A stretch of 64,000 nt of DNA from Thermoflexales bacterium (GTDB lineage Bacteria; Chloroflexota; Anaerolineae; J036; Brachytrichaceae), in assembly GCA_025056965.1 (NCBI GenBank), contig JANWVF010000006.1, positions 1-64,000 of the forward strand, read 5' to 3'. The position numbers were made by a program, and so were the translations under genes. Shown here one piece after another: positions 1-64,000 of the stretch; the first letter of the stretch is position 1; each line of letters opens with the position of its first letter. The notes below the pieces were generated by a model. The model was not told the DNA's origin. It made no database searches and was given only the letters and a program-made list of their open reading frames with translations.

Positions 1-251
1 AAGACGCGTCGAAAGGTGTCGTGGGCAGGGATGCCGTATTCATGCTCGAACAGCCGCCGACGCAGGGCAGGGCGGGCTTGCCAGAAGGCAGCAATGTCCA
101 GCCAACTGTCAGCGCCACCGACAACGGCAATGACGGCGAGGACGACCACATACCACAACGGGTAGCGCTTGCCGAGGTCGCGGCGGAAGTCCTGGATTTG
201 CCGAGCGTGCTCCGCGAGCAGCTTGATAGCTAGAGGGGTCTCTTCACTCAT
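1..251 (-). CDS. ISAs1-family (DDE_Tnp_1-associated) transposase, N-terminal part, truncated by window edge
   Basis: Reverse-strand reading from ATG at 251: MSEETPLAIKLLAEHARQIQDFRRDLGKRYPLWYVVVLAVIAVVGGADSWLDIAAFWQARPALRRRLFEHEYGIPAHDTFRRV; matches the D-x-R-x-x-x-x-RYPL...GADSW.DIA.F......GIP.HDTF.RV signature. Absent from ORF track because it has no stop inside the window. Confidence 0.85.
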   Translation of the reverse strand, partial: MSEETPLAIKLLAEHARQIQDFRRDLGKRYPLWYVVVLAVIAVVGGADSWLDIAAFWQARPALRRRLFEHEYGIPAHDTFRRV

Positions 252-287
252 GCCCTAGTTATCACCTTATGTGATGCATAAGCCCTG
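1..287 (-). mobile_element. partial ISAs1-like insertion sequence, one end at about 287
   Basis: Transposase plus upstream CAGGGCTTATGCATCACATAAGG (minus strand, starting at 287), beginning with CAGGG as expected for ISAs1-type ends. Other end lies outside the window. Confidence 0.55.
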
Positions 288-306
288 TTTATTTACTCCC
301 GTACCC

Positions 307-334
307 TTGACAAACTCCACTTTGCCGCTAGAAT
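307..334 (+). promoter_or_regulatory. sigma70-type promoter
   Basis: TTGACA (307-312), 16 bp spacer, TAGAAT (329-334). Confidence 0.6.
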
Positions 335-377
335 CCGACTTGCAATCCTACAAGGTTAACCGAATATTGCATTGTGA

Positions 378-401
378 ACCTAGGCTGTGGACAGCTTAGG
401 T
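378..401 (+). promoter_or_regulatory. RNA hairpin in amt leader / candidate sRNA
   Basis: ACCTAGGCTG-TGGA-CAGCTTAGGT (10 bp stem with one G-U, 4 nt loop). Confidence 0.45.
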
Positions 402-418
402 CATCAAGCGAGGCCCGC

Positions 419-465
419 GAAGCCCTCGACCGATGAATCTGCGGTCGAGGGCTTCAGTGTTTTTC
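419..465 (+). terminator. intrinsic terminator-like hairpin upstream of amt
   Basis: GAAGCCCTCGACCG-atgaatctg-CGGTCGAGGGCTTC perfect 14 bp stem followed by AGTGTTTTTC. Confidence 0.6.
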
Positions 466-687
466 GGCATCGGTTAACCGAGCAGCGTGAGCGCGATATG
501 CAACACAGGAGGTGAGGCTCGAAGCGAAAAGCAGGTGTTTCAACAGCGCCCTGATGCGCGGCCGTTCTTGTCCGAACGGCGCTCTCTTATTCGCCCCTTG
601 ATGGGCAAATCATGACCCACCCTGTCGTCGGTCGCGATAAAGAATCACAGAATCACTCATTTAACGGACGAAAGGAGAGATTTGGCA

Positions 688-2184
688 ATGATGCATGCGA
701 TGACCGCAACGACGAAGCGACTTGCAGTGCAATCCATTAACAGTCGGCTGAAGCATTTCGGCCTGCGCATGATCGGTCCTTCGGCAGCAGCGCTTGTTTT
801 CTTGGCCGGCAGCCGATTCGTTCTGGCTCAGGAAGCTAACCCGGCCGCCGACGCACTGCGCGGTGTGGACACGATGTGGGTGCTCGTAGCCGCGTTCTTG
901 GTCTTCTTCATGCAAGCCGGTTTCGCCCTGGTCGAGGCCGGGCTCACCCGCGCCAAGAATGCCAGCAACATCATGATGAAGAACGTCATGGACTTCGTGA
1001 TGGGCAGCTTGGCCTACTGGGCCATCGGTTACGGCCTGATGTTCGGCGCGGTGAGCACCGGCTTGTTCGGCACGAGCAACTTCTTCCCGAGCACAGGCGG
1101 TGCCGATGTCGGCAGCGTGCCGATGCTGGCTTTCTGGTTGTTCCAGCTCGTCTTTGCCGGGACGGCAGCGACGATCGTCTCCGGCGCGATGGCCGAGCGC
1201 ACGAAGTTCAGCGGTTATCTGATCTATAGCATCGTCATCTCAGCTCTCATCTATCCGATCTTTGGCCACTGGGTGTGGGGCACGGGGTGGTTGTGGACGC
1301 TGGGCGATTCGACCGGCCTGGTGCCGGGCGGTGGCTTCCGCGACTTTGCTGGCTCGACTGTGGTGCACAGCGTAGGCGGTTGGGCCGCGTTGATGGGCAC
1401 GTTGGCGCTCGGACCGCGCCTTGGCCGCTTCAATCGTGATGGCTCGCCGAACGCCATCCCCGGTCACTCGGTCACTTTGTTTGGCCTGGGTGTGTTCATC
1501 CTGTGGCTGGGTTGGTTCGGCTTCAACCCCGGCAGCCAGCTCGCGATCGCGGGTGGGAATGCCGACACCGTAGCGCTGGTGGCGGCAAACACCAACTTGG
1601 CGGCAGCCGCCGGTGCCGCTGCTGCGGTGATCTATGGCTATATCACCTCGAAGAAAGCAAACGTGGGTGCGGCGTTCAACGGTGTCTTGGCCGGCTTGGT
1701 GGCCATCACCGCGCCGTGTGCTTACGTCACTCCGCTTGACTCAGTCATCATCGGTGCCGTGGGCGGCGTGCTGGTCATGGTCTTCGGCAAGGTGCTGGAG
1801 GCGCTAAAGATTGATGACCCGGTCGGTGCGATTCCGGTGCACCTGGTGAGCGGTGCTTGGGGCACGCTGGCCATCGGTCTATTTGCCTCGCTCAACGGTG
1901 TGACCGGCTTGTTCCACGGCGGTGGGCTGGGTCAGCTCATCATTCAGTTGATCGGCGTGATCGCCTGTGGCGTATGGACGGCGGCGACGACCGGCCTGTT
2001 GTTCTTCGCGATTAAGAAGACGATCGGCCTGCGCGTCAGCGCAGAAGAAGAGATCCAGGGCCTGGACGCGATGGAGCATGGCACCATCGCCTACCCGCAG
2101 GATGTGGACTTCACGCCCGGTGCACCCAGCCCTGCTTCGAGCATCTATCGCCCGAGCTCCGCTCCGGCAACTACGGGGAAGTGA
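688..2184 (+). CDS. amt: ammonium transporter
   Basis: ORF 682..2184; DTMWVLVAAFLVFFMQAGFALVEAGLTRAKNASNIMMKN and GHWVWG...DFAGSTVVHSVGGWAALMG are AmtB/MEP hallmarks; AAAGGAGA SD 9 nt before ATG 688. Confidence 0.95.
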   Translation: MMHAMTATTKRLAVQSINSRLKHFGLRMIGPSAAALVFLAGSRFVLAQEANPAADALRGVDTMWVLVAAFLVFFMQAGFALVEAGLTRAKNASNIMMKNVMDFVMGSLAYWAIGYGLMFGAVSTGLFGTSNFFPSTGGADVGSVPMLAFWLFQLVFAGTAATIVSGAMAERTKFSGYLIYSIVISALIYPIFGHWVWGTGWLWTLGDSTGLVPGGGFRDFAGSTVVHSVGGWAALMGTLALGPRLGRFNRDGSPNAIPGHSVTLFGLGVFILWLGWFGFNPGSQLAIAGGNADTVALVAANTNLAAAAGAAAAVIYGYITSKKANVGAAFNGVLAGLVAITAPCAYVTPLDSVIIGAVGGVLVMVFGKVLEALKIDDPVGAIPVHLVSGAWGTLAIGLFASLNGVTGLFHGGGLGQLIIQLIGVIACGVWTAATTGLLFFAIKKTIGLRVSAEEEIQGLDAMEHGTIAYPQDVDFTPGAPSPASSIYRPSSAPATTGK

Positions 2185-2200
2185 GCTTGTGTCATGAACG

Positions 2201-2234
2201 CTCAGTCAGGCCGCATCAATGCGGCCTGACTGAG
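2201..2234 (+). terminator. strong hairpin just after amt (terminator-like, weak U-tract)
   Basis: CTCAGTCAGGCCGCA-tcaa-TGCGGCCTGACTGAG perfect 15 bp stem. Confidence 0.55.
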
Positions 2235-2435
2235 TCGAAGCCCATCTTGTCCTCTTCTGACCTCTGCTGAGCCTGCAGCGCGTGCCGACGGCCGTGTTGC
2301 GAGCCCTGCCTAAACCTACAGACTCCTCCGATTAGGCCGGCTAAGGCACCGCCTCGCAATATTTGCCCATGTCTTCTAGGGCTTCTATCAGGCCGATGTC
2401 TTCTAGCTGCGCTATAGCCACGCCGCGCCGGTGAT

Positions 2436-3464
2436 TCAGCCGTTCGTCAGATGCCTGCGCACTTCTGTGGTGAGCCGTTGGCCGTGCAGCGTAAGCCAGG
2501 CATCCACGCGCGCGAGCGACTCCAGCCAGCTCGCCACGTCTACATATGGGCTGAGGTTGCTGAGGAACCGTCCGACCAGGTGCATCAGTACGTTGGCATT
2601 GCGCAACAGCACCATGACCGGCAACAACGCGATTTCCTCATCGCTGAAGCGCCCAGCACGTCCATAGCCGCGCGCCAGCGCTGCAACGCGCTCCCACTCC
2701 CGGCCGCTGCCGATGACGTCCCAGCACCATGTATCTATGGCAATGGCGAAGTCCATGCCGCGCGGGTTGAGCGCGCAGTTCTCGAAGTCCAGCACGGCGG
2801 TGACGTCCGAGCCTTCCATGAGGATATTGCCGGTAATGTAGTCGCCGTGGATAAGCTGTTGGGGCAAAGCGCGAATGCGCTTTTCATGGGCGTAAATGCG
2901 CTCCAGCACGGCGTCCACGCGCGCTACGTCGAGCCGTGAAGCTAGAGATCCCACGGCGCGCATCGCCTCAAACGGGTCGGGCACAAGCGGGTGAACGCGG
3001 CCGAGCTCGATATATGGTCGGGGCGCGCCGGCGCCGCGTGATTCCACCCGCGCCAGCGCAGCGTGTAACAAGGCCATTGCCCGGCCGGCGCCTTCGGCCT
3101 GACCCAGATCGTGAACATCGGGGTTCTTGCCCCGGATGAACGGGATAAGCACCATCAGCCGTATCTGGTGTCCGCTGTCCACCAGCGCCCACGGCTCGCC
3201 TCGACGGGTGAGGATCGGCGCAGGCACGGCAAAGGGTAGAGCTTGTTCGGCCAGTTGCATCAGTACGGAGATCTCATGCTGAATGTATCTGGGGTTGGCG
3301 TGATTGCCATACACGCGCAACACGTAGGGCAACGGCGCGCCGGCATAATCGTGCAGGCGGTATAAATAGTTGTTGTAGCCACGCCCTAGTGGACGGAGGA
3401 CGCAGCCGGCCGGGACATCCCATATCCCGGATAGCTCGATCTGTGTGACCTCTACGCCGGACAC
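2436..3464 (-). CDS. APH-family small-molecule phosphotransferase (aminoglycoside/homoserine/N-acetylhexosamine kinase-like)
   Basis: LIHGDYITGNILMEGSDVTAVLDFENCALNPRGMDFAIA catalytic loop and DFE motif. Confidence 0.8.
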   Translation of the reverse strand: MSGVEVTQIELSGIWDVPAGCVLRPLGRGYNNYLYRLHDYAGAPLPYVLRVYGNHANPRYIQHEISVLMQLAEQALPFAVPAPILTRRGEPWALVDSGHQIRLMVLIPFIRGKNPDVHDLGQAEGAGRAMALLHAALARVESRGAGAPRPYIELGRVHPLVPDPFEAMRAVGSLASRLDVARVDAVLERIYAHEKRIRALPQQLIHGDYITGNILMEGSDVTAVLDFENCALNPRGMDFAIAIDTWCWDVIGSGREWERVAALARGYGRAGRFSDEEIALLPVMVLLRNANVLMHLVGRFLSNLSPYVDVASWLESLARVDAWLTLHGQRLTTEVRRHLTNG

Positions 3465-4393
3465 ACCGCCTCACGCAGGAGAGGATGAGGATCGTCGGCG
3501 CGCTGTACTTTGTAGCACAGGCCGGGCCGTGTGGCGAACGCGCCGACATGGCCGGCGGCGTCCATCAGCAGGATGCGCACCCAGTGCGCATGGCGCGTCG
3601 GATCCTCGGCGGCGGGCGCGCCGAGTAGGTCGGACAGCTGGCGGGCAACCTCACGGCCGGCCGATTCCAGCGACCATCCCAGGCGCATCAGCATCACGGC
3701 CTGCACCGCAGCGCCCACCCGCATAGCCGCTTCGCCCAGCCCCATGCACGCTGCCGCGCCGTAGCGGTCGTCGCAATAGTTGCCCGCGCCGACGAGCGGC
3801 GAGTCGCCCACCCGACCGGGATACTTCCAGGCGATGCCGGACGTGCTGACCGCGCTGCAGATGTGGCCGGCCGCGTCGCGGACGATCACGTTCATCGTAT
3901 CGCTCCCACGGCGCTCGCCGAGCGCGCGCAGCGTGAGCGCAATGGTGTCGCGCTGGTGCGTATCTTCGCCGATTGCGGCGATGCGTTGCTGCCACGCCGC
4001 GCGCGCCTCCGGGGAGAGCATGTCGCGTCGCTCGGCGCCGATTTCGGCTGCGAAGCGCGCTGCGCCCTCGCCGGCCAGCAACACATGTGGCAGGCGCAGC
4101 ATGACCTGACGCGCGATGCTGATCGGATGTCGGAAGCCCTTCAGCGCCGCGACCGCGCCGGCGCGCAGCGTCGCGCCATCCATGAATGACGCATCCAGCT
4201 CGACCTCGCCGAGGATGTTCGGCCAGCCGCCGTAGCCGACGGTGTGCTCATCCGGATCATCCTCGACTGCGCAGGCGATGAATTCCGCCACGTCGCCGGC
4301 GCTCGCGCCATGACGCAAGCGCTCCACACCCTCGCTGATGAACTCGTCACGAATCTCGGCATTGGCGAGAACGACAATGGAGGAGGATGCCAT
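3452..4393 (-). CDS. N(4)-(beta-N-acetylglucosaminyl)-L-asparaginase (glycosylasparaginase, Ntn hydrolase)
   Basis: Nucleophile region GSDTMNVIVRDAAGHICSAVSTSGIAWKYPGRVGDSPLVGAGNYCDD; ORF extends to 4411; overlaps kinase by 13 bp. Confidence 0.85.
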   Translation of the reverse strand: MASSSIVVLANAEIRDEFISEGVERLRHGASAGDVAEFIACAVEDDPDEHTVGYGGWPNILGEVELDASFMDGATLRAGAVAALKGFRHPISIARQVMLRLPHVLLAGEGAARFAAEIGAERRDMLSPEARAAWQQRIAAIGEDTHQRDTIALTLRALGERRGSDTMNVIVRDAAGHICSAVSTSGIAWKYPGRVGDSPLVGAGNYCDDRYGAAACMGLGEAAMRVGAAVQAVMLMRLGWSLESAGREVARQLSDLLGAPAAEDPTRHAHWVRILLMDAAGHVGAFATRPGLCYKVQRADDPHPLLREAVCPA

Positions 4394-4435
4394 GCCGCGA
4401 TTGTAGGGCATCCGCGACGGGGTGGAGCATGTCGC

Positions 4436-4891
4436 TCAGTCCAGCCAGCCGAGGGCGCGGGCGATGTTGATCGCTTCGATGCGCCCGTCGGCGCGGAGCT
4501 TGGCCAGCACATTGCCGACGTGAAAGGCGGCTGTGCGCTCACTCACGCTTAGGCGGGCGGCAATCTCTTTGTTGCGTAGGCCGCGCGCCATCAGCGTCAG
4601 CACCTCCTGCTCGCGCCGGGTGAGCTTAGCTACGGGCGGTGATGCATCGGCACGGTGAATGGCGTCGCCGTCTTCTTCGAAGATCTCAAAGGACTCGGCC
4701 AGTGCGTCGTAAGCGGCTGCGAGTGAACGAGCAAGCGCGCACAACTCAGCGGCCAGCTCCGGATCGTCTACGGCTGCGCATAACGCCTGCAGGCGCGAAA
4801 GGACATCCGCCAGCACCTCATGTGGCGAGCGGTAAACAAGCGTGGCGTCAACCTCACGGCGCAGGAGCATCCCATTCCTCAATTCCGCCAT
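4436..4891 (-). CDS. LuxR-type HTH transcriptional regulator
   Basis: [46 protein letters not shown] open to 5065, start uncertain. Confidence 0.75.
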
Positions 4892-5321
4892 CGGGAGAAC
4901 TACGCAAGAAACGGGTGGGATGACCATAGGGCGGACGACGGTGACGTGGGAACGGTGGAGGCGGCGGACCTTGCTCGAACCATTCCTCAGCGAATGGATC
5001 TGGTGGCGGGAATGGCGGCGCAGGCGCGGGAGGCGGCACGCCCAGGCGTGGCTCTTGTTGTTCAATTGGCTTAGCCGGCTCAGCCTGCTCGCCCTCAGCT
5101 AACAGGCGCTTGAAGATATGGAAGGCGCCGCCCGTTGGCTGCGGCTGCACGCCCACTAGCTCCCAGCCCTGTTCTCCTAACGCATTCAAGTAGCGTCGGC
5201 CGAAGGCGGTCATGCGCTCGCCCTCCTGAATCAGCGTCTCTTCGCCTTCGATGGACACGCGCCCGCGAAAGTCCACGAATGCAACTTTGTATTCGTATCG
5301 CTGCTTGCTCATGCCCATCAT
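4854..5321 (-). CDS. DUF4177-like protein with proline-rich tail
   Basis: [12 protein letters not shown]...[33 protein letters not shown] followed by [15 protein letters not shown]. Confidence 0.6.
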
Positions 5322-5365
5322 GTTACGGCTTCAGATGCGGCCTGTGAACTGTCAGACTGAACAGG

Positions 5366-7534
5366 TTAACGACGCCTGCGCGGGCTGCCTTTCTTCGGCT
5401 TCTTGATGGCGTAGGACGCCGGGGGCGAGTCGGCTGCGCCTATGAGCAGGCGCCCTGCTTCGCCGTCTGCGCCGTAATCGCGCAGGCGGCGAATCTTCTC
5501 CCACTCCGGCGTCTGGTCGTCTATGTCGTTGAGCAACTGGCGCAGCTCCAAGATCTGGTCGCGCAGCATAGCGGCCTTCTCAAATTCAAGGTCTTTGGCC
5601 GCTTGGCGCATTTGTTCCTCCAGCTCGACGATGAGCCGCTTCTGTTCGCTCTTGGGCAGTGACGCCAGCCGCAAGGCGAGTGGTTCGGCCGATGCCTGCG
5701 TCTTGCGCTTGGCATCGTAGCCGGCCTTCCCCTCAGCGACCCTGACCCGATCGGTCAGGTCGCGGACCGCCTTGTAGATGGATTGTGGCTGGATGCCGTG
5801 TGCCTCGTTATAGGCGATTTGCTTAGCGCGCCGGCGCTCGGTCTCTTCGATCGCGACGCGCATCGAGTCGGTCACTGTATCGGCATACATGATGACCTTG
5901 CCGTTGACATGGCGGGCGGCCCGGCCGATGGTCTGAATGAGCGACGTGGCGCTGCGCAGGAAGCCCTCCTTGTCCGCGTCTAGGATAGCTACTAACGACA
6001 CTTCCGGCAGGTCCAATCCCTCACGCAGGAGGTTAATGCCCACGACGACGTCGTATTCGCCCAAGCGCAGGTCGCGCAGGATCTCTACGCGCTCCACCGT
6101 CTGCACCTCGCTGTGCAAATACTGAACCTTGATGTCCAGCTCCTGCAGATAAGCGGTCAAGTCCTCGGCCATGCGCTTGGTGAGCGTGGTGACGAGGGTG
6201 CGCTCGCCGCGCGCGACGCGCTGGCGGATCTCGCCGATGAGGTCGTCCACCTGGCCGCGCACGGGTCGCACCTCGATCTCCGGATCGAGGATGCCGGTCG
6301 GGCGAATCACCTGATCCACGACGACCGCGCTGTGCTGCAACTCGAATGGGCCGGGTGTGGCGCTAACGAAGATGACCTGGCGATAGCGTTGCTCAAACTC
6401 CTCGAACTTGAGCGGCCGGTTGTCAAGCGCGCTGGGAAGGCGAAAGCCATAGTCCACCAGCACCTGTTTGCGCTCGCGGTCGCCGTTGTACATGCCGCGA
6501 ATCTGCGGGATGGTCATGTGGCTTTCGTCAATCACCAGCAGGAAGTCGTCTGGGAAGTAGTCCAGCAGGGTGAAAGGCGGCGTGCCCGGCGGCCGGCCGT
6601 CCAGCAGGCGCGAGTAATTCTCGATCCCGCTGGTGAAGCCGACCTCACGCAGCATCTCGATGTCGTAGCGGGTGCGCTGCTCGATGCGCTGCGCTTCCAG
6701 GTACTTCTCCTGCGACTTGAAGAAAGCGATGCGCTCTTCCAGCTCTTGCTCGATCTCGCGAATCGCGCGCTGGAGTTTCTCCTGCGGCGTGATGTAATGC
6801 TTGGCCGGGTAGATCTCGACCTCCGGCAGCTCTTTGAGGATCTCGCCCGTGAGCGTATCTATCTCGGTGATCCGCTCGATCTCGTCGCCGAAGAACTCGA
6901 CGCGGTAGGCGGTCTCGGCGTAGGCCGGCTGTACCTCCAGCGTGTCGCCGCGCACGCGGAAGCGTCCGCGCGTTAGGCTGGCGTCGTTGCGCTCGTATTG
7001 GATTGCTACCAACATGCGCAACACGACGTCGCGCCGGCGCACTTCTCCGCGCGTCAGCTTGACGACGAACCGCCCGTAATCCTCCGGGTTACCGACTCCG
7101 TAGATGCACGACACCGAGGCGACGATGATCACGTCGCGCCGGCTCATCAGCGCGCTGGTCGCGGCCAGGCGCAGCCGGTCTATCTCGTCGTTGATCGAGG
7201 CGTCCTTCTCGATGTAGAGGTCGTAACGCGGCACGTAAGCTTCGGGCTGGTAATAGTCATAGTAGCTGACGAAGTACTCGACCGCATTCTCCGGGAAGAA
7301 CTCTTTGAACTCGGCGTAGAGTTGGGCTGCCAGCGTCTTGTTGTGGGCGATGACGAGGGTTGGACGCTGCACGCGCTCGATGACTTTGGCAATGGTGTAT
7401 GTCTTACCGGTGCCGGTGGCTCCCAGCAGCGTGGTGTAGCGATTACCGGCGTTGAGGCTGGCCACCAACGCCTCGATCGCCTGTGGCTGATCGCCGGTCG
7501 GCTGGAAGGGGGAATGTACTTTGAACTCCGGCAT
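5366..7534 (-). CDS. uvrB: excinuclease ABC subunit B
   Basis: [47 protein letters not shown]-terminal UVR domain. Confidence 0.98.
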
Positions 7535-7836
7535 CAGATATCCATAAGCAGCGAATGATTATAGGGCGTGCGTAATCTGCGCCTGACCGGATATACCTGG
7601 CTTGCCCCGACCTCCCAGTGGACTCTCCGCCCCTCGGCATCCCGAAACTCGCTTGTGGGCGATGGTCCTCGCCCTCGAAGAGCGCGCGCACGAATTGGCG
7701 CATTCCGATTTCTGATAGGTCCGAACGCATGTCCGAACTTCCTTCAAAGAGCTACCCTGAGTTGCATCCTAGGCGTTTTGCGCCCAAACTTACGCCCTAC
7801 AACTGAGTAACCTCTCAATCCATCAAATCGAACCGT

Positions 7837-9027
7837 ATGAAGATCACATCTGTCAAAACGGCCGCTACCGTCGGCCATGGCATGCACCTGTGGGTCAAAA
7901 TCACCACGGACGCTGGCATCACCGGCATCGGCGAATGCGTACATGGTGGCAAGCAAGCGATCGCCATCATTCAGTATCTTGAGCCAAAGTTGATCGGGCG
8001 CGACCCGTTTGCCATAGATGCGCTGTTCGAGGAGATGCGGCGCAGCCACGTCTTCGACGGCGGCACCGGCGGTGCGCTCATCACAGCGCTCAGCGGCATC
8101 GAGATCGCGCTGTGGGACATCAAGGGCAAAGCCCTAGGCGTGCCGGTGTACGAGCTGCTCGGTGGCAAGTTCCGCAACAAGATTTGGATGTACTGCGACT
8201 GCCAAGTGGATCCAGGGATGGAGTTTGACGAGATCGAGCGCGCGGTGCACGGCGTGTTGGCCAAGGGCTTCACCGCGCTCAAAATAGATCTGGACATCGG
8301 CGCATACTCGGCCCAGCGCATCCCGGTGGACGCCGATACTCAGGTGCTCACCCTCAAGGAAGGCGCATTTAGCAAAGACAAGTTCAACTACACGGCCACG
8401 CAGCGCGAGCACGAGCGCATGTTGCAGATGGTGGATATGGTGACGCGCGCGGCTGGTAAGGACGTCGCCGTAGCCGCCGATGTCCACACGCGCCTCGATG
8501 TGCCGAGCGCCATCCGGCTGGTGCGCGATCTGAATCAGTTCCATCTGCTCTGGCTGGAGGAGCCAGTGCCGCCGGAGAATATTGACGCGATGCGCGAGGT
8601 CAAGCGCCACAGCACCACGCCCATCTGCGCCGGCGAGAACATCTACCTGCGCTTCGGCTTCCGTGAGCTTCTGGAGAAACAGGCTGTGGACATCATTATG
8701 CCCGACCTGCCCAAGTGCGGCGGCCTAAGCGACGGCCGCAAGATCGCCAACCTAGCCGAGTTGTATTACATCCCGTTCGCGCCGCATAATGTCTCGTCGC
8801 CGATCGGCACGATGGCCAGCGCCCACGTCTGTGCCAGCGTGCCGAACTTCTTAGTCTTGGAGTGGCACTGGAATGAGCGGCCGTATTGGACGACGATCAT
8901 CAAAGAGAAAGAGGACATCATCAAGGACGGCTACATCGAGCTGACCGATCGTCCCGGCATCGGTGTTGAGCTGGATGAGGAAGTGGCGCGGCAGTATCAG
9001 TATCCGGGCACGACCTGGTTTGAATAG
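7837..9027 (+). CDS. mandelate racemase/muconate lactonizing enzyme family dehydratase
   Basis: WDIKGKALGVPVYELLGGK, AADVHTRL, WLEEPVPPENIDAM, enolase-superfamily barrel motifs. Confidence 0.88.
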   Translation: MKITSVKTAATVGHGMHLWVKITTDAGITGIGECVHGGKQAIAIIQYLEPKLIGRDPFAIDALFEEMRRSHVFDGGTGGALITALSGIEIALWDIKGKALGVPVYELLGGKFRNKIWMYCDCQVDPGMEFDEIERAVHGVLAKGFTALKIDLDIGAYSAQRIPVDADTQVLTLKEGAFSKDKFNYTATQREHERMLQMVDMVTRAAGKDVAVAADVHTRLDVPSAIRLVRDLNQFHLLWLEEPVPPENIDAMREVKRHSTTPICAGENIYLRFGFRELLEKQAVDIIMPDLPKCGGLSDGRKIANLAELYYIPFAPHNVSSPIGTMASAHVCASVPNFLVLEWHWNERPYWTTIIKEKEDIIKDGYIELTDRPGIGVELDEEVARQYQYPGTTWFE

Positions 9028-9100
9028 CGACGGCAGGTAATCCCTGCGGAAAAGTGCCTGACAGCTTTCCTCACTCGTAGAATCTGGGTGCTAAGCCGTC

Positions 9101-10972
9101 ATGCCAAAGCGATCGCTACCTTCCCCGCTCGCGCCTTGCCTAATCCCCGAGCCGCGCTCGATGACCCTGAACGGGGGTGTGTGCGAGGTGCGTCCAGACC
9201 GGCTCATCGTATTAAAGTCGCCGCGACCGGCACAGGGCTTTTTTGAAGCGCAGGAGGCACAGCGCGCGCTGAGTCAGTATGCGCGAGTGACTTGGCATAT
9301 CCACGCCAGCGATGCTGCGCCGGCGGAGACGATCGGCCTGCTCATGACAATCGGAGACACCGACGAAGCTGACGAGGTCGGCAAACAGCGCTATACCCTC
9401 GACATCACGCCAGAGCGCATCACCGTCACCGCGCCGGCCGCGGCCGGCGCGTTCTACGCCGTGATGACCTTGACCCAGCTCTTGCGACAGTACGGGCGTG
9501 CGCTCCCTGCACTGCGCATCGAGGACGGGCCTGACTTCGCCCGGCGTGGCGTCATGCTCGACATCAGCCGCGACAAAGTGCCGACGATGAAGACGCTCTT
9601 CGAGCTGGTGGACTTGTTGGCTGAGTTGAAGGTGAATGAGTTTCAGCTCTACACCGAGCACACCTTCGCCTTCCGGCGCCACCCGCGGGTTTGGGCCAAT
9701 GCCTCGCCGATGACCGGCGAGGAGATCATGCAACTGGACGCATACTGCCGGGCGCGGCATATTGACCTCGTGCCGAATCAAAACTGCTTCGGCCACATGC
9801 GCCGCTGGCTCATCCATGATGCCTACCGCCATTTGGCGGAGTGCCCAAATGGATGCGAGACCGCGTGGGGCTACTTCGCCGAGCCGTTTACGCTGTGTCC
9901 CCTGGACCCGGGCAGCATCAAGCTGGTCGAGGAGATCTTCGAGGAAGTGCTGCCGCACTACACCAGCCGCTTCTTCAACGTCGGCTGTGACGAGACGGTG
10001 GACCTGGGCAATGGCCGCAGCAAAGCTGAGGTCGAAGCCAAAGGCGTCGGTCGCGTCTACCTGGAGTTTCTGCTCCAGATTTACGAGCGGGTGAAGCGCC
10101 ATGGCCGGACGATGCAATTCTGGGGCGACATCATCATGGCACATCCTGAACTCGTCGCTGAGCTGCCTAAAGACGTGATCGCGATGGAATGGGGATATGA
10201 GCATGATCATCCGTTCGCCGAACATGGCGCAACGTTTGCGGCGTCGGGCATCCCCTTCTACGTGTGTGGCGGCACGTCGTCGTGGAACAGCATCGGCGGA
10301 CGCACCGAAAACGCGATCGGCAATCTGCTCAACGCCGCCGAGAGCGGCAAGCGACACGGCGCCGTCGGCTTCCTCAACACCGATTGGGGCGACAGCGGTC
10401 ACCTGCAACCGCTACCGGCGAGTTATTTGCCGTATGCCTACGGCGCCGGCGTGTCCTGGTGTATCCAGACGAACCGCGACGTAGATATTGCCCGCGCCGT
10501 CAGCCTGCACGTCTTCGGTGACCCAAGCGGGGCGACCGGCGCATTTGCCTATGACCTCGGGAACGTATACACGCACATCCCCTTCCGCACCCACAATGGC
10601 ACGGCCTATGGCTATGCTGTAACATCGGATGAAGAGACGCTGCGCCGCCGGTTTAAGGAGGCTCCGGCGGATAGGCGCTGGCTGACGCGCGTCAAGAAAG
10701 AGCTCGATCGCTTGGAAGCGATCGTTCCCACGCTGAAGATGGCGTCTCCCGATGCGGCCTTGATACGACGCGAGTTTGCGTATGCGCTACACCTGATGCG
10801 CTATGGCCTGGCGCGGCTAGAGCGGCTCGGTGTGGCTGCCAAGCCTGCGACGCTCGACCTAAAGGCAGTCGCGCGCGAGCGACGCCGGTTGGTTGCCGAG
10901 CATCACCGCGTCTGGCTGGCGCGCAATCGCCCCGGCGGTATGGAAGACAGCGCCGCGAATATTCGCCTCTGA
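9101..10972 (+). CDS. glycoside hydrolase family 20 (beta-N-acetylhexosaminidase-like)
   Basis: GAFYAVMTLTQLL, RRGVMLDISRDKVPTMKTLFELVDLLAELKVNEFQLYTEHTFAF, FFNVGCDETVDLG (D-E pair). Confidence 0.85.
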   Translation: MPKRSLPSPLAPCLIPEPRSMTLNGGVCEVRPDRLIVLKSPRPAQGFFEAQEAQRALSQYARVTWHIHASDAAPAETIGLLMTIGDTDEADEVGKQRYTLDITPERITVTAPAAAGAFYAVMTLTQLLRQYGRALPALRIEDGPDFARRGVMLDISRDKVPTMKTLFELVDLLAELKVNEFQLYTEHTFAFRRHPRVWANASPMTGEEIMQLDAYCRARHIDLVPNQNCFGHMRRWLIHDAYRHLAECPNGCETAWGYFAEPFTLCPLDPGSIKLVEEIFEEVLPHYTSRFFNVGCDETVDLGNGRSKAEVEAKGVGRVYLEFLLQIYERVKRHGRTMQFWGDIIMAHPELVAELPKDVIAMEWGYEHDHPFAEHGATFAASGIPFYVCGGTSSWNSIGGRTENAIGNLLNAAESGKRHGAVGFLNTDWGDSGHLQPLPASYLPYAYGAGVSWCIQTNRDVDIARAVSLHVFGDPSGATGAFAYDLGNVYTHIPFRTHNGTAYGYAVTSDEETLRRRFKEAPADRRWLTRVKKELDRLEAIVPTLKMASPDAALIRREFAYALHLMRYGLARLERLGVAAKPATLDLKAVARERRRLVAEHHRVWLARNRPGGMEDSAANIRL

Positions 10973-10978
10973 AACTGG

Positions 10979-11746
10979 TTGCTCATGGTCAATACAAACG
11001 GCGTGCTGGCGGTGATGGACCATCACATCACGATCAACTGGGATGACGGTCCAACGCTCCATCGAATCGCGGCCCAGGTGCGCTATCACACGGGCGCTTC
11101 GGCCACATTGCGGACGCTGCGCGTCAATGCCTCTCAGCGATACAGCGATGATCCGCTCTCCTTCATGACGATGGGCGACGGGCTGCGCGCGGCGTGGATC
11201 TGGCAAGCGCGCGGCCCAGGCTGGACGGCGCAGTTGGCTGTGACGAATCAAGGGGAAGACGATATATACCTGGATGCGCTCGACGCGATCCGCATTGACT
11301 ACGCCTTCGGTGGGTTATTCAATCTGGGCGCGCCGCCTGGCCTGTGGCGCGCCCTGCCCGAAGACGTGCGTGGTTTGCTGGCCGCGCCCGGCGATGACGA
11401 GGGCACATCGGCGGTGCGGAGCAACTTGGCCGCCGGATGGGAGGCCTGGTCGCCGGCCTCGCCGACGGCGACCGGATTTACGCGGCGACGCTGCCTCATC
11501 GTGCAGCCGATCGTGTCCAATCGCAGTCGCCCGCCCGCCATCTTGGTGCGCGTCCTTGATGATGCGTCGGCGCGCACCGAAATTCAGCTGGAGCTAAACG
11601 GCGAGCGATTTGAGAGGCTCTCCGCACGCTATCGCACCGAAGGCATGCTGCTCGGCGCGGGTGCCACCATAGCATCACCTGAGTTCTGGGTCGTCGCCGG
11701 TGATAATGCAGAAGAGCTGAGCAAGCTTGAGGTCAACGTCGAGTGA
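10979..11746 (+). CDS. protein resembling the N-terminal beta-sandwich domain of GH36 alpha-galactosidases, no catalytic barrel
   Basis: WSPASP-type motif GWEAWSPASPTATG and ending SPEFWVVAGDNAEELSKLEV; only 255 aa. Confidence 0.45.
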   Translation: MLMVNTNGVLAVMDHHITINWDDGPTLHRIAAQVRYHTGASATLRTLRVNASQRYSDDPLSFMTMGDGLRAAWIWQARGPGWTAQLAVTNQGEDDIYLDALDAIRIDYAFGGLFNLGAPPGLWRALPEDVRGLLAAPGDDEGTSAVRSNLAAGWEAWSPASPTATGFTRRRCLIVQPIVSNRSRPPAILVRVLDDASARTEIQLELNGERFERLSARYRTEGMLLGAGATIASPEFWVVAGDNAEELSKLEVNVE

Positions 11747-12546
11747 CCGGCATGCGCCCCGCGGTAACTTCAATTGCATGGGATGGCATAGAGGGTTGGA
11801 TGAAGCAAACGCAGTCGAAGGACGTGAAGGGCAAGCGCACGGCTCGCAAGCCGCGCAACGGGGATGAGGCTGCGCTGGCGGCCGACGAACGCGCGCTGAA
11901 GCGCAAAGCAAAAATCGTGCACGAGAAATTGCTGGCGATATATGGCGAACCGCAATGGACGCGGCTGGATGGCGTGAGTGAGCTAGTTGCTACCATCCTC
12001 TCGCAGAACACGAACGACGGCAACCGCGACCTGGCCTATGCCCGGCTGCGCGCTCGCTTCCCGACCTGGGAAGCCGTGCGCGATGCACCGGCCGAGGCGG
12101 TCATCGAGGCCATCCGTCCGGCCGGCTTGGCCAATCAGAAAGGCCCGCGCATCCAGTTTGCTCTCCGGCGCATCACCGAAGAGCGCGGCGAGCTGAACAT
12201 AGACTTCCTCGCCCAGATGCCGGTGGACGAGGCACGTCGCTGGTTGCTCAGCATCAACGGCATCGGGCCGAAGACGGCAGCGATCGTACTGCTGTTCTGT
12301 TACGACAAGCCGGTCTTCCCGGTGGATACGCATGTGCATCGCGTGACCGGTCGGCTCGGTCTGCGCCCTCCCAAGCTAACCGCCGACCAGACACATGACC
12401 TGATGGAGCGCATCTGCCCGCCCGGCGCGCAGTTTGCCTTTCACATCAACCTGATCCGGCATGGGCGCGAGGTCTGCCACGCGCGCAATCCGCAGTGCAA
12501 CCGTTGCCCGCTGCAGCGTGAGTGCGATTACTTTCGCGCCGCTTGA
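11743..12546 (+). CDS. endonuclease III-family DNA glycosylase (HhH-GPD, Fe-S loop)
   Basis: VATILSQNTNDGNRDLAYARL, LLSINGIGPKTAAIVLLFC, C-x6-C-x2-C-x5-C loop CHARNPQCNRCPLQREC; start may be 11800. Confidence 0.9.
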   Translation: MTGMRPAVTSIAWDGIEGWMKQTQSKDVKGKRTARKPRNGDEAALAADERALKRKAKIVHEKLLAIYGEPQWTRLDGVSELVATILSQNTNDGNRDLAYARLRARFPTWEAVRDAPAEAVIEAIRPAGLANQKGPRIQFALRRITEERGELNIDFLAQMPVDEARRWLLSINGIGPKTAAIVLLFCYDKPVFPVDTHVHRVTGRLGLRPPKLTADQTHDLMERICPPGAQFAFHINLIRHGREVCHARNPQCNRCPLQRECDYFRAA

Positions 12547-12571
12547 ACTACCTACCGCGAGTAGCTATAAT
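12543..12571 (+). promoter_or_regulatory. sigma70-type promoter for infC-rpmI-rplT
   Basis: TTGAAC (12543-12548), 17 bp, TATAAT (12566-12571); -35 overlaps the stop codon of the upstream glycosylase gene. Confidence 0.65.
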
Positions 12572-12626
12572 GCGAGGCCGTTCGATGAGAGCAATTGAGT
12601 CCCGCTTGGCGGGGGAGGAATGAAGT

Positions 12627-13454
12627 ATCGCGCAGCAAAGACCGAGTCGAGCATCGTCACAGCAAGCCTTTCGAGTCAACAACCAGATTCGCGCCCCTCA
12701 GGTGCGCGTGATCATGCCGGACGGCACGAACAAAGGCATTCTGGATATACGCGATGCGCTGGAGCTAGCGCGCAACATGCGCATGGATCTGATCGAAGTC
12801 GCGCCGAATGCCGATCCACCGGTATGCCGAATCATAGATTACGGGCGCTTCATCTACGAAAGGGACAAGAAGGAGCGAGCTGCTAGGAAGAGTCAGAAGA
12901 CGATTGAGGTCAAGGGCGTGCAACTGCGCCCTAAGACCACCGAGCATCACCTTGCGTTCAAGATCCGAGCTGCACGGCGCTTCCTGCAAGCGGGCAACAA
13001 AGTAAAACTGAATATGCGCTTTCGCGGTCGCGAAGTCGCAAACCAGCACGTTGCGCTGAGGCTGATTGACCGCTTCTTGCAGGAGCTGGCGGACATCGGC
13101 GTCGTGGAAGTTGCGCCGAGCATGGAGGGCAAGGCACTCGTGGCGGTGGTCGCGCCGACGCCGGCTACGCTGGCGGCGGCTCACCTGAAGTCAACTCAGC
13201 AGCGCATCGCAGCCGAGCGAGAAGCCGACCGCGCGGCGGGTTACAACGAGGAAGAAGAAGAGATCGAGGAGATCGAAGAGGCTGATGAGGACGGTGAGGG
13301 CGAAGGCGAAGTGTTGAACGGACAGGTCACGGAGCTGACCGAAACGGCTTCTGCCAAGGCGCTCACCAAAGAGCAGGAAGCCGAGCTGCGCCGACGACAA
13401 AACCGGGAGAAGCTGGCGCAGAAACGCGCCAACGAGCAGTTCGGCCTGCCATAG
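12627..13454 (+). CDS. infC: translation initiation factor IF-3, probable AUC start codon
   Basis: In-frame upstream of track start (12702): (ATC)AQQRPSRASSQQAFRVNNQIRAPQVRVIMPDG...; TGA at 12621 closes the frame; GGAGGA SD 12614-12619, 7 nt from ATC 12627. Confidence 0.85.
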   Translation: MAQQRPSRASSQQAFRVNNQIRAPQVRVIMPDGTNKGILDIRDALELARNMRMDLIEVAPNADPPVCRIIDYGRFIYERDKKERAARKSQKTIEVKGVQLRPKTTEHHLAFKIRAARRFLQAGNKVKLNMRFRGREVANQHVALRLIDRFLQELADIGVVEVAPSMEGKALVAVVAPTPATLAAAHLKSTQQRIAAEREADRAAGYNEEEEEIEEIEEADEDGEGEGEVLNGQVTELTETASAKALTKEQEAELRRRQNREKLAQKRANEQFGLP

Positions 13455-13493
13455 CCCTATCAAGCGGCGTCCGCGAAGTTAGCGCAGTTGTGT

Positions 13494-13523
13494 TTCGCCG
13501 CAGTCTCGTGGCTGCGGCGAAAT
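13494..13523 (+). promoter_or_regulatory. hairpin between infC and rpmI, candidate L20 operator
   Basis: TTTCGCCGCAG-tctcgtgg-CTGCGGCGAAA 11 bp perfect stem. Confidence 0.45.
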
Positions 13524-13552
13524 TGTGAGAGTAGGTAGCAGAGGAACAACGC

Positions 13553-13762
13553 ATGGGCAAGATCAAAACGCATAAGTCCACGGCCAAGCGCTTCAAGGTG
13601 ACGGGCAGCGGCAAGCTGATGCGCACCCGGCAGGGCAAGAGCCACTTCCGGCGCAAGAAGCCGGCCCGCGTCAAGGCGCTTTTCGTCGAGATGACCGAAG
13701 TAGAGGGCAAGGGTATCCAGAGGCGCATACGCAAGCTTGCCCCCTACCTCAAGAACAAGTAG
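13553..13762 (+). CDS. rpmI: 50S ribosomal protein L35
   Basis: MGKIKTHKSTAKRFKVTGSGKLMRTRQGKSHFRRKK. Confidence 0.97.
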   Translation: MGKIKTHKSTAKRFKVTGSGKLMRTRQGKSHFRRKKPARVKALFVEMTEVEGKGIQRRIRKLAPYLKNK

Positions 13763-13789
13763 AGACCACGAAAAGGAGTAAGCAGGGAA

Positions 13790-14137
13790 ATGGCCAGAGT
13801 GAAAGGCGGCGTGAAGACACGCCGACGCCATAACCGCGTGTTGGCCGCGACCAAAGGTCAGTTCGGGGCGCGGCACAAGCACTTCCGCAAGGCTAATGAG
13901 GCGCGCCTGCATGCCATGGCTTACGCCACCCGCGATCGGCGCAACCGCCGCCGTGAGCTGCGTAGCCTGTGGATCACGCGCATCAATGCCGCGGCGCGCC
14001 TGAACGGCACGACCTACAGTAAGCTCATCCAAGCGCTGAAGGCTGCCGATGTCCGGCTCGATCGCAAGATCCTGGCCGACTTGGCTGCCCGAGACGCCGA
14101 TGCGTTCGCTGCAGTCGTGAAAGCCGTGCAAGCCTGA
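13790..14137 (+). CDS. rplT: 50S ribosomal protein L20
   Basis: [70 protein letters not shown]. Confidence 0.98.
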
Positions 14138-14166
14138 ACCGGCCACACGGCGATTACGCCGGCACG

Positions 14167-14206
14167 AAGCCCGGCCGCTTGCTCACAGCGCGCCGGGCTT
14201 TTCTTT
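14167..14206 (+). terminator. intrinsic terminator after rplT
   Basis: AAGCCCGGC ... GCCGGGCTT followed by TTCTTT. Confidence 0.75.
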
Positions 14207-14236
14207 GCCGCTGATCCGGTGTTTGGCTTTCCTAGG

Positions 14237-15199
14237 ATGGCTGGAGTGACTGCCGGGCCGATCACCCTCACAGCAACCCATACCGACCGCCTCGATAAGG
14301 TCGTCGCTGCGCTCTTGCCGACGCTCAGCCGCAGCGCGGTGCAGCGCCTGATCGCGCAAGGGCGCGTGCGAGTGGATGCCATCTCCCGCGACGCCGACTA
14401 CCGTGTGCAGCCGGGGCAGACGATCGTCGTAGATTTGCCTGCGCCGGCGCCCGAGGCGCCTCAGGCCGAGCCGATTGTGCTCGACATCGTTTATGAGGAC
14501 GCGAGCGTGATCGTGATCAACAAGCCGGCCGGCATGGTGGTGCATCCGGGACCCGGCAACCCAAGCGGGACGATTGTGAATGCCGTTTTGGCCTACGCTC
14601 CCGAAGTGCAAACCGTGGGCGACGTGCAGAGGCCTGGCATCGTGCATCGTTTAGATAAGGACACCAGCGGCTTGCTGTTAATTGCCCGCCACGAAGCGGC
14701 CTTGCGCGCGCTCCAGTCGCAATTTAAGGCCCGCACCATTAGGAAAACTTACCTGGCTTTGTGCGTGGGCCGCGTGAGCCCGGAGCATGGCGTGATTAGC
14801 CGTCCGATCGGGCGCGACCCAAGCAACCGCCGTCGCATGGCGGTCATCCCCGGCGGTCGTGAAGCCGTAACAGAATACGTCGTAATCGAGGTATTCGGGC
14901 CGGATGACCGGCTTCCCGCTGCCTATGCGCTGGTGCGTGCGCATCCGCTGACCGGCCGCACGCACCAGTTGCGAGTTCATTTCGCCTCAATCGGGCATCC
15001 CATCGTGGGCGATGCGCTCTACGGAATGCGCAAGGATCAGCTCACGCGCTCCCTGAGGCCGCGCCACATGCTGCACGCCAGCGAGCTGGCCTTCATCTCG
15101 CCGGCTTCAGGACGAGAAGTCAAGCTGCACGCGCCGCTACCGCTGGACATGCGGCGCGTGCTCGAGGAACTCAGCTCTCCTTCATCGCTCGATCAATGA
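14237..15199 (+). CDS. RluA/RluD-family 23S rRNA pseudouridine synthase
   Basis: S4-like N-terminus plus HRLDKDTSGLLLIARHEAALRALQSQF catalytic motif; ORF 14219..15199. Confidence 0.92.
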   Translation: MAGVTAGPITLTATHTDRLDKVVAALLPTLSRSAVQRLIAQGRVRVDAISRDADYRVQPGQTIVVDLPAPAPEAPQAEPIVLDIVYEDASVIVINKPAGMVVHPGPGNPSGTIVNAVLAYAPEVQTVGDVQRPGIVHRLDKDTSGLLLIARHEAALRALQSQFKARTIRKTYLALCVGRVSPEHGVISRPIGRDPSNRRRMAVIPGGREAVTEYVVIEVFGPDDRLPAAYALVRAHPLTGRTHQLRVHFASIGHPIVGDALYGMRKDQLTRSLRPRHMLHASELAFISPASGREVKLHAPLPLDMRRVLEELSSPSSLDQ

Positions 15200-15752
15200 T
15201 CTCTTGGGCGACCTTGCTCATCGTCGTGCGGCGCGAGCGCGCGGTCATTTGGATGTGGTGATAGGCTTCCTCCTCGCCCATGCCGCCTCGCATCAGGATG
15301 CCCTTGGCGCGCTCGATCAACTTGCGCGCGGTCAGCTTTTCCTCCAGTTCGTCCACCTTCTCGCTCAGGCTGCGGCGCTCATTGAAGGTGGCGATGGCGA
15401 CCCGCATCGTGCTGATGAGGTCATCGCGCTTGACCGGCTTGATCAGATAGCCCTGAACCGGTAGTTCCGTGGCTCGGTCGAGCAACGCGGTCTCGTTGTA
15501 GGCGGTCAAGATGATGATGGGGATAGGTCGCTGCTTGAGGATCTCTGCGGCAGCCTCCAGGCCGTCGCGGAAGGGCATGCGCACGTCGAGCAGCGCGATG
15601 TCCGGCTGTTCCCGGTGCGCAAGCGTGACGGCCTCCACACCATCGGCGGCACTGTAGACGGTATGGCCTAGCTCGGTCAGGATAGTGCGCAGGCCCATGC
15701 GGATGATGGATTCGTCGTCAGCAATTAATACACGAAGGCTTTTATTGCTCAT
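15171..15752 (-). CDS. ANTAR-domain response regulator (RNA-binding antiterminator)
   Basis: Receiver domain RVLIADDESIIRMGL...LLDVRMP...ILTAY plus ANTAR LTARKLIERAKGILMRGGMGEEEAYHHIQMTARSRRTTMSKVAQEII. Confidence 0.92.
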   Translation of the reverse strand: MSNKSLRVLIADDESIIRMGLRTILTELGHTVYSAADGVEAVTLAHREQPDIALLDVRMPFRDGLEAAAEILKQRPIPIIILTAYNETALLDRATELPVQGYLIKPVKRDDLISTMRVAIATFNERRSLSEKVDELEEKLTARKLIERAKGILMRGGMGEEEAYHHIQMTARSRRTTMSKVAQEIIDRAMKES

Positions 15753-15884
15753 TGATGAAAACTCCGGATCGAACTACCGGCAGACGCTTGCCTGCATGGC
15801 AGACATATGCCGGCTATGACCAAAGGTCTGGATTTCTGGCTCTCGTCCTGGAGGTGATGCGGATTATACTTTCGCGCAGTTTGG

Positions 15885-17048
15885 ATGCTGCCGTTGATCT
15901 TGGCCGCCTGTTTGGCCGGCCTCATCGTTTACCTCGTCGCCCGTGATGCCTCGCGCGCCCGCCGACTGCCGGCTCTGGATGACACGGCGCCTCCGGCGAC
16001 GCCACACATTTCGATCGTTATTCCCGCGCGCAACGAGGAGGGGAACATCGCGCGCTGCCTGGATGGCGCGCTGCACCAGCGCTATCCGTCCTATGAGGTG
16101 ATTGTGGTGGATGACGGCTCGACCGACGGGACGCCGCGCATTCTAAGGGAATACGCCGCGCGTTTCCCCGACCGGCTGCGCGTGGTCGCCGGACGGCCTT
16201 TGCCGCCGGGCTGGGTGGGCAAGTGCAACGCTTGTCTGCACGGCGCGCACCACGCGCGAGGCGAATGGTTGCTTTTTCTGGACGCCGACACTGCGCCTCG
16301 GCCGACCCTGCTGAATGCGCTGGTGGCGTTCGTCATCCGCCAACGACTCGACGTCGCCAGCGTCCTCCCGTTCAACGAACTGGTCACGTGGTCCGAAAGG
16401 CTGGTTCTACCGGTCTTCTACCAGTTCGCCTTAACGGCCTTCCCGCTGCAAAAGAATCTCTCGGTGGAGGCGCCGGCCAACAACGTAATTGCCAACGGCC
16501 AATGCCTCATGGTGAGGTCTTCGGCGTATTGGTCCGTAGGCGGGCACGAGGCGGTGAAGGACAAAGTGCTGGAAGACATCGAACTTGCGCAGGCGCTGCG
16601 ACGAGCTGGCCATCGGGTTGGCTTGGCAACGGCCTTTGACCAGTTGCGCGTGCGGATGTATCACGACCTGGGCGAGGTAGCCCAGGGACTGGGCAAGCAT
16701 GCTGCCGCGGGCCGTCGTGCCAGCGGGTGGCGAGCCTTTTGGGCCGTGCTGCGCATGTCGCTCACCCTGCTGGTGCCGTGGCCGCTGCTCGCCTTTTGTC
16801 TGACGCAGACCGCCGGAGGGTTACCCACGCTGCATGCCTGGTTGGCGCTGCTGATGGCAGTTTGGGCATTATTGGCCGTGCTGCGGTTCTGGGCTGTGCG
16901 CTATCGCACCTGGTATGGCTTGCCCGAATGGACTGCGCTGCTGGCTCCGATCGGCTGGTTGATCTACCTGGGCATCGTCGTCCGCGGCACGCTGCAGGTG
17001 CTCTTCAAGCGCGGCGTGACTTGGAAGGAGCGGGTGTATCCCCGATGA
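15885..17048 (+). CDS. family 2 glycosyltransferase, membrane-associated
   Basis: SIVIPARNEEGNIARCLDGALHQRYPSYEVIVVDDGSTDGT, LLFLDADTAP, EDIELAQALRRAGHRV, C-terminal TM segments. Confidence 0.88.
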   Translation: MLPLILAACLAGLIVYLVARDASRARRLPALDDTAPPATPHISIVIPARNEEGNIARCLDGALHQRYPSYEVIVVDDGSTDGTPRILREYAARFPDRLRVVAGRPLPPGWVGKCNACLHGAHHARGEWLLFLDADTAPRPTLLNALVAFVIRQRLDVASVLPFNELVTWSERLVLPVFYQFALTAFPLQKNLSVEAPANNVIANGQCLMVRSSAYWSVGGHEAVKDKVLEDIELAQALRRAGHRVGLATAFDQLRVRMYHDLGEVAQGLGKHAAAGRRASGWRAFWAVLRMSLTLLVPWPLLAFCLTQTAGGLPTLHAWLALLMAVWALLAVLRFWAVRYRTWYGLPEWTALLAPIGWLIYLGIVVRGTLQVLFKRGVTWKERVYPR

Positions 17049-17105
17049 GCCGCGGGCCTTAAGCCAAGCCAGTGACAAGGCTGCGGCCGACTCGGGTGGA
17101 AGACG

Positions 17106-19322
17106 ATGCACGCGATGCGGTCAGGTAGCGAGGACCGGCTGATTCTTGAACCTTTGGCAGATGGCCCGCTGTCCGAGTTCCGAACTAGCGTCTCTATGGC
17201 TGAATTGAAAACGCTTGAGGTTCCCGTCCAGGGCATGGACTGCGCCGAGTGTGCGCTGCACGTTCGACAGGCGATTGCCGCATTGCCCGGCGTGGAGTCG
17301 GTTGACGTGCTGCTTGCGACGGAGAAGGCCATTGTTCGCCTCGATCCGTCGCGCGTAGATTTGCCTGCCATCCGTGAGGCCGTGGCGCGCGCCGGCTATT
17401 CCGTCCCCGAGTCGGCTGTGCTACGGTCCGCCATGATGGATCGCTTCAATCGCCGGATGTCCATCCTGCTCGTCGTCGTGTTCGGCCTCGTCCTGGGCAT
17501 CGTGGTTGCCGGGGAATGGCTGGGCCTATTCGACGAGCTGAATCGGCGCGTCCCTCTGCCTGTCGGCACGGCTGTGGTCATCGCATGTGGCTTTCCGGTC
17601 TTCCGTAATGTCGCGCGCGCCGCGCTTAGGCGGCAGATCACCTCGCACACATTAATGACGGTTGGAGCGATTGCGGCGCTCGTCGTCGGCGAATGGGTCG
17701 CAGCAGCAATCGTGGTGGTGTTCATGCGCGTCGGGGACTACGTCGAGCGTTTCACGACCGAGAGCGCCCGCCGTGCTGTGAGAGAGCTCACGGCGCTGGC
17801 GCCGCAAACCGCGCGCGTAGAACGCAACGGCGTCGAAGTCGAAGTGCCAGTGGCTGCAGTCAACGTCGGCGAAGTGGTCATCGTCCGCCCCGGCGAGAAG
17901 ATCCCGGTGGATGGCGAAGTCGTCGCTGGGCTCGCCACGGTTGACCAGGCAACGATCACCGGCGAATCTATGCCCGTCGAGGTCGCGCCAGGCGCGCGCG
18001 TGTTCGCCGCTACGATTGCTAAAGTGGGCAGCCTGCGTGTGAGGACGCTCCGTGTCGGCGCAGACACAACGTTTGGGCGCGTGATCAAGATGGTGGAAGA
18101 AGCGGAGTCCCATCGGGGCGACGTGCAGCGCCTCGCCGATCGGTTCAGCGCATATTACTTGCCGCTGGTCGCTGCGGTTGCGCTGCTTACATGGTTGATC
18201 AGCGGCAATGCCCTCGCTACGGCTGCCGTGCTTGTAGTGGCCTGCTCCTGCTCGTTTGCACTTGCAACGCCCGTCGCTATGTTGGCCTCCATCGGCGCAA
18301 GCGCCAAGCGCGGCCTGCTCATCAAAGGTGGCAAGTATCTCGAGGCGTTAGCGCGCGCCGATGTCGTGCTGGTAGATAAAACTGGCACGCTTACGTTGGG
18401 ACAACCCCAAATTACCGATGTCGTCTCGCTCAACGGCATGCCTGCACCCGAGATCCTTACCATGGTGGCTTCGGCCGAGCGCTACTCGGAACACCCCCTG
18501 GCCGAAGCCGTGCGCGCGGCGGCCCGTGCGCGTCGCCTCTCGCTTTCCGAGCCGGAGCATTTTGAAGCCGTGCCCGGCGCAGGCGTGCGGGCGAGGGTAA
18601 ATGGTCACTTGGTGGTCGTGGGAAACCGCCGCCTGATCCCGGTGACGGAATCCCTCTCGATCGCTCAAGAGCTAGAGGCGCAGGGCAAAACGCTCCTGTG
18701 GGTCGCCTTGGACGGTGAGCCGGTTGCTCTACTCGCCGCCGCCGATACGCTGCGCCCTGAGGTGCCGGCCGCCCTGGCCGAGTTGCGCGACCTTGGCATC
18801 GGGCATGTCGAGCTGCTCACAGGGGACAACGAACGAGTGGCCGCTGCGCTCGCCGCGCGGCTTGGCGTTCGATATCGTGCCAATCTGCTGCCCGAAGACA
18901 AGATCCAAGTCGTCAAAGATTATCAAGCTCAAGGGCACACAGTCCTCATGGTGGGGGACGGCGTAAACGATGCGCCGGCGCTGGCGCAGGCGAATGTCGG
19001 CATTGCCATGGGCGCAGCAGGCACGGACATCGCCATCGAAGCCGCTCACATCGCCCTCATGCGCGAGGACTGGGCGCTGATACCCGAAATGTTGCGCATT
19101 GCCCGCCGCACTATGGGCGTCGTCAAGATGAACATCGCCTTCACAGCGCTCTACAATCTGCTTGGCCTGACGCTGGCTGCCGTGGGGCTGCTGCCGCCCA
19201 CCCTTGCTGCGGCGGCACAATCGCTGCCGGACTTAGGCATCCTCGCCAATTCGGCGCGCTTGCTGCGACAAAGGTTCGGCGGTGCAGCGCGAGAGGCGTG
19301 CTCTGTTGCGCGTGTGCAGTGA
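17106..19322 (+). CDS. heavy-metal P1B-type ATPase with HMA domain and CSC membrane motif
   Basis: GMDCAECALHVRQAI HMA; DKTGTLTLG; TGES; MVGDGVNDAPALAQANVGIAMG; VVACSCSFALATPVAM. Confidence 0.93.
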   Translation: MHAMRSGSEDRLILEPLADGPLSEFRTSVSMAELKTLEVPVQGMDCAECALHVRQAIAALPGVESVDVLLATEKAIVRLDPSRVDLPAIREAVARAGYSVPESAVLRSAMMDRFNRRMSILLVVVFGLVLGIVVAGEWLGLFDELNRRVPLPVGTAVVIACGFPVFRNVARAALRRQITSHTLMTVGAIAALVVGEWVAAAIVVVFMRVGDYVERFTTESARRAVRELTALAPQTARVERNGVEVEVPVAAVNVGEVVIVRPGEKIPVDGEVVAGLATVDQATITGESMPVEVAPGARVFAATIAKVGSLRVRTLRVGADTTFGRVIKMVEEAESHRGDVQRLADRFSAYYLPLVAAVALLTWLISGNALATAAVLVVACSCSFALATPVAMLASIGASAKRGLLIKGGKYLEALARADVVLVDKTGTLTLGQPQITDVVSLNGMPAPEILTMVASAERYSEHPLAEAVRAAARARRLSLSEPEHFEAVPGAGVRARVNGHLVVVGNRRLIPVTESLSIAQELEAQGKTLLWVALDGEPVALLAAADTLRPEVPAALAELRDLGIGHVELLTGDNERVAAALAARLGVRYRANLLPEDKIQVVKDYQAQGHTVLMVGDGVNDAPALAQANVGIAMGAAGTDIAIEAAHIALMREDWALIPEMLRIARRTMGVVKMNIAFTALYNLLGLTLAAVGLLPPTLAAAAQSLPDLGILANSARLLRQRFGGAAREACSVARVQ

Positions 19323-19342
19323 ATGGCGCCACGTTCGACGGC

Positions 19343-19387
19343 GCGCTCGTTGGCGGACACGCGCTCCTTGCCGGAACGCGCTCGCTG
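19343..19387. repeat. three degenerate direct repeats upstream of sugar-binding protein gene
   Basis: GCGCTCGTTG (19343), GCGCTCCTTG (19361), GCGCTCGCTG (19378), 17-18 bp spacing. Confidence 0.35.
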
Positions 19388-19557
19388 TGCCCCTTCAGCT
19401 GCCTCAGACTCGATTTGCCCTTACGCGGAATCTGTAATACATTCAGAAACTTAACTGCACTGCCTGCATCTCGGCGACGCACGGCGCCGCGCCTACAGGC
19501 GTTCGGGTTGTAGGCCAGATGCGAACATACATCACTAAAGAAATGGAGGTCGTATCC

Positions 19558-20901
19558 ATGAAGAGCAACCAAAAGATTACTCGAAGACAGACCCTGAAGT
19601 TGCTTGGCCTTGGCGCGGCTGGGGCCGCTCTTGCCGCGTGTGCGGCGCCGCCGGCGACTGCGCCTGCTGCTCCCGCTGCTCCAGCAGAGAGCAAGCCGGC
19701 TGAACAACCGGCAGCCGGAGGCGGCGGCAAGCTCGAAATCTTCTCGTGGTGGACGAATGGCGGCGAAGCCGATGGCCTCAACGCGATGTTCGAGGTCTTC
19801 CTGTCCAAGAACCCCGGCGTCGAAATTGTCAATGCGACTGTGGCAGGCGGCGCGGGCACGAATGCCAAAGCCGTGTTGCAAACGCGCTTGGCCGGAGGTC
19901 AACCGCCGGATAGCTGGCAGGTGCATGCGGGCCGAGAGACCCTCTCTTACGTCAATGCCGGCCAATTGGAACCGCTCACGCAGTTCTTCACCGAGCAAGG
20001 CTTCGACAAGGTGATGCCGCAATTCCTCCTAGACCAACTCAAGATCAACGGGGAGATTTGGACGGTGCCGGTGAACATTCACCGTTCCAATGTGCTTTGG
20101 TATAACCCGAAGATACTACAGGAAGCCGGCATCGAGCCGAAGTTCCCCACGCTGGATAGCCTGTGGGCGGCGCTGGACAAGCTGAAGGCAGCCGGCAACG
20201 TAGTGCCGATCGCCGTGGGCGGCAAGGACAAGTTCGAGGCGTCTCACACTTTTGAGAGCATTCTCTTGGCGACGTTCGGCGCCGATGACTACGTCAAGTT
20301 GTGGGACGGCACCGACACAATGTGGAACGACCCACGGGCTGCCGAGGCGCTGGAGAACCTGAAGAAGCTCTTCAGCTATGCCAACAGCGACCGCTCGGCG
20401 CTCGGTTGGGCGGATGCCATGACCCAGGTGTTGGAAGGCAAGGCAGCGATGACGATCATGGGCGACTGGGCGCACGGTCTCGGGATTAGCAAAGGGCTGA
20501 AAGTCAATCAGGACTATGGCTGGACGCCGGCGCCGGGTAGCGACGCCTTCATGTGGCTCAGCGATAGCTTCGGGCTCGCCAAGGGTGCGCCCAATCCCGT
20601 GCAAGCCAAAGCGTGGCTGGTCGTGTGCGGCTCGCGAGAGGGTCAGGACGCCTTCAACCCGAAGAAGGGGTCTATCCCGGCGCGCACCGATCCCGATCTG
20701 AGCAAGTACGACGATTACCTCAAGGCTGCAATCGCCGACTTCAGTTCTAAGCCGCTCGTCCCCAGCGCAGCGCACGGCGCCAGCACGACCAACGCTTACC
20801 AGGCGAAATTCCACAACACCCTCGAGGTGTTCTCCAGCGATTTGGATGCGAAGGCTGCGCTGGATAGCCTGCGCGAAGCCGCTGCCGACAACAACAAGTG
20901 A
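19558..20901 (+). CDS. ABC transporter extracellular sugar-binding lipoprotein
   Basis: RRQTLKLLGLGAAGAALAACAA lipobox/Tat-like; family 1 solute-binding motifs; GGAGGT SD before ATG 19558. Confidence 0.9.
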   Translation: MKSNQKITRRQTLKLLGLGAAGAALAACAAPPATAPAAPAAPAESKPAEQPAAGGGGKLEIFSWWTNGGEADGLNAMFEVFLSKNPGVEIVNATVAGGAGTNAKAVLQTRLAGGQPPDSWQVHAGRETLSYVNAGQLEPLTQFFTEQGFDKVMPQFLLDQLKINGEIWTVPVNIHRSNVLWYNPKILQEAGIEPKFPTLDSLWAALDKLKAAGNVVPIAVGGKDKFEASHTFESILLATFGADDYVKLWDGTDTMWNDPRAAEALENLKKLFSYANSDRSALGWADAMTQVLEGKAAMTIMGDWAHGLGISKGLKVNQDYGWTPAPGSDAFMWLSDSFGLAKGAPNPVQAKAWLVVCGSREGQDAFNPKKGSIPARTDPDLSKYDDYLKAAIADFSSKPLVPSAAHGASTTNAYQAKFHNTLEVFSSDLDAKAALDSLREAAADNNK

Positions 20902-20929
20902 TCAACGCTACCCCTTAAGGGAGCATGTT

Positions 20930-20975
20930 GCGAAGAGGTCAGGCCGCCAAGCAGGGGCGGTTCTGACCTCTTCGC
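20930..20975 (+). promoter_or_regulatory. intercistronic hairpin between binding protein and permease genes
   Basis: GCGAAGAGGTCAG ... CTGACCTCTTCGC perfect 13 bp plus inner CCGCC/GGCGG. Confidence 0.65.
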
Positions 20976-21004
20976 TGAGAAACACACGCATGAGGGGACA
21001 TGGC

Positions 21005-22009
21005 ATGAGCGCAGGTGTGGATTTGGCGCGCGTCTCTACGCTTGAGCGGGCACGGTCTGGGCGGCGGGCAATTCGTCGTGACCGACTGGTTGCCTTCCTG
21101 ATGCTTTTACCTTCTCTAGTCGCCATTGCGGTTTTTGTATACGGTTTCATCGCCTATACCGGCTACGTGTCACTCTCGAACTACACCACGTCGCGACCGG
21201 ACTTCACATTCATCGGCTTCGATAACTACATCCAGCTGTTTAACCAGCGGCGCTTTCAGGAAAATATTCGTAACCTGATAGTCTTCACTGCCTTCTTCTT
21301 GGTCGTCTGTCTGTTGTTCGGGCTCTTTCTGGCGCTATTGGTGGATTCGCGCGTGAAGGGTGAGTCCATCTTCCGTTCGATCTATCTCTTCCCCATGGCG
21401 GTGTCGTTCATCGTCACGGGTGTGGCCTGGCGATGGCTCTTCACCCCCGGCGATTTAGAACCGACCGGCTTGAACTTGTTGTTTGAAAGCCTCGGCCTTG
21501 GCTTTCTCAAAGCGCGCTGGATCGCCGACACCAGCGTTTGGCCGAACATTGAAGTCACCGGGCTAAAGGTGCGCTTGCTCATCCCGCTCGCCATCATCCC
21601 TGTTGTGGTGGCTGCGGTCTGGCAAATGTCGGGCTTTTGCATGGCCATGTATCTTGCCGGCTTGCGCGGCATTCCCGAAGAAATTAAGGAAGCGGCGCGG
21701 GTGGATGGTTGCTCGGAATTGCAGGTGCTGCGTCACATTACTCTGCCCCTGCTCAGGCCGATTACCCTGAGTGCGATCATCGTCCTCACGCACATCTCCT
21801 TGAAGACGTTCGACCTCATCATGACGATGACCGGCGGCGGACCGGGCAACAAGACTGAACTGCCCAGCCTATACATGTATGAGCTGCGCTTCAGCCAGTT
21901 CAACACCGCCGGGGCAGCCGCCGTCGCCACTATCCTCTTGCTCACAGTTAGCGTGCTGATCGTGCCGTACCTGGTCTACAACCGGCGCGCCCAAAGTATC
22001 GAAAGATGA
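21005..22009 (+). CDS. ABC sugar transporter permease (MalF-like)
   Basis: EEIKEAARVDGCSELQVLRHITLPLLRPI EAA loop; ORF track start 20846 overlaps upstream gene, ATG 21005 preferred. Confidence 0.92.
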   Translation: MSAGVDLARVSTLERARSGRRAIRRDRLVAFLMLLPSLVAIAVFVYGFIAYTGYVSLSNYTTSRPDFTFIGFDNYIQLFNQRRFQENIRNLIVFTAFFLVVCLLFGLFLALLVDSRVKGESIFRSIYLFPMAVSFIVTGVAWRWLFTPGDLEPTGLNLLFESLGLGFLKARWIADTSVWPNIEVTGLKVRLLIPLAIIPVVVAAVWQMSGFCMAMYLAGLRGIPEEIKEAARVDGCSELQVLRHITLPLLRPITLSAIIVLTHISLKTFDLIMTMTGGGPGNKTELPSLYMYELRFSQFNTAGAAAVATILLLTVSVLIVPYLVYNRRAQSIER

Positions 22010-22884
22010 ACCCCTCTGTAGCTTCTAAGCCATCGAATTCATACCTATCGCGCCGCTTGGCGCGGATTCTGCTGTATGTGGTGATGATCGCGCTGGCAAT
22101 CGTGTTCATTTTGCCGGTTTATCTCCTCATCATCACTGCCCTGAAAGACTTCAGCGAGGTCAGCTTGAATCGCATGTGGGACTTACCCGCTCGATTCAGC
22201 ATGGAGAGCTTCGAGCGCGCATGGAACGGTGGACAAGGTACGACCGGTATGCGCGGCAGCTTCATTAACAGCGTGATCGTCGTCGTACCGGCCACGGTCA
22301 TCTCGTGTCTGCTCGGCTCGATGAATGGATACGTGCTTTCTAAGTGGAAGTTCCGCGGCAGTGAGACGCTCTTCACCTTGCTGTTGTTCGGGATGTTCAT
22401 CCCCTATCAAAGTATCCTTGTGCCACTCGTCTCCGTGCTTTCCTCGATCGGTCTCTATGGCACGTTGCAAGGCTTGATCCTGACTCACATTGTGTACGGC
22501 ATCCCGATCACGACGTTGATCTTCCGGAACTACTACGCTAGCGTGCCCCAGGAGTTGGTCGAAGCAGGCCAGATAGATGGCGCCGGTTTCTTCCGCGTCT
22601 ATCATGAGATTATGCTGCCGCTTTCCGCGCCGGGGTTTGTCGTCGTCGCGATTTGGCAGTTCACCTCTATCTGGAATGAATTCCTCTTTGGCCTGATCAT
22701 CACAAACGACCCGCGCCTGCGGCCGGTCACCGTAGCGCTGCAAAACATGTCCGGCAGCCAGTTCACGCAATGGAACGTTCAGATGGCCGGCGCGCTAATC
22801 GTCGCGTTGCCGACACTGCTGGTGTATATCTTCCTCGGGCGCTACTTCTTGCGCGGTCTGTTGGCAGGTAGCTTGAAAGGGTAG
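22006..22884 (+). CDS. ABC sugar transporter permease (MalG-like)
   Basis: QELVEAGQIDGAGFFRVYHEIMLPLSAPGFV EAA loop; ATGA overlap with upstream permease. Confidence 0.92.
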   Translation: MNPSVASKPSNSYLSRRLARILLYVVMIALAIVFILPVYLLIITALKDFSEVSLNRMWDLPARFSMESFERAWNGGQGTTGMRGSFINSVIVVVPATVISCLLGSMNGYVLSKWKFRGSETLFTLLLFGMFIPYQSILVPLVSVLSSIGLYGTLQGLILTHIVYGIPITTLIFRNYYASVPQELVEAGQIDGAGFFRVYHEIMLPLSAPGFVVVAIWQFTSIWNEFLFGLIITNDPRLRPVTVALQNMSGSQFTQWNVQMAGALIVALPTLLVYIFLGRYFLRGLLAGSLKG

Positions 22885-22944
22885 ATGTCGCTTGCAGTGA
22901 ATCGCGCCAGTGATGCCTCGACCGGACAACTCGTCTGCTGACTT

Positions 22945-23733
22945 ATGACCCATCGCGTCCAGGATAAAGTTGTCATCGTCACTGGCGCGGCGCAGGGCAT
23001 CGGTTTCGGCATCGCCGAAATGCTGGCCCGCGAGGGTGCGCGCGTCGTCATCGCCGACAAGCAAACAGAGAAGGGCGAGGCAGCCGCGGCACGAATCCGC
23101 GATGCTGGCGGCGAAGCACTCTTCCAATACGCCGATGTCACCGTCGAGGCCGACTGCGCCGCGCTGGCACAAGCTGCCGCTGAGCACTTCGGCCGGCTCG
23201 ACGGCTTGGTGAACAACGTCGGCTGGTTCCCGCGCGCCACGCTCGAAGAGACCACCACCGAGTTGTGGGAAGCGATCATGAACGTGAACGTGCGCAGCGC
23301 GTTCTACTGCTGTAAATACGTCATCCCCATCATGCAGCGCGGTGGCGGCGGCAGTATCGTCAACATCGGCTCGATCCATGGCCTCCAGGCCTCGTCCAAC
23401 CTGATCGCTTACGGCGCAGCGAAGGGAGCGTTGCTCAACCTGACGCGCACCTTGGCCGGCGCATATGGCGCCGACCGCATTCGCTGTAACTATCTCATCC
23501 CCGGCTGGGTGATGAGCGAGGGTGAGATCGCGCTGGCCAAAAGCCGCGGGGTGGATGTGAATGAGCTGCGCGCGCAGGGCGCACAGTTGCTCTTCGGGCG
23601 GCACCAGACGCCGCAGGATGCCGCTTATGCCGTGGTCTATCTCATCTCCGATGAGTCGTCGCAGGTGACCGGCAGCATCTTCCACATAGACGCCGGCATG
23701 TCTACGCTGCTCTTCAGAGGGCGCAGCGATTGA
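22945..23733 (+). CDS. SDR-family oxidoreductase
   Basis: VIVTGAAQGIGFGIAEML, NNVGW, SIHG...YGAAKGAL, ISDESSQVTGSIFHIDAG. Confidence 0.93.
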   Translation: MTHRVQDKVVIVTGAAQGIGFGIAEMLAREGARVVIADKQTEKGEAAAARIRDAGGEALFQYADVTVEADCAALAQAAAEHFGRLDGLVNNVGWFPRATLEETTTELWEAIMNVNVRSAFYCCKYVIPIMQRGGGGSIVNIGSIHGLQASSNLIAYGAAKGALLNLTRTLAGAYGADRIRCNYLIPGWVMSEGEIALAKSRGVDVNELRAQGAQLLFGRHQTPQDAAYAVVYLISDESSQVTGSIFHIDAGMSTLLFRGRSD

Positions 23734-23742
23734 GTCCTCCCC

Positions 23743-24537
23743 ATGCCATTGAATCCATTGAGAACCATCTGGGCCCAAGGTGGCTACGTGGTGAACGGCT
23801 GGTGCGCCATCCCCAGTAGTTGGAGCGCCGAGATCATGGCGCGCGCCGGCTGGGACAGCGTCACGCTTGACCTGCAGCATGGCCTGCTCGACTACGGTCA
23901 GGCCTTGCCGATGTTGCAGGCGATCAACCTGGCTGGCGCGGTGCCGATGGCCCGCGTGCCGTGGAATGAGCCGGGCATCATCATGAAGCTGCTCGACGCC
24001 GGCGCGCTGGGCATCATCTGTCCGATGGTGAACTCGCGCGATGAGTGCGAATGCTTCGTCGGCGCGTGTCGCTATGCGCCGCGCGGCTATCGCAGCTTCG
24101 GCCCGACGCGCGCGCGCGTCGTTTACGGTGGCGATTACGAGCGCACGGTTGCCGACGCGGTGCTCACCTTCGCCATGGTCGAAACGGCCGAGGCGCTGGC
24201 CAACGTCGAAGCCATTGTCAGCGTGCCCGGCCTGACCGGCGTGTATGTCGGCCCGGCCGACCTCAGCCTAAGCATGGGTAGCCCGGAGCGCAGCGACCCC
24301 ACATGGCCAGAGGTCGTCGCTGCGCTCGACACAATCGTGGCCGCATGCCGCAAGCACGGTGTAATCGCCGGCATCCACTGCGCCTCGACCGACTACGCGC
24401 TGAAGATGATCGCCAAAGGTTTCCGCTTGGTGACGATCGCCTCCGACGGCAACCTGCTGGCGGCCGCGGCCTCTGCGGCGGTCAAAGCCGTGCGCGGCGG
24501 TCAGGCCGGTGGTCCCTCTGCAGGCGGTATCTACTGA
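23743..24537 (+). CDS. HpcH/HpaI-family aldolase
   Basis: GWDSVTLDLQHGLLDYGQ, GALGIICPMVNSRDE, YVGPADLSLSMG. Confidence 0.92.
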   Translation: MPLNPLRTIWAQGGYVVNGWCAIPSSWSAEIMARAGWDSVTLDLQHGLLDYGQALPMLQAINLAGAVPMARVPWNEPGIIMKLLDAGALGIICPMVNSRDECECFVGACRYAPRGYRSFGPTRARVVYGGDYERTVADAVLTFAMVETAEALANVEAIVSVPGLTGVYVGPADLSLSMGSPERSDPTWPEVVAALDTIVAACRKHGVIAGIHCASTDYALKMIAKGFRLVTIASDGNLLAAAASAAVKAVRGGQAGGPSAGGIY

Positions 24538-24545
24538 GGAAGCCC

Positions 24546-25511
24546 ATGTTCAAGATTTGGCTCGACGATGCACTGCTGCCGTCCTGCGCGCATCTCTTGG
24601 AGGGGATCGCAGAGCCGATCGGCCCATCCCCTACGCTGGAGGGCATCGAAGAGGCCGAGGCGTTCATCTGTCCCGGCAACGTGCGCTACGACGGCGCGCG
24701 CATGGATCGCGCGCCGAAGCTTAAAGTAATCGCCCGGCTGGGCGTAGGCTACGACAACATTGATCTGGCCGCGGCAACGGCGCGGCGCATCCCGGTAGTT
24801 TATGCGCCGGATGCGCCGACCATCAGCACCGCCGAGCACGCCTGGGCGCTCATCATGGCCGTGGCCAAGAAGATCGTGAAGGCTCATGCGGCTCTGCACA
24901 CGACCGGTTGGGGATCGTTCTGGGGGCATGAAGCCAACAAAGGGCTGGAGCTGTATGGGTGCACGCTTGGCCTGGTTGGCCTCGGTCGAATCGGCAGCCG
25001 AGTTGCGCGCTATGGCTTGGCGTTCGGCATGCGCGTGTTGGCGTTCGACCCTTACATTCCGCCGGAGCGCGCACAAGACATCGGGATCACGCTCGCGCCC
25101 TCGTTGGAGGACGTGCTCCGCGAAGCTGACGTGGTTTCACTGCACGCACCGGTTACGCCGGAGACTCGTCATCTGATGAATGCCGAGCGTTTCGCGCAAA
25201 TGAAGCGTGGCGCACTGTTTGTCAACGTGGCGCGGGGTGCGTTGGTGGACGAGCAGGCCCTGGCCGACGCACTGCGCAGCGGTCAGGTGGGTGGTGCCGG
25301 TCTAGACGTATTCGAGGGCGAGCCGATCGGCCTGTCTCATCCGCTGCTGGCCTTCGACAACGTAGTAGTCACGCCGCACGTGGCCAGTCGCACGGTCGCC
25401 GGCCACCACCGCATCTGGGAGACGACGTTGGTGCAAGCACTCCAGGTGCTGCGTGGCGAGCGCCCGGAGCACTTGCTCAATCCGGAAATTTGGGAGACGC
25501 GACGGCGCTAG
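24546..25511 (+). CDS. D-isomer-specific 2-hydroxyacid dehydrogenase
   Basis: LGLVGLGRIGSRVARYGLAFGMRVLAFDPY, ADVVSLHAPVTPETRHLMN, FVNVARGALVDEQAL; ORF open from 24303. Confidence 0.92.
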   Translation: MFKIWLDDALLPSCAHLLEGIAEPIGPSPTLEGIEEAEAFICPGNVRYDGARMDRAPKLKVIARLGVGYDNIDLAAATARRIPVVYAPDAPTISTAEHAWALIMAVAKKIVKAHAALHTTGWGSFWGHEANKGLELYGCTLGLVGLGRIGSRVARYGLAFGMRVLAFDPYIPPERAQDIGITLAPSLEDVLREADVVSLHAPVTPETRHLMNAERFAQMKRGALFVNVARGALVDEQALADALRSGQVGGAGLDVFEGEPIGLSHPLLAFDNVVVTPHVASRTVAGHHRIWETTLVQALQVLRGERPEHLLNPEIWETRRR

Positions 25512-25520
25512 GGAGAGGAC

Positions 25521-25943
25521 TTAGGTCGTTGCCTCGGCCGGCTGCATCGCCTTCTTCATCGCGTCGGCGAGCAGGTTATAGGCCTCGACCCAGGCCTCTT
25601 TCACCGGTGGGGTGAACGCATCCCCCAAAACCTGCTCTAGCGCCCAGATGAGCGCCGCGCCAAAGGTGTTGTAGTCAGGCGCGGTGACGCCGTAGCGGTA
25701 ATGTCGCTGACCGAGCGCCCGAATGCTCGGCTCGATGGTCTCCGGCCGATCAAGCCCGCGCACCGCCAATCCGATCACCGTCATCAGCATCAACGCCTGC
25801 TTCTTCATGTCTCCCTTGAACAACTGGCGAATGGCCGGGTCTATCTCGAATAGCCGCGTATAGAACAGGTCGCCTACTTCTTGGGCAATTGGCTCGACCT
25901 GCGCGAACGTGCTCTGAACAAGCGCAATCTGCTTGGCATCCAT
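25521..25943 (-). CDS. single-domain bacterial globin
   Basis: FYTRLFEIDPAIRQLFKGDMKKQALMLMTVIGLAV...LGQRHYRYGV (proximal His). Confidence 0.88.
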   Translation of the reverse strand: MDAKQIALVQSTFAQVEPIAQEVGDLFYTRLFEIDPAIRQLFKGDMKKQALMLMTVIGLAVRGLDRPETIEPSIRALGQRHYRYGVTAPDYNTFGAALIWALEQVLGDAFTPPVKEAWVEAYNLLADAMKKAMQPAEATT

Positions 25944-26089
25944 AAACTAATCTCCTGTCTTGCGGCACGATAACCGCGGTTGGAATATAGAAGATGAAAC
26001 GCCGAACTGCAACCTTGCCGGCTCGTCGGCGGCATTCCCGGCGAATCGCTGCGCCGGATGGCCGATCGGCGTCGGCGTGCTCGCGCCGA

Positions 26090-26755
26090 TCATCCAAGGT
26101 GCTTCAGCCAGTCGGCCATCCAAAAATCAACGTCTTCCAAACAAGCGTCGTCAATCTGGTGGGCGATCGGGTATTCGTGGTAGGTCACCGCCGCGCCGAG
26201 CGATTCCAGCAAGTCGCGGGCGGCGCGACCCATCTGCACCGGCACGATGTCGTCGAACTGGCCGTGTGTGATCAGCACGGGCTTGCCCGTCAGCGCGACG
26301 CCCGGTGCGGCTAGCGCATCCGGCACAAAGCCGCTCAACAGCACCGCGCCGCCGACGAGTTCAGAACGGCGCAGGAGCACGCCGGCGCTCATCGTGGCGC
26401 CCTGGCTGAATCCCAACAGCAGCGTGCGCCGCGGGTCGGCGGCGTAGGCTGCGATGGCCTGCTCGACGAAGGCGGCAGCCGGTTCGACGGCAGCAACGAT
26501 GCTATCCGGTTTGACGGCGATGCCCCGCTCGCCCCAGACGATAGGGAACCAGGCATATCCGCCTGTGCCTAGAGCGATCGGCGCGCGAACGCTGATCACG
26601 TCGAAGCGCGGGTCGAGGTAAGGAGCTAGGCTCATCAGATCGTCCTCGTTACTGCCGTAGCCGTGCAGCAGGATGAGCAACGGCGTGCGGCCGTCTGCAG
26701 CGGGCTGCGGGGCGCGCCGGAAGCGATGGGCGAGGGAGAAGCATGCAGCGTCCAT
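26090..26755 (-). CDS. phospholipase/carboxylesterase-type alpha/beta hydrolase
   Basis: LLILLHGYGSNEDDLMSLAPYL, LGFSQGATMS, ITHGQFDDIVP. Confidence 0.88.
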   Translation of the reverse strand: MDAACFSLAHRFRRAPQPAADGRTPLLILLHGYGSNEDDLMSLAPYLDPRFDVISVRAPIALGTGGYAWFPIVWGERGIAVKPDSIVAAVEPAAAFVEQAIAAYAADPRRTLLLGFSQGATMSAGVLLRRSELVGGAVLLSGFVPDALAAPGVALTGKPVLITHGQFDDIVPVQMGRAARDLLESLGAAVTYHEYPIAHQIDDACLEDVDFWMADWLKHLG

Positions 26756-26757
26756 GG

Positions 26758-27111
26758 CTAAGGTGTGCGTTGCTCGGCCGGCGAAGCCTCACCTTCTAAC
26801 GGGTAGCCGGCCGCAATCCAGGCTTCTTTGCCGCCGTGAAGTTCGCGCACGTCTGTGTAGCCCAACTCGTTCAGGATACGCACTGCTTTTACCGAGGAGC
26901 CACAACGGGCGTTCTGGCAATACACCACAATCGTTGCCTGCTTGTCGGGGAGCATCGCTTCGGCCATGCGCCGTAGAGCGAGGATGGGCAAGTTAATCGC
27001 GCCCGGCAGGTGCCCTCGACGATAGGCGTGCGGTGCCAGCACCTCAACCAGCACCGGCGGCGTGCCGGCGTCGAGGAGGCTTTTTAATTCGATCAAGGTG
27101 ATAACGCCCAT
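26758..27111 (-). CDS. rhodanese-like domain protein
   Basis: YRRGHLPGAINLP, VVYCQNARCGSSVKAVRILNELGYTDVRELHGGKEAWIAAGYPLE; ORF open to 27255. Confidence 0.87.
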   Translation of the reverse strand: MGVITLIELKSLLDAGTPPVLVEVLAPHAYRRGHLPGAINLPILALRRMAEAMLPDKQATIVVYCQNARCGSSVKAVRILNELGYTDVRELHGGKEAWIAAGYPLEGEASPAEQRTP

Positions 27112-27235
27112 AAATGCGCGCAGAGCCCGATCATACACGCTTGAGTCGCTTTCAACAGGGCGCGCAGCATGAGCTTGCTCGAGACGTGCTGGGTCTCTTG
27201 ACGAAAATCGCGCTTTGCGCCAAAACCATTGCGCT

Positions 27236-28393
27236 ATGAAGATTACCGATATCAAGGTCTATCCCACCTGGGTGGGCAGCCGCAATCAGTTGATCGTCAA
27301 GGTTGAAACCGATGAGGGCATCTACGGCTGGGGCGAGTCGGGGCTGAGCGGGCGCGAGCTGGCCGTGGAAGGCGCCCTGCGCCATTACCGCGAGTTGCTG
27401 ATCGGCCAGGATCCGATGCGCATCGGGTTCATCTGGCAACTGCTCTATCGCTCGCAGTACTTCGAGGGTGGGCGGGTGCTGACCGCAGCGCAAAGTGCGA
27501 TTGACATTGCGCTCCATGACATCAAGGGCAAGGCGCTCGGCGTGCCGGTGTATCAACTGCTCGGCGGCAAGCAGCGCGACTATGTGAATTGCTTCGCCAC
27601 GGCCTACGCTGACACGCTCGAAGCGCTGACCGCGAAAGTCCGCCTGCTGCTCGACCAGGGTTGGAACATCATTCGCATGACGCCGGCTTATGCAGGTCCG
27701 CAGGTCGAGGGGATCTGGGAGCCCTGGGCGTCCATCGGCATCACTGCCGATTGGTTCACGCAGATCCGCGCTGCGGTCGGCAGCGGCCCGGTTCTGGGCG
27801 TGGACTATCACCACCGCTTGAGCGTCGCCGAGGCAGCCTCGTTTTGCCAGCGCATGCCCAGGGGCACGCTCGACTTCCTCGAAGAGCCGATCCGCGACGA
27901 GTGTCCCGCAGCCTACGAACAGCTGCGACGCATGACCGAAGTGCCGCTGGCGATTGGGGAAGAGTTCAGCAGCAAGTGGCAGGCGCTGCCTTATATCGAG
28001 CAGGGCCTGACTAACTATATGCGGCTGGATATCTGCAACATCGGTGGCTTCACGGAGGCGATGAAGGTGGCCGGCTGGTGCGAGGCGCACTACATTGACT
28101 TGATGCCGCACAATCCGCTTGGCCCGATCTGCACGGCAGCGACAGTGCACTTAGCTGCTGCTGTCCCCAACTTCTTCGCGCTCGAGGTGCGCCACTCGCC
28201 GACCGAAGATCTCAACTTCTACGACGAGGAGATCTTCCCGGTGCAGCTTCGGCTTGAGGGGGCGCGTTTCCGCGTGCCGGATTCGCCCGGCCTAGGCGTC
28301 GAGTTCAACGAGAAAGACTTCGGTGGCCGACCGTTCAAGTTCTGGGAAGCGCCTAAGCTCTATCGCAGCGACGGGAGCATACAGAATTGGTGA
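27236..28393 (+). CDS. mandelate racemase-family sugar-acid dehydratase (galactonate dehydratase-like)
   Basis: MKITDIKVYPTWVGSRNQLIVKVETDEGIYGWGESGLSGRE, HDIKGKALGVPVYQLLGGK, GVDYHHRLSV, MPHNPLGP. Confidence 0.88.
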   Translation: MKITDIKVYPTWVGSRNQLIVKVETDEGIYGWGESGLSGRELAVEGALRHYRELLIGQDPMRIGFIWQLLYRSQYFEGGRVLTAAQSAIDIALHDIKGKALGVPVYQLLGGKQRDYVNCFATAYADTLEALTAKVRLLLDQGWNIIRMTPAYAGPQVEGIWEPWASIGITADWFTQIRAAVGSGPVLGVDYHHRLSVAEAASFCQRMPRGTLDFLEEPIRDECPAAYEQLRRMTEVPLAIGEEFSSKWQALPYIEQGLTNYMRLDICNIGGFTEAMKVAGWCEAHYIDLMPHNPLGPICTAATVHLAAAVPNFFALEVRHSPTEDLNFYDEEIFPVQLRLEGARFRVPDSPGLGVEFNEKDFGGRPFKFWEAPKLYRSDGSIQNW

Positions 28394-28413
28394 GTCGCCG
28401 ATCCTTCGGGCGG

Positions 28414-28443
28414 AAAAAAAGCGGGCGGGCATTACGCCCGCCC
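28414..28443 (-). terminator. intrinsic terminator of rpsU
   Basis: Minus strand GGGCGGGC-gtaat-GCCCGCCC-gc-TTTTTTT. Confidence 0.85.
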
Positions 28444-28466
28444 ATTCGTAAAGGGTTCAGGAGGGG

Positions 28467-28670
28467 CTATTCCGACTGCGCAAACTTCATGCTTTGCCGT
28501 CGGCTCTTTCGCAATTTCGCAGCGCGCTTGCGCTTATTGATAACGCTGGGCTTCTCGAAATAACGTCGGTTGCGCACCTCAATCAAGATACGGTTGCCTT
28601 GTACAATCTTGTTGAAGCGGCGCAGCGCGGACTCAAACGTTTCGTCCTCTTCGACTACTACTCGAGCCAC
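28467..28670 (-). CDS. rpsU: 30S ribosomal protein S21
   Basis: ARVVVEEDETFESALRRFNKIVQGNRILIEVRNRRYFEKPSVINKRKRAAKLRKSR. Confidence 0.95.
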   Translation of the reverse strand: MARVVVEEDETFESALRRFNKIVQGNRILIEVRNRRYFEKPSVINKRKRAAKLRKSRRQSMKFAQSE

Positions 28671-28745
28671 TCAATCACCTTCTTTCACTCATTCGCTTAT
28701 CAGCTTTGTGTGACAGTGCGAATTATACTGACTTGCTGATGGCTG

Positions 28746-29873
28746 TCAATGCTGGTGCGCCTGGTGCGCTTCGACGCCGGCGCAATCGCGATAGGCATGG
28801 CCTAACGCGGCGAAGACCCACAGCGGTAGTCCGCCGGCAGGCGTCTCCGACCCGTTGATCGTCACACGCATCTGCGTCGGGATGTGCGGCACGCGCAGGC
28901 CGTCCATGGCGGTGTAATCCAGGTAGTAAGCAGTCTTCGAGACGTCGAGCTGCATCCGGCTCGCGCCGATCCGGGTGAGGCGGAAGGCCAACCCGCCTTC
29001 GGTGGCGGGGACGACGCCCGGAGCGCACATGACAAAGCGTGGTGTGCGCACCCAGCCAAGCCGCGCGTCGAACTGCCAACGCAGATCGCGCCGCGCGCCG
29101 AGCGCCGTCGCCAGCCAAACCGGCATGCGACCATAGGCTGCTATCGGCTCACCAAACGGCACTGCTTCCAGAATCTTATGCAGGTCTCCTGCCCGAAAGT
29201 AGGCCGGCGCATCGTGGGGATACATCCGTTGCGCAATCTCATCGAAGCGGACGATCCGCGCGTCGGTTGGCGCCGCGGCCAAGTGTGCTTTGGCAAGTTC
29301 GGCCTCGGAGAAAGCGAAGATCGAAGCCAGATGCTCCGCCAGGGCGTCGAGCGCGTGATCACCGATGACCCCACGGCCGCGATGAAGCCCGCTCAATGTC
29401 CCGCGCAGCTCGCCGTTTTCGGCCGGTTGTAGCTTGTTCTCGCCTTCTAGTACCGAGCGCAGGTCGGCGATGATCGGCAGCCCGCGTGAGCCGACCAGCC
29501 TGCGCCAGTGAGCCGCCTCTTGATCGTTTGGGGTGAGCAGGATCGCGCCCGTGCACTGGTCGAAGATCACCATTTGATCCTCTTGCGGTTTGCCGCCGAT
29601 ATCCACTAATAAGGGCATAACCCGTGCCGCTAGGTCGCGGCAGACGATCCTCACCCATTCGGCGGTCCATGCTCCTTTGAAGCGGATCGCATGCACCGAG
29701 CTGGGATCCATCATTTGTGCCCAATCGCCTTCGCCATCGGGCGCAGCGCGCAACAGGTAATGGGCGATCTTGCGCGCGCGCAATGCCTGTGACAAACTGT
29801 AGGCCAGTACGGATTTGCCGGAGTGGGGTGGTCCTCCGATTAGGATTGCCGGTAACAGGTTGAGTGCGTCCAT
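28746..29873 (-). CDS. csx3: P-loop NTPase fused to Csx3-like domain(s); CRISPR-associated Csx3 long form
   Basis: Walker A ILIGGPPHSGKSVL; LLVDIGGKPQEDQMVIFDQCTGAILLT; Csx3-like PIAAYGRMPVWLATALG...QFDARLGWV and LRVPHIPTQMRVTINGSETPAGGLPLWVFAALGHAYRD; ORF extends to 29972. Confidence 0.7.
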   Translation of the reverse strand: MDALNLLPAILIGGPPHSGKSVLAYSLSQALRARKIAHYLLRAAPDGEGDWAQMMDPSSVHAIRFKGAWTAEWVRIVCRDLAARVMPLLVDIGGKPQEDQMVIFDQCTGAILLTPNDQEAAHWRRLVGSRGLPIIADLRSVLEGENKLQPAENGELRGTLSGLHRGRGVIGDHALDALAEHLASIFAFSEAELAKAHLAAAPTDARIVRFDEIAQRMYPHDAPAYFRAGDLHKILEAVPFGEPIAAYGRMPVWLATALGARRDLRWQFDARLGWVRTPRFVMCAPGVVPATEGGLAFRLTRIGASRMQLDVSKTAYYLDYTAMDGLRVPHIPTQMRVTINGSETPAGGLPLWVFAALGHAYRDCAGVEAHQAHQH

Positions 29874-30895
29874 CGTGCCAGTGGATCGTATCCGTGGGTG
29901 AAGTCGTAAACAAACATCGAGAAGCTGATCGAAGGAGAAGATCGCGTGCGCCGTTTGTGGGTGAGACCCCAACGGCCCTGATCGCCACCTTGGGCGGCAA
30001 GCCGCAGGTGGTGACCTTCGCAGTAGACGAGCTGCTGGATCAGCATATTGCGCTGCACCGCGTGTGTGCCGTGCATCTCGCCCCCAGCGACCCTGCCATC
30101 CAGCGCAGCTTGAGCCTGCTGCGCCAAGCGTTCGACACGCATCCTCCCTACCAGCGCTATGCCGAGCGATTGGGGACGCGCCTGCGTTTTGACTCGTTCA
30201 CCATTCGCGAGCGCTCGAGCGATGTGCCGGATTCCATGAGCGGCGTCGCCAGCGGGCGTGCCATCGAGCGAATAGATGACTTCGCCGCGCCGACTGCCAT
30301 TTGGCTCACCGTGCATCGCCTCATCGCCGCCCTCAAGCGCGAAGGCTATGCCGTCATCCTGTTGGTCACCGGCGGGCCGCGGCTGATCGGCCTGCAGGCG
30401 CTGTCCGCTGCGTCGCTGCTGTTCGACATGCATGATCAGTGCTTGCATCTATACACGCCACCTGAGTTGCGCGAACGCGCCGGACGCGGCGACATTCTCC
30501 ACCGGTCGCCGGATGATCCAGAGGTGCGGCTGGTGCAGGTGCCCCTGCTGCCGATCAACATGATCGCGCCCGGCCTGCAGCAGGCTGCCCTGGCGTCCCC
30601 TCAAGATGTGTTGGCCGACGGTAAGAATCGGTTGAGTCAACGCGATCTGCAGTGCGCGCGGCAAGTCTTGGGACGGTTGACGCCGCGTCAGCGCGAGGTG
30701 CTGCGCGAGTTCGCCCGCAGCGGCGCCGATTCGACCACCGTGGCGCACCGCCTGAACATCACCCAGGCCACGCTCGATTCGCACAAGGCGCGCATCTTTG
30801 AGGAGTGCCGCATCGCCTGGGGATTGCCGCAGAACAAACGCCTGTCGCATCGCTTCCTCTACGAGAAGTTCGGCGGGGTGCTGGAGGCGATCTGA
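29864..30895 (+). CDS. CRISPR-associated CARF-like protein (NE0113/TIGR02584-type) with C-terminal HTH
   Basis: TALIATLGGKPQVVTFAVDELL...VCAVHLAPSDPAIQRSLSLL; LVTGGPRLIGLQALSAASLLFDMHDQCLHLYTPPELRERA; LTPRQREVLREFARSGADSTTVAHRLNITQATLDSHKARIFEECRIAWGL; exact start uncertain (track start is GTG 29864). Confidence 0.72.
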   Translation: MRPSCQWIVSVGEVVNKHREADRRRRSRAPFVGETPTALIATLGGKPQVVTFAVDELLDQHIALHRVCAVHLAPSDPAIQRSLSLLRQAFDTHPPYQRYAERLGTRLRFDSFTIRERSSDVPDSMSGVASGRAIERIDDFAAPTAIWLTVHRLIAALKREGYAVILLVTGGPRLIGLQALSAASLLFDMHDQCLHLYTPPELRERAGRGDILHRSPDDPEVRLVQVPLLPINMIAPGLQQAALASPQDVLADGKNRLSQRDLQCARQVLGRLTPRQREVLREFARSGADSTTVAHRLNITQATLDSHKARIFEECRIAWGLPQNKRLSHRFLYEKFGGVLEAI

Positions 30896-31100
30896 CATGG
30901 TCAAGAGGACTATGCCATGTGCCAGCCAGTTTGGCGTCAAGGATCACTGTGAAGTCTTTCATAGCTAACCAGGATGCCCCTGGCGATGATCCGAAGTAGC
31001 TTGGGTAGCGAGCGCACGGGAAGACCGGCAAAGATTGACGTGCCTGAAATTGCTCAGTGGAGTGTTGTCTGCGACGAATAGTGCGTGTTGGCCTAACTTG

Positions 31101-31171
31101 CCCTCAGCCCGAATGCACGGATGCGCTGCGAGCTACAGATGAACCGCGCTACGTATGCACTGGGCTGAGGG
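31101..31171. repeat. 10 bp inverted repeat in 500 bp intergenic region
   Basis: CCCTCAGCCC (31101-31110) / GGGCTGAGGG (31162-31171), 51 bp between arms. Confidence 0.6.
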
Positions 31172-31396
31172 ATCGTTATCTACATCATCGAACAGCCGGA
31201 ACGCACTTGCATCCCATGCCCAGGTTGGATTGACGACCTATTTCGAGAGCTCGTCGAAAGAGGTATGCATCTTTTCTTGATACATGTGTCGGAGTAACTC
31301 CCTCCGACGCTTCTGCCCTAGTATCTGCCCTGGCCTGAACCGCGCCAACGTCGGTGAGTTGTCGCGTGAATGCGAAACGCGCTGTTGGAAGTCGGT

Positions 31397-32485
31397 CTAA
31401 GGCCAATCCGGCGGCAGTGGCGCCGGGCGCTCGCAGGTGCTCTCCAGCGTCACGTGTCGGCCTTCCCGCGCGCTGTCGTGAAAGGCGTGCATCAGGTCGA
31501 GCACGTGATAGGTCAGTTCGGCGCCGGCGCGATGCGGCCGGCCTTCTTGAATCGCGGCTGCCATGTCGGCCACGCCCAGCCCACGGCTGTTCTCCACCCA
31601 TTTGTGCTGAATGGGTATCTCGTGCCACTCCTTATCGTTCCTGCGCTTCAGCCGCACCGGCCCACCGAACGTGTTCGGGTCGGGGCAGTACAGCGTGCCT
31701 TCCGTGCCGTAGATGGTCAGGCCTACCTCATAGCCCTCGGCGACGTCGAACGTCGTGGTGATTTGGGCGATCGTCCCGTCGCTGAACTCGATCAGCCCGC
31801 CGACCAGCGTCGGCACCTCGACGACGATCTTCTTGCCGTAGAACGGCTGGCTAGTGATGAGGCGCTCGGGGTGCGTGATGCGCGTCATGCCCGAGACGCG
31901 GCGGGCCGGGCCGAGCAGCGTCACCAGTGCCGTCAGGTAGTATGGACCCATGTCGAACATCGGGCCGCCGCCGGGCTTGAAGAAGAACTCCGGGTTGGGA
32001 TGCCAGCTTTCCATGCCGCAGGAGAGCATGCGGGCGAAGGCAACGACCGGCCGGCCGATGGCGCCTTCGTCTATCAGCTTGCGGCAGGTTTGTAAGCCGC
32101 CGCCAAGGAAGGTATCCGGCGCGCCGCCCACCCGCAGCCCTTTGGACTCGGCCAGGGCGATCATCCGTCGGGCATCCTCGCGGGTGGTGGCCAAGGGCTT
32201 CTCGTTATAGATGTGCTTGCCGGCTTCGAGCGCCCGGAGCGCGACCGGCGCGTGGGCTGCCGGCACCGTCAAGTTGACGACGATGGCGATCTCCGGGTCG
32301 GCCAGCAGCTCGTCCACGGTGACCGCTTGTTTGCCGAATTTCTCCGCCTGCGCTCGCGCGCGATCCATGTCAATATCGGCTATCTTGGTGATGTGGATGT
32401 TCTTGAACTTGCGGTCGGCTTCCAGATACGTCGAGCTGATGTTGCCGGCGCCGACGATGCCGATGACGGTAGATGATATAGCCAT
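31397..32485 (-). CDS. Gfo/Idh/MocA-family oxidoreductase
   Basis: VIGIVGAGNISSTYLEADRKFKNIHITKIADID, AGKHIYNEKPLATT; ORF open to 32563. Confidence 0.92.
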   Translation of the reverse strand: MAISSTVIGIVGAGNISSTYLEADRKFKNIHITKIADIDMDRARAQAEKFGKQAVTVDELLADPEIAIVVNLTVPAAHAPVALRALEAGKHIYNEKPLATTREDARRMIALAESKGLRVGGAPDTFLGGGLQTCRKLIDEGAIGRPVVAFARMLSCGMESWHPNPEFFFKPGGGPMFDMGPYYLTALVTLLGPARRVSGMTRITHPERLITSQPFYGKKIVVEVPTLVGGLIEFSDGTIAQITTTFDVAEGYEVGLTIYGTEGTLYCPDPNTFGGPVRLKRRNDKEWHEIPIQHKWVENSRGLGVADMAAAIQEGRPHRAGAELTYHVLDLMHAFHDSAREGRHVTLESTCERPAPLPPDWP

Positions 32486-32554
32486 GATGGGAATCATAGC
32501 GGCATTCTGCGGCGCGCCTCTGTTCCGAGCACGGCAGGTGATAGAGTAGGGCAC

Positions 32555-34237
32555 ATGTCGCACGGCAGGCTATCGCACGACGAGCGGCGCGCGGCGCTGC
32601 GCTGCATGGCCGCGGAGGGCGTAGACGTACTGGTGGTCGGCGGCGGCATCACCGGCGCGGGCGTGGCGCTGGAGGCTGCTGCGCGGGGGTACCGCACTGG
32701 CCTGGTGGAGAAGGCCGATTTCGCCAGCGGCACCAGCAGCAAGAGCACCAAGCTGGTGCACGGCGGCATCCGCTATCTGCCGCAGTTCGACTTCGCGCTG
32801 GTGCGCGAAGCGCTGATCGAGCGCGGCCGGCTGCTGCGCAATGCGCCGCACCTGGTGAGGCCGCTCGGCTTCGTGCTGCCGCTCTACGCGGAGAACAAAC
32901 GTCCACTCGGCACCCCTCTCGTCCCACCCGGCGGCATCGGCATGAGCCTGCTGCTGCGCTCTGGCCTGTTGCTCTACGACGTGTTGTCAGGCCGCCTGGC
33001 CATTCGCGGCCATGAGCATATCGGGGCGCGGAAGGCCCTCGAGCTCGCGCCGGCCTTGAAAGCCGAAGGCCTGAAAGACGGCTTTATCTACTACGACGGC
33101 CAAACCGACGACACTCGTTTGACGCTCACCATCCTGCGCACTGCTGCCAAACGCGGCGCCCTGCTCGCCAACTATGCCCAGGTGCTGGGGTTCGATCTCG
33201 GCCCGCAGGCCGCGAACCGCGCCCGGATTCGCGCTGCCTACGTGCGCGATGTGCTTTCCGGCGAGGCATTCACCATTCCGGTCGGCACGGTCATCAATGC
33301 GGCCGGCGCATTCGCCGATCGCATCGAGGCCATGGCCGGCCGATCGCAGATCACGATCAAGCCGGCGAAGGGCGTGCATCTCACGCTGCCGCGCGACGCG
33401 CTCCCAACGACCGAATGCGCCGTGGTCTTGCCGGAGACACCCGATGGCCGGCTGCTTTTCATCGTGCCGTGGAACACGCGCGTCACGCTTGGCACGACCG
33501 ACACGCAGGGCGGCGACCCGGATCGGCCGGTCGCGACCGACGAAGACATTGACTACCTGATCAGCACGGCGAATCACTATCTGCGCACTCGGCTCACCCG
33601 CAGCCAGGTGATCAGCGCATGGGCCGGCTATCGTCCGCTCATCAGCCCAGCCCAGGCCGACGGCGCGGCAACCTCTAAGCTCTCGCGCACGCACGTCGTC
33701 ATGGACGGACCGGGTGGCATGATCACAATCACCGGCGGCAAGCTCACGACCTACCGTCGCATGGCCCAAGACGCGCTCGACCACCTGGCCAAGCGCGAAG
33801 GCAAGCCAATCATCCATCCTACGGAAGCGATGCCGCTCGATGGCGCGGAGGGCTATCCGGCCTGCCAGGCCGCGTTGTCAGAGGCCGGGGCGCGTTTTGG
33901 CTGGGATGCCGAAGTCGTCGCCCGACTCGGTCACTACGGCAGCGAAGCCCTTTACATCCTCGCACTGTGCGCCGATGATCCTGCGCTCGCCGAGCGCATC
34001 GTGCCCGATCTGCCTTACATCATGGCCGAGGTCGTTTACGCCTGTCGCCGCGAGATGGCGATGACGCTCGATGATGTGCTGATGCGCCGTTTGCACGTGA
34101 ACTTTGAAGACCGATCGCGCGGCGTAGCGCCAGCGCCGGCCGTAGCACAGGTCATGGCGCGCGAGCTGGGCTGGTCATCTGCCGAGGTTGAAGCGCAGGT
34201 AGCACAGTACCGCGCGCGTGTGGCCGCTGGTTTGTAG
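32555..34237 (+). CDS. glpD: glycerol-3-phosphate dehydrogenase (FAD)
   Basis: VDVLVVGGGITGAGVALEAAARGYRTGLVEKADFASGTSSKSTKLVHGGIRYL; GMITITGGKLTTYRRMAQDA. Confidence 0.93.
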   Translation: MSHGRLSHDERRAALRCMAAEGVDVLVVGGGITGAGVALEAAARGYRTGLVEKADFASGTSSKSTKLVHGGIRYLPQFDFALVREALIERGRLLRNAPHLVRPLGFVLPLYAENKRPLGTPLVPPGGIGMSLLLRSGLLLYDVLSGRLAIRGHEHIGARKALELAPALKAEGLKDGFIYYDGQTDDTRLTLTILRTAAKRGALLANYAQVLGFDLGPQAANRARIRAAYVRDVLSGEAFTIPVGTVINAAGAFADRIEAMAGRSQITIKPAKGVHLTLPRDALPTTECAVVLPETPDGRLLFIVPWNTRVTLGTTDTQGGDPDRPVATDEDIDYLISTANHYLRTRLTRSQVISAWAGYRPLISPAQADGAATSKLSRTHVVMDGPGGMITITGGKLTTYRRMAQDALDHLAKREGKPIIHPTEAMPLDGAEGYPACQAALSEAGARFGWDAEVVARLGHYGSEALYILALCADDPALAERIVPDLPYIMAEVVYACRREMAMTLDDVLMRRLHVNFEDRSRGVAPAPAVAQVMARELGWSSAEVEAQVAQYRARVAAGL

Positions 34238-34258
34238 GGTGATTGCGCTCGCCCGACG

Positions 34259-35032
34259 ATGCCACCGCATCTGTCACTTCGGTTGATGCGTCAGGGTAGA
34301 ATGGCGTCGAGGGCGAAAGCGATGGCGATGACCGCTGCTGAGTTTCGCGAGTTAGTGAACGCGCTATACGAGCATCCAGAGTGGCGAGCGGAGCTGCGTC
34401 GGCTGGTGTTGACGGATGAAATTTTGAGTTTGCCCGAGATCGTGCGCCAATTGGCCGAGGCGCAGCGTCGCACCGAGCAGCGGGTGGAAGAGTTGGCCGA
34501 GGCGCAGCGTCGCACCGAACAGCAAGTGGAGGAGCTGGCTCGACGCATGGACATGTTAACGCAGCGCGTGGACAATCTCGGAAGAGCATTTGGAGCCTTC
34601 CAGCGCGTCTTCGGCTCGACCGTCGAGGAAGAAGCTGCCAGCGTCGTGGAGGTGGTGCTGCGGCGCAAGGGTTATCGCGTGCTGCAACCGGCCTATGCGC
34701 TGCCGATTGATAGTGAGGGGGAGATTGATGTCGTCCTGCCCTTGGAAGACTCGTCTGGCCGGCGGCTGTGGGCAGTGGTCGAAGCAAAGGCGCGGCTGAG
34801 TCGGCGAGACGTCCAGGCTTGGGCGCAGCGCATGCGCTCAGCAGAGTGGCGACGACAGTTGGCAGAGCGCGGCTGTGCCGGGCCATATTTGGCATACCTG
34901 TATAGCATTCGGATGGATCTCGGAGCACAGGAAGCAGCGGAAGCCGAGGGAATCGGCCTGCTGAAAAGCGATGGCGAAGTGCTGGCGCCGCGCGGGCTGA
35001 TCGAGCCAGCCATGCCATCATCCTTGCACTGA
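34259..35032 (+). CDS. coiled-coil + PD-(D/E)XK nuclease-like protein (DUF3782 type)
   Basis: LAEAQRRTEQRVEELAEAQRRTEQQVEEL coiled coil; GEIDVVLPLEDSSGRRLWAVVEAKARLSRRDV (D...ExK). Confidence 0.7.
   Translation: MPPHLSLRLMRQGRMASRAKAMAMTAAEFRELVNALYEHPEWRAELRRLVLTDEILSLPEIVRQLAEAQRRTEQRVEELAEAQRRTEQQVEELARRMDMLTQRVDNLGRAFGAFQRVFGSTVEEEAASVVEVVLRRKGYRVLQPAYALPIDSEGEIDVVLPLEDSSGRRLWAVVEAKARLSRRDVQAWAQRMRSAEWRRQLAERGCAGPYLAYLYSIRMDLGAQEAAEAEGIGLLKSDGEVLAPRGLIEPAMPSSLH
34451..34534 (+). repeat. in-frame tandem duplication, 2 x 42 bp (14 aa, two heptads)
   Basis: ttggccgaggcgcagcgtcgcaccgarcagcrrgtggargag repeated twice. Confidence 0.85.
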
Positions 35033-35056
35033 CGCTGCGCTCAACACGATCCTTCC

Positions 35057-36619
35057 TTAAGCGCTCTGTCGCCGCGCTCGGTAGTGCGCCTCCAACCTGT
35101 CGCGCGGTTGCCAACCCAGCAATCGCTTCGCCTTATCGTTGCGGAACACCCCGTGGGGTAGGTCAGCGCCGATGTGAAAGTACTCGAACGGCGCGGGTAG
35201 CTCGGCCACCTCGAGCGCACAGCGGATCGCCCGTGCAGCGTCGCTCCACGAGATCGTCAATGGATGGATGCGCGGGCCATAGAGCGTTGTGGGTTCGACG
35301 AACTGGCAGAACGTGAGTGCTGGGACGACCATCCCGTAGTGCTCTGCGAAGATGCGACAGATTTCCTGCCCGAAGTACTTGCTCATCATATAGACCCATT
35401 CTTTGCCGGGGCGCGGTGGGACGTCATCCACGATGTCATGATCCCAGTCATAGCCGGTGCGGTCATGCGCGCCGAGCATGAACGGGCCGGTGTGGACGAC
35501 GCGCTGGATGCCGTGTGCGACCGCGGCGCGCATCACGTTGTATGCGCCCAGGGTGTTCACTAGAAAGGCATCTGCCGGATCGCTACGCAGCACGGTGCAG
35601 TTGATGATCGCGTCCACACCCTCGCACGCCGACATCACCTGCGCCGGATCACGCACGTCCATCACGCGCCACTCATGCGGCGGGTGAGGGATCTCCGGCA
35701 TCGGCGCGCCGGGCGACTGTGGCTTACCGGTGGCCAGGATTTCTTCCACCGGTTTGATGTCGGCCAAGCGCAGCGTATAGTGTGGAGCAAGTTCCCGTGT
35801 TGTGGCTGCGGCTAGCGGTCCTCCTGCACCGAGCAGCGCCACCTTGTGGATAGACGGTCGTCTTGGGATCGGCGATGGGCGCGCGATAGTTGGAGTGCTG
35901 CGCACCTCCGTGTGGCCGGCGAAGTCGCGCTGGGGTGCGAAAGCGAATTCCTCCGGCGTCCGGGTGAATTCAAAGCGCGCTCGTGAATCGGCCGAGGGCA
36001 CGTGGACGATGAACCAGCCGTTTGTAGCGTGTTGCAGGGCCGCCCGGATCGCAGCGACGGCATCATCTACGTGCACCCATAGCGGATCAAACGGCCGGTT
36101 GTGCGCGACGGCATCGTCCACCACCTGACCGAGGCGCAGGCAGACGCCCGAGACCTGCGTGGAACGCGCCATCTCTCGCACGCCCAATTCCGCCAGCCAG
36201 GCGCATAAATCATCGAGGTGCGGGGTAGGGCGGGGGCGCCATCCTTCATCCACGCGGAACTCTGCCGGTGTGTCGGCGAAAAGCGCTAGTGTGCTGCCCA
36301 GCACGACGCGCCGAGCGCCGGCCTTGGCCGCTGCGTCCATCAGTTGGAATGTGCCGCGGGTCGCATGGTCAAGCGTTGCTTCATCGCTCGCCAGGCGCGT
36401 GTAGAGCGGAGCCAGGTGAATCACATCGGCGACGCCCTCGCAGATCGCCCGGACGAAGTTCAGGTCGCGTAGGTCACCTGTTCGTGCCTCGACGTTCTCG
36501 GGCAGCACGGAGCTGATTTGTACGTCTACGGCGCGGATGTGCCGCGCACCGCGCAGCGCTTCGATGGTATGACGCGCCAAGAGGCTGTTGGCGCCGGTGA
36601 TTAAGAGCAAGTCGTTCAT
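35057..36619 (-). CDS. tandem NAD-dependent epimerase/dehydratase (extended SDR) protein
   Basis: LLITGANSLLARHTIEAL and second Rossmann VALLGAGGPLAAATTREL; second half retains YMMSK. Confidence 0.8.
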   Translation of the reverse strand: MNDLLLITGANSLLARHTIEALRGARHIRAVDVQISSVLPENVEARTGDLRDLNFVRAICEGVADVIHLAPLYTRLASDEATLDHATRGTFQLMDAAAKAGARRVVLGSTLALFADTPAEFRVDEGWRPRPTPHLDDLCAWLAELGVREMARSTQVSGVCLRLGQVVDDAVAHNRPFDPLWVHVDDAVAAIRAALQHATNGWFIVHVPSADSRARFEFTRTPEEFAFAPQRDFAGHTEVRSTPTIARPSPIPRRPSIHKVALLGAGGPLAAATTRELAPHYTLRLADIKPVEEILATGKPQSPGAPMPEIPHPPHEWRVMDVRDPAQVMSACEGVDAIINCTVLRSDPADAFLVNTLGAYNVMRAAVAHGIQRVVHTGPFMLGAHDRTGYDWDHDIVDDVPPRPGKEWVYMMSKYFGQEICRIFAEHYGMVVPALTFCQFVEPTTLYGPRIHPLTISWSDAARAIRCALEVAELPAPFEYFHIGADLPHGVFRNDKAKRLLGWQPRDRLEAHYRARRQSA

Positions 36620-36656
36620 CTGTTGAATGGGTTCAAAGAGTCCAAATCGCCAAGTG

Positions 36657-37634
36657 TTAATGCGCTGGCTGCCAGATCGGGACGAGATCGTTCACGCGCA
36701 GGGCGCGATCGGGGCCGGGCGCCGGCCAGCGATTCGGGTGCAAGATGCCGGCCAAGATCTCTACGCCGTCTACTACGCGCGGGCCGGGTCGGCTGAAGTA
36801 TGATGTGGCATCTACGGCGTAAAGCTGCCACAGGTAGGTCGCCGGTAAGTCGCGCCAAACTTCGAGCGCGGCCATGTTGTGGAACTCGCGCACACTGCCG
36901 GCCAGGTCGAAGCCGCACGGCATAGCGATCACGCATTCGGCCTGCGTGCTTGCGACATCGTCCCATGTGCAGCGAAAGCTCGGCTTCCCTTTCCGACCTA
37001 GCACCGGGTTCCCGCCGGCGATCTCAATCTGCTCCGGAACCCAGTGGCCGGGTGCGAACGGCGGATCGAGCCATTCCAGCGCGGCAACCGTTGGGCGGTG
37101 GATGATGCTGGCGAGCGCCTCGCGCACCCGATCGAGCCGGTCACGCAACGCCTGCACCAGCGCCTTGGCCCTGGCGCTGACCCCTGCAAGCTCGCCGACG
37201 GTGAGCACGGTCTGGAAGATGCCCTCGATGTCGGTCGGTTCCAGCGAGATCACCTGCGCCGGCCCTTCCCACTTATGGCTGAGGTCGCGCACCGCAGCGC
37301 GTACCGTCGCATAGGACACGGCACATACGTCGCACAGCTCTTGGGTCAGAATGAGGTTAGGCTTAGCGGCGTGCAGCCGGTCGGTGTGCAGGCCGTAGAG
37401 GCTTAGGCCGTCGCGCAGCTGCTGCGAGACGAGCGCGTCAATCTTGGCGCTCGTGAGGGTGGGGTTGACCTGGCCGTCCTCGTTGGTGACGCCGATGCTG
37501 CTGTAGGTCATCACCGGCACATCGGCAACGTCCGGTGGATAGTCGCACTCGTGGCTGCGGCCGACGAGCGCGTCGCGCAAACCGAGGGCGCAAACAATTT
37601 CGGTCGCGCTGGGTAAGAGTGAGACGATGCGCAT
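36657..37634 (-). CDS. BtuF-like cobalamin/periplasmic-binding family protein
   Basis: MRIVSLLPSATEIVCALGLRDALVGRSHECDYPPDV; LTQELCDVCAVSY. Confidence 0.87.
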   Translation of the reverse strand: MRIVSLLPSATEIVCALGLRDALVGRSHECDYPPDVADVPVMTYSSIGVTNEDGQVNPTLTSAKIDALVSQQLRDGLSLYGLHTDRLHAAKPNLILTQELCDVCAVSYATVRAAVRDLSHKWEGPAQVISLEPTDIEGIFQTVLTVGELAGVSARAKALVQALRDRLDRVREALASIIHRPTVAALEWLDPPFAPGHWVPEQIEIAGGNPVLGRKGKPSFRCTWDDVASTQAECVIAMPCGFDLAGSVREFHNMAALEVWRDLPATYLWQLYAVDATSYFSRPGPRVVDGVEILAGILHPNRWPAPGPDRALRVNDLVPIWQPAH

Positions 37635-37666
37635 TTGGCTGCTCTCCGCGTCTCTGCGTCTTAACG

Positions 37667-38743
37667 CTATGCTAAGCGTACTTCTCGACCCTCCCGCGAC
37701 GAACGATAGATGGCATCAATGATTTGCAATCCGATCAGGCCATGCTCGCCCGGTGACTCGGGCGTGGCACCGCTTAACACACAGTCCACGAAGTGGTGCA
37801 CGGCAAGGCGGTGTCCGCTAAAGCCGGTCGGCAGGCGTGGCACGATGGTCGCCGGATGGTCATTCACGAGTTTATACATCACGACGGTCTCGCCACTCGG
37901 TGCGCCCGTATAGAAGTTGGCGCCGGCTTCGCTGCCGAAGAGCCGCACGTAGAAGCTGTCCTGCATCGGCTCGCGGTGCGAGGCCCAGGCCGATTCGAAT
38001 TGCAACACCGATCCGTCTGCAAACCGGATGAAGCCCAGGCCCATGTCATCTACGTCAAAGTGGGCGGGTTTGACTTCGCGCGGTTTGGTTTTCTGTCCGC
38101 GAGGGCCGAACTCGGCAAATGCTGCCCCGCTCACCGCAACCGGACTGGGATAGCCCATCAGCCATAGTGCCAGATCGAGCACGTGCACACCCAGGTCAAT
38201 CAGGGCGCCACCGCCGGCGCGCTCCTTTTGTGTGAACCACTGACCATGGGTCGGAATCCATCCTTCACGCAGCCAACCGGCCTTAGCGGCATAGATGCGG
38301 CCGAAATCGCCAGACAGAATCTCGCCTTTCAGCCAGACAATCTCGGGGCGGTAGCGATGGTTGTAGCACACCATGAGCGTCTTGTTTGCCGAGTGCGCCG
38401 CTTCGATCATACGGCGGCCGGCCTCGACCGATATCGCAAGCGGCTTCTCGCACAGCACATGCTTGCCGTGGGCGAACGCTTCTAAGGCAACCGCTTCGTG
38501 CAGCCAGTTGGGCAGAGCAATGCTGACGACGTCTATTTCGTTGGACTTCAGCACATCGCGGTAATCGGTGAAGCGGTATGCCTCTGGGATGTTGAAGCGG
38601 TCGCCGCGCTCCTTCAAAATCTGCGGGTTGACGTCGCAAATGGCAACCAGCTCGCAGTGCGGATGCGTCTGATAGCCCTCGATGTGATTCCAGCCCACGC
38701 CAATGCCGATGACTGCAGCGCGGATTTTTGATGAAGATGCCAT
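37667..38743 (-). CDS. Gfo/Idh/MocA-family oxidoreductase
   Basis: AAVIGIGVGWNHIEGYQTHPHCELVAICDVN, GKHVLCEKPLAISVEAGRRM. Confidence 0.93.
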   Translation of the reverse strand: MASSSKIRAAVIGIGVGWNHIEGYQTHPHCELVAICDVNPQILKERGDRFNIPEAYRFTDYRDVLKSNEIDVVSIALPNWLHEAVALEAFAHGKHVLCEKPLAISVEAGRRMIEAAHSANKTLMVCYNHRYRPEIVWLKGEILSGDFGRIYAAKAGWLREGWIPTHGQWFTQKERAGGGALIDLGVHVLDLALWLMGYPSPVAVSGAAFAEFGPRGQKTKPREVKPAHFDVDDMGLGFIRFADGSVLQFESAWASHREPMQDSFYVRLFGSEAGANFYTGAPSGETVVMYKLVNDHPATIVPRLPTGFSGHRLAVHHFVDCVLSGATPESPGEHGLIGLQIIDAIYRSSREGREVRLA

Positions 38744-38750
38744 GATAGGC

Positions 38751-40073
38751 TTAAGCCAGTTCTGCAAGCGCTTCTACCAGCGCGTCAATCTCCTCACGCG
38801 TGTTGGTCTCGGTGCAACACAGCAGCATGTGATCCTGTAGCTCGGGGTAGTCCCGGCCTAGATCGTAGCCGCCGATGATGTCGTGCTCGTCCAATAAGTA
38901 GTCGTTGATCTCTTTTACCGGCGCAGGGCAAGCGACTACGAACTCGTTGAAGAAAGGTTTATCCGTCCAAACGCGCCAGCCATCCAGCTTGCCGATGCGG
39001 TCGGCGGCGTAATGTGCCTTCTGATAACACAGGTGCGCTGCTTGGCGCAAGCCGTGCTTGCCCATCACGCTCATGTAGACGCACGCTGCCAGCGCCATCA
39101 GACCTTGATTAGTGCAAATGTTGCTGGTGGCCTTTTCTCGGCGAATGTCTTGCTCGCGCGTCTTGAGCGTAAGCACATAGCCGCGTTTGCCTTCGCGGTC
39201 CACCGTCTCGCCGACGATGCGTCCGGGAATGCGACGCATGAATTCGCGCCGGGTGCAGAAGAAACCGAGGTAAGGCCCGCCGAAGCTCAGCGGGATGCCA
39301 AGGGGCTGGCCTTCGCCGACGACGATGTCTGCACCGTACTCGGCCGGTGGCTTGAATAGGCCCAGTGAGATCGGGTTGACTATGGTGACGAACAGCCCGC
39401 CAGCGGCATGCACGCGATTAGCCAGGTCGCCGACGTCTTCGAGCTGGCCGAAGAAGTTCGGATTCTGAACGCACACGCAGGCGGTGTGCTGGTCAATCAA
39501 GTCAATCGAATTTGCGAGCTCCGCCTCGACGATCTCGGTGTTGGGACGAAACTGCACATACGTGCGAAGCACCTGTCGGTAGTGCGGATGGATGGCGCGC
39601 GAGATGATGACTTTGGGCCGCTGAGTAATGGCCATAGCCATCAGCGCGGCCTCGGCGAATGCGGTTGCGCCGTCGTAGTGTGAGGCTGTGCTGATCTCCA
39701 TGCCCGTCAACGCGCTCATCATGCTCTGAAACTCGAAGATGGCCTGAAGCGTCCCCTGGCTCACTTCGGGCTGATATGGCGTGTATGCTGTGAAGAACTC
39801 GCCCCGCCGGATAATGTGATCCACCAGGCTTGGGATGTAATGGTTGTATGCTCCTGCCCCGAGGAAGCAGGCATGATGGTTGACGTCGGCGTTCGCATCC
39901 GCTAGCGCGCCCAGCTCCCACATCGCCTCCATCTCGGTCACCGCTGCGGGTAGGTTCAGCCGAGGAAAGCGAAACTTCTCTGGAATGGCCGTGAATAAGT
40001 CTTCAATGCGTTCAACGCCGATGTGCGCGAGCATCGCTCGACGCTCTTCGTCCGTGTGAGGGATGTAGTGCAT
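38751..40073 (-). CDS. gcvPA: glycine dehydrogenase (decarboxylating) subunit 1
   Basis: MHYIPHTDEERRAMLAHIGVERIEDLFTAIPEKFRF; YTPYQPEVSQGTLQAIFEFQSMMSALTGMEI. Confidence 0.96.
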   Translation of the reverse strand: MHYIPHTDEERRAMLAHIGVERIEDLFTAIPEKFRFPRLNLPAAVTEMEAMWELGALADANADVNHHACFLGAGAYNHYIPSLVDHIIRRGEFFTAYTPYQPEVSQGTLQAIFEFQSMMSALTGMEISTASHYDGATAFAEAALMAMAITQRPKVIISRAIHPHYRQVLRTYVQFRPNTEIVEAELANSIDLIDQHTACVCVQNPNFFGQLEDVGDLANRVHAAGGLFVTIVNPISLGLFKPPAEYGADIVVGEGQPLGIPLSFGGPYLGFFCTRREFMRRIPGRIVGETVDREGKRGYVLTLKTREQDIRREKATSNICTNQGLMALAACVYMSVMGKHGLRQAAHLCYQKAHYAADRIGKLDGWRVWTDKPFFNEFVVACPAPVKEINDYLLDEHDIIGGYDLGRDYPELQDHMLLCCTETNTREEIDALVEALAELA

Positions 40074-40088
40074 AGCGAACTGCCTAAG

Positions 40089-40484
40089 TTACTCTTCGGT
40101 TTCCTTCAACAGCTGCTCATATGCAGCAGCGTCGAGTAAGTTGTTGAATTCGGCGATGTCGTCGGGCTTGATGCGGATCATCCAGCCGGCCTGGTATGGA
40201 TCCTGATTGATGATCTCCGGTTTGCTCTCGAGTTGGGAATTCACGGCCGTGATTGTGCCGCTAACCGGCATATACACGTCCGACGCTGCTTTGACCGACT
40301 CCACTACGCCAAATGCCTCGCCTGCCTTGTATGTCGCGCCGACGCGCGGCAGCTCAACGTAGACTAGATCGTTCATGGCGGACTGGGCATGATCGCTGAT
40401 GCCACACACGATTTCATCGCCTTCCAAGCGTGCCCACTCATGGGTCTTCAAGTAGCGTGCTGAAGGATCAATCTTGGATGTCAT
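40089..40484 (-). CDS. gcvH: glycine cleavage system H protein
   Basis: YLKTHEWARLEGDEIVCGISDHAQSAMNDLVYVELP; lipoyl site FGVVESVKAASDVYMPVSG. Confidence 0.97.
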   Translation of the reverse strand: MTSKIDPSARYLKTHEWARLEGDEIVCGISDHAQSAMNDLVYVELPRVGATYKAGEAFGVVESVKAASDVYMPVSGTITAVNSQLESKPEIINQDPYQAGWMIRIKPDDIAEFNNLLDAAAYEQLLKETEE

Positions 40485-40798
40485 GTTGTCTCTGTTTTGG
40501 AGGTTGTCCTGAGAGTAAGGTGCATGACGAAAGGTGTGCTCGCCGCCACATGCAAGGTGACATGCGCGATGTAGCTGATTGCCATGGCGCGTGCCTACCT
40601 ATGCAGCGGTCTAAATTTGCCTAGGCCTGGAATGCATCTGCTTGGCGATGCAAACAGAACCCGCATGTTATGGTGGCCCGTTCAGGCATATGATACCAAA
40701 GTGCGTCAGTTGTGCTAGAGTGTAGGGCAGTAATCTGCTTAACTTCCCTGAGAGGAATGCTGCTTTCCTTATCAGACCACTCTTGAGGTAAGTGCTTC

Positions 40799-43700
40799 AT
40801 GTCGAGTTTGGTGCAGAGTGCGCAGGAGAAGCCAGTCGCCCATGGGGCGATGGCTGCTGACTTCGGCGCGAAGGATTTGCCTACGGCCTCTGCTAGTCGG
40901 CTCAGTGTATGGTGCGACCGGTTGATCGAAGCTGGATGGCTGGCAGCGGTTATCGTCGTTCCGTTGTTCTTCAACATCTATTCCAGCCGGGTGTTCGAGC
41001 CTGATAAGTTGACTACGCTGCGCTCGATCGCCTTAGTGATGGCCGCTGCCTGGCTGGTGAAATGGATTGAGGAACTGCGCAACCCTCATCGAGATCGCAG
41101 CGTGACCTGGCGCACGCCGCTAGTACTGCCCACGCTGATCACCGTCGTCGTATACGTACTCAGCACGGCGCTCTCGGTTGCGCCGCGCACGAGTTTGCTC
41201 GGTTCATATCAGCGCTTGCAGGGCACTTACACCACGTTTGCTTACATCGTGGTCTTTCTCATGATCTTGCAGGGCATGCGCCGACGCGCCCAGCTCGATC
41301 GGCTCATCACCCTCATGATCATCACATCGCTGCCGATAGCGATCTATGGGTTGCTGCAACGCTTGCAGCTCGACCCACTACCCTGGGGAGGAGACACGGT
41401 CGAGCGTGTGGCCGGCAACATGGGGAACTCGATCTTCATCGCGGCCTACTTGGTGATCGTGTTCTTCATCACCGTCTATCGAATTGCCGATTACTCAGCC
41501 TCTATCTTTAGAAGCAAGCAGCCCCAATGGTGGGATGTCGTCGCCCTAGCAAGCTATCTACTGATTGCTTTATTGAACGCTGTCGTAGTGTTGGTCTTGG
41601 CCGGTAGCCGCGGGCCGCAGCTGGGCTGGTTGGTGGGGGTGTTGTTTGTCGCGCTTCTGCTCGTTCAGCTCATCCCCCGCCAAGATCGGCGCTTCCAACT
41701 GACGATCGGGATGATCGGCCTCGGCATCGCCGGATTGGCCTTTCTCTACTTCATCAACGTCACGCGCAATGATCCATCCTACGACTGGCTGCGCCAATTC
41801 CCGCTCTTCCGTCGTCTTAGCACCGTGCTGACGACTCAGGAGGGCACCAACGCCGTGCGGGTGTTGATCTGGGAAGGTGCGGCAAATCTAGTTGCCCCGC
41901 ATGATCCGATTGTTCAACCTGACGGCACACTGGATCGCTTCAACGCCATTCGCCCGCTGGTAGGCTACGGGCCGGAGTCCATGTATGTTGCCTACAATCG
42001 TTTCTACCCGCCTGCTCTAGCGAATTTCGAGGCCCGCAATGCATCGCCGGACCGCAGCCACAATGAGACCTGGGACGCTCTAGTTATCACCGGCTTGTTC
42101 GGCCTGCTCGCCTACATGTTCTTGTTTGGCAGTGTCCTCTTCTATGGATTTCGATGGATCAGTCTCATCGCCCTACGTTTCGAGGCGTACTTATTTGTTG
42201 CGCTATGGGTTGCCAGCGCGCTGCTGTTTGGTCTGGGTGCGATCGTGCTCGGACGCCGTGAGCTGTTTGGGATCGCCGTGGGTGCGGGGGTGGTATTTGG
42301 CTTAGTTGCCTTCCTGTTCATCAGTGCCTTGATCAACGCGCGTCGCGGCGATGACAAGGGTGCGGCTGCGCAGATTCCGCTGCGCGACCAGTTCTTGCTC
42401 ATCGCTATCGTTTCGGCCATCGTCGCCCACTTCGTCGAAATTCACACCGGTATTGCCATCGCAGCCACACGAACGTATTTCTGGACGCTGATTGGGGTGA
42501 TGGTTGTCGTAGGCCAGGGTTGGCTGAGGGAAGACAAGCCTGCGATGGTTCTCGCCAATCCTGAGGCTACGGTAACCGACGTTCCTCAAACCGTCACAGG
42601 TGCAGGGGGTGACGCGAAGGAATCGAATCGCGCGGCAAAAGGTACGCGTCGGCAGCAGCGCGCTGCCCAGCAGCGTGCTGCCGCGAGGCGTTCAGCAGCT
42701 TCACTCGGGCGTGGCTCGGCGCTGCCTGACTGGTTTACGTCGGTTGCCGTCTACGGTCTGTTTCTCGGGCTGATCCTGGGCATCATGGCCTTCGACTTCA
42801 CTAATAATTCTGATCGAAGCTTGGTCGCCGGCCAGGTCTTCATCGGTTCGATGACGCGCGTCAAAGGCCAGCTCAGCTTAGGTATCTTAGGCATGTTCAT
42901 CGCGACGCTGCTGGTAGGGCTTCTCATCATCTTGGCCGAGCTTCGCTCAAAAGGCATGTTGATGAGTGGACACCACGTAGTCGCTGCTGGCGCAACCATT
43001 GCCGCGCTGGCAACGTTTGTCTGGGTAGCTTTCGGCACGTTTATCGCCGGCCAGCTCACCGCCTTCGTCGCAGCCCAGCAGAACACGGTTGGCAACATAC
43101 TGAGAATCGCCGATCAACTTGCGGCCTTCCCGGCATATCTGTATTTGCTGATTCTGAGCGTGGTGGTGGGCTGCGCGTTCCTATTGCGCCGCGAAGAAAA
43201 CGTGCTGCCCCCACTAGCGGCCTCTTACGCGGGCTTAGGTGGGCTGGTTGTCGGCGTAGTCGTCGTGCCGGTTGCCGTTGCCTATAGCAACCTGCAACCC
43301 ATCGCTGCGGACATAGTGTATAAGCAAGCCACCCCATGGGATCAAGACGGCGCACGCGTGTTGATCCCCGGCTCAAACATCCAGGCGTGGGACTTAGCCA
43401 TTGAGCACTATCGGCGGGCGATTCAACTCGCGCCAAACGAGGACTTCTACTATCTCTGGCTAGGGCGAGCCTTGTTGGAGAAAGCTAAAACGACGCTCAA
43501 CGTTTCCGAGAGCCAGTCCATACCTGAAAACGCCGGGTTTATGCGCATCATCGGCGACGAGCCTGAAAACTGGAACCGTCCGTATGGCTCAGACGCTTTG
43601 CCGTCCGCGAATCTCAGCCGTCTAGATCTGCTCACTGCGGCGCAGATCATTCTTGCAGAGGCACGCGTCATCAACCCGCTCAACACCGACCACAGCGCCA

Positions 43701-44377
43701 ATTTGGCCCGCATGTGGCAGCAGTCGGTGGACATTATGCAGGCTCAGTTGGATGCCGAGCGCGCAAAGGGTAGCCCTGACCCCGCTCGCATCGCGGCTTT
43801 AGAGGCCGATATCCAGCGCCGCAAAGACAATTCCTCCAAAGAATATGCAACGGCGACCAGCCTCAGCCCCAACAATGCTCAGTTGTGGAATGAGTGGGCG
43901 AGCCTATACCTCTATCGCCTCAACAACCTGGATGAGGCCAAAGCTCGCCTTGATCGTTCTCTGGCGCTCGACAAGAAGTTCGGCCAGACCTATCTCTTGC
44001 GTGCTGCTTGGCATCTACAAAAAGCAAGCACGCTGGATAGGCAAGCACAACAGGCCGAATGGCGCGAGCACATGCAACACGCGCAAGACGAATTGAAACA
44101 GGCTATAGCCGTCGAGCCAACCGCGCTTCAAGCCTATCAGGAGCTCGCGCGCGTGGCTTTGGAGCTGGGCGACAAGCCTGCTGCCATCGCAGCTTTGCAG
44201 GATTTGCTGGAACGCAATCCCGGCGACTGGAATGTCATGCGTAATTTGGCTGTGTTGCACAGCGAGATGGGCCAAATTACAGCTGCGCTCGATTACGCCA
44301 GGCGTGCGATTGAAATAGCGCCGCCGGATCAGCAGGCGATCCTGCAATCCTTTGTGCAGCAGCTCAGCTCACCCTAA
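40799..44377 (+). CDS. O-antigen ligase-like polytopic membrane protein with C-terminal TPR repeats
   Basis: Many TM segments; LAGSRGPQLGW; VGYGPESMYVAYNRFYPPALANFEARNASPDRSHNETWDALVITG (Wzy/WaaL loop); TPR-like C-terminus. Confidence 0.82.
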   Translation: MSSLVQSAQEKPVAHGAMAADFGAKDLPTASASRLSVWCDRLIEAGWLAAVIVVPLFFNIYSSRVFEPDKLTTLRSIALVMAAAWLVKWIEELRNPHRDRSVTWRTPLVLPTLITVVVYVLSTALSVAPRTSLLGSYQRLQGTYTTFAYIVVFLMILQGMRRRAQLDRLITLMIITSLPIAIYGLLQRLQLDPLPWGGDTVERVAGNMGNSIFIAAYLVIVFFITVYRIADYSASIFRSKQPQWWDVVALASYLLIALLNAVVVLVLAGSRGPQLGWLVGVLFVALLLVQLIPRQDRRFQLTIGMIGLGIAGLAFLYFINVTRNDPSYDWLRQFPLFRRLSTVLTTQEGTNAVRVLIWEGAANLVAPHDPIVQPDGTLDRFNAIRPLVGYGPESMYVAYNRFYPPALANFEARNASPDRSHNETWDALVITGLFGLLAYMFLFGSVLFYGFRWISLIALRFEAYLFVALWVASALLFGLGAIVLGRRELFGIAVGAGVVFGLVAFLFISALINARRGDDKGAAAQIPLRDQFLLIAIVSAIVAHFVEIHTGIAIAATRTYFWTLIGVMVVVGQGWLREDKPAMVLANPEATVTDVPQTVTGAGGDAKESNRAAKGTRRQQRAAQQRAAARRSAASLGRGSALPDWFTSVAVYGLFLGLILGIMAFDFTNNSDRSLVAGQVFIGSMTRVKGQLSLGILGMFIATLLVGLLIILAELRSKGMLMSGHHVVAAGATIAALATFVWVAFGTFIAGQLTAFVAAQQNTVGNILRIADQLAAFPAYLYLLILSVVVGCAFLLRREENVLPPLAASYAGLGGLVVGVVVVPVAVAYSNLQPIAADIVYKQATPWDQDGARVLIPGSNIQAWDLAIEHYRRAIQLAPNEDFYYLWLGRALLEKAKTTLNVSESQSIPENAGFMRIIGDEPENWNRPYGSDALPSANLSRLDLLTAAQIILAEARVINPLNTDHSANLARMWQQSVDIMQAQLDAERAKGSPDPARIAALEADIQRRKDNSSKEYATATSLSPNNAQLWNEWASLYLYRLNNLDEAKARLDRSLALDKKFGQTYLLRAAWHLQKASTLDRQAQQAEWREHMQHAQDELKQAIAVEPTALQAYQELARVALELGDKPAAIAALQDLLERNPGDWNVMRNLAVLHSEMGQITAALDYARRAIEIAPPDQQAILQSFVQQLSSP

Positions 44378-44421
44378 ATGCGTTCGCTTCTGAGCTAGTC
44401 GCCGGCTGCCGCACTTGAGCC

Positions 44422-45510
44422 ATGGTTGAGCTACTTCTTCTCTTCTTCGGCGCGCTCGCGATCGCCATCGCCGTTACACCGGCTAGCAAGTGGATTGCGC
44501 CGCGAGTCGGCGTAGTCGCCCGTCCACGTAGCCGCGATATCCACACCCGACCCGTCCCCAAGTTGGGTGGGCTGGCTATCCTATTGGGCGTCCTAGCTGC
44601 TGCGCTGGTGCTCGGTCGCCAAATGGGCTTTCAGCAACTGGCCTCCATGGTCATTGCTGCGACCGTCATGTCGTTCATGGGGCTGCTCGACGATCGCTTC
44701 GGCCTGAACCCATACATCAAGATGCTCATCCAGATCTCTGCGGCTGTGCTGGTTTACGTGTTTGATGTGCGGGTTCAGCTCTTCAGCAACACCTTCCTCG
44801 ATATGCTGCTCACGGTGGTCTGGATCGTCGGCATTACCAATGCCATGAACTTCCTCGACAACATGGACGGCTTGCTGGCCGGCGTTAGCGCCGTCATCTC
44901 CTCTTTTTGCCTGGTCCTGGCCATCATGAATGGCCAGTATCTGGTCGGATTGCTTGCTGCGGCCGTCTTGGGCGCTTGCATCGGCTTCCTAGTGTGGAAT
45001 TTCAACCCCGCGACCGTCTTCATGGGAGATTCGGGGAGCATGTTTCTCGGCTTCTTACTTGCTTGCATCGCCATCAAGCTGCGCTTTGTCGGCCGAGACC
45101 CATCTGTTTCGTGGATGGTGCCTGTAATTCTGATGGGCCTGCCCATCTTTGATACGACGCTCGTTACTCTGTCGCGCCTGCGTCGAGGGAGAAACCCTCT
45201 CACATCCCCGGGCAAGGATCACACCTCGCATCGCATCGCTAATCATGGCTTCAACCGTCGCGAGGCCGTGATGATTCTTTATCTGGTTTGCGGTGCCTTA
45301 GGCATCACAGCGCTGATTGCCTCGGTAGCCGATGTCTGGGCAAGTATCATCATCGCCGTTGCTTTGCTTGGCCTCGGCGCATTCATGTTGTGGTTCATGG
45401 AGTTTGGCCCTTGGAAGCTGACAACTATCGACTGGGAGAGTCCGGCGGCAGCACGCTCCAATCTGTCGCTCGCTCAAGCATCTACCGAAGAGACCAGCGC
45501 GTCGCAGTGA
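44422..45510 (+). CDS. MraY/WecA-like undecaprenyl-phosphate sugar-1-phosphate transferase
   Basis: PKLGGLAILLG, GLLDDRFGL, NAMNFLDNMDGLLAGV, FMGDSGSMFLGFLL, GKDHTSHR. Confidence 0.92.
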   Translation: MVELLLLFFGALAIAIAVTPASKWIAPRVGVVARPRSRDIHTRPVPKLGGLAILLGVLAAALVLGRQMGFQQLASMVIAATVMSFMGLLDDRFGLNPYIKMLIQISAAVLVYVFDVRVQLFSNTFLDMLLTVVWIVGITNAMNFLDNMDGLLAGVSAVISSFCLVLAIMNGQYLVGLLAAAVLGACIGFLVWNFNPATVFMGDSGSMFLGFLLACIAIKLRFVGRDPSVSWMVPVILMGLPIFDTTLVTLSRLRRGRNPLTSPGKDHTSHRIANHGFNRREAVMILYLVCGALGITALIASVADVWASIIIAVALLGLGAFMLWFMEFGPWKLTTIDWESPAAARSNLSLAQASTEETSASQ

Positions 45511-46796
45511 TTGGCCTGGGCTATGTCGGCCTGCCGCTAGCTGTTGCCCTGGCCAAAGCCGGTCTCAAAGTCTTCGGCGTAGATATAGATTCGCGCAAGG
45601 TCGCACAGCTCAACGCCGGGAGAAGCTACGTCGCCGATGTTCCGACAGGTGACGTCGCTCAAGTCGTAGCCGCCCATTCGTTCACTGCCTCAACTGACTA
45701 CGACGTCCTGCGCGACTGCGATGCCATTTTTATCTGCGTGCCTACGCCGTTCGATGCGATGCGCGCGCCCGATTTGTCGTATGTGGTGAGCGCTGCTGAG
45801 GGCATCCGGCCTCGGCTAGTGCGTGGGCAGCTAGTTGTCCTCCAAAGCACGACGTATCCCGGCACGACGCAGGAAATCGTTCAGCCCATCCTGGAGCGCA
45901 GCGGCCTGAAGGCAGGTGCCGACTTCGACCTGGCCTTCTGTCCCGAGCGGATTGACCCAGGGCGCACCGATTGGAAGGTGACCAACACGCCCAAAGTCGT
46001 CGGCGGTGTTACCCCAACCGGCGCCCAGCGCGCAGCAGCGGTGTTGAGCACCTTAGGTGCGCCGATTCACTTGGTCTCTTCGCCGCGCGTGGCCGAAATG
46101 ACCAAGTTGCTTGAAAACATCTTTCGCTCGGTCAACATTGCGCTCGTCAACGAGCTCGCCCTCCTGTGCGAGCGGATGGGCATTGATATCTGGGAAGTGA
46201 TCGAAGCCGCCAAGACCAAGCCGTTCGGCTTTATGCCCTTCACGCCGGGCGCCGGCGTAGGTGGGCATTGCATCGGCGTGGATCCTTACTACTTGTCGTG
46301 GAAGGCGCGCGAGTATGACTTTTACACCAAGTTTATCGAGCTGGCTGCGGAGATGAATCAAAGCATGCCGTTCCACGTCGTGGACTTGATCGAACAGGCG
46401 CTCGACCGGCTGCATGTCGCTCTACGCGATGCGACGGTGATGGTGCTGGGCGTGGCCTTCAAACGCGACGTGGACGATCCACGCAATTCGCCGGCCGAAC
46501 GTGTGATCGAGTTATTGCTGCGGCGCGGGGCTAAGGTGATGTACCACGATCCATATGTGCCACGCTTCCAAGTCGGCGGCAACGTCTTCTACCGCGAGCC
46601 GGTCACGCTACTTTCTCAGCCTTTAAGCGAGGCGAATCTGCGCAAGGCACACTGCGCTGTGATTGTTACCGGCCATCGCTCGGTGGACTATGGGTTCGTC
46701 GTGCGCACTGCGCCGTCGGTGGTGGACTGTTGTAACGCGACGGCAGTTGTGGATGGCGATAAGTGCCATGTCGTGCGCCTGGGTGCAGGGCGCTAG
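45411..46796 (+). CDS. UDP-N-acetyl-hexosamine / UDP-glucose 6-dehydrogenase family protein
   Basis: VAVIGLGYVGLPLAVALAKAGLKVFGVDID, VLQSTTYPGTT, GAGVGGHCIGVDPYYL; no in-frame ATG at the N-terminus, TTG 45411 or GTG 45507 are the candidate starts (track start TTG 45288). Confidence 0.9.
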   Translation: MEADNYRLGESGGSTLQSVARSSIYRRDQRVAVIGLGYVGLPLAVALAKAGLKVFGVDIDSRKVAQLNAGRSYVADVPTGDVAQVVAAHSFTASTDYDVLRDCDAIFICVPTPFDAMRAPDLSYVVSAAEGIRPRLVRGQLVVLQSTTYPGTTQEIVQPILERSGLKAGADFDLAFCPERIDPGRTDWKVTNTPKVVGGVTPTGAQRAAAVLSTLGAPIHLVSSPRVAEMTKLLENIFRSVNIALVNELALLCERMGIDIWEVIEAAKTKPFGFMPFTPGAGVGGHCIGVDPYYLSWKAREYDFYTKFIELAAEMNQSMPFHVVDLIEQALDRLHVALRDATVMVLGVAFKRDVDDPRNSPAERVIELLLRRGAKVMYHDPYVPRFQVGGNVFYREPVTLLSQPLSEANLRKAHCAVIVTGHRSVDYGFVVRTAPSVVDCCNATAVVDGDKCHVVRLGAGR

Positions 46797-46865
46797 CGAC
46801 GCAGTCCGTCGCGTGCAGTATCCAGCGCATGCTTCGGCCGGCCAGCCACGGCGATTCCAGACGCG

Positions 46866-47978
46866 ATGAATGCCGAGCTGCCTTACTATCTCGCCTTTGC
46901 CCGCGTGAAGGGCATCGGCGCCGTGCGCATTCGGAAGCTCAAGACGCACTTCGGCTCGCTGCAACTCGCCTGGTCTGCCGGCGAATTCGACTTGGCGGCT
47001 TCCGGTCTCGATGTGCGATCAATCGGCGCGCTGGTTCAGGCGCGGCGAGTTATCGTTCCAGAGCGAGAAGTCGAACGCTTAATGGCCGCTGGCGTAACGG
47101 CGCTCACTTGGGAAGACTCCGGCTACCCTAAGCTGCTGCGCGAGGTGGCCGATCCGCCGCCGGTGTTGTTCGTGAAGGGTGCGCTAACGGATGCAGATGC
47201 ATGGGCCATAAGCATTGTCGGCACGCGCCGAGCGACGGTATACGGCCGCGAGGTCACAGAGATGTTGGCCGGCGAGCTAGCGCGCAATCACATCACAATC
47301 GTAAGCGGCATGGCGCGCGGAATTGACGCAGTTGCCCATCAAGCGGCGCTGAAGGCGGGCGGTCGTACCTTGGCCGTGCTGGGATGCGGCGTGGACATAG
47401 TGTATCCTCCAGAGCATCGCAAGCTGGCCCAGCAGATCGTCGAGAACGGCGCTTTGGTGAGCGACTATCCGCTCGGCACGCCTCCCGATGCCTCGAATTT
47501 CCCACCCCGCAATCGCATTATTAGCGGACTTAGCTTGGGTGTGGTCGTCGTCGAGGCCGATGAGCACAGCGGTGCGCTGATCACGGCTGAGTTCGCCGCC
47601 GAACAAGGGCGCGACGTATTCGCCGTGCCGGGTAACATCTTGAATCGCACCAGTCGCGGCACCAATCGGCTCATCCAGCAGGGCGCGCATATCGTGCTCG
47701 ACGTGCAGAGCATCCTGGAAGAGCTGAACCTTAACATGGTGGCGGATCGCGTGGAGGTCGAAGCAGCATTGCCGGAGAACGACACCGAGCGAGAGATTCT
47801 GGCGCGCTTGTCGCACGAGCCGACACAGGTGAACGAGCTAGTGCGCATGCTGGGAATGCCTCCTGCCGAAGTTGCGGCAGCGCTGGCGCTCATGGAGTTG
47901 AAAGGGCTAGTGCGCCAGGCGACCGGCACGAGCTACGTCTTAGCGCGCGACGCGCGCGTCGCATACCGGCTAGATTGA
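46866..47978 (+). CDS. dprA: DNA-processing protein DprA
   Basis: ISIVGTRRATVYGREV, IVSGMARGIDAVAHQAAL, TLAVLGCGVDIVYPPEH, FPPRNRIISGLSLGVVVVEA, C-terminal winged helix. Confidence 0.96.
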   Translation: MNAELPYYLAFARVKGIGAVRIRKLKTHFGSLQLAWSAGEFDLAASGLDVRSIGALVQARRVIVPEREVERLMAAGVTALTWEDSGYPKLLREVADPPPVLFVKGALTDADAWAISIVGTRRATVYGREVTEMLAGELARNHITIVSGMARGIDAVAHQAALKAGGRTLAVLGCGVDIVYPPEHRKLAQQIVENGALVSDYPLGTPPDASNFPPRNRIISGLSLGVVVVEADEHSGALITAEFAAEQGRDVFAVPGNILNRTSRGTNRLIQQGAHIVLDVQSILEELNLNMVADRVEVEAALPENDTEREILARLSHEPTQVNELVRMLGMPPAEVAAALALMELKGLVRQATGTSYVLARDARVAYRLD

Positions 47979-47992
47979 CATCATCGAGAGAT

Positions 47993-49066
47993 ATGTATCA
48001 CGCACTCATCATGGCCGGCGGCAGCGGCACACGGCTGTGGCCGCTTAGCCGCAAGGATCGCCCTAAACAGTCCTTGGCGCTGGTGGAGGCGCGGACGATG
48101 TTTCAAGTGACCGCCTACCGGCTACAGCCGCTCATTCCGCTGGAACGTGTGCATGTCGTCACCAATGCATCTGTAGCTTCCATCTTTAGATCTCAGGTTC
48201 CGGAGATTCCGGAAGCGAACTACATCATCGAGCCGAGCATGAAGGATAACGGCCCGGCCGTAGGCCTGGCACTCACGCACATCGCACATGCCGACCCGGA
48301 CGCAACAGTTGCTATTTTGACCGCCGATCATCACATCGGTAAGACGCCGGAGTTCCACCGGGCGTTGCGCGCTGCCTATGAGGTCGCTCAAGATGACTAC
48401 ATCGTCACCCTTGGCATTACGCCGACCCACGCAGCAACCAGCTTCGGCTACATTGAGCGCGGTGATGCGATCGGAGTGCATCAAGGCCTTGAGGTCTTTC
48501 GTGCCCAACGCTTCACCGAAAAGCCGAGGCAAGAAGTGGCACAGGCATATCTGGCCAGCGGCCGTCACTTCTGGAACAGCGGGATGTTCATCATGAAGTG
48601 TCGAGTTGGTCTGCATGAGTTCCGACGCCAGCAGCCGGAATTCGCCGCTGCGCTCGCTCAGCTTGAGCCGACGATCGGCGGCCCGGATTACGCCGATGCG
48701 TTGCAAGCTGCCTGGGCGATTGCGCCGAAGAAATCCATAGACTACGCCATCATGGAGGGCGCCGAGCGCGTGGCCGTCATTCCCGTGGACATTGACTGGA
48801 GCGACATCGGCAGTTGGGCCTCGCTGTTGGACATCTTGCCCAAAGATGCGCAGGGCAACGCGCTCTGCGGCAATCAGGTCCTAGCAATCGAAACTAGCAA
48901 TACCCTTGTCCGCGCCGGTGATCGCCTGGTTGCCGTCATGGGGCTGAAGGACACCGTCATCGTGGACACACCCGACGCGCTCTTGGTATGCTCGCTGGAG
49001 CGCGTCGCCGATCTTAAGCAGATCGTAGAACAGTTGCGCCAAGCGCAACGCGACGATCTACTCTGA
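47993..49066 (+). CDS. manC: mannose-1-phosphate guanylyltransferase
   Basis: HALIMAGGSGTRLWPLSRKDRPKQSLAL; FTEKPRQEVAQAYLASGRHFWNSGMF. Confidence 0.93.
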   Translation: MYHALIMAGGSGTRLWPLSRKDRPKQSLALVEARTMFQVTAYRLQPLIPLERVHVVTNASVASIFRSQVPEIPEANYIIEPSMKDNGPAVGLALTHIAHADPDATVAILTADHHIGKTPEFHRALRAAYEVAQDDYIVTLGITPTHAATSFGYIERGDAIGVHQGLEVFRAQRFTEKPRQEVAQAYLASGRHFWNSGMFIMKCRVGLHEFRRQQPEFAAALAQLEPTIGGPDYADALQAAWAIAPKKSIDYAIMEGAERVAVIPVDIDWSDIGSWASLLDILPKDAQGNALCGNQVLAIETSNTLVRAGDRLVAVMGLKDTVIVDTPDALLVCSLERVADLKQIVEQLRQAQRDDLL

Positions 49067-49072
49067 ATGGAA

Positions 49073-49756
49073 TGTATGCTGGCAGACTATGCTCGCATCC
49101 TGTTGCGCCGGTGGTGGCTGGTGCTGTTGCCGGCTGCGCTTGTCCTGGCCATCACTGTGGTGACGACGCGGCCGGCTGCACCGATCTACGTCGTGACCAT
49201 GTCATTCGCCGTTGGGCTGCCGCCGGAGCCGCTGCGCGCGCAGGTCTACAACTACGACCGGCATTACAACTGGCTAGCGTCAGAGTATGTGACCCAGGGC
49301 TTCTCGTTGATCATCGGCAAGGGCGTCTTTGCTGACAACGTGGCCAAGCGACTTGCGCAGCGCGATGTGGTGTTGCCTGCGCCTTTAGCCGGCGCGATTC
49401 GCTCCGAGTATCGCTCGAGCGTGATGGTCGTCTATGTCTCGTGGCCTGATCCGACACAAGCCACGCAGATCGCCCAAGCAGTGGTGGACGAGTTGAACGA
49501 GAACTATGAAGCCTATTGGCCACAGTTGAAAGGTGCGGGCACCTCCCCTGTGCGGCTGATGGATCCAATCGTCCCCGTGCCGACGGCGGCGCCGCTGCGT
49601 GATCGCTTCGACTTGCCGATGCGGATGCTCGTCGGTTTGCTTGCCGGCGCGGCGCTCGTCTTGTTGTGGCATCATCTCGACCCGGTGATCAGGGAACGTC
49701 GCCAAGTCGAACGCATGGGCCTGAGCGTCATCGCCGAAATCCCTGAGCGGTTGTAG
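49073..49756 (+). CDS. Wzz-like chain-length/co-polymerase membrane protein
   Basis: N- and C-terminal TM segments flanking extracytoplasmic domain; DYARILLRRWWLVLLPAALVLAI. Confidence 0.75.
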   Translation, partial: CMLADYARILLRRWWLVLLPAALVLAITVVTTRPAAPIYVVTMSFAVGLPPEPLRAQVYNYDRHYNWLASEYVTQGFSLIIGKGVFADNVAKRLAQRDVVLPAPLAGAIRSEYRSSVMVVYVSWPDPTQATQIAQAVVDELNENYEAYWPQLKGAGTSPVRLMDPIVPVPTAAPLRDRFDLPMRMLVGLLAGAALVLLWHHLDPVIRERRQVERMGLSVIAEIPERL

Positions 49757-49773
49757 GAATCGTTCACGAAATT

Positions 49774-50424
49774 ATGGAACTCCAAGACTACATCCAAATC
49801 GTCAAGCGGCGCTGGTGGATCGTCGTGCTGACCGCGGTGTTTGCAGCGGTTGGCGCGTTCGTCTTCAGCCGGTTGCAAACGCCGATCTATAAGTCATCCA
49901 TGAAGCTCACCATTCAGCCGGCGCGCACCGATTTCGGCCAAACCCAGGCTGCCAAGCAATTGCTCCTGTCCTACATCAGCATCATCCGCACCGAGCGCAA
50001 CGCAGCGGAGGTCGGCAAACGCCTCCAGCTAGATTACTCGCCGGCTTACATCTACGGTCAAACGCGCATGGCCGACGACGCTGCTAGCTACGGCGTAGAG
50101 ATCGAGGTGCGCGACTACGACGGTGAGACGGCCAATCGCATCGCGCGGGAATGGGCTCAATTGTTCGTCGAGTTTCGCAACCGAGATAACGCCAAACAAC
50201 GCCGTGAAGATCGCGTCGAGGCGATCCTGGGCGACGATCCGCGCTACGTGCAGGACTATCCGCGCACCGGCGTGAACACGGCGGCAGGCTTGCTTCTGGG
50301 CTTAGCCGTCGGTGTGGCGATTGCTGCGCTGCTTGAATGGCGCCAGTCTGCGTTGTTACAAACGGCCAGAGATGTTGAGCGCAACCTCGCGCTTCCCGTC
50401 GTCGGTGCCATCCCGGCCGATTGA
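49774..50424 (+). CDS. Wzz-family polysaccharide co-polymerase
   Basis: MELQDYIQIVKRRWWIVVLTAVFAAVGAFVFSRLQTPIYKSSMKLTI. Confidence 0.85.
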   Translation: MELQDYIQIVKRRWWIVVLTAVFAAVGAFVFSRLQTPIYKSSMKLTIQPARTDFGQTQAAKQLLLSYISIIRTERNAAEVGKRLQLDYSPAYIYGQTRMADDAASYGVEIEVRDYDGETANRIAREWAQLFVEFRNRDNAKQRREDRVEAILGDDPRYVQDYPRTGVNTAAGLLLGLAVGVAIAALLEWRQSALLQTARDVERNLALPVVGAIPAD

Positions 50425-50430
50425 CCTGCT

Positions 50431-51054
50431 ATGAACCTGATCACACTTGCCGAACCCACATCGCCCGCTGCTGAGGCTTACCGCACGTTACGCACCAACC
50501 TGCACTTCGCCATGCTCGACGCGCCGCTGCGGACGCTGCTCGTCGCCTCGCCGGATTCTGGCCAGAGCGCAGCGAAAGTGTTGGCCAACCTGGCCGTCAC
50601 ATGGGCGCAAGTTGGAAAGCGCGTCATCGCCGTGGATGCCGACCTGCGCGAACCGTCGCTGCATGCCGCCTTCGACGCGCCAAACGCTGCCGGATTGACC
50701 GACTGGCTCGAAAGCAGCGGCGGCTCAGATGATCCGCCGCTGTGCGCGACCCGTCTGCCGAATTTGAGCTTGTTGCCCAGTGGGACACCGCCGGCCATCC
50801 CTGCCGATCTGATTAGCTCAGACCGCATGGCGCGTGCTATTCAACGCCTCGCTGATATGGCCGACCTAGTCTTGTTCAGTGCGCCGCCGTTCGGCCGTTT
50901 CAGCGATGCAGCTGTATTGGCTTCGCGCGTGGATGGCGTGCTGCTTGTTGTAGAGGCCGGCAAGACCCGCCGTGATCATGCGCAGCAAGCCAAGGATATC
51001 CTGGCACGCGCACACGCGCGGTTGATCGGCGCAGTGATGTTGGGCACGAAGTGA
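50431..51054 (+). CDS. CpsD/CapB-like BY-kinase family protein with degenerate P-loop
   Basis: EAYRTLRTNLHFAMLD; ASPDSGQSAAKVLANLAVTWAQVGKRVIAVDADLREPSLHAAFD; no Tyr cluster at C-terminus. Confidence 0.85.
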   Translation: MNLITLAEPTSPAAEAYRTLRTNLHFAMLDAPLRTLLVASPDSGQSAAKVLANLAVTWAQVGKRVIAVDADLREPSLHAAFDAPNAAGLTDWLESSGGSDDPPLCATRLPNLSLLPSGTPPAIPADLISSDRMARAIQRLADMADLVLFSAPPFGRFSDAAVLASRVDGVLLVVEAGKTRRDHAQQAKDILARAHARLIGAVMLGTK

Positions 51055-51160
51055 TCGCGCCGACACGCAGTCTGCTGCGCACCGGCGATGCTGCTGCCGA
51101 CGAGCAACGCGCTCAACGCCGAATGGCGATTGTGGGTCGGCTATAATTCGCGCGCTAATT

Positions 51161-52744
51161 GTGGAGAGGGTCCTCAATCGCGTGATACACCGCCCAACTC
51201 AAACCTCAGATTATTGGTCCGCCCTCACGCTTACAGCGGACGACGTTGACTTTCTTTACGGTTTCATTCTTGAGGCAGGTAGACCTCAACGCACTTCGGA
51301 CTTAGCGCTGGCGCTTATCCGCCACCGTGTTGACCGAGAAAATGCCGAATTGCGTCGCAAATGGGCCGATAACAACGTCTATCAGCCCAAAAAGCGGTAT
51401 GCCGTGGGTGAGCGGTTGATTTTCCCCGCGTTGAAGTTCGCCTCTGGACAGGTCATCGGCGTGCGACCGGGCAACAATCCCGAGCTGGGTGAATTCGAGG
51501 TCATCGCCGTGCAGTTTGATGATGGCCGGCGCCGCGAATTCGCGGCTGCCTATCTGCGTCCGCATCGCTTGAACGATCAAGACGTGGCGACGCTCTTCGA
51601 TGAAACACATCTCCGATCACCTGAGGAACTGTATGAAGCCCATGGCCAACCGGTCAAGGCCGCGTTGGAAGCCGCGCTTGAGCGCAACGACGACTTCATC
51701 CGCATCGGCGATGAGTGGTTCTTGCGCGCCATGATGGCCGAAGTGAACATCGGCCACCTGAACCTTGCTGAAGCGGTGCTCGACATGGCCAACGGTGGGC
51801 CGCTGACGACAGATGTCATCTTGCGTGACCTGGGGCTGCCGCCGGATGTCAGCGCAAAAGTGCAAGAAGCATCGTTGAACAGCGCGCTGGCGATGGATCC
51901 GCGTTTCGACGAGGTCAGCCTGAACGATACGCCGGCGTGGTTTCTCCGCCGGCTAGAACCACCCGAGGTGCGCGAGATCCCCGAGCCGCTACGTGCTGAG
52001 CGCTGGCCAGGGCGAATGACCCTGCGACCTGAACTCGCGGCGTTAGCCTATGAGTTGGACGACGAGCTGGAGTTCGACGAGTCAATGCCGCTGCCGTCGG
52101 CGCGCAGCGCGACGCTTATCTTGACCTTCCCGCATCGTCGCGCCGGCACCCTGGGGTGGTCGCGCGCGGCTGCAGCTGTTTTACCCCAAGCGCGTAAGCC
52201 GCGCGTTCCCGTTCGCTTCAAAGATCGCTTCACCAAGAAAGAGATGACGGTATGGCTGGTGCGCGAGGGGCGCTACATTTGGGGGCTGGCTGACTGGTTC
52301 AAGGCCAATGACCTCCCGGCCGGCGCCTACATTGAGCTGACGCGCAGCGACGCCGAGAACGTGTTCTGGATAGATTACCGTCGCCGCAGACCCAAGCGCG
52401 AATGGGTGCGCGTCGCCAGCGTGCGCGATGGCCGATTGCACTTAGAGACCGCGCAGCGCGCCGTCGCTTGCGAAGTGGATGAGCTGATGTCGGTTTTCGT
52501 GGACGATCCCCGCATGCTGGATGCGCTGCGCGCCGAGCGCCGACGTGACGTGATGCAAGCCATGCGCGAGGCCTTCCCGGAGATCGCGAAGCTAAGTCCG
52601 CAGGGCAACGTACACGCCCGGACGCTCTACGCTGTAGTGAACACAATCACACGCAGCGCGCCGTCCGATGTGTTCGCCGCGTTGATGGCGGTCGGCACGT
52701 ATGTGCCGGTAGGAGACAACTACTGGCATTTAGGCGAGCGATGA
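51161..52744 (+). CDS. uncharacterised 527 aa protein with possible SH3-like and winged-helix segments
   Basis: Long ORF, good coding composition; YAVGERLIFPALKFASGQVIGVRPGNNPELGEFEVIAVQFDDGRRREFAAAYL; no family recognised. Confidence 0.75.
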   Translation: MERVLNRVIHRPTQTSDYWSALTLTADDVDFLYGFILEAGRPQRTSDLALALIRHRVDRENAELRRKWADNNVYQPKKRYAVGERLIFPALKFASGQVIGVRPGNNPELGEFEVIAVQFDDGRRREFAAAYLRPHRLNDQDVATLFDETHLRSPEELYEAHGQPVKAALEAALERNDDFIRIGDEWFLRAMMAEVNIGHLNLAEAVLDMANGGPLTTDVILRDLGLPPDVSAKVQEASLNSALAMDPRFDEVSLNDTPAWFLRRLEPPEVREIPEPLRAERWPGRMTLRPELAALAYELDDELEFDESMPLPSARSATLILTFPHRRAGTLGWSRAAAAVLPQARKPRVPVRFKDRFTKKEMTVWLVREGRYIWGLADWFKANDLPAGAYIELTRSDAENVFWIDYRRRRPKREWVRVASVRDGRLHLETAQRAVACEVDELMSVFVDDPRMLDALRAERRRDVMQAMREAFPEIAKLSPQGNVHARTLYAVVNTITRSAPSDVFAALMAVGTYVPVGDNYWHLGER

Positions 52745-52783
52745 GCCAGAGTACGCGAGAGCATCCATAAGCGATTACGAGCG

Positions 52784-53200
52784 ATGAAGCTGCTGAGACC
52801 GACAGAGAACACCCCTTTCCACATTGACTACACGTGGTTTGAGAAGAACGGTCAAGATGTGAACGTGCTGATCTATAAATGCCTGACGCCGGAGCAGCAG
52901 GAGCGGCTGGCCGGATCACCGACGGATGAAGCCATTGACTTCGTGGACGAAGTGACCGGTGAAGTCAGGCGCGTGACGCGCGCGATGCAGATGATTCGCA
53001 CCGAGCGCGCTAACGATCCGACGTTCATCAATCCCCGTCTGCCTTTGGCCGAGTCCGTCTTCCGCGTTTTTTTGCTCAACGACAACCAACCGCTGACGCC
53101 CGTCGAATTGGCCGCCCGCATCGGACGCAAGCCGTCCGAGATCCTCGCCCAGCTCGGCGGGCGCGCTGTTTATAATGGTATTCGGCCAATTATGAACTAG
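52784..53200 (+). CDS. uncharacterised 138 aa protein with C-terminal HTH-like segment
   Basis: FRVFLLNDNQPLTPVELAARIGRKPSEILAQLGGRAVYNGIRPIMN; ends TAG at 53198-53200. Confidence 0.72.
   Translation: MKLLRPTENTPFHIDYTWFEKNGQDVNVLIYKCLTPEQQERLAGSPTDEAIDFVDEVTGEVRRVTRAMQMIRTERANDPTFINPRLPLAESVFRVFLLNDNQPLTPVELAARIGRKPSEILAQLGGRAVYNGIRPIMN
53171..53176 (+). promoter_or_regulatory. -10 box TATAAT inside the 138 aa CDS, candidate tRNA promoter
   Basis: TATAAT 23 nt upstream of the tRNA 5' end; no convincing -35. Confidence 0.4.
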
Positions 53201-53273
53201 CCCCCGTAGCTCAACAGGATAGAGCAGGGCACTTCTAATGCCGAGGTTGTGAGTTCGAGTCTCGCCGGGGGCG
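53200..53273 (+). tRNA. tRNA-Arg (TCT)
   Basis: Acceptor GCCCCCG/CGGGGGC, D-arm GCTC/GAGC, anticodon loop CTTCTAA (TCT 53234-53236), T-arm GTGAG-TTCGAGT-CTCGC, discriminator G; CCA not encoded. Confidence 0.93.
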
Positions 53274-53427
53274 CTCGTCGTGCGCTGCGTCGTAGCGCAC
53301 GGAGAACCAAGCTGTGCCGGTTCGGCGCATCTGACTCTCGCATCGAACGCGCGCGAGCATCCGGAAGGGGGAAGCGGAGGTGCCTATTTATAACAACTTC
53401 GCATCAGACTAACTATAATCTGAAGGC

Positions 53428-54021
53428 GTGGTCATGGATGTCCAGCCGATTGTGCTCATTGGGCGCTGGGCCAGGCTGGAGCCGCTATGCGTGGAGCATG
53501 CCGAAGCGTTGTGGCCGCAGGCCGATGAACCTGAAATCTGGCGCTACATGCCATATGGGGAGGTCAATTCGCTCGACCGCTTGCGCGCCGTGATTCAGGA
53601 ACTGCTCAGCCGACAGGCGCGCGGAACCGACTTGTGCTTCACAGTGTTTAATCATGTGACGGGCGCCGCGGCCGGCATGACGCGCTACATGATGATTGAC
53701 CGGCCTAACCGAAGCCTGGAGATCGGCGGCACTTGGTATGGCAAAGACTACCGCCGCACGGCGATGAACACAGAGTGTAAGTATCTCTTGTTGAAGCATG
53801 CTTTTGAGGCCCTGGGGTGCATCCGCGTGCAGCTCAAGACCGACCTGCGGAACACGCGCAGCCAGCGCGCGATCGAGCGCCTGGGTGCTGTGCGCGAAGG
53901 CGTGCTGCGCAAACATATGATCATGCCCGACGGTTACCATCGCTCATCCGTGATCTACAGCATCATTGATGATGACTGGCCGTCGGTCAAAGCCCACCTT
54001 GAGCGCTTGCTGGCCGCGTAA
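53428..54021 (+). CDS. GNAT-family (RimJ/RimL-type) N-acetyltransferase
   Basis: EIGGTWYGKDYRRTAMNTECKYLLLKHAFEALGCIRVQLKTDLRNTRSQRAIERLGAVREGVLR. Confidence 0.92.
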   Translation: MVMDVQPIVLIGRWARLEPLCVEHAEALWPQADEPEIWRYMPYGEVNSLDRLRAVIQELLSRQARGTDLCFTVFNHVTGAAAGMTRYMMIDRPNRSLEIGGTWYGKDYRRTAMNTECKYLLLKHAFEALGCIRVQLKTDLRNTRSQRAIERLGAVREGVLRKHMIMPDGYHRSSVIYSIIDDDWPSVKAHLERLLAA

Positions 54022-54155
54022 GTCTCCAGCCACGTGATCCCCTGGTATGTGTGCTTGAGTTCTGCTTGATTCGTTACACCTAGTCGGTAGCCTAAACCGC
54101 TTTAGGAATCCGAGAAACACATTCTCAGAAGTCAAAGAAGGAAAGGAGAGATGCT

Positions 54156-55316
54156 ATGCGAATCGGAATTTTGACAGGTGGCGGTGATGTGCCCGGGTTG
54201 AATTCGGCCATCAAGGCAGCCACATTACGACTGCTCGACGCCGGCCATGAGATGATCGGCATCCGGCGCGGCTGGTATGGCTTACTGCACTTGAACATGG
54301 ACGATGAAAACAGCGTGCGGCAGCTCACAATGCGGCTTGATCGGAATGCCGTGCGCACGGTAGATCGCACCGGCGGCACCTTTTTGCACACCAGCCGCAC
54401 CAACCCGGCCAACGTGAAAGCGAAGGATGTGCCGGAGTTCCTCAAGCACACGACCGTGTTTGCCAGCGGACTGGCCGACCGTTACGACTTCACCCAGCAC
54501 GTGCTGAGCGTGCTCCACTTCTTGGGCATAGACGCGCTCATCACCATCGGCGGCGACGATACGCTGAGCTATTCACTGCGGTTGCACAATGAAGGCTTTC
54601 CGATCGTTGCCATCCCTAAGACGATGGACAACGATGTGCGCGGCACGGAGTACTGCATCGGTTTCAGCACGGCCGTCACCCGCGCGCTGGATTTCATCCA
54701 TAACATGCGCACCTGCACCGGAAGCCACGAGCGCATCGCCGTGATCGAGCTGTTCGGACGCTACAGCGGTGAGACCGCTCTGATGTCCTCTTACTTGGGG
54801 AATGTGGATCGCTGCTTGATTGCCGAAGTGCCGTTCGACATCGAGAAGCTATGCGACTATCTGTTGCAAGACAAGCGGTCCAACCCTAGCAATTATGCAA
54901 TGTTGGTCGTCTCGGAGGGCGCGCGCCCGGTGAACGGCAGCATGATCGAGCGCGGCGAGGCCGACGCCTATGGACATCGCAAGCTGGGCGGCATCGGCGA
55001 CTACATCAGCGAGCAGATCAAGCGGCTGACCGGCGAGCACACGATGTATCAAAACGTCGCTTATCTGATGCGCTCTGGCGCACCGGACGCGCTGGACGTG
55101 ATGGTGTCCAGCAATTTCGGCGCGTTCGCGGCGGACTTGGTCTTGCAAGGGCGCTACGGGCGAATGGTGGCGTTGCAGGGCGGCAAGTACACCAGCGTCC
55201 CATTAACCGAAGTGGGCGGCGGACCGCGCCCCCTCGACGTCGAGGAACTGTATGACGCCGAGCATTACCGCCCGCGCATCCGCAACGTCGAGAACAAACC
55301 GATGTTCCTCTATTGA
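54156..55316 (+). CDS. 6-phosphofructokinase, PPi-dependent-type active site
   Basis: [68 protein letters not shown]. Confidence 0.92.
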
Positions 55317-55340
55317 TGATCTTCTTGAGCGCAGATCGCG

Positions 55341-57056
55341 CTAAATCACCGTCGGCGGGTGATACTCGCCGAAGACGCGACGCAGCGCCTTTCCGATCTC
55401 GCCGACGGTGACGCCGCCTTCGACGCAGGCGATCAAGCACGGCATGATGTTCTCGCTGCTGCGCGCCGTCCTTTCCAGTTGTGCGATCAGCGCACTCACG
55501 CGCTCGTTGTCGCGCTGGGCGCGCCATTCGGCCAGTCGGCGTCGCTGTTCGGCCTCGATCGCTGGATCCACCCTAAACCGCTCTCCGACGCTCTGTGGCT
55601 CGCCCTCGTCCTCAAATGCGTTGACGCCGACGATGATCCGTTCCTTTGCCTCTACCTCGCGCTGGTAGCGGTAAGCCGACTCGGCGATCTGCGCCTGCAT
55701 CCAGCCGCTCTCGATGGCTCGAACCGCGCCGCCGAGGGCATCAATCTGCTCAATCAGCGCGCGCGCTCGGCGTTCGATCTCGTCTGTGAGGTACTCGATG
55801 ACGTATGCGCCGCCGAGCGGATCTACCGTGTCGGTTACGCCGCTCTCATAGGCGATGATCTGTTGTGTGCGCAAGGCGGTGCGGGCTGCCTCGGCCGTCG
55901 GGAGCTGAAGCGCCTCGTCCCAGCTGTTGGTGTGTAGGCTTTGCGCGCCGCCAAGCACTGCAGCCAACGCCTGAATTGTGACGCGGGCGACGTTGTTGAT
56001 GGGTTGCTGCGCGGTGAGCGTGCTGCCGCCGGTCTGCGCGTGGAAGCGCAGCATGCAACTGCGCGGGTCTCGCGCGCCGAAGCGCTCGCGCATGATCCAT
56101 GCCCACAGCCGACGCGCTGCGCGGAACTTGGCGATTTCCTCCAGGAAGTCGTTGTGCGCGTTGAAGAAAAAGGCGATTTGGCCGGCGAATTCGTCCACAT
56201 CCAGCCCTACATCTAGGGCAGCCTGAACATAGGCGATCGCATTGGCCAACGTGAAGGCGACTTCCTGAACGGCCGTGCTGCCGGCCTCGCGGATATGGTA
56301 GCCGCTGATGCTGATCGTATTCCAGTGCGGCACATGCTGCTTGCAAAACGCGAACACATCCGTCACCAGCCGCATCGAGGGCTTGGGCGGGAAGATATAC
56401 AGCCCGCGCGCGGCGTATTCCTTGAGGATGTCGTTCTGCACCGTCCCGCGCAGCGGCCAGGGTCCGGCAGGTAAAGCGCAGCCGTCTGTGCCGGACTTGC
56501 GGTCGTTGCTCCCTATACCTTGTTCGCGCGCTACCGCGATGTATAGCGCCAGCAGCACTGCCGCCGGCGCATTGATGGTCATGCTGGTGCTGACCTTGTC
56601 GAGTGGAATCCCGTCGAACAACTCGCGCATGTCGCGCAGCGTGCAGATGCTGACGCCTACTTTGCCGACCTCACCGGCGGCCAGTGGGTCGTCGGCATCC
56701 ATGCACAACTGCGTCGGCAAGTCGAACGCGACCGAGAGACCGGTTTGGCCCTGCGACAACAGATAGCGATAGCGCGCGTTGCTTTCTCTGGCCGTGGAGA
56801 AGCCGGCGTATTGCCGCATCGTCCAATAGCGCGAGCGATACATCGTTGGATGGATGCCGCGCGTGAAAGGGTATTCGCCGGGGAATTCACCGCGATAGCC
56901 GGCGCCGGTCGTCGGGTCGCCGTAGACGACGTCGAGCGGGATGCCCGAGGGGGTCTCGAAATGCGCTTTGCGCTCCGGCGCGCGCTTCAGCGATGGGTGT
57001 AGCGTCTCGCGCTCCCAGTCGGCGCGAGTGCGGTGGGCATGGGCGATCTCGGTCAT
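55341..57056 (-). CDS. methylmalonyl-CoA mutase large-subunit-type catalytic protein (no B12 domain)
   Basis: [112 protein letters not shown]. Confidence 0.93.
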
Positions 57057-57083
57057 CGTCAGCCTAGGGATGTGCGTCTGCGC

Positions 57084-57674
57084 TTATGCGCCGGGCACGA
57101 GGTCGCAGGCTTCAGGAGGCATCCAGTGCGCTTCGCGGCCTTCCCATTTGACGTTGCAGCCGATCGGGTTGGTGAGCGGCGTGCGCACGGGGCGACCGGC
57201 AAGGTGGTCTTCAAGCGCGTTTGCCAGATCGTTGACCTTGCTCTTTTCGGCCTCGCGCGGGTTGTCTACACCGCGGCCGGTGTAGATCAGTCGGCGATCT
57301 TTGTCGAAGACGTAGAAGTGCGGCGTGCGCAGCGCGCCGTAAGCCAGCGCTACCTGTTGCGATTTGTCGCGCAAATATACCCACGGGAACTTGTGCTCTT
57401 CCATGCGCTTGACCATATGCTCGAAGCTGTCCTCCGGGTAGGTCGTCTCGCTGTTCGAGTTGATGGCGACGAATCGCACGCCGTGCGGCATGAAGCGCAG
57501 CGCTGTCTGGCGCGTCACCTCGTCCGAACCTTTGACATACGGGCAGTGATTGCAGGTGAAGAAAATCACCAACACCGGTGCGTCGTCGAAATCGGACAGC
57601 CGGTACGTCTTGCCATCGGTCGCGGGCAGTTCAAAGTCGGGGGCTTTCTCGCCCAGCTGAAGGGTAAATGCCAT
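57084..57674 (-). CDS. thioredoxin-like peroxiredoxin/redoxin family protein
   Basis: [45 protein letters not shown]. Confidence 0.9.
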
Positions 57675-57689
57675 AGGTCACCTCCAAGA

Positions 57690-58283
57690 TCAATTGTCCA
57701 GCCAGATCGTCACTTCGTCCACCGGCCGACGGTCGCGGGGCTTGCCGGCATCGGCAGGATAGCCCAGCGTAATCAAGGCCTGAGGCTGCCAGTCTTCCGG
57801 CAGGCCAAGCGTCTGGATCACCGTCTGCGGACAGAACAGCGGCGCGCACATCCAACACGCGCCGAGCCCCAGGTCCGTCGCCGTGAGCAGGACGTTTTGC
57901 AGTGCCGCCGCGACGGCTTGGCCGGCCATCCAGCGTTCGGCTGCGTTGCGCCGCTCGTCAGAATATACATCCATGTCGCGCAGCGTCATACAGGCCAAAA
58001 GGCAAACCGGCGCAGATGTGATGCGTTGATACGAGCGCGCTACGTCGCGCGCGATCTGCTCCGGCGCGACACCATCGCGCGTCAGGTCTTCGCGCAATCG
58101 CTCACCCATCGCGATCGCAAGCCGGACGCGCGCGTTGCCGGTCAGCACGGCGAACCGCCACGGCTGGCGATTGTGCGGCGAAGGCGCGCGCGTTGCGGCT
58201 TCGAGCAGGGCGATCACCAACTCGCGCGGCAGCGTCCGATCGCTGTAGCGGCGAATCATGCGACGTCGGGCGATGGCGTCCAT
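57690..58283 (-). CDS. nitroreductase-family protein (FbiB C-domain-like by context)
   Basis: RRYSDRTLPRELVIALLEAATRAPSPHNRQPWRF; LGLGACWMCAPLFCPQTV; 3 bp downstream of cofE. Confidence 0.88.
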   Translation of the reverse strand: MDAIARRRMIRRYSDRTLPRELVIALLEAATRAPSPHNRQPWRFAVLTGNARVRLAIAMGERLREDLTRDGVAPEQIARDVARSYQRITSAPVCLLACMTLRDMDVYSDERRNAAERWMAGQAVAAALQNVLLTATDLGLGACWMCAPLFCPQTVIQTLGLPEDWQPQALITLGYPADAGKPRDRRPVDEVTIWLDN

Positions 58284-58286
58284 CGC

Positions 58287-59045
58287 TCAATGATAGAGGT
58301 CGAGTTGCGCAGGCCGGATGATCTCGGCGGCGCTGCCTTCGCGTGGTGTGAAGCGCAGGCCGCGCACTAGGGCGGCCGGCACACCTTCGGCGGCCTGACC
58401 CATGACTAACGTGGCGGCGCTGGCCACCATGTCGGCTAGGCCGATCTCGGTGTGCTGCAATCGGTAGCCGAACAGGTCGGCTCGCCCCCGCCAGTCTTCC
58501 ACGCCGGGCATGCCGGCCACGCCCACGGCCACGCCCACCGTGCCGAGGCGGTGTGGCCGGCCGTGGCTATCGCAGATGACTACGGGGATGAGGAAGCCGA
58601 ACGCCTCGCGCAGCCGGTCACGGATGCAGCGGGCGCTGGCATCGGGATCGGCGGGCATGAGCAGCACTACATCGGGATCCGGTGACACGTTGGAGTGGTC
58701 AATGGCCGCGTTGGCCGAGACGAAGCCGAGGCGGTGGCGCGTGACCAGCACGTTCGGCGCGGCGCGCGATACCTCCGACGATTCGCGCAAGATCACCTCA
58801 ACCAGGCGAGGGTCTTTGTGCGTGAGCGTTGCTAGCTCGATCGCGCGGGCCGAAGGCGTGACCTCGCGCAGGTTGACGAAGCGTCCCTCGGCCTTGGCGA
58901 CGATCTTGGACGTGACGACCAGCACGTCGCCGACTTGGGGATGCAGCGGAGCGATGCTTGCCGTGAGCAATCCGGCTAAGTCGTCGCCGGGGCGGATCAC
59001 CGGCAGACCGACAACGGCGAATAGCTGCAGGGCAGGGTGGGTCAC
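58287..59045 (-). CDS. cofE: coenzyme F420-0:L-glutamate ligase
   Basis: GDVLVVTSKIVAKAEGR, SANAAIDHSNV, VVICDSHGRPHRLGTVGVAVGVAGMPGVEDWRGRADLFGY. Confidence 0.93.
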   Translation of the reverse strand: MTHPALQLFAVVGLPVIRPGDDLAGLLTASIAPLHPQVGDVLVVTSKIVAKAEGRFVNLREVTPSARAIELATLTHKDPRLVEVILRESSEVSRAAPNVLVTRHRLGFVSANAAIDHSNVSPDPDVVLLMPADPDASARCIRDRLREAFGFLIPVVICDSHGRPHRLGTVGVAVGVAGMPGVEDWRGRADLFGYRLQHTEIGLADMVASAATLVMGQAAEGVPAALVRGLRFTPREGSAAEIIRPAQLDLYH

Positions 59046-59071
59046 GCGCTGGCTTCGCGCCTCGCTTGGGC

Positions 59072-59719
59072 CTATGCGCCGGTAATGCGGATGCCGGCGC
59101 CCTTGACCTTGTGGCGTTTGTTGATGCCGAGCAGAATTGGCGTGAGTCCTTCGACCACCACGGCGTTATCGAGTGGGCCGGCGTCCCAGGCTTTCATGCC
59201 GGCGTCGGCTACCAACTGCATGCCGATGCGTTTGGCGTCATCATCGTCGCCGCACACCAACACGTCACAGTCAATGACTGCATCCAGCTTCTTTAAGTGG
59301 GTGGCCGAAATATTCTGGAAGGCCGTCACGACTTTTGCGCCGTCGCCGAGGATAGCTTGAGCCTCTTTGGACGCCGAGCCACCCGGCGGCACGGCTACCC
59401 GCGTCAGGTCGTTGGGATTAATCGGCACGGTCACATCCACGAGCACCTTGCCCTGCACGGCATCCTTTACGCTGGCCAGCGTGTCTTTATGGGCAGCGTA
59501 GGGAACGGTGAGGACGACGACTTCGGCGCGGCGCGCGGCGTTGATGTTTTCGTCGCCGCTAATCCGCCCATCGCCAAGCACTAAGTTCAACTCTTCGGCG
59601 ACGCGCCGCGCCTTCTCGGCATCGCGCGAGCCGATGATGACCTCGTGGCCGGCATGCGCCCAGCGCAAAGCTAGCCCCGACCCTTCCTTCCCAGTGCCGC
59701 CTAAGACTGCGATTTTCAT
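59072..59719 (-). CDS. F420-dependent NADP reductase
   Basis: MKIAVLGGTGKEGSGLALRWAHAGHEVIIGSRDAEKA; VVLTVPYAAHKDTL; VTAFQNISATHL. Confidence 0.88.
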   Translation of the reverse strand: MKIAVLGGTGKEGSGLALRWAHAGHEVIIGSRDAEKARRVAEELNLVLGDGRISGDENINAARRAEVVVLTVPYAAHKDTLASVKDAVQGKVLVDVTVPINPNDLTRVAVPPGGSASKEAQAILGDGAKVVTAFQNISATHLKKLDAVIDCDVLVCGDDDDAKRIGMQLVADAGMKAWDAGPLDNAVVVEGLTPILLGINKRHKVKGAGIRITGA

Positions 59720-59778
59720 GCTTCTCCCTTGTCCTCATGAAGTTCGAGCTTAAAAGTTGAGATGTAGATAATACCCCT

Positions 59779-60627
59779 ATGGCCGAACACCTGCTCGTCA
59801 CGACCGAATGGCTTCATGCGCACCTACGCGACGACCGGCTGCGAATCGTGGACATTCGAGGTCATGTGCTGCCGCCGACCGAGCCGCCCCCTCACTACTT
59901 CAACCATTACGACGATTACGTGAAACAGCACATTCCCGGCGCCGTCTTTGTGGACTGGGTGTATGAGATCACCGATCCGGCCGACCCGCGCCATGCGCGC
60001 ATCGCGCCGCCGGAATGCTTCGCCGCGCTCATGCAGCGGTGCGGCATTGGCGACGATACCTTCGTCGTGGCCTACGATGATGCCGCGAGCATGTTCGCGG
60101 CGCGACTGTGGTGGGCGCTGAACTACTACGGTCATCCGGCGGTGGCCGTGCTGGACGGCGGCTGGCACAAATGGGTCGCCGAAGGACGGCCTGTCACGGC
60201 GGAGATCGTCGAGGTTGCGCCGGCGACGTTTACGCCGCGCCCGCAACCGGCCTGGATCCGCAGCGCCGACCAGGTGATGGCAGCGCTGGGATCGCCGGTT
60301 CAACTCGTAGACGTGCGCTCGCCGCAGGAGTTCAACGGCGAGCAATCGCGCGCGCGACGTTTCGGCCATATTCCCGGCGCGGTGAACGTGCCGCGCACGT
60401 CGTTGGTTGCGCCGGACGGCACACTGCTGCCGCCGCAGGCGCTGCGCGAGAGGTTTGCCCAAGTTGGCATCGGCGCGCACACGCCGGAGATCGTGACGTA
60501 TTGCAATGCTGGCGTCAGCGCCTCCCTAGGCTTACTGGCGCTGCGCGTCGCAGGTTTCGACAATAGCGCGATCTACGACGGCTCGTGGAAGGAATGGGGC
60601 AACGACGACGGTCGGCCGATCGCGTAG
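59779..60627 (+). CDS. sulfurtransferase (two rhodanese domains)
   Basis: LLVTTEWLHAHLRDDRLRIVDIRG; HIPGAVFVDW; LVDVRSPQEFNGE; catalytic loop VTYCNAGVSASL. Confidence 0.93.
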   Translation: MAEHLLVTTEWLHAHLRDDRLRIVDIRGHVLPPTEPPPHYFNHYDDYVKQHIPGAVFVDWVYEITDPADPRHARIAPPECFAALMQRCGIGDDTFVVAYDDAASMFAARLWWALNYYGHPAVAVLDGGWHKWVAEGRPVTAEIVEVAPATFTPRPQPAWIRSADQVMAALGSPVQLVDVRSPQEFNGEQSRARRFGHIPGAVNVPRTSLVAPDGTLLPPQALRERFAQVGIGAHTPEIVTYCNAGVSASLGLLALRVAGFDNSAIYDGSWKEWGNDDGRPIA

Positions 60628-60635
60628 CCTTGGGC

Positions 60636-61022
60636 TCAGGCGCTATCCAGCGCGTATTCCTTCAACACTTCTAGATCTACGAACTCCAGGGCGGCAATAT
60701 GGGTGGCTTCCAAGTCCACCGGTGGCGCGCAGCCGGCTTCGTAGGCTTCGATCCAGCGCGACACGCACAAGCACCATCGGTCGCCGGGCTTGAGTCCGGG
60801 GAAGGCGAACTCCGGCCGCGGCGTGATCAGATCGTTGCCCATGGCGCGCGAGAACTCCAGAAACTCGCGCGTCACCTGTGCGCACACCAAATGCAGGCCG
60901 GTGTCGCCCGGGCCGGTGTTGCAACATCCGTCGCGGTACCAACCGGTCATCGGCGCCGTGCTGCACGTCTTCAGTGCGGTTCCCAACACGTTTCTCGCTT
61001 GTATCGTCATGCTGACCCTCAC
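60636..61022 (-). CDS. DUF2237 family protein
   Basis: RNVLGTALKTCSTAPMTGWYRDGCCNTGPGDTGLHLVCAQVTREFLEFSRAMGNDLITPRPEFAFPGLKPGDRWCLCVSRW. Confidence 0.9.
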   Translation of the reverse strand: MRVSMTIQARNVLGTALKTCSTAPMTGWYRDGCCNTGPGDTGLHLVCAQVTREFLEFSRAMGNDLITPRPEFAFPGLKPGDRWCLCVSRWIEAYEAGCAPPVDLEATHIAALEFVDLEVLKEYALDSA

Positions 61023-61046
61023 TCGCAGATTAACCCGGCATTCATG

Positions 61047-63653
61047 TTAGCACGTCTCTGCGCCATCGAAGGTGGCCTCGCCGAAGCCGCGCAGCACGAA
61101 GCACCGCAGTCGCACTTCGCCGCCCAAGATTTCTAGGGTGACGTTCGCCTCGGCACGGTGCTTCGCCAGCCGGATGGTGCATGTGCCCCAGGCATAGCCG
61201 GTGGACCAAAAGTGGGTGCCCTCAATCGGATCAAACGTCATCACGCCGTTGACGGCAGAGTAGTGAAAGCCGGTCCAGGCCAGCACGGTCGCCCAGCTCG
61301 CCATCGCCCGCGCGTAGTGGTGCCCGCACTCGGCCTCGTCGAAGGGATTGCGCCTAGTGCCGTCGTAGCGGGAGCGAATGGCGGCAATGACCTTTAAGCC
61401 GTTCTCGATTTGCCCTTCGTAGAGCATGCCGGCCGCCGCGGTGTACTCGAAGCCGGTCATCACCTCGTTAAAGTAGGGGAAGGGGCGTTTGGGACGACGC
61501 CCTTTGGGGTAGGTGGCCATCAACAGCGCCGATTCGTCGCCCAGCACGAAGCTGCGCAAGTGGTTGAAGTGGTCGTGAAACCCGCGGCGGAAGTTGTATT
61601 TCATGATCGCGCGCAGCGCTTTGCGCACGTGGCGCGGATCGAGCAGATAGCCGAGGCCGCACACATGGGCAAAGTATTGACCCACTAATTGATCCACGAG
61701 GCAGCCGGCGCCGAGCTGAAGTTCCGGCTCTTGTGGCGTGCTTGCGCCCATGCCGGGGCGAAGTCCTTCTAAGATCAAATCCCCCGGCTGAGGCGGGCGG
61801 ATCTGGTGCTCGTAGTACTCGCCGTTGAACAGATGGGCGTCTATCCAGGCTCGACCGTGCTCGAACAAGCGGCGGCATTTGTCGGCAAAGGCCATGAGGT
61901 CCTCGGGCGTCTCGCGCCGGGCTTCGTCTTGTGACCGAGGGAAGCCCTCTATGGACGCAGACGTAGAGACGGGATGTTCGGCTAAATAACGCGCCATCTC
62001 TTCCATCGCCCGCAATGCGCCGAGGTACCAAGTGCCCATCTGGGGGTTAGGGCCGTAGTACTCCACATCCATCGTGTTGTGCTGGCATCCTTCCATCACG
62101 CCGTCCTCGTCGGCATCCCAGCCGCCCGGCCGCCAGCAGAATTCCAGCGCGCGCCGCGCTTGCGGCCACAACGCGCGCAGAAAGTCGTCGTCGCCGCTGA
62201 GTTGCCACTCGCGATAGAGCTTCATCAAGCAACCCATTTGGCCGTCGGCCGCGGCGTTGATCCACGTCGCTGCGCGGTCAAGCGGCAAGTCGGCGCGGAA
62301 GCACATCAATCCGTCGCTGCGCGTCGCGTATTTGAACTCCACTTCGCGCATGGTCTTGGCCAGGTCGCCGAAGAGGAAGGCAGTGGCCTGTTCGTAGTTC
62401 CACACGTGGGTGCAACTGCCGAAGCAGCAGCCGGATTTGTCCCCGCAGCCTTCCCAGCCCATAAGGTGGCCGCTCTCGATCCGGAACGTCGTCTGCGAAC
62501 GCAGTGTGCTGAGGTTGTAGAGCGCAGCCTCTTTGATCGGCGTCGGCAGGTCGCTGCTGATGAAGGCGTTGACGAACGCCAGCGTCTCGCGCTCTAGCGT
62601 GGGAAGCTGTGGGACGCTCCGTTCGACTACGTCCCACGCATCGGCGTAGCGCGTGGTGTAGTAGTTGCCCACCCGGTCAGGCTGATCGCGCGTGCCGGCG
62701 CCATAGGTCAGCGATGCCTCGCTGCGCATGCCCCAGCCGCGCCGGTTGGGGAAGTGCCACGCCAGCAGGAACGTGATGTCGCGCGTCTCGCGCGGCTTCA
62801 ACGTCAGCGAGACACACAGCGAACCGATCGGGTTGTTTACGTCGGCCTGACGCTCCTCAACTTTACCGTCGGCAGAGAAATCGTCCCAGTAGTCCAGCAA
62901 CGAGTCGCCCCAGCTGAGATCGGCCCACGTGGTGCGATAGGTGATGTCGCGCGTCGTCAGCGTGACCAGCGCAAGCGTGCCCCATTGATCGGCCGAAGGC
63001 TCGATGCCGCGCGAGCGCATGAATAACCCGCAGCCGTCGCTTTCTGCGAGCGCGCGGAACTCGTTGACGTTGCGCGCGCCGCTCTGATCGCGGGTGTTGA
63101 TGCGGCCGTCGGCGACCACGCTGCCGTCCTGGCCGATGAAGTTCTCCAGGTTGCCGCATATCGAAGCCTCGACGCGCCGGCCGGTGCGGTTAGTCAGCAC
63201 AAAGCGCAAGACGGCCAGGGGAATGCCGCTGCGCTCGGCGTCGCCGGGGATGAGCGGATTGAACGCTTGCAAGCGCACGGTCAACGGCACGTCGGGGTCG
63301 GATAGCACGACCTGGCCAAATGGGTATGCTGCCTCGAACGTGCAACGGCGAAAGCGCGGCAGACCGTGATTGGGGATCGGGCAGCCAAATGCACCTTCGT
63401 AGTCGCGCGGGTCAATCGCGCCTTCCAGGCAGCGCGTGACGGCCGGCCGGTCTGCTGCGCGCGCGTAGAGCGCAAAGAAGGTATGCTTCGGCTTGAAGCC
63501 CTTAGCGGGGCGATTGACCACTTCCCAGTCGCGCAAGTCGCCCCGGCCACCTAGCGAGATCGTACCGCTGCCGATGCCGCCGATAGGCATGGCGATGCGA
63601 GCGAGATGATCTTGATCGTAGCGGGTGAGGACAGGCCAGTTAGGTCGTTTCAT
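61047..63653 (-). CDS. GH116-family (GBA2/glucosylceramidase-like) beta-glucosidase
   Basis: MPIGGIGSGTISLGGRGDLRDWEVVNRPAKGFKPKHTFFALYAR; GGWDADEDGVMEGCQHNTMDVEYYGPNPQMGTWYLGALRAMEEMA. Confidence 0.87.
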   Translation of the reverse strand: MKRPNWPVLTRYDQDHLARIAMPIGGIGSGTISLGGRGDLRDWEVVNRPAKGFKPKHTFFALYARAADRPAVTRCLEGAIDPRDYEGAFGCPIPNHGLPRFRRCTFEAAYPFGQVVLSDPDVPLTVRLQAFNPLIPGDAERSGIPLAVLRFVLTNRTGRRVEASICGNLENFIGQDGSVVADGRINTRDQSGARNVNEFRALAESDGCGLFMRSRGIEPSADQWGTLALVTLTTRDITYRTTWADLSWGDSLLDYWDDFSADGKVEERQADVNNPIGSLCVSLTLKPRETRDITFLLAWHFPNRRGWGMRSEASLTYGAGTRDQPDRVGNYYTTRYADAWDVVERSVPQLPTLERETLAFVNAFISSDLPTPIKEAALYNLSTLRSQTTFRIESGHLMGWEGCGDKSGCCFGSCTHVWNYEQATAFLFGDLAKTMREVEFKYATRSDGLMCFRADLPLDRAATWINAAADGQMGCLMKLYREWQLSGDDDFLRALWPQARRALEFCWRPGGWDADEDGVMEGCQHNTMDVEYYGPNPQMGTWYLGALRAMEEMARYLAEHPVSTSASIEGFPRSQDEARRETPEDLMAFADKCRRLFEHGRAWIDAHLFNGEYYEHQIRPPQPGDLILEGLRPGMGASTPQEPELQLGAGCLVDQLVGQYFAHVCGLGYLLDPRHVRKALRAIMKYNFRRGFHDHFNHLRSFVLGDESALLMATYPKGRRPKRPFPYFNEVMTGFEYTAAAGMLYEGQIENGLKVIAAIRSRYDGTRRNPFDEAECGHHYARAMASWATVLAWTGFHYSAVNGVMTFDPIEGTHFWSTGYAWGTCTIRLAKHRAEANVTLEILGGEVRLRCFVLRGFGEATFDGAETC

Positions 63654-63810
63654 GGCAGCTCAGATGTTGGCATCGCCTGCTGATTGGCGCAAGTTTGACC
63701 GATGAGTGTGCGCTTGTCCATAGCTGACCGCCGGTTCACAGCGCGTGCGAGGGAATTCAGCACTGCGAGCGGTCCTAGTGCCTGCCCAAGCGGCAGCGGA
63801 AGAGCGTCGC

Positions 63811-63816
63811 TATAAT
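63811..63816 (+). promoter_or_regulatory. -10 box TATAAT upstream of lipoprotein gene
   Basis: CGCTATAATCTTTC, 50 nt upstream of start. Confidence 0.35.
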
Positions 63817-63865
63817 CTTTCTCAGCTCGTCCTCAAATTCACACACATCGAAAGGAGAGAAAACC

Positions 63866-64000
63866 GTGAGCAAGAGATCCTATGTCTTGTCTGGGCTTGT
63901 CATCGCCACCAGCCTGATCCTCGCCGCATGTGCGCCTGCCACGCCTGCCGCACCAGCGCAGCCGGCAGCGACGCAAGCTCCAGCCACCGAAGCGCCTGCG
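63866..64000 (+). CDS. lipoprotein N-terminus (probable ABC solute-binding protein), truncated by window edge
   Basis: GTG start after AAAGGAGAG SD: MSKRSYVLSGLVIATSLILAACAPATPAAPAQPAATQAPATEAPA; lipobox LAAC; no stop so absent from ORF track. Confidence 0.8.
   Translation, partial: MSKRSYVLSGLVIATSLILAACAPATPAAPAQPAATQAPATEAPA

Follow-up and report, generated by a model that had tools for sequence, protein, structure and literature searches.

Csx3 (Crn3) is established as a ring nuclease that cleaves cA4. The cleavage site of AfCsx3 is composed of a D69 face (G45, R46, D69 and R71) and an H60 face (H57, H60 and H80); the mutants D69A and H60A are inactive, and H57 and H60 are absolutely conserved in Csx3 (PMC7371418). 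AAA fusions of Crn3 are known and have been described as 'of unknown function' (PMC12409355; PMC7371418), and PfCsx15 provides a case of an orphan type III accessory with a changed function, acting as a cA4 sponge and not as an enzyme (PMC13148439). Here we analysed a 64-kb stretch of DNA (the window), lying in an 84,168-bp contig (C69) of a 3.13-Mb metagenome-assembled genome (MAG, G000; 99.38% complete) of a hot-spring bacterium, in which two divergent genes encode an AAA-Csx3 protein and a CARF-HTH protein. On balance, we favour the view that these two genes, now alone here, form the regulatory half of a cyclic oligoadenylate (cOA) signalling locus of type III CRISPR, in which AAA-Csx3 would bind cA4 without cutting it and CARF-HTH would respond to cOA.

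The minus-strand gene (positions 28746–29873) encodes a protein of 375 amino acids that matches the PADLOC profile PDLC01059 (E 5.3e-88) and is modelled by AlphaFold with a pLDDT of 90.5. The profile covers residues 38–406 of 408 in a longer reading of the ORF, including both the P-loop and the Csx3 regions, and this full-length match places the protein in AAA-Csx3 (PADLOC C3a67). The ATG at 29873 is the better start, since the starts of relatives align there and the length is then as in relatives; the TTG at 29972, from which the gene had been read in the first-pass annotation, is less likely. The P-loop NTPase domain (about residues 1–200; 29274–29873) carries the Walker A motif GGPPHSGKS near 29811–29837, whose P, G and K are invariant or nearly so across 36 members of the family. 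Foldseek matched this part, with weak scores, to CTP synthetase, GPN GTPase, MeaB/HypB and MobB, and by these scores its predicted fold resembles SIMIBI-type and kinase-like NTPases. It is followed by Csx3-like domain 1 (about residues 201–290; 29004–29273) and Csx3-like domain 2 (about residues 291–375; 28749–29003), for which profile–profile comparison with hhalign gave probabilities for Csx3 of 94% and 99%, respectively, against 0.1% for the P-loop control. The family profile also matched five AfCsx3 structures at E ~1e-13, with a match that runs through domain 2 (PDB 6vjg/6yud/3wzi), the C-terminal strands of which are missing throughout the AAA-Csx3 family. Csx3 was absent among the 50 Foldseek matches shown for the model, where the P-loop part dominates, and the Csx3 identity therefore rests on the profiles. 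The first-pass description of a P-loop NTPase joined to two Csx3-like segments thus holds; the Csx3 signatures noted there mark real Csx3 folds, whereas the catalytic histidines of Csx3 are gone. Adjoining this gene, on the same strand at about 28490–28680, a short ORF resembles ribosomal protein S21, as judged from its sequence only.

The plus-strand gene (29957–30895), which judging from its relatives starts at about GTG 29957, encodes a protein of ~312 amino acids (AlphaFold pLDDT 91.3) that matches PDLC01855, the CARF3 family in PADLOC, with an E-value of 3.6e-74. The Cas_NE0113 profile (PF09623) matches the protein at E 2.9e-15, and the best Foldseek matches of the model are to two Crn1 ring nucleases, Sso2081 and Sis0455, at ~1e-7 (for Sso2081, E 1e-7 and TMt 0.70), followed by Cad1, Cam1 and Csa3, which together identify the Rossmann domain at 29957–30556 as a CARF domain of Crn1-like fold. 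The C-terminal DNA-binding helix-turn-helix (30677–30802) is of the LuxR/NarL (GerE) type, with matches to PF00196 (E 2.8e-6) and to NarL structures (1je8, profile E 7e-9). A CARF-like Rossmann domain with a C-terminal HTH is what the first-pass annotation had described, and the Foldseek comparison that it had proposed as a check is among the evidence that confirms it. In a profile alignment with Sso2081, the Thr10/Ser11 phosphate-binding motif of Crn1 (reference motif, PMC10018336) is not kept and is replaced by Gly/Lys: TLGTSP of Sso2081 aligns with TLGGKP in the window, and most CARF-HTH members have TLGGQP. Loss of this motif would fit a sensor for transcriptional control.

Between the ATG of AAA-Csx3 and the start of CARF-HTH lie ~83 bp (29874–29956), a presumed shared control region. 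A survey of 399 genomes of the window's phylum found AAA-Csx3 in 49 (one of them, G310, by a weak partial match), and in 47 of the 49 listed copies a CARF-HTH gene is divergent and no more than 400 bp away; for the other two, CARF-HTH was not matched on their contigs. Cas10 scored over the Pfam cut-off in 44/49 carriers versus 73/350 other genomes (odds ratio 33, Fisher p 2e-21, uncorrected for relatedness) and lies within 12 kb of 30 of the 49 copies. Within the window's own family, the pair immediately precedes Cas10 and RAMP genes in three genomes (G037, G262 and G283). The first reading had correctly recognised that the genes are divergent and that they are affiliated with type III systems. 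The conserved short divergent spacing suggests that an autoregulated shared control region is plausible; no conserved operator-like palindrome was found in the gap.

Pairs acting at a distance from Cas10 seem to occur: in four genomes (G068, G050, G148 and G351) the pair lies 190–370 kb from the nearest detected Cas10, and in two of these (G068 and G351, ~190–220 kb) it is adjoined by Csx15 and a CARF-PD(D/E)XK gene. Ancillary islands at L131:8995-11546 and L132:8046-10383 consist of Csx15, the CARF-PD(D/E)XK effector, CARF-HTH and AAA-Csx3, with the nearest detected Cas10 ~190–220 kb away. On the 432-kb contig that carries the pair in G088, no Cas10 was found, and the scanned ORFs neighbouring the pair had no defence-family match. 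In G124 the AAA-Csx3 pair is broken; it occurs there (L118:5632-11208) with a CRISPR-like array, a ThsB-like TIR protein and a CARF-PD(D/E)XK effector, in a genome in which no Cas10 was detected. A close relative of the pair (AAA-Csx3 67% identical) was seen on a contig labelled Terriglobia (L136), which is probably a mis-binned Chloroflexota contig.

The evidence supports the view that the window pair stands away from any cas locus. As the first reading of the 64 kb had reported, the window contains no array, Cas10 or RAMP gene that could be found, and the whole 84-kb contig gave no Cas10 or RAMP match, so that a type III locus directly beyond the window, which would have made this an ordinary accessory pair, was not found there. 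Genome-wide checks were made by family, protein and pattern searches and on sampled stretches of the MAG. They returned no Cas10 with PF22335 at E≤1, no Cas10 with the G037 protein as query (best E 0.09) and, in a pattern search for one repeat type, no array of GTTTCAAT repeats; a single contig of the bin, C143, bears RAMP genes. It is nonetheless a serious prospect, if short of an even chance, that a type III locus lies elsewhere in the genome, is missing from the MAG through an assembly gap, and is served by the pair in trans. CRISPR loci break assemblies, the III-D operon of the sister species SKYG71 is itself split at a contig end, and the four genomes with distant pairs, including the two with adjoining effector genes, provide parallels. 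The completeness of the MAG argues against such a locus, as does the failure to find Cas10, RAMP genes besides those of the mis-binned-looking C143, or the array searched for, although 99% completeness can still miss a CRISPR locus and a divergent Cas10 could escape such searches.

The closest relative found is in Candidatus Roseilinea sp. SKYG71 (contig L135), with an AAA-Csx3 that is 77% identical. Next to the pair there comes a CARF-type effector gene, a homologue of the CARF-PD(D/E)XK gene of G037, and then Cas10 and III-D RAMPs; a type III location is usual for AAA-Csx3, not required, and is seen in SKYG71 and not at the window. DNA homology between the window and L135 is confined to 28774–30960, which is the pair alone, and stops right after the CARF gene. 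A test for an empty site in same-genus genomes yielded no clean insertion site: only a neighbouring enolase-family gene was common, and gene order was not kept.

This abrupt end of homology, together with the failure to find Cas10 and the precedent of the broken pair in G124, is what would be expected if the pair were a decaying remnant left after the loss or relocation of a type III operon. In the CARF gene, moreover, changes on the window branch exceed those on the sister branch (32 vs 12 with L136 as outgroup, 18 vs 11 with G262), a surplus compatible with a possible mild relaxation of constraint. Decay is nonetheless less likely than not in our estimate, given that both reading frames are intact, that dN/dS to the sister genes is low (~0.20 for AAA-Csx3 and ~0.11 for CARF), and that the window deviates at 3/71 and 4/49 of the highly conserved columns, no more than Cas10-bearing relatives do. 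The first-pass annotation had offered a choice between a solo cOA-responsive regulator/eraser module and the remnants of a distant type III locus. Of this, the detachment is supported and the eraser is not. We give roughly equal odds to a working module on its own and to a pair that is either a remnant or the partner of a locus missing from the assembly.

C143 carries tandem cas7, csx19 and a TIGR03986 RAMP, which make up the end of a III-D operon. From its first base, it overlaps the SKYG71 cas contig, also from its first base, by exactly 141 bp (C143/L112 1–141, L135 1–141), which is also the k of the assembler, to judge from the name of the contig (k141_...). Joining C143 to L135 restores a single 505-aa cas7 frame, the RAMP of C143 is missing from the SKYG71 bin, and among the bins tested the end sequence was found only in L135 and C143. 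The other half of L135 is 82–86% identical to, and syntenic with, contig C95 of the window's genome, and L135 is therefore not a stray contig of that genome; C95 diverges from L135 well before the cas locus. Given the overlap, the restored frame and this missing RAMP, the simplest account of C143 is that it comes from the sister species and was mis-binned, which would probably leave the window's genome without type III genes of its own except the pair. The III-D operon on C143 was accordingly discounted as a same-genome partner. That C143 truly belongs to this genome, with a III-D operon at another site and split from the pair, is improbable on this evidence, even though it was binned there and the two genomes are too close to be told apart by GC and tetranucleotide composition. 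Just after the pair, a 38-bp non-coding stretch of the window (31323–31360) matches, at 89%, the final part of a vapB-like antitoxin gene from C143, and is a possible VapB remnant.

The catalytic residues of Csx3 were surveyed in both Csx3-like domains of 36 AAA-Csx3 proteins (Csx3 numbering). In domain 1, G45 is present in 35/36, R46 in 32/36 and D69 with R71 in 27/36, one or other of the last two being missing in 9/36; in domain 2, G45, P48 and W50 are present in 36/36, and Gln stands at the D69 position in 24/36. At H57, H60, D69, R71 and H80, the window protein has A,-,D,R,F in domain 1 and H,R,Q,H,- in domain 2, such that neither domain holds the full catalytic set. Domain 1 retains GR...FDxRLG (G45/R46, D69 and R71) without H57, H60 or H80, and domain 2 is without H60, D69 and R71 and has Gly in place of R46. 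An active cA4 phosphodiesterase, making the pair a sensor plus an eraser as the first-pass annotation had it, is thus very unlikely: Csx3 is an established ring nuclease and D69 and R71 are retained in domain 1, but H57 and H60 do not occur together in either domain of any of the 36 members, and Allocoleopsis keeps a stand-alone Crn3 intact while the adjoining AAA-fused Csx3 is degenerate. At L128:7251-8558 and L130:7299-8579, a stand-alone Crn3 precedes an AAA-fused Csx3 in which catalytic residues are changed and which is divergent from a TIGR03985 gene; the catalytic set of the stand-alone Crn3 is intact in L128 and partly changed in L130.

We infer from these residues that AAA-Csx3 would serve as a sensor, a sponge or a switch for cOA, linked to an NTPase, with a regulator that responds to cOA encoded next to it. 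The AAA-fused Csx3 heads may bind cA4 and not cut it, because H57 and H60 are lost, the domain 1 face is kept and the stand-alone Crn3 of Allocoleopsis remains intact. In the favoured reading of the pair as a regulatory half without its locus, a CARF-HTH dimer would bind cyclic oligoadenylate, probably cA4, and alter the activity of the shared promoter. The two degenerate Csx3 domains in tandem would use the retained G45/R46/D69/R71 face to bind cA4, leaving it uncut, and the bound cA4 would be sequestered or would gate the P-loop NTPase or kinase-like domain. Folds and motifs are the basis for the binding of cOA and DNA and for the NTPase activity proposed here. With no resident Cas10, the pair may be silent, may answer the signals of an undetected or incoming system, or may be a recent relic. 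More speculatively, AAA-Csx3 proteins could be cA4 receivers in general, a dead tandem Csx3 head gating the P-loop domain with a divergent CARF-HTH alongside, which at this locus would be free-standing without Cas10 and answer cOA or a related nucleotide from another source.

If AAA-fused Csx3 senses cA4 and does not destroy it, a set of genes named 'ring nuclease Crn3' in databases is mislabelled, and type III systems have a response arm, so far undescribed, that uses NTP and is controlled by a regulator of its own. Since its frames are intact and no Cas10 was detected, the detached pair would allow cOA binding, and action without a resident Cas10, to be tested directly. Both families are already catalogued. 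As far as the literature consulted shows, three things are apparently new: the count of catalytic histidines lost across tandem AAA-Csx3 proteins (a prior remark on inactive fused Csx3 being possible), the quantified pairing of AAA-Csx3 with CARF-HTH, and the finding of a detached pair where the genome has no detectable Cas10.

Among known systems, PADLOC C3a67 'AAA-Csx3' (PDLC01059) shares with the window protein its layout of a P-loop and tandem Csx3-like domains and, in relatives, its link to type III; the window copy differs in having no nearby cas locus, and domain 2 lacks its C-terminal strands in the window's family. The cyanobacterial Csx3-AAA proteins (Csx3', e.g. Slr7080 of Synechocystis pSYSA) likewise fuse Csx3 to a related P-loop domain of unknown function and have a divergent neighbour gene; their Csx3 is however N-terminal and single, and the neighbour is TIGR03985, not CARF-HTH. 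Compared with Crn3/Csx3 (AF_1864), domain 1 has the same fold and cA4-facing motif (G45-R46, D69-x-R71), while the catalytic histidines 57, 60 and 80 are not kept. The regulators Csa3 and Crn1-wHTH also combine CARF with a C-terminal DNA-binding HTH, and the window CARF fold is closest to Crn1; their HTH is a winged helix, whereas that of the window is of LuxR/NarL type, and Ser11 of Crn1 is replaced. Orphan PfCsx15 (PMC13148439) is, like the window pair, a type III accessory without a CRISPR locus; it belongs to a different protein family, and the window holds a two-gene unit.
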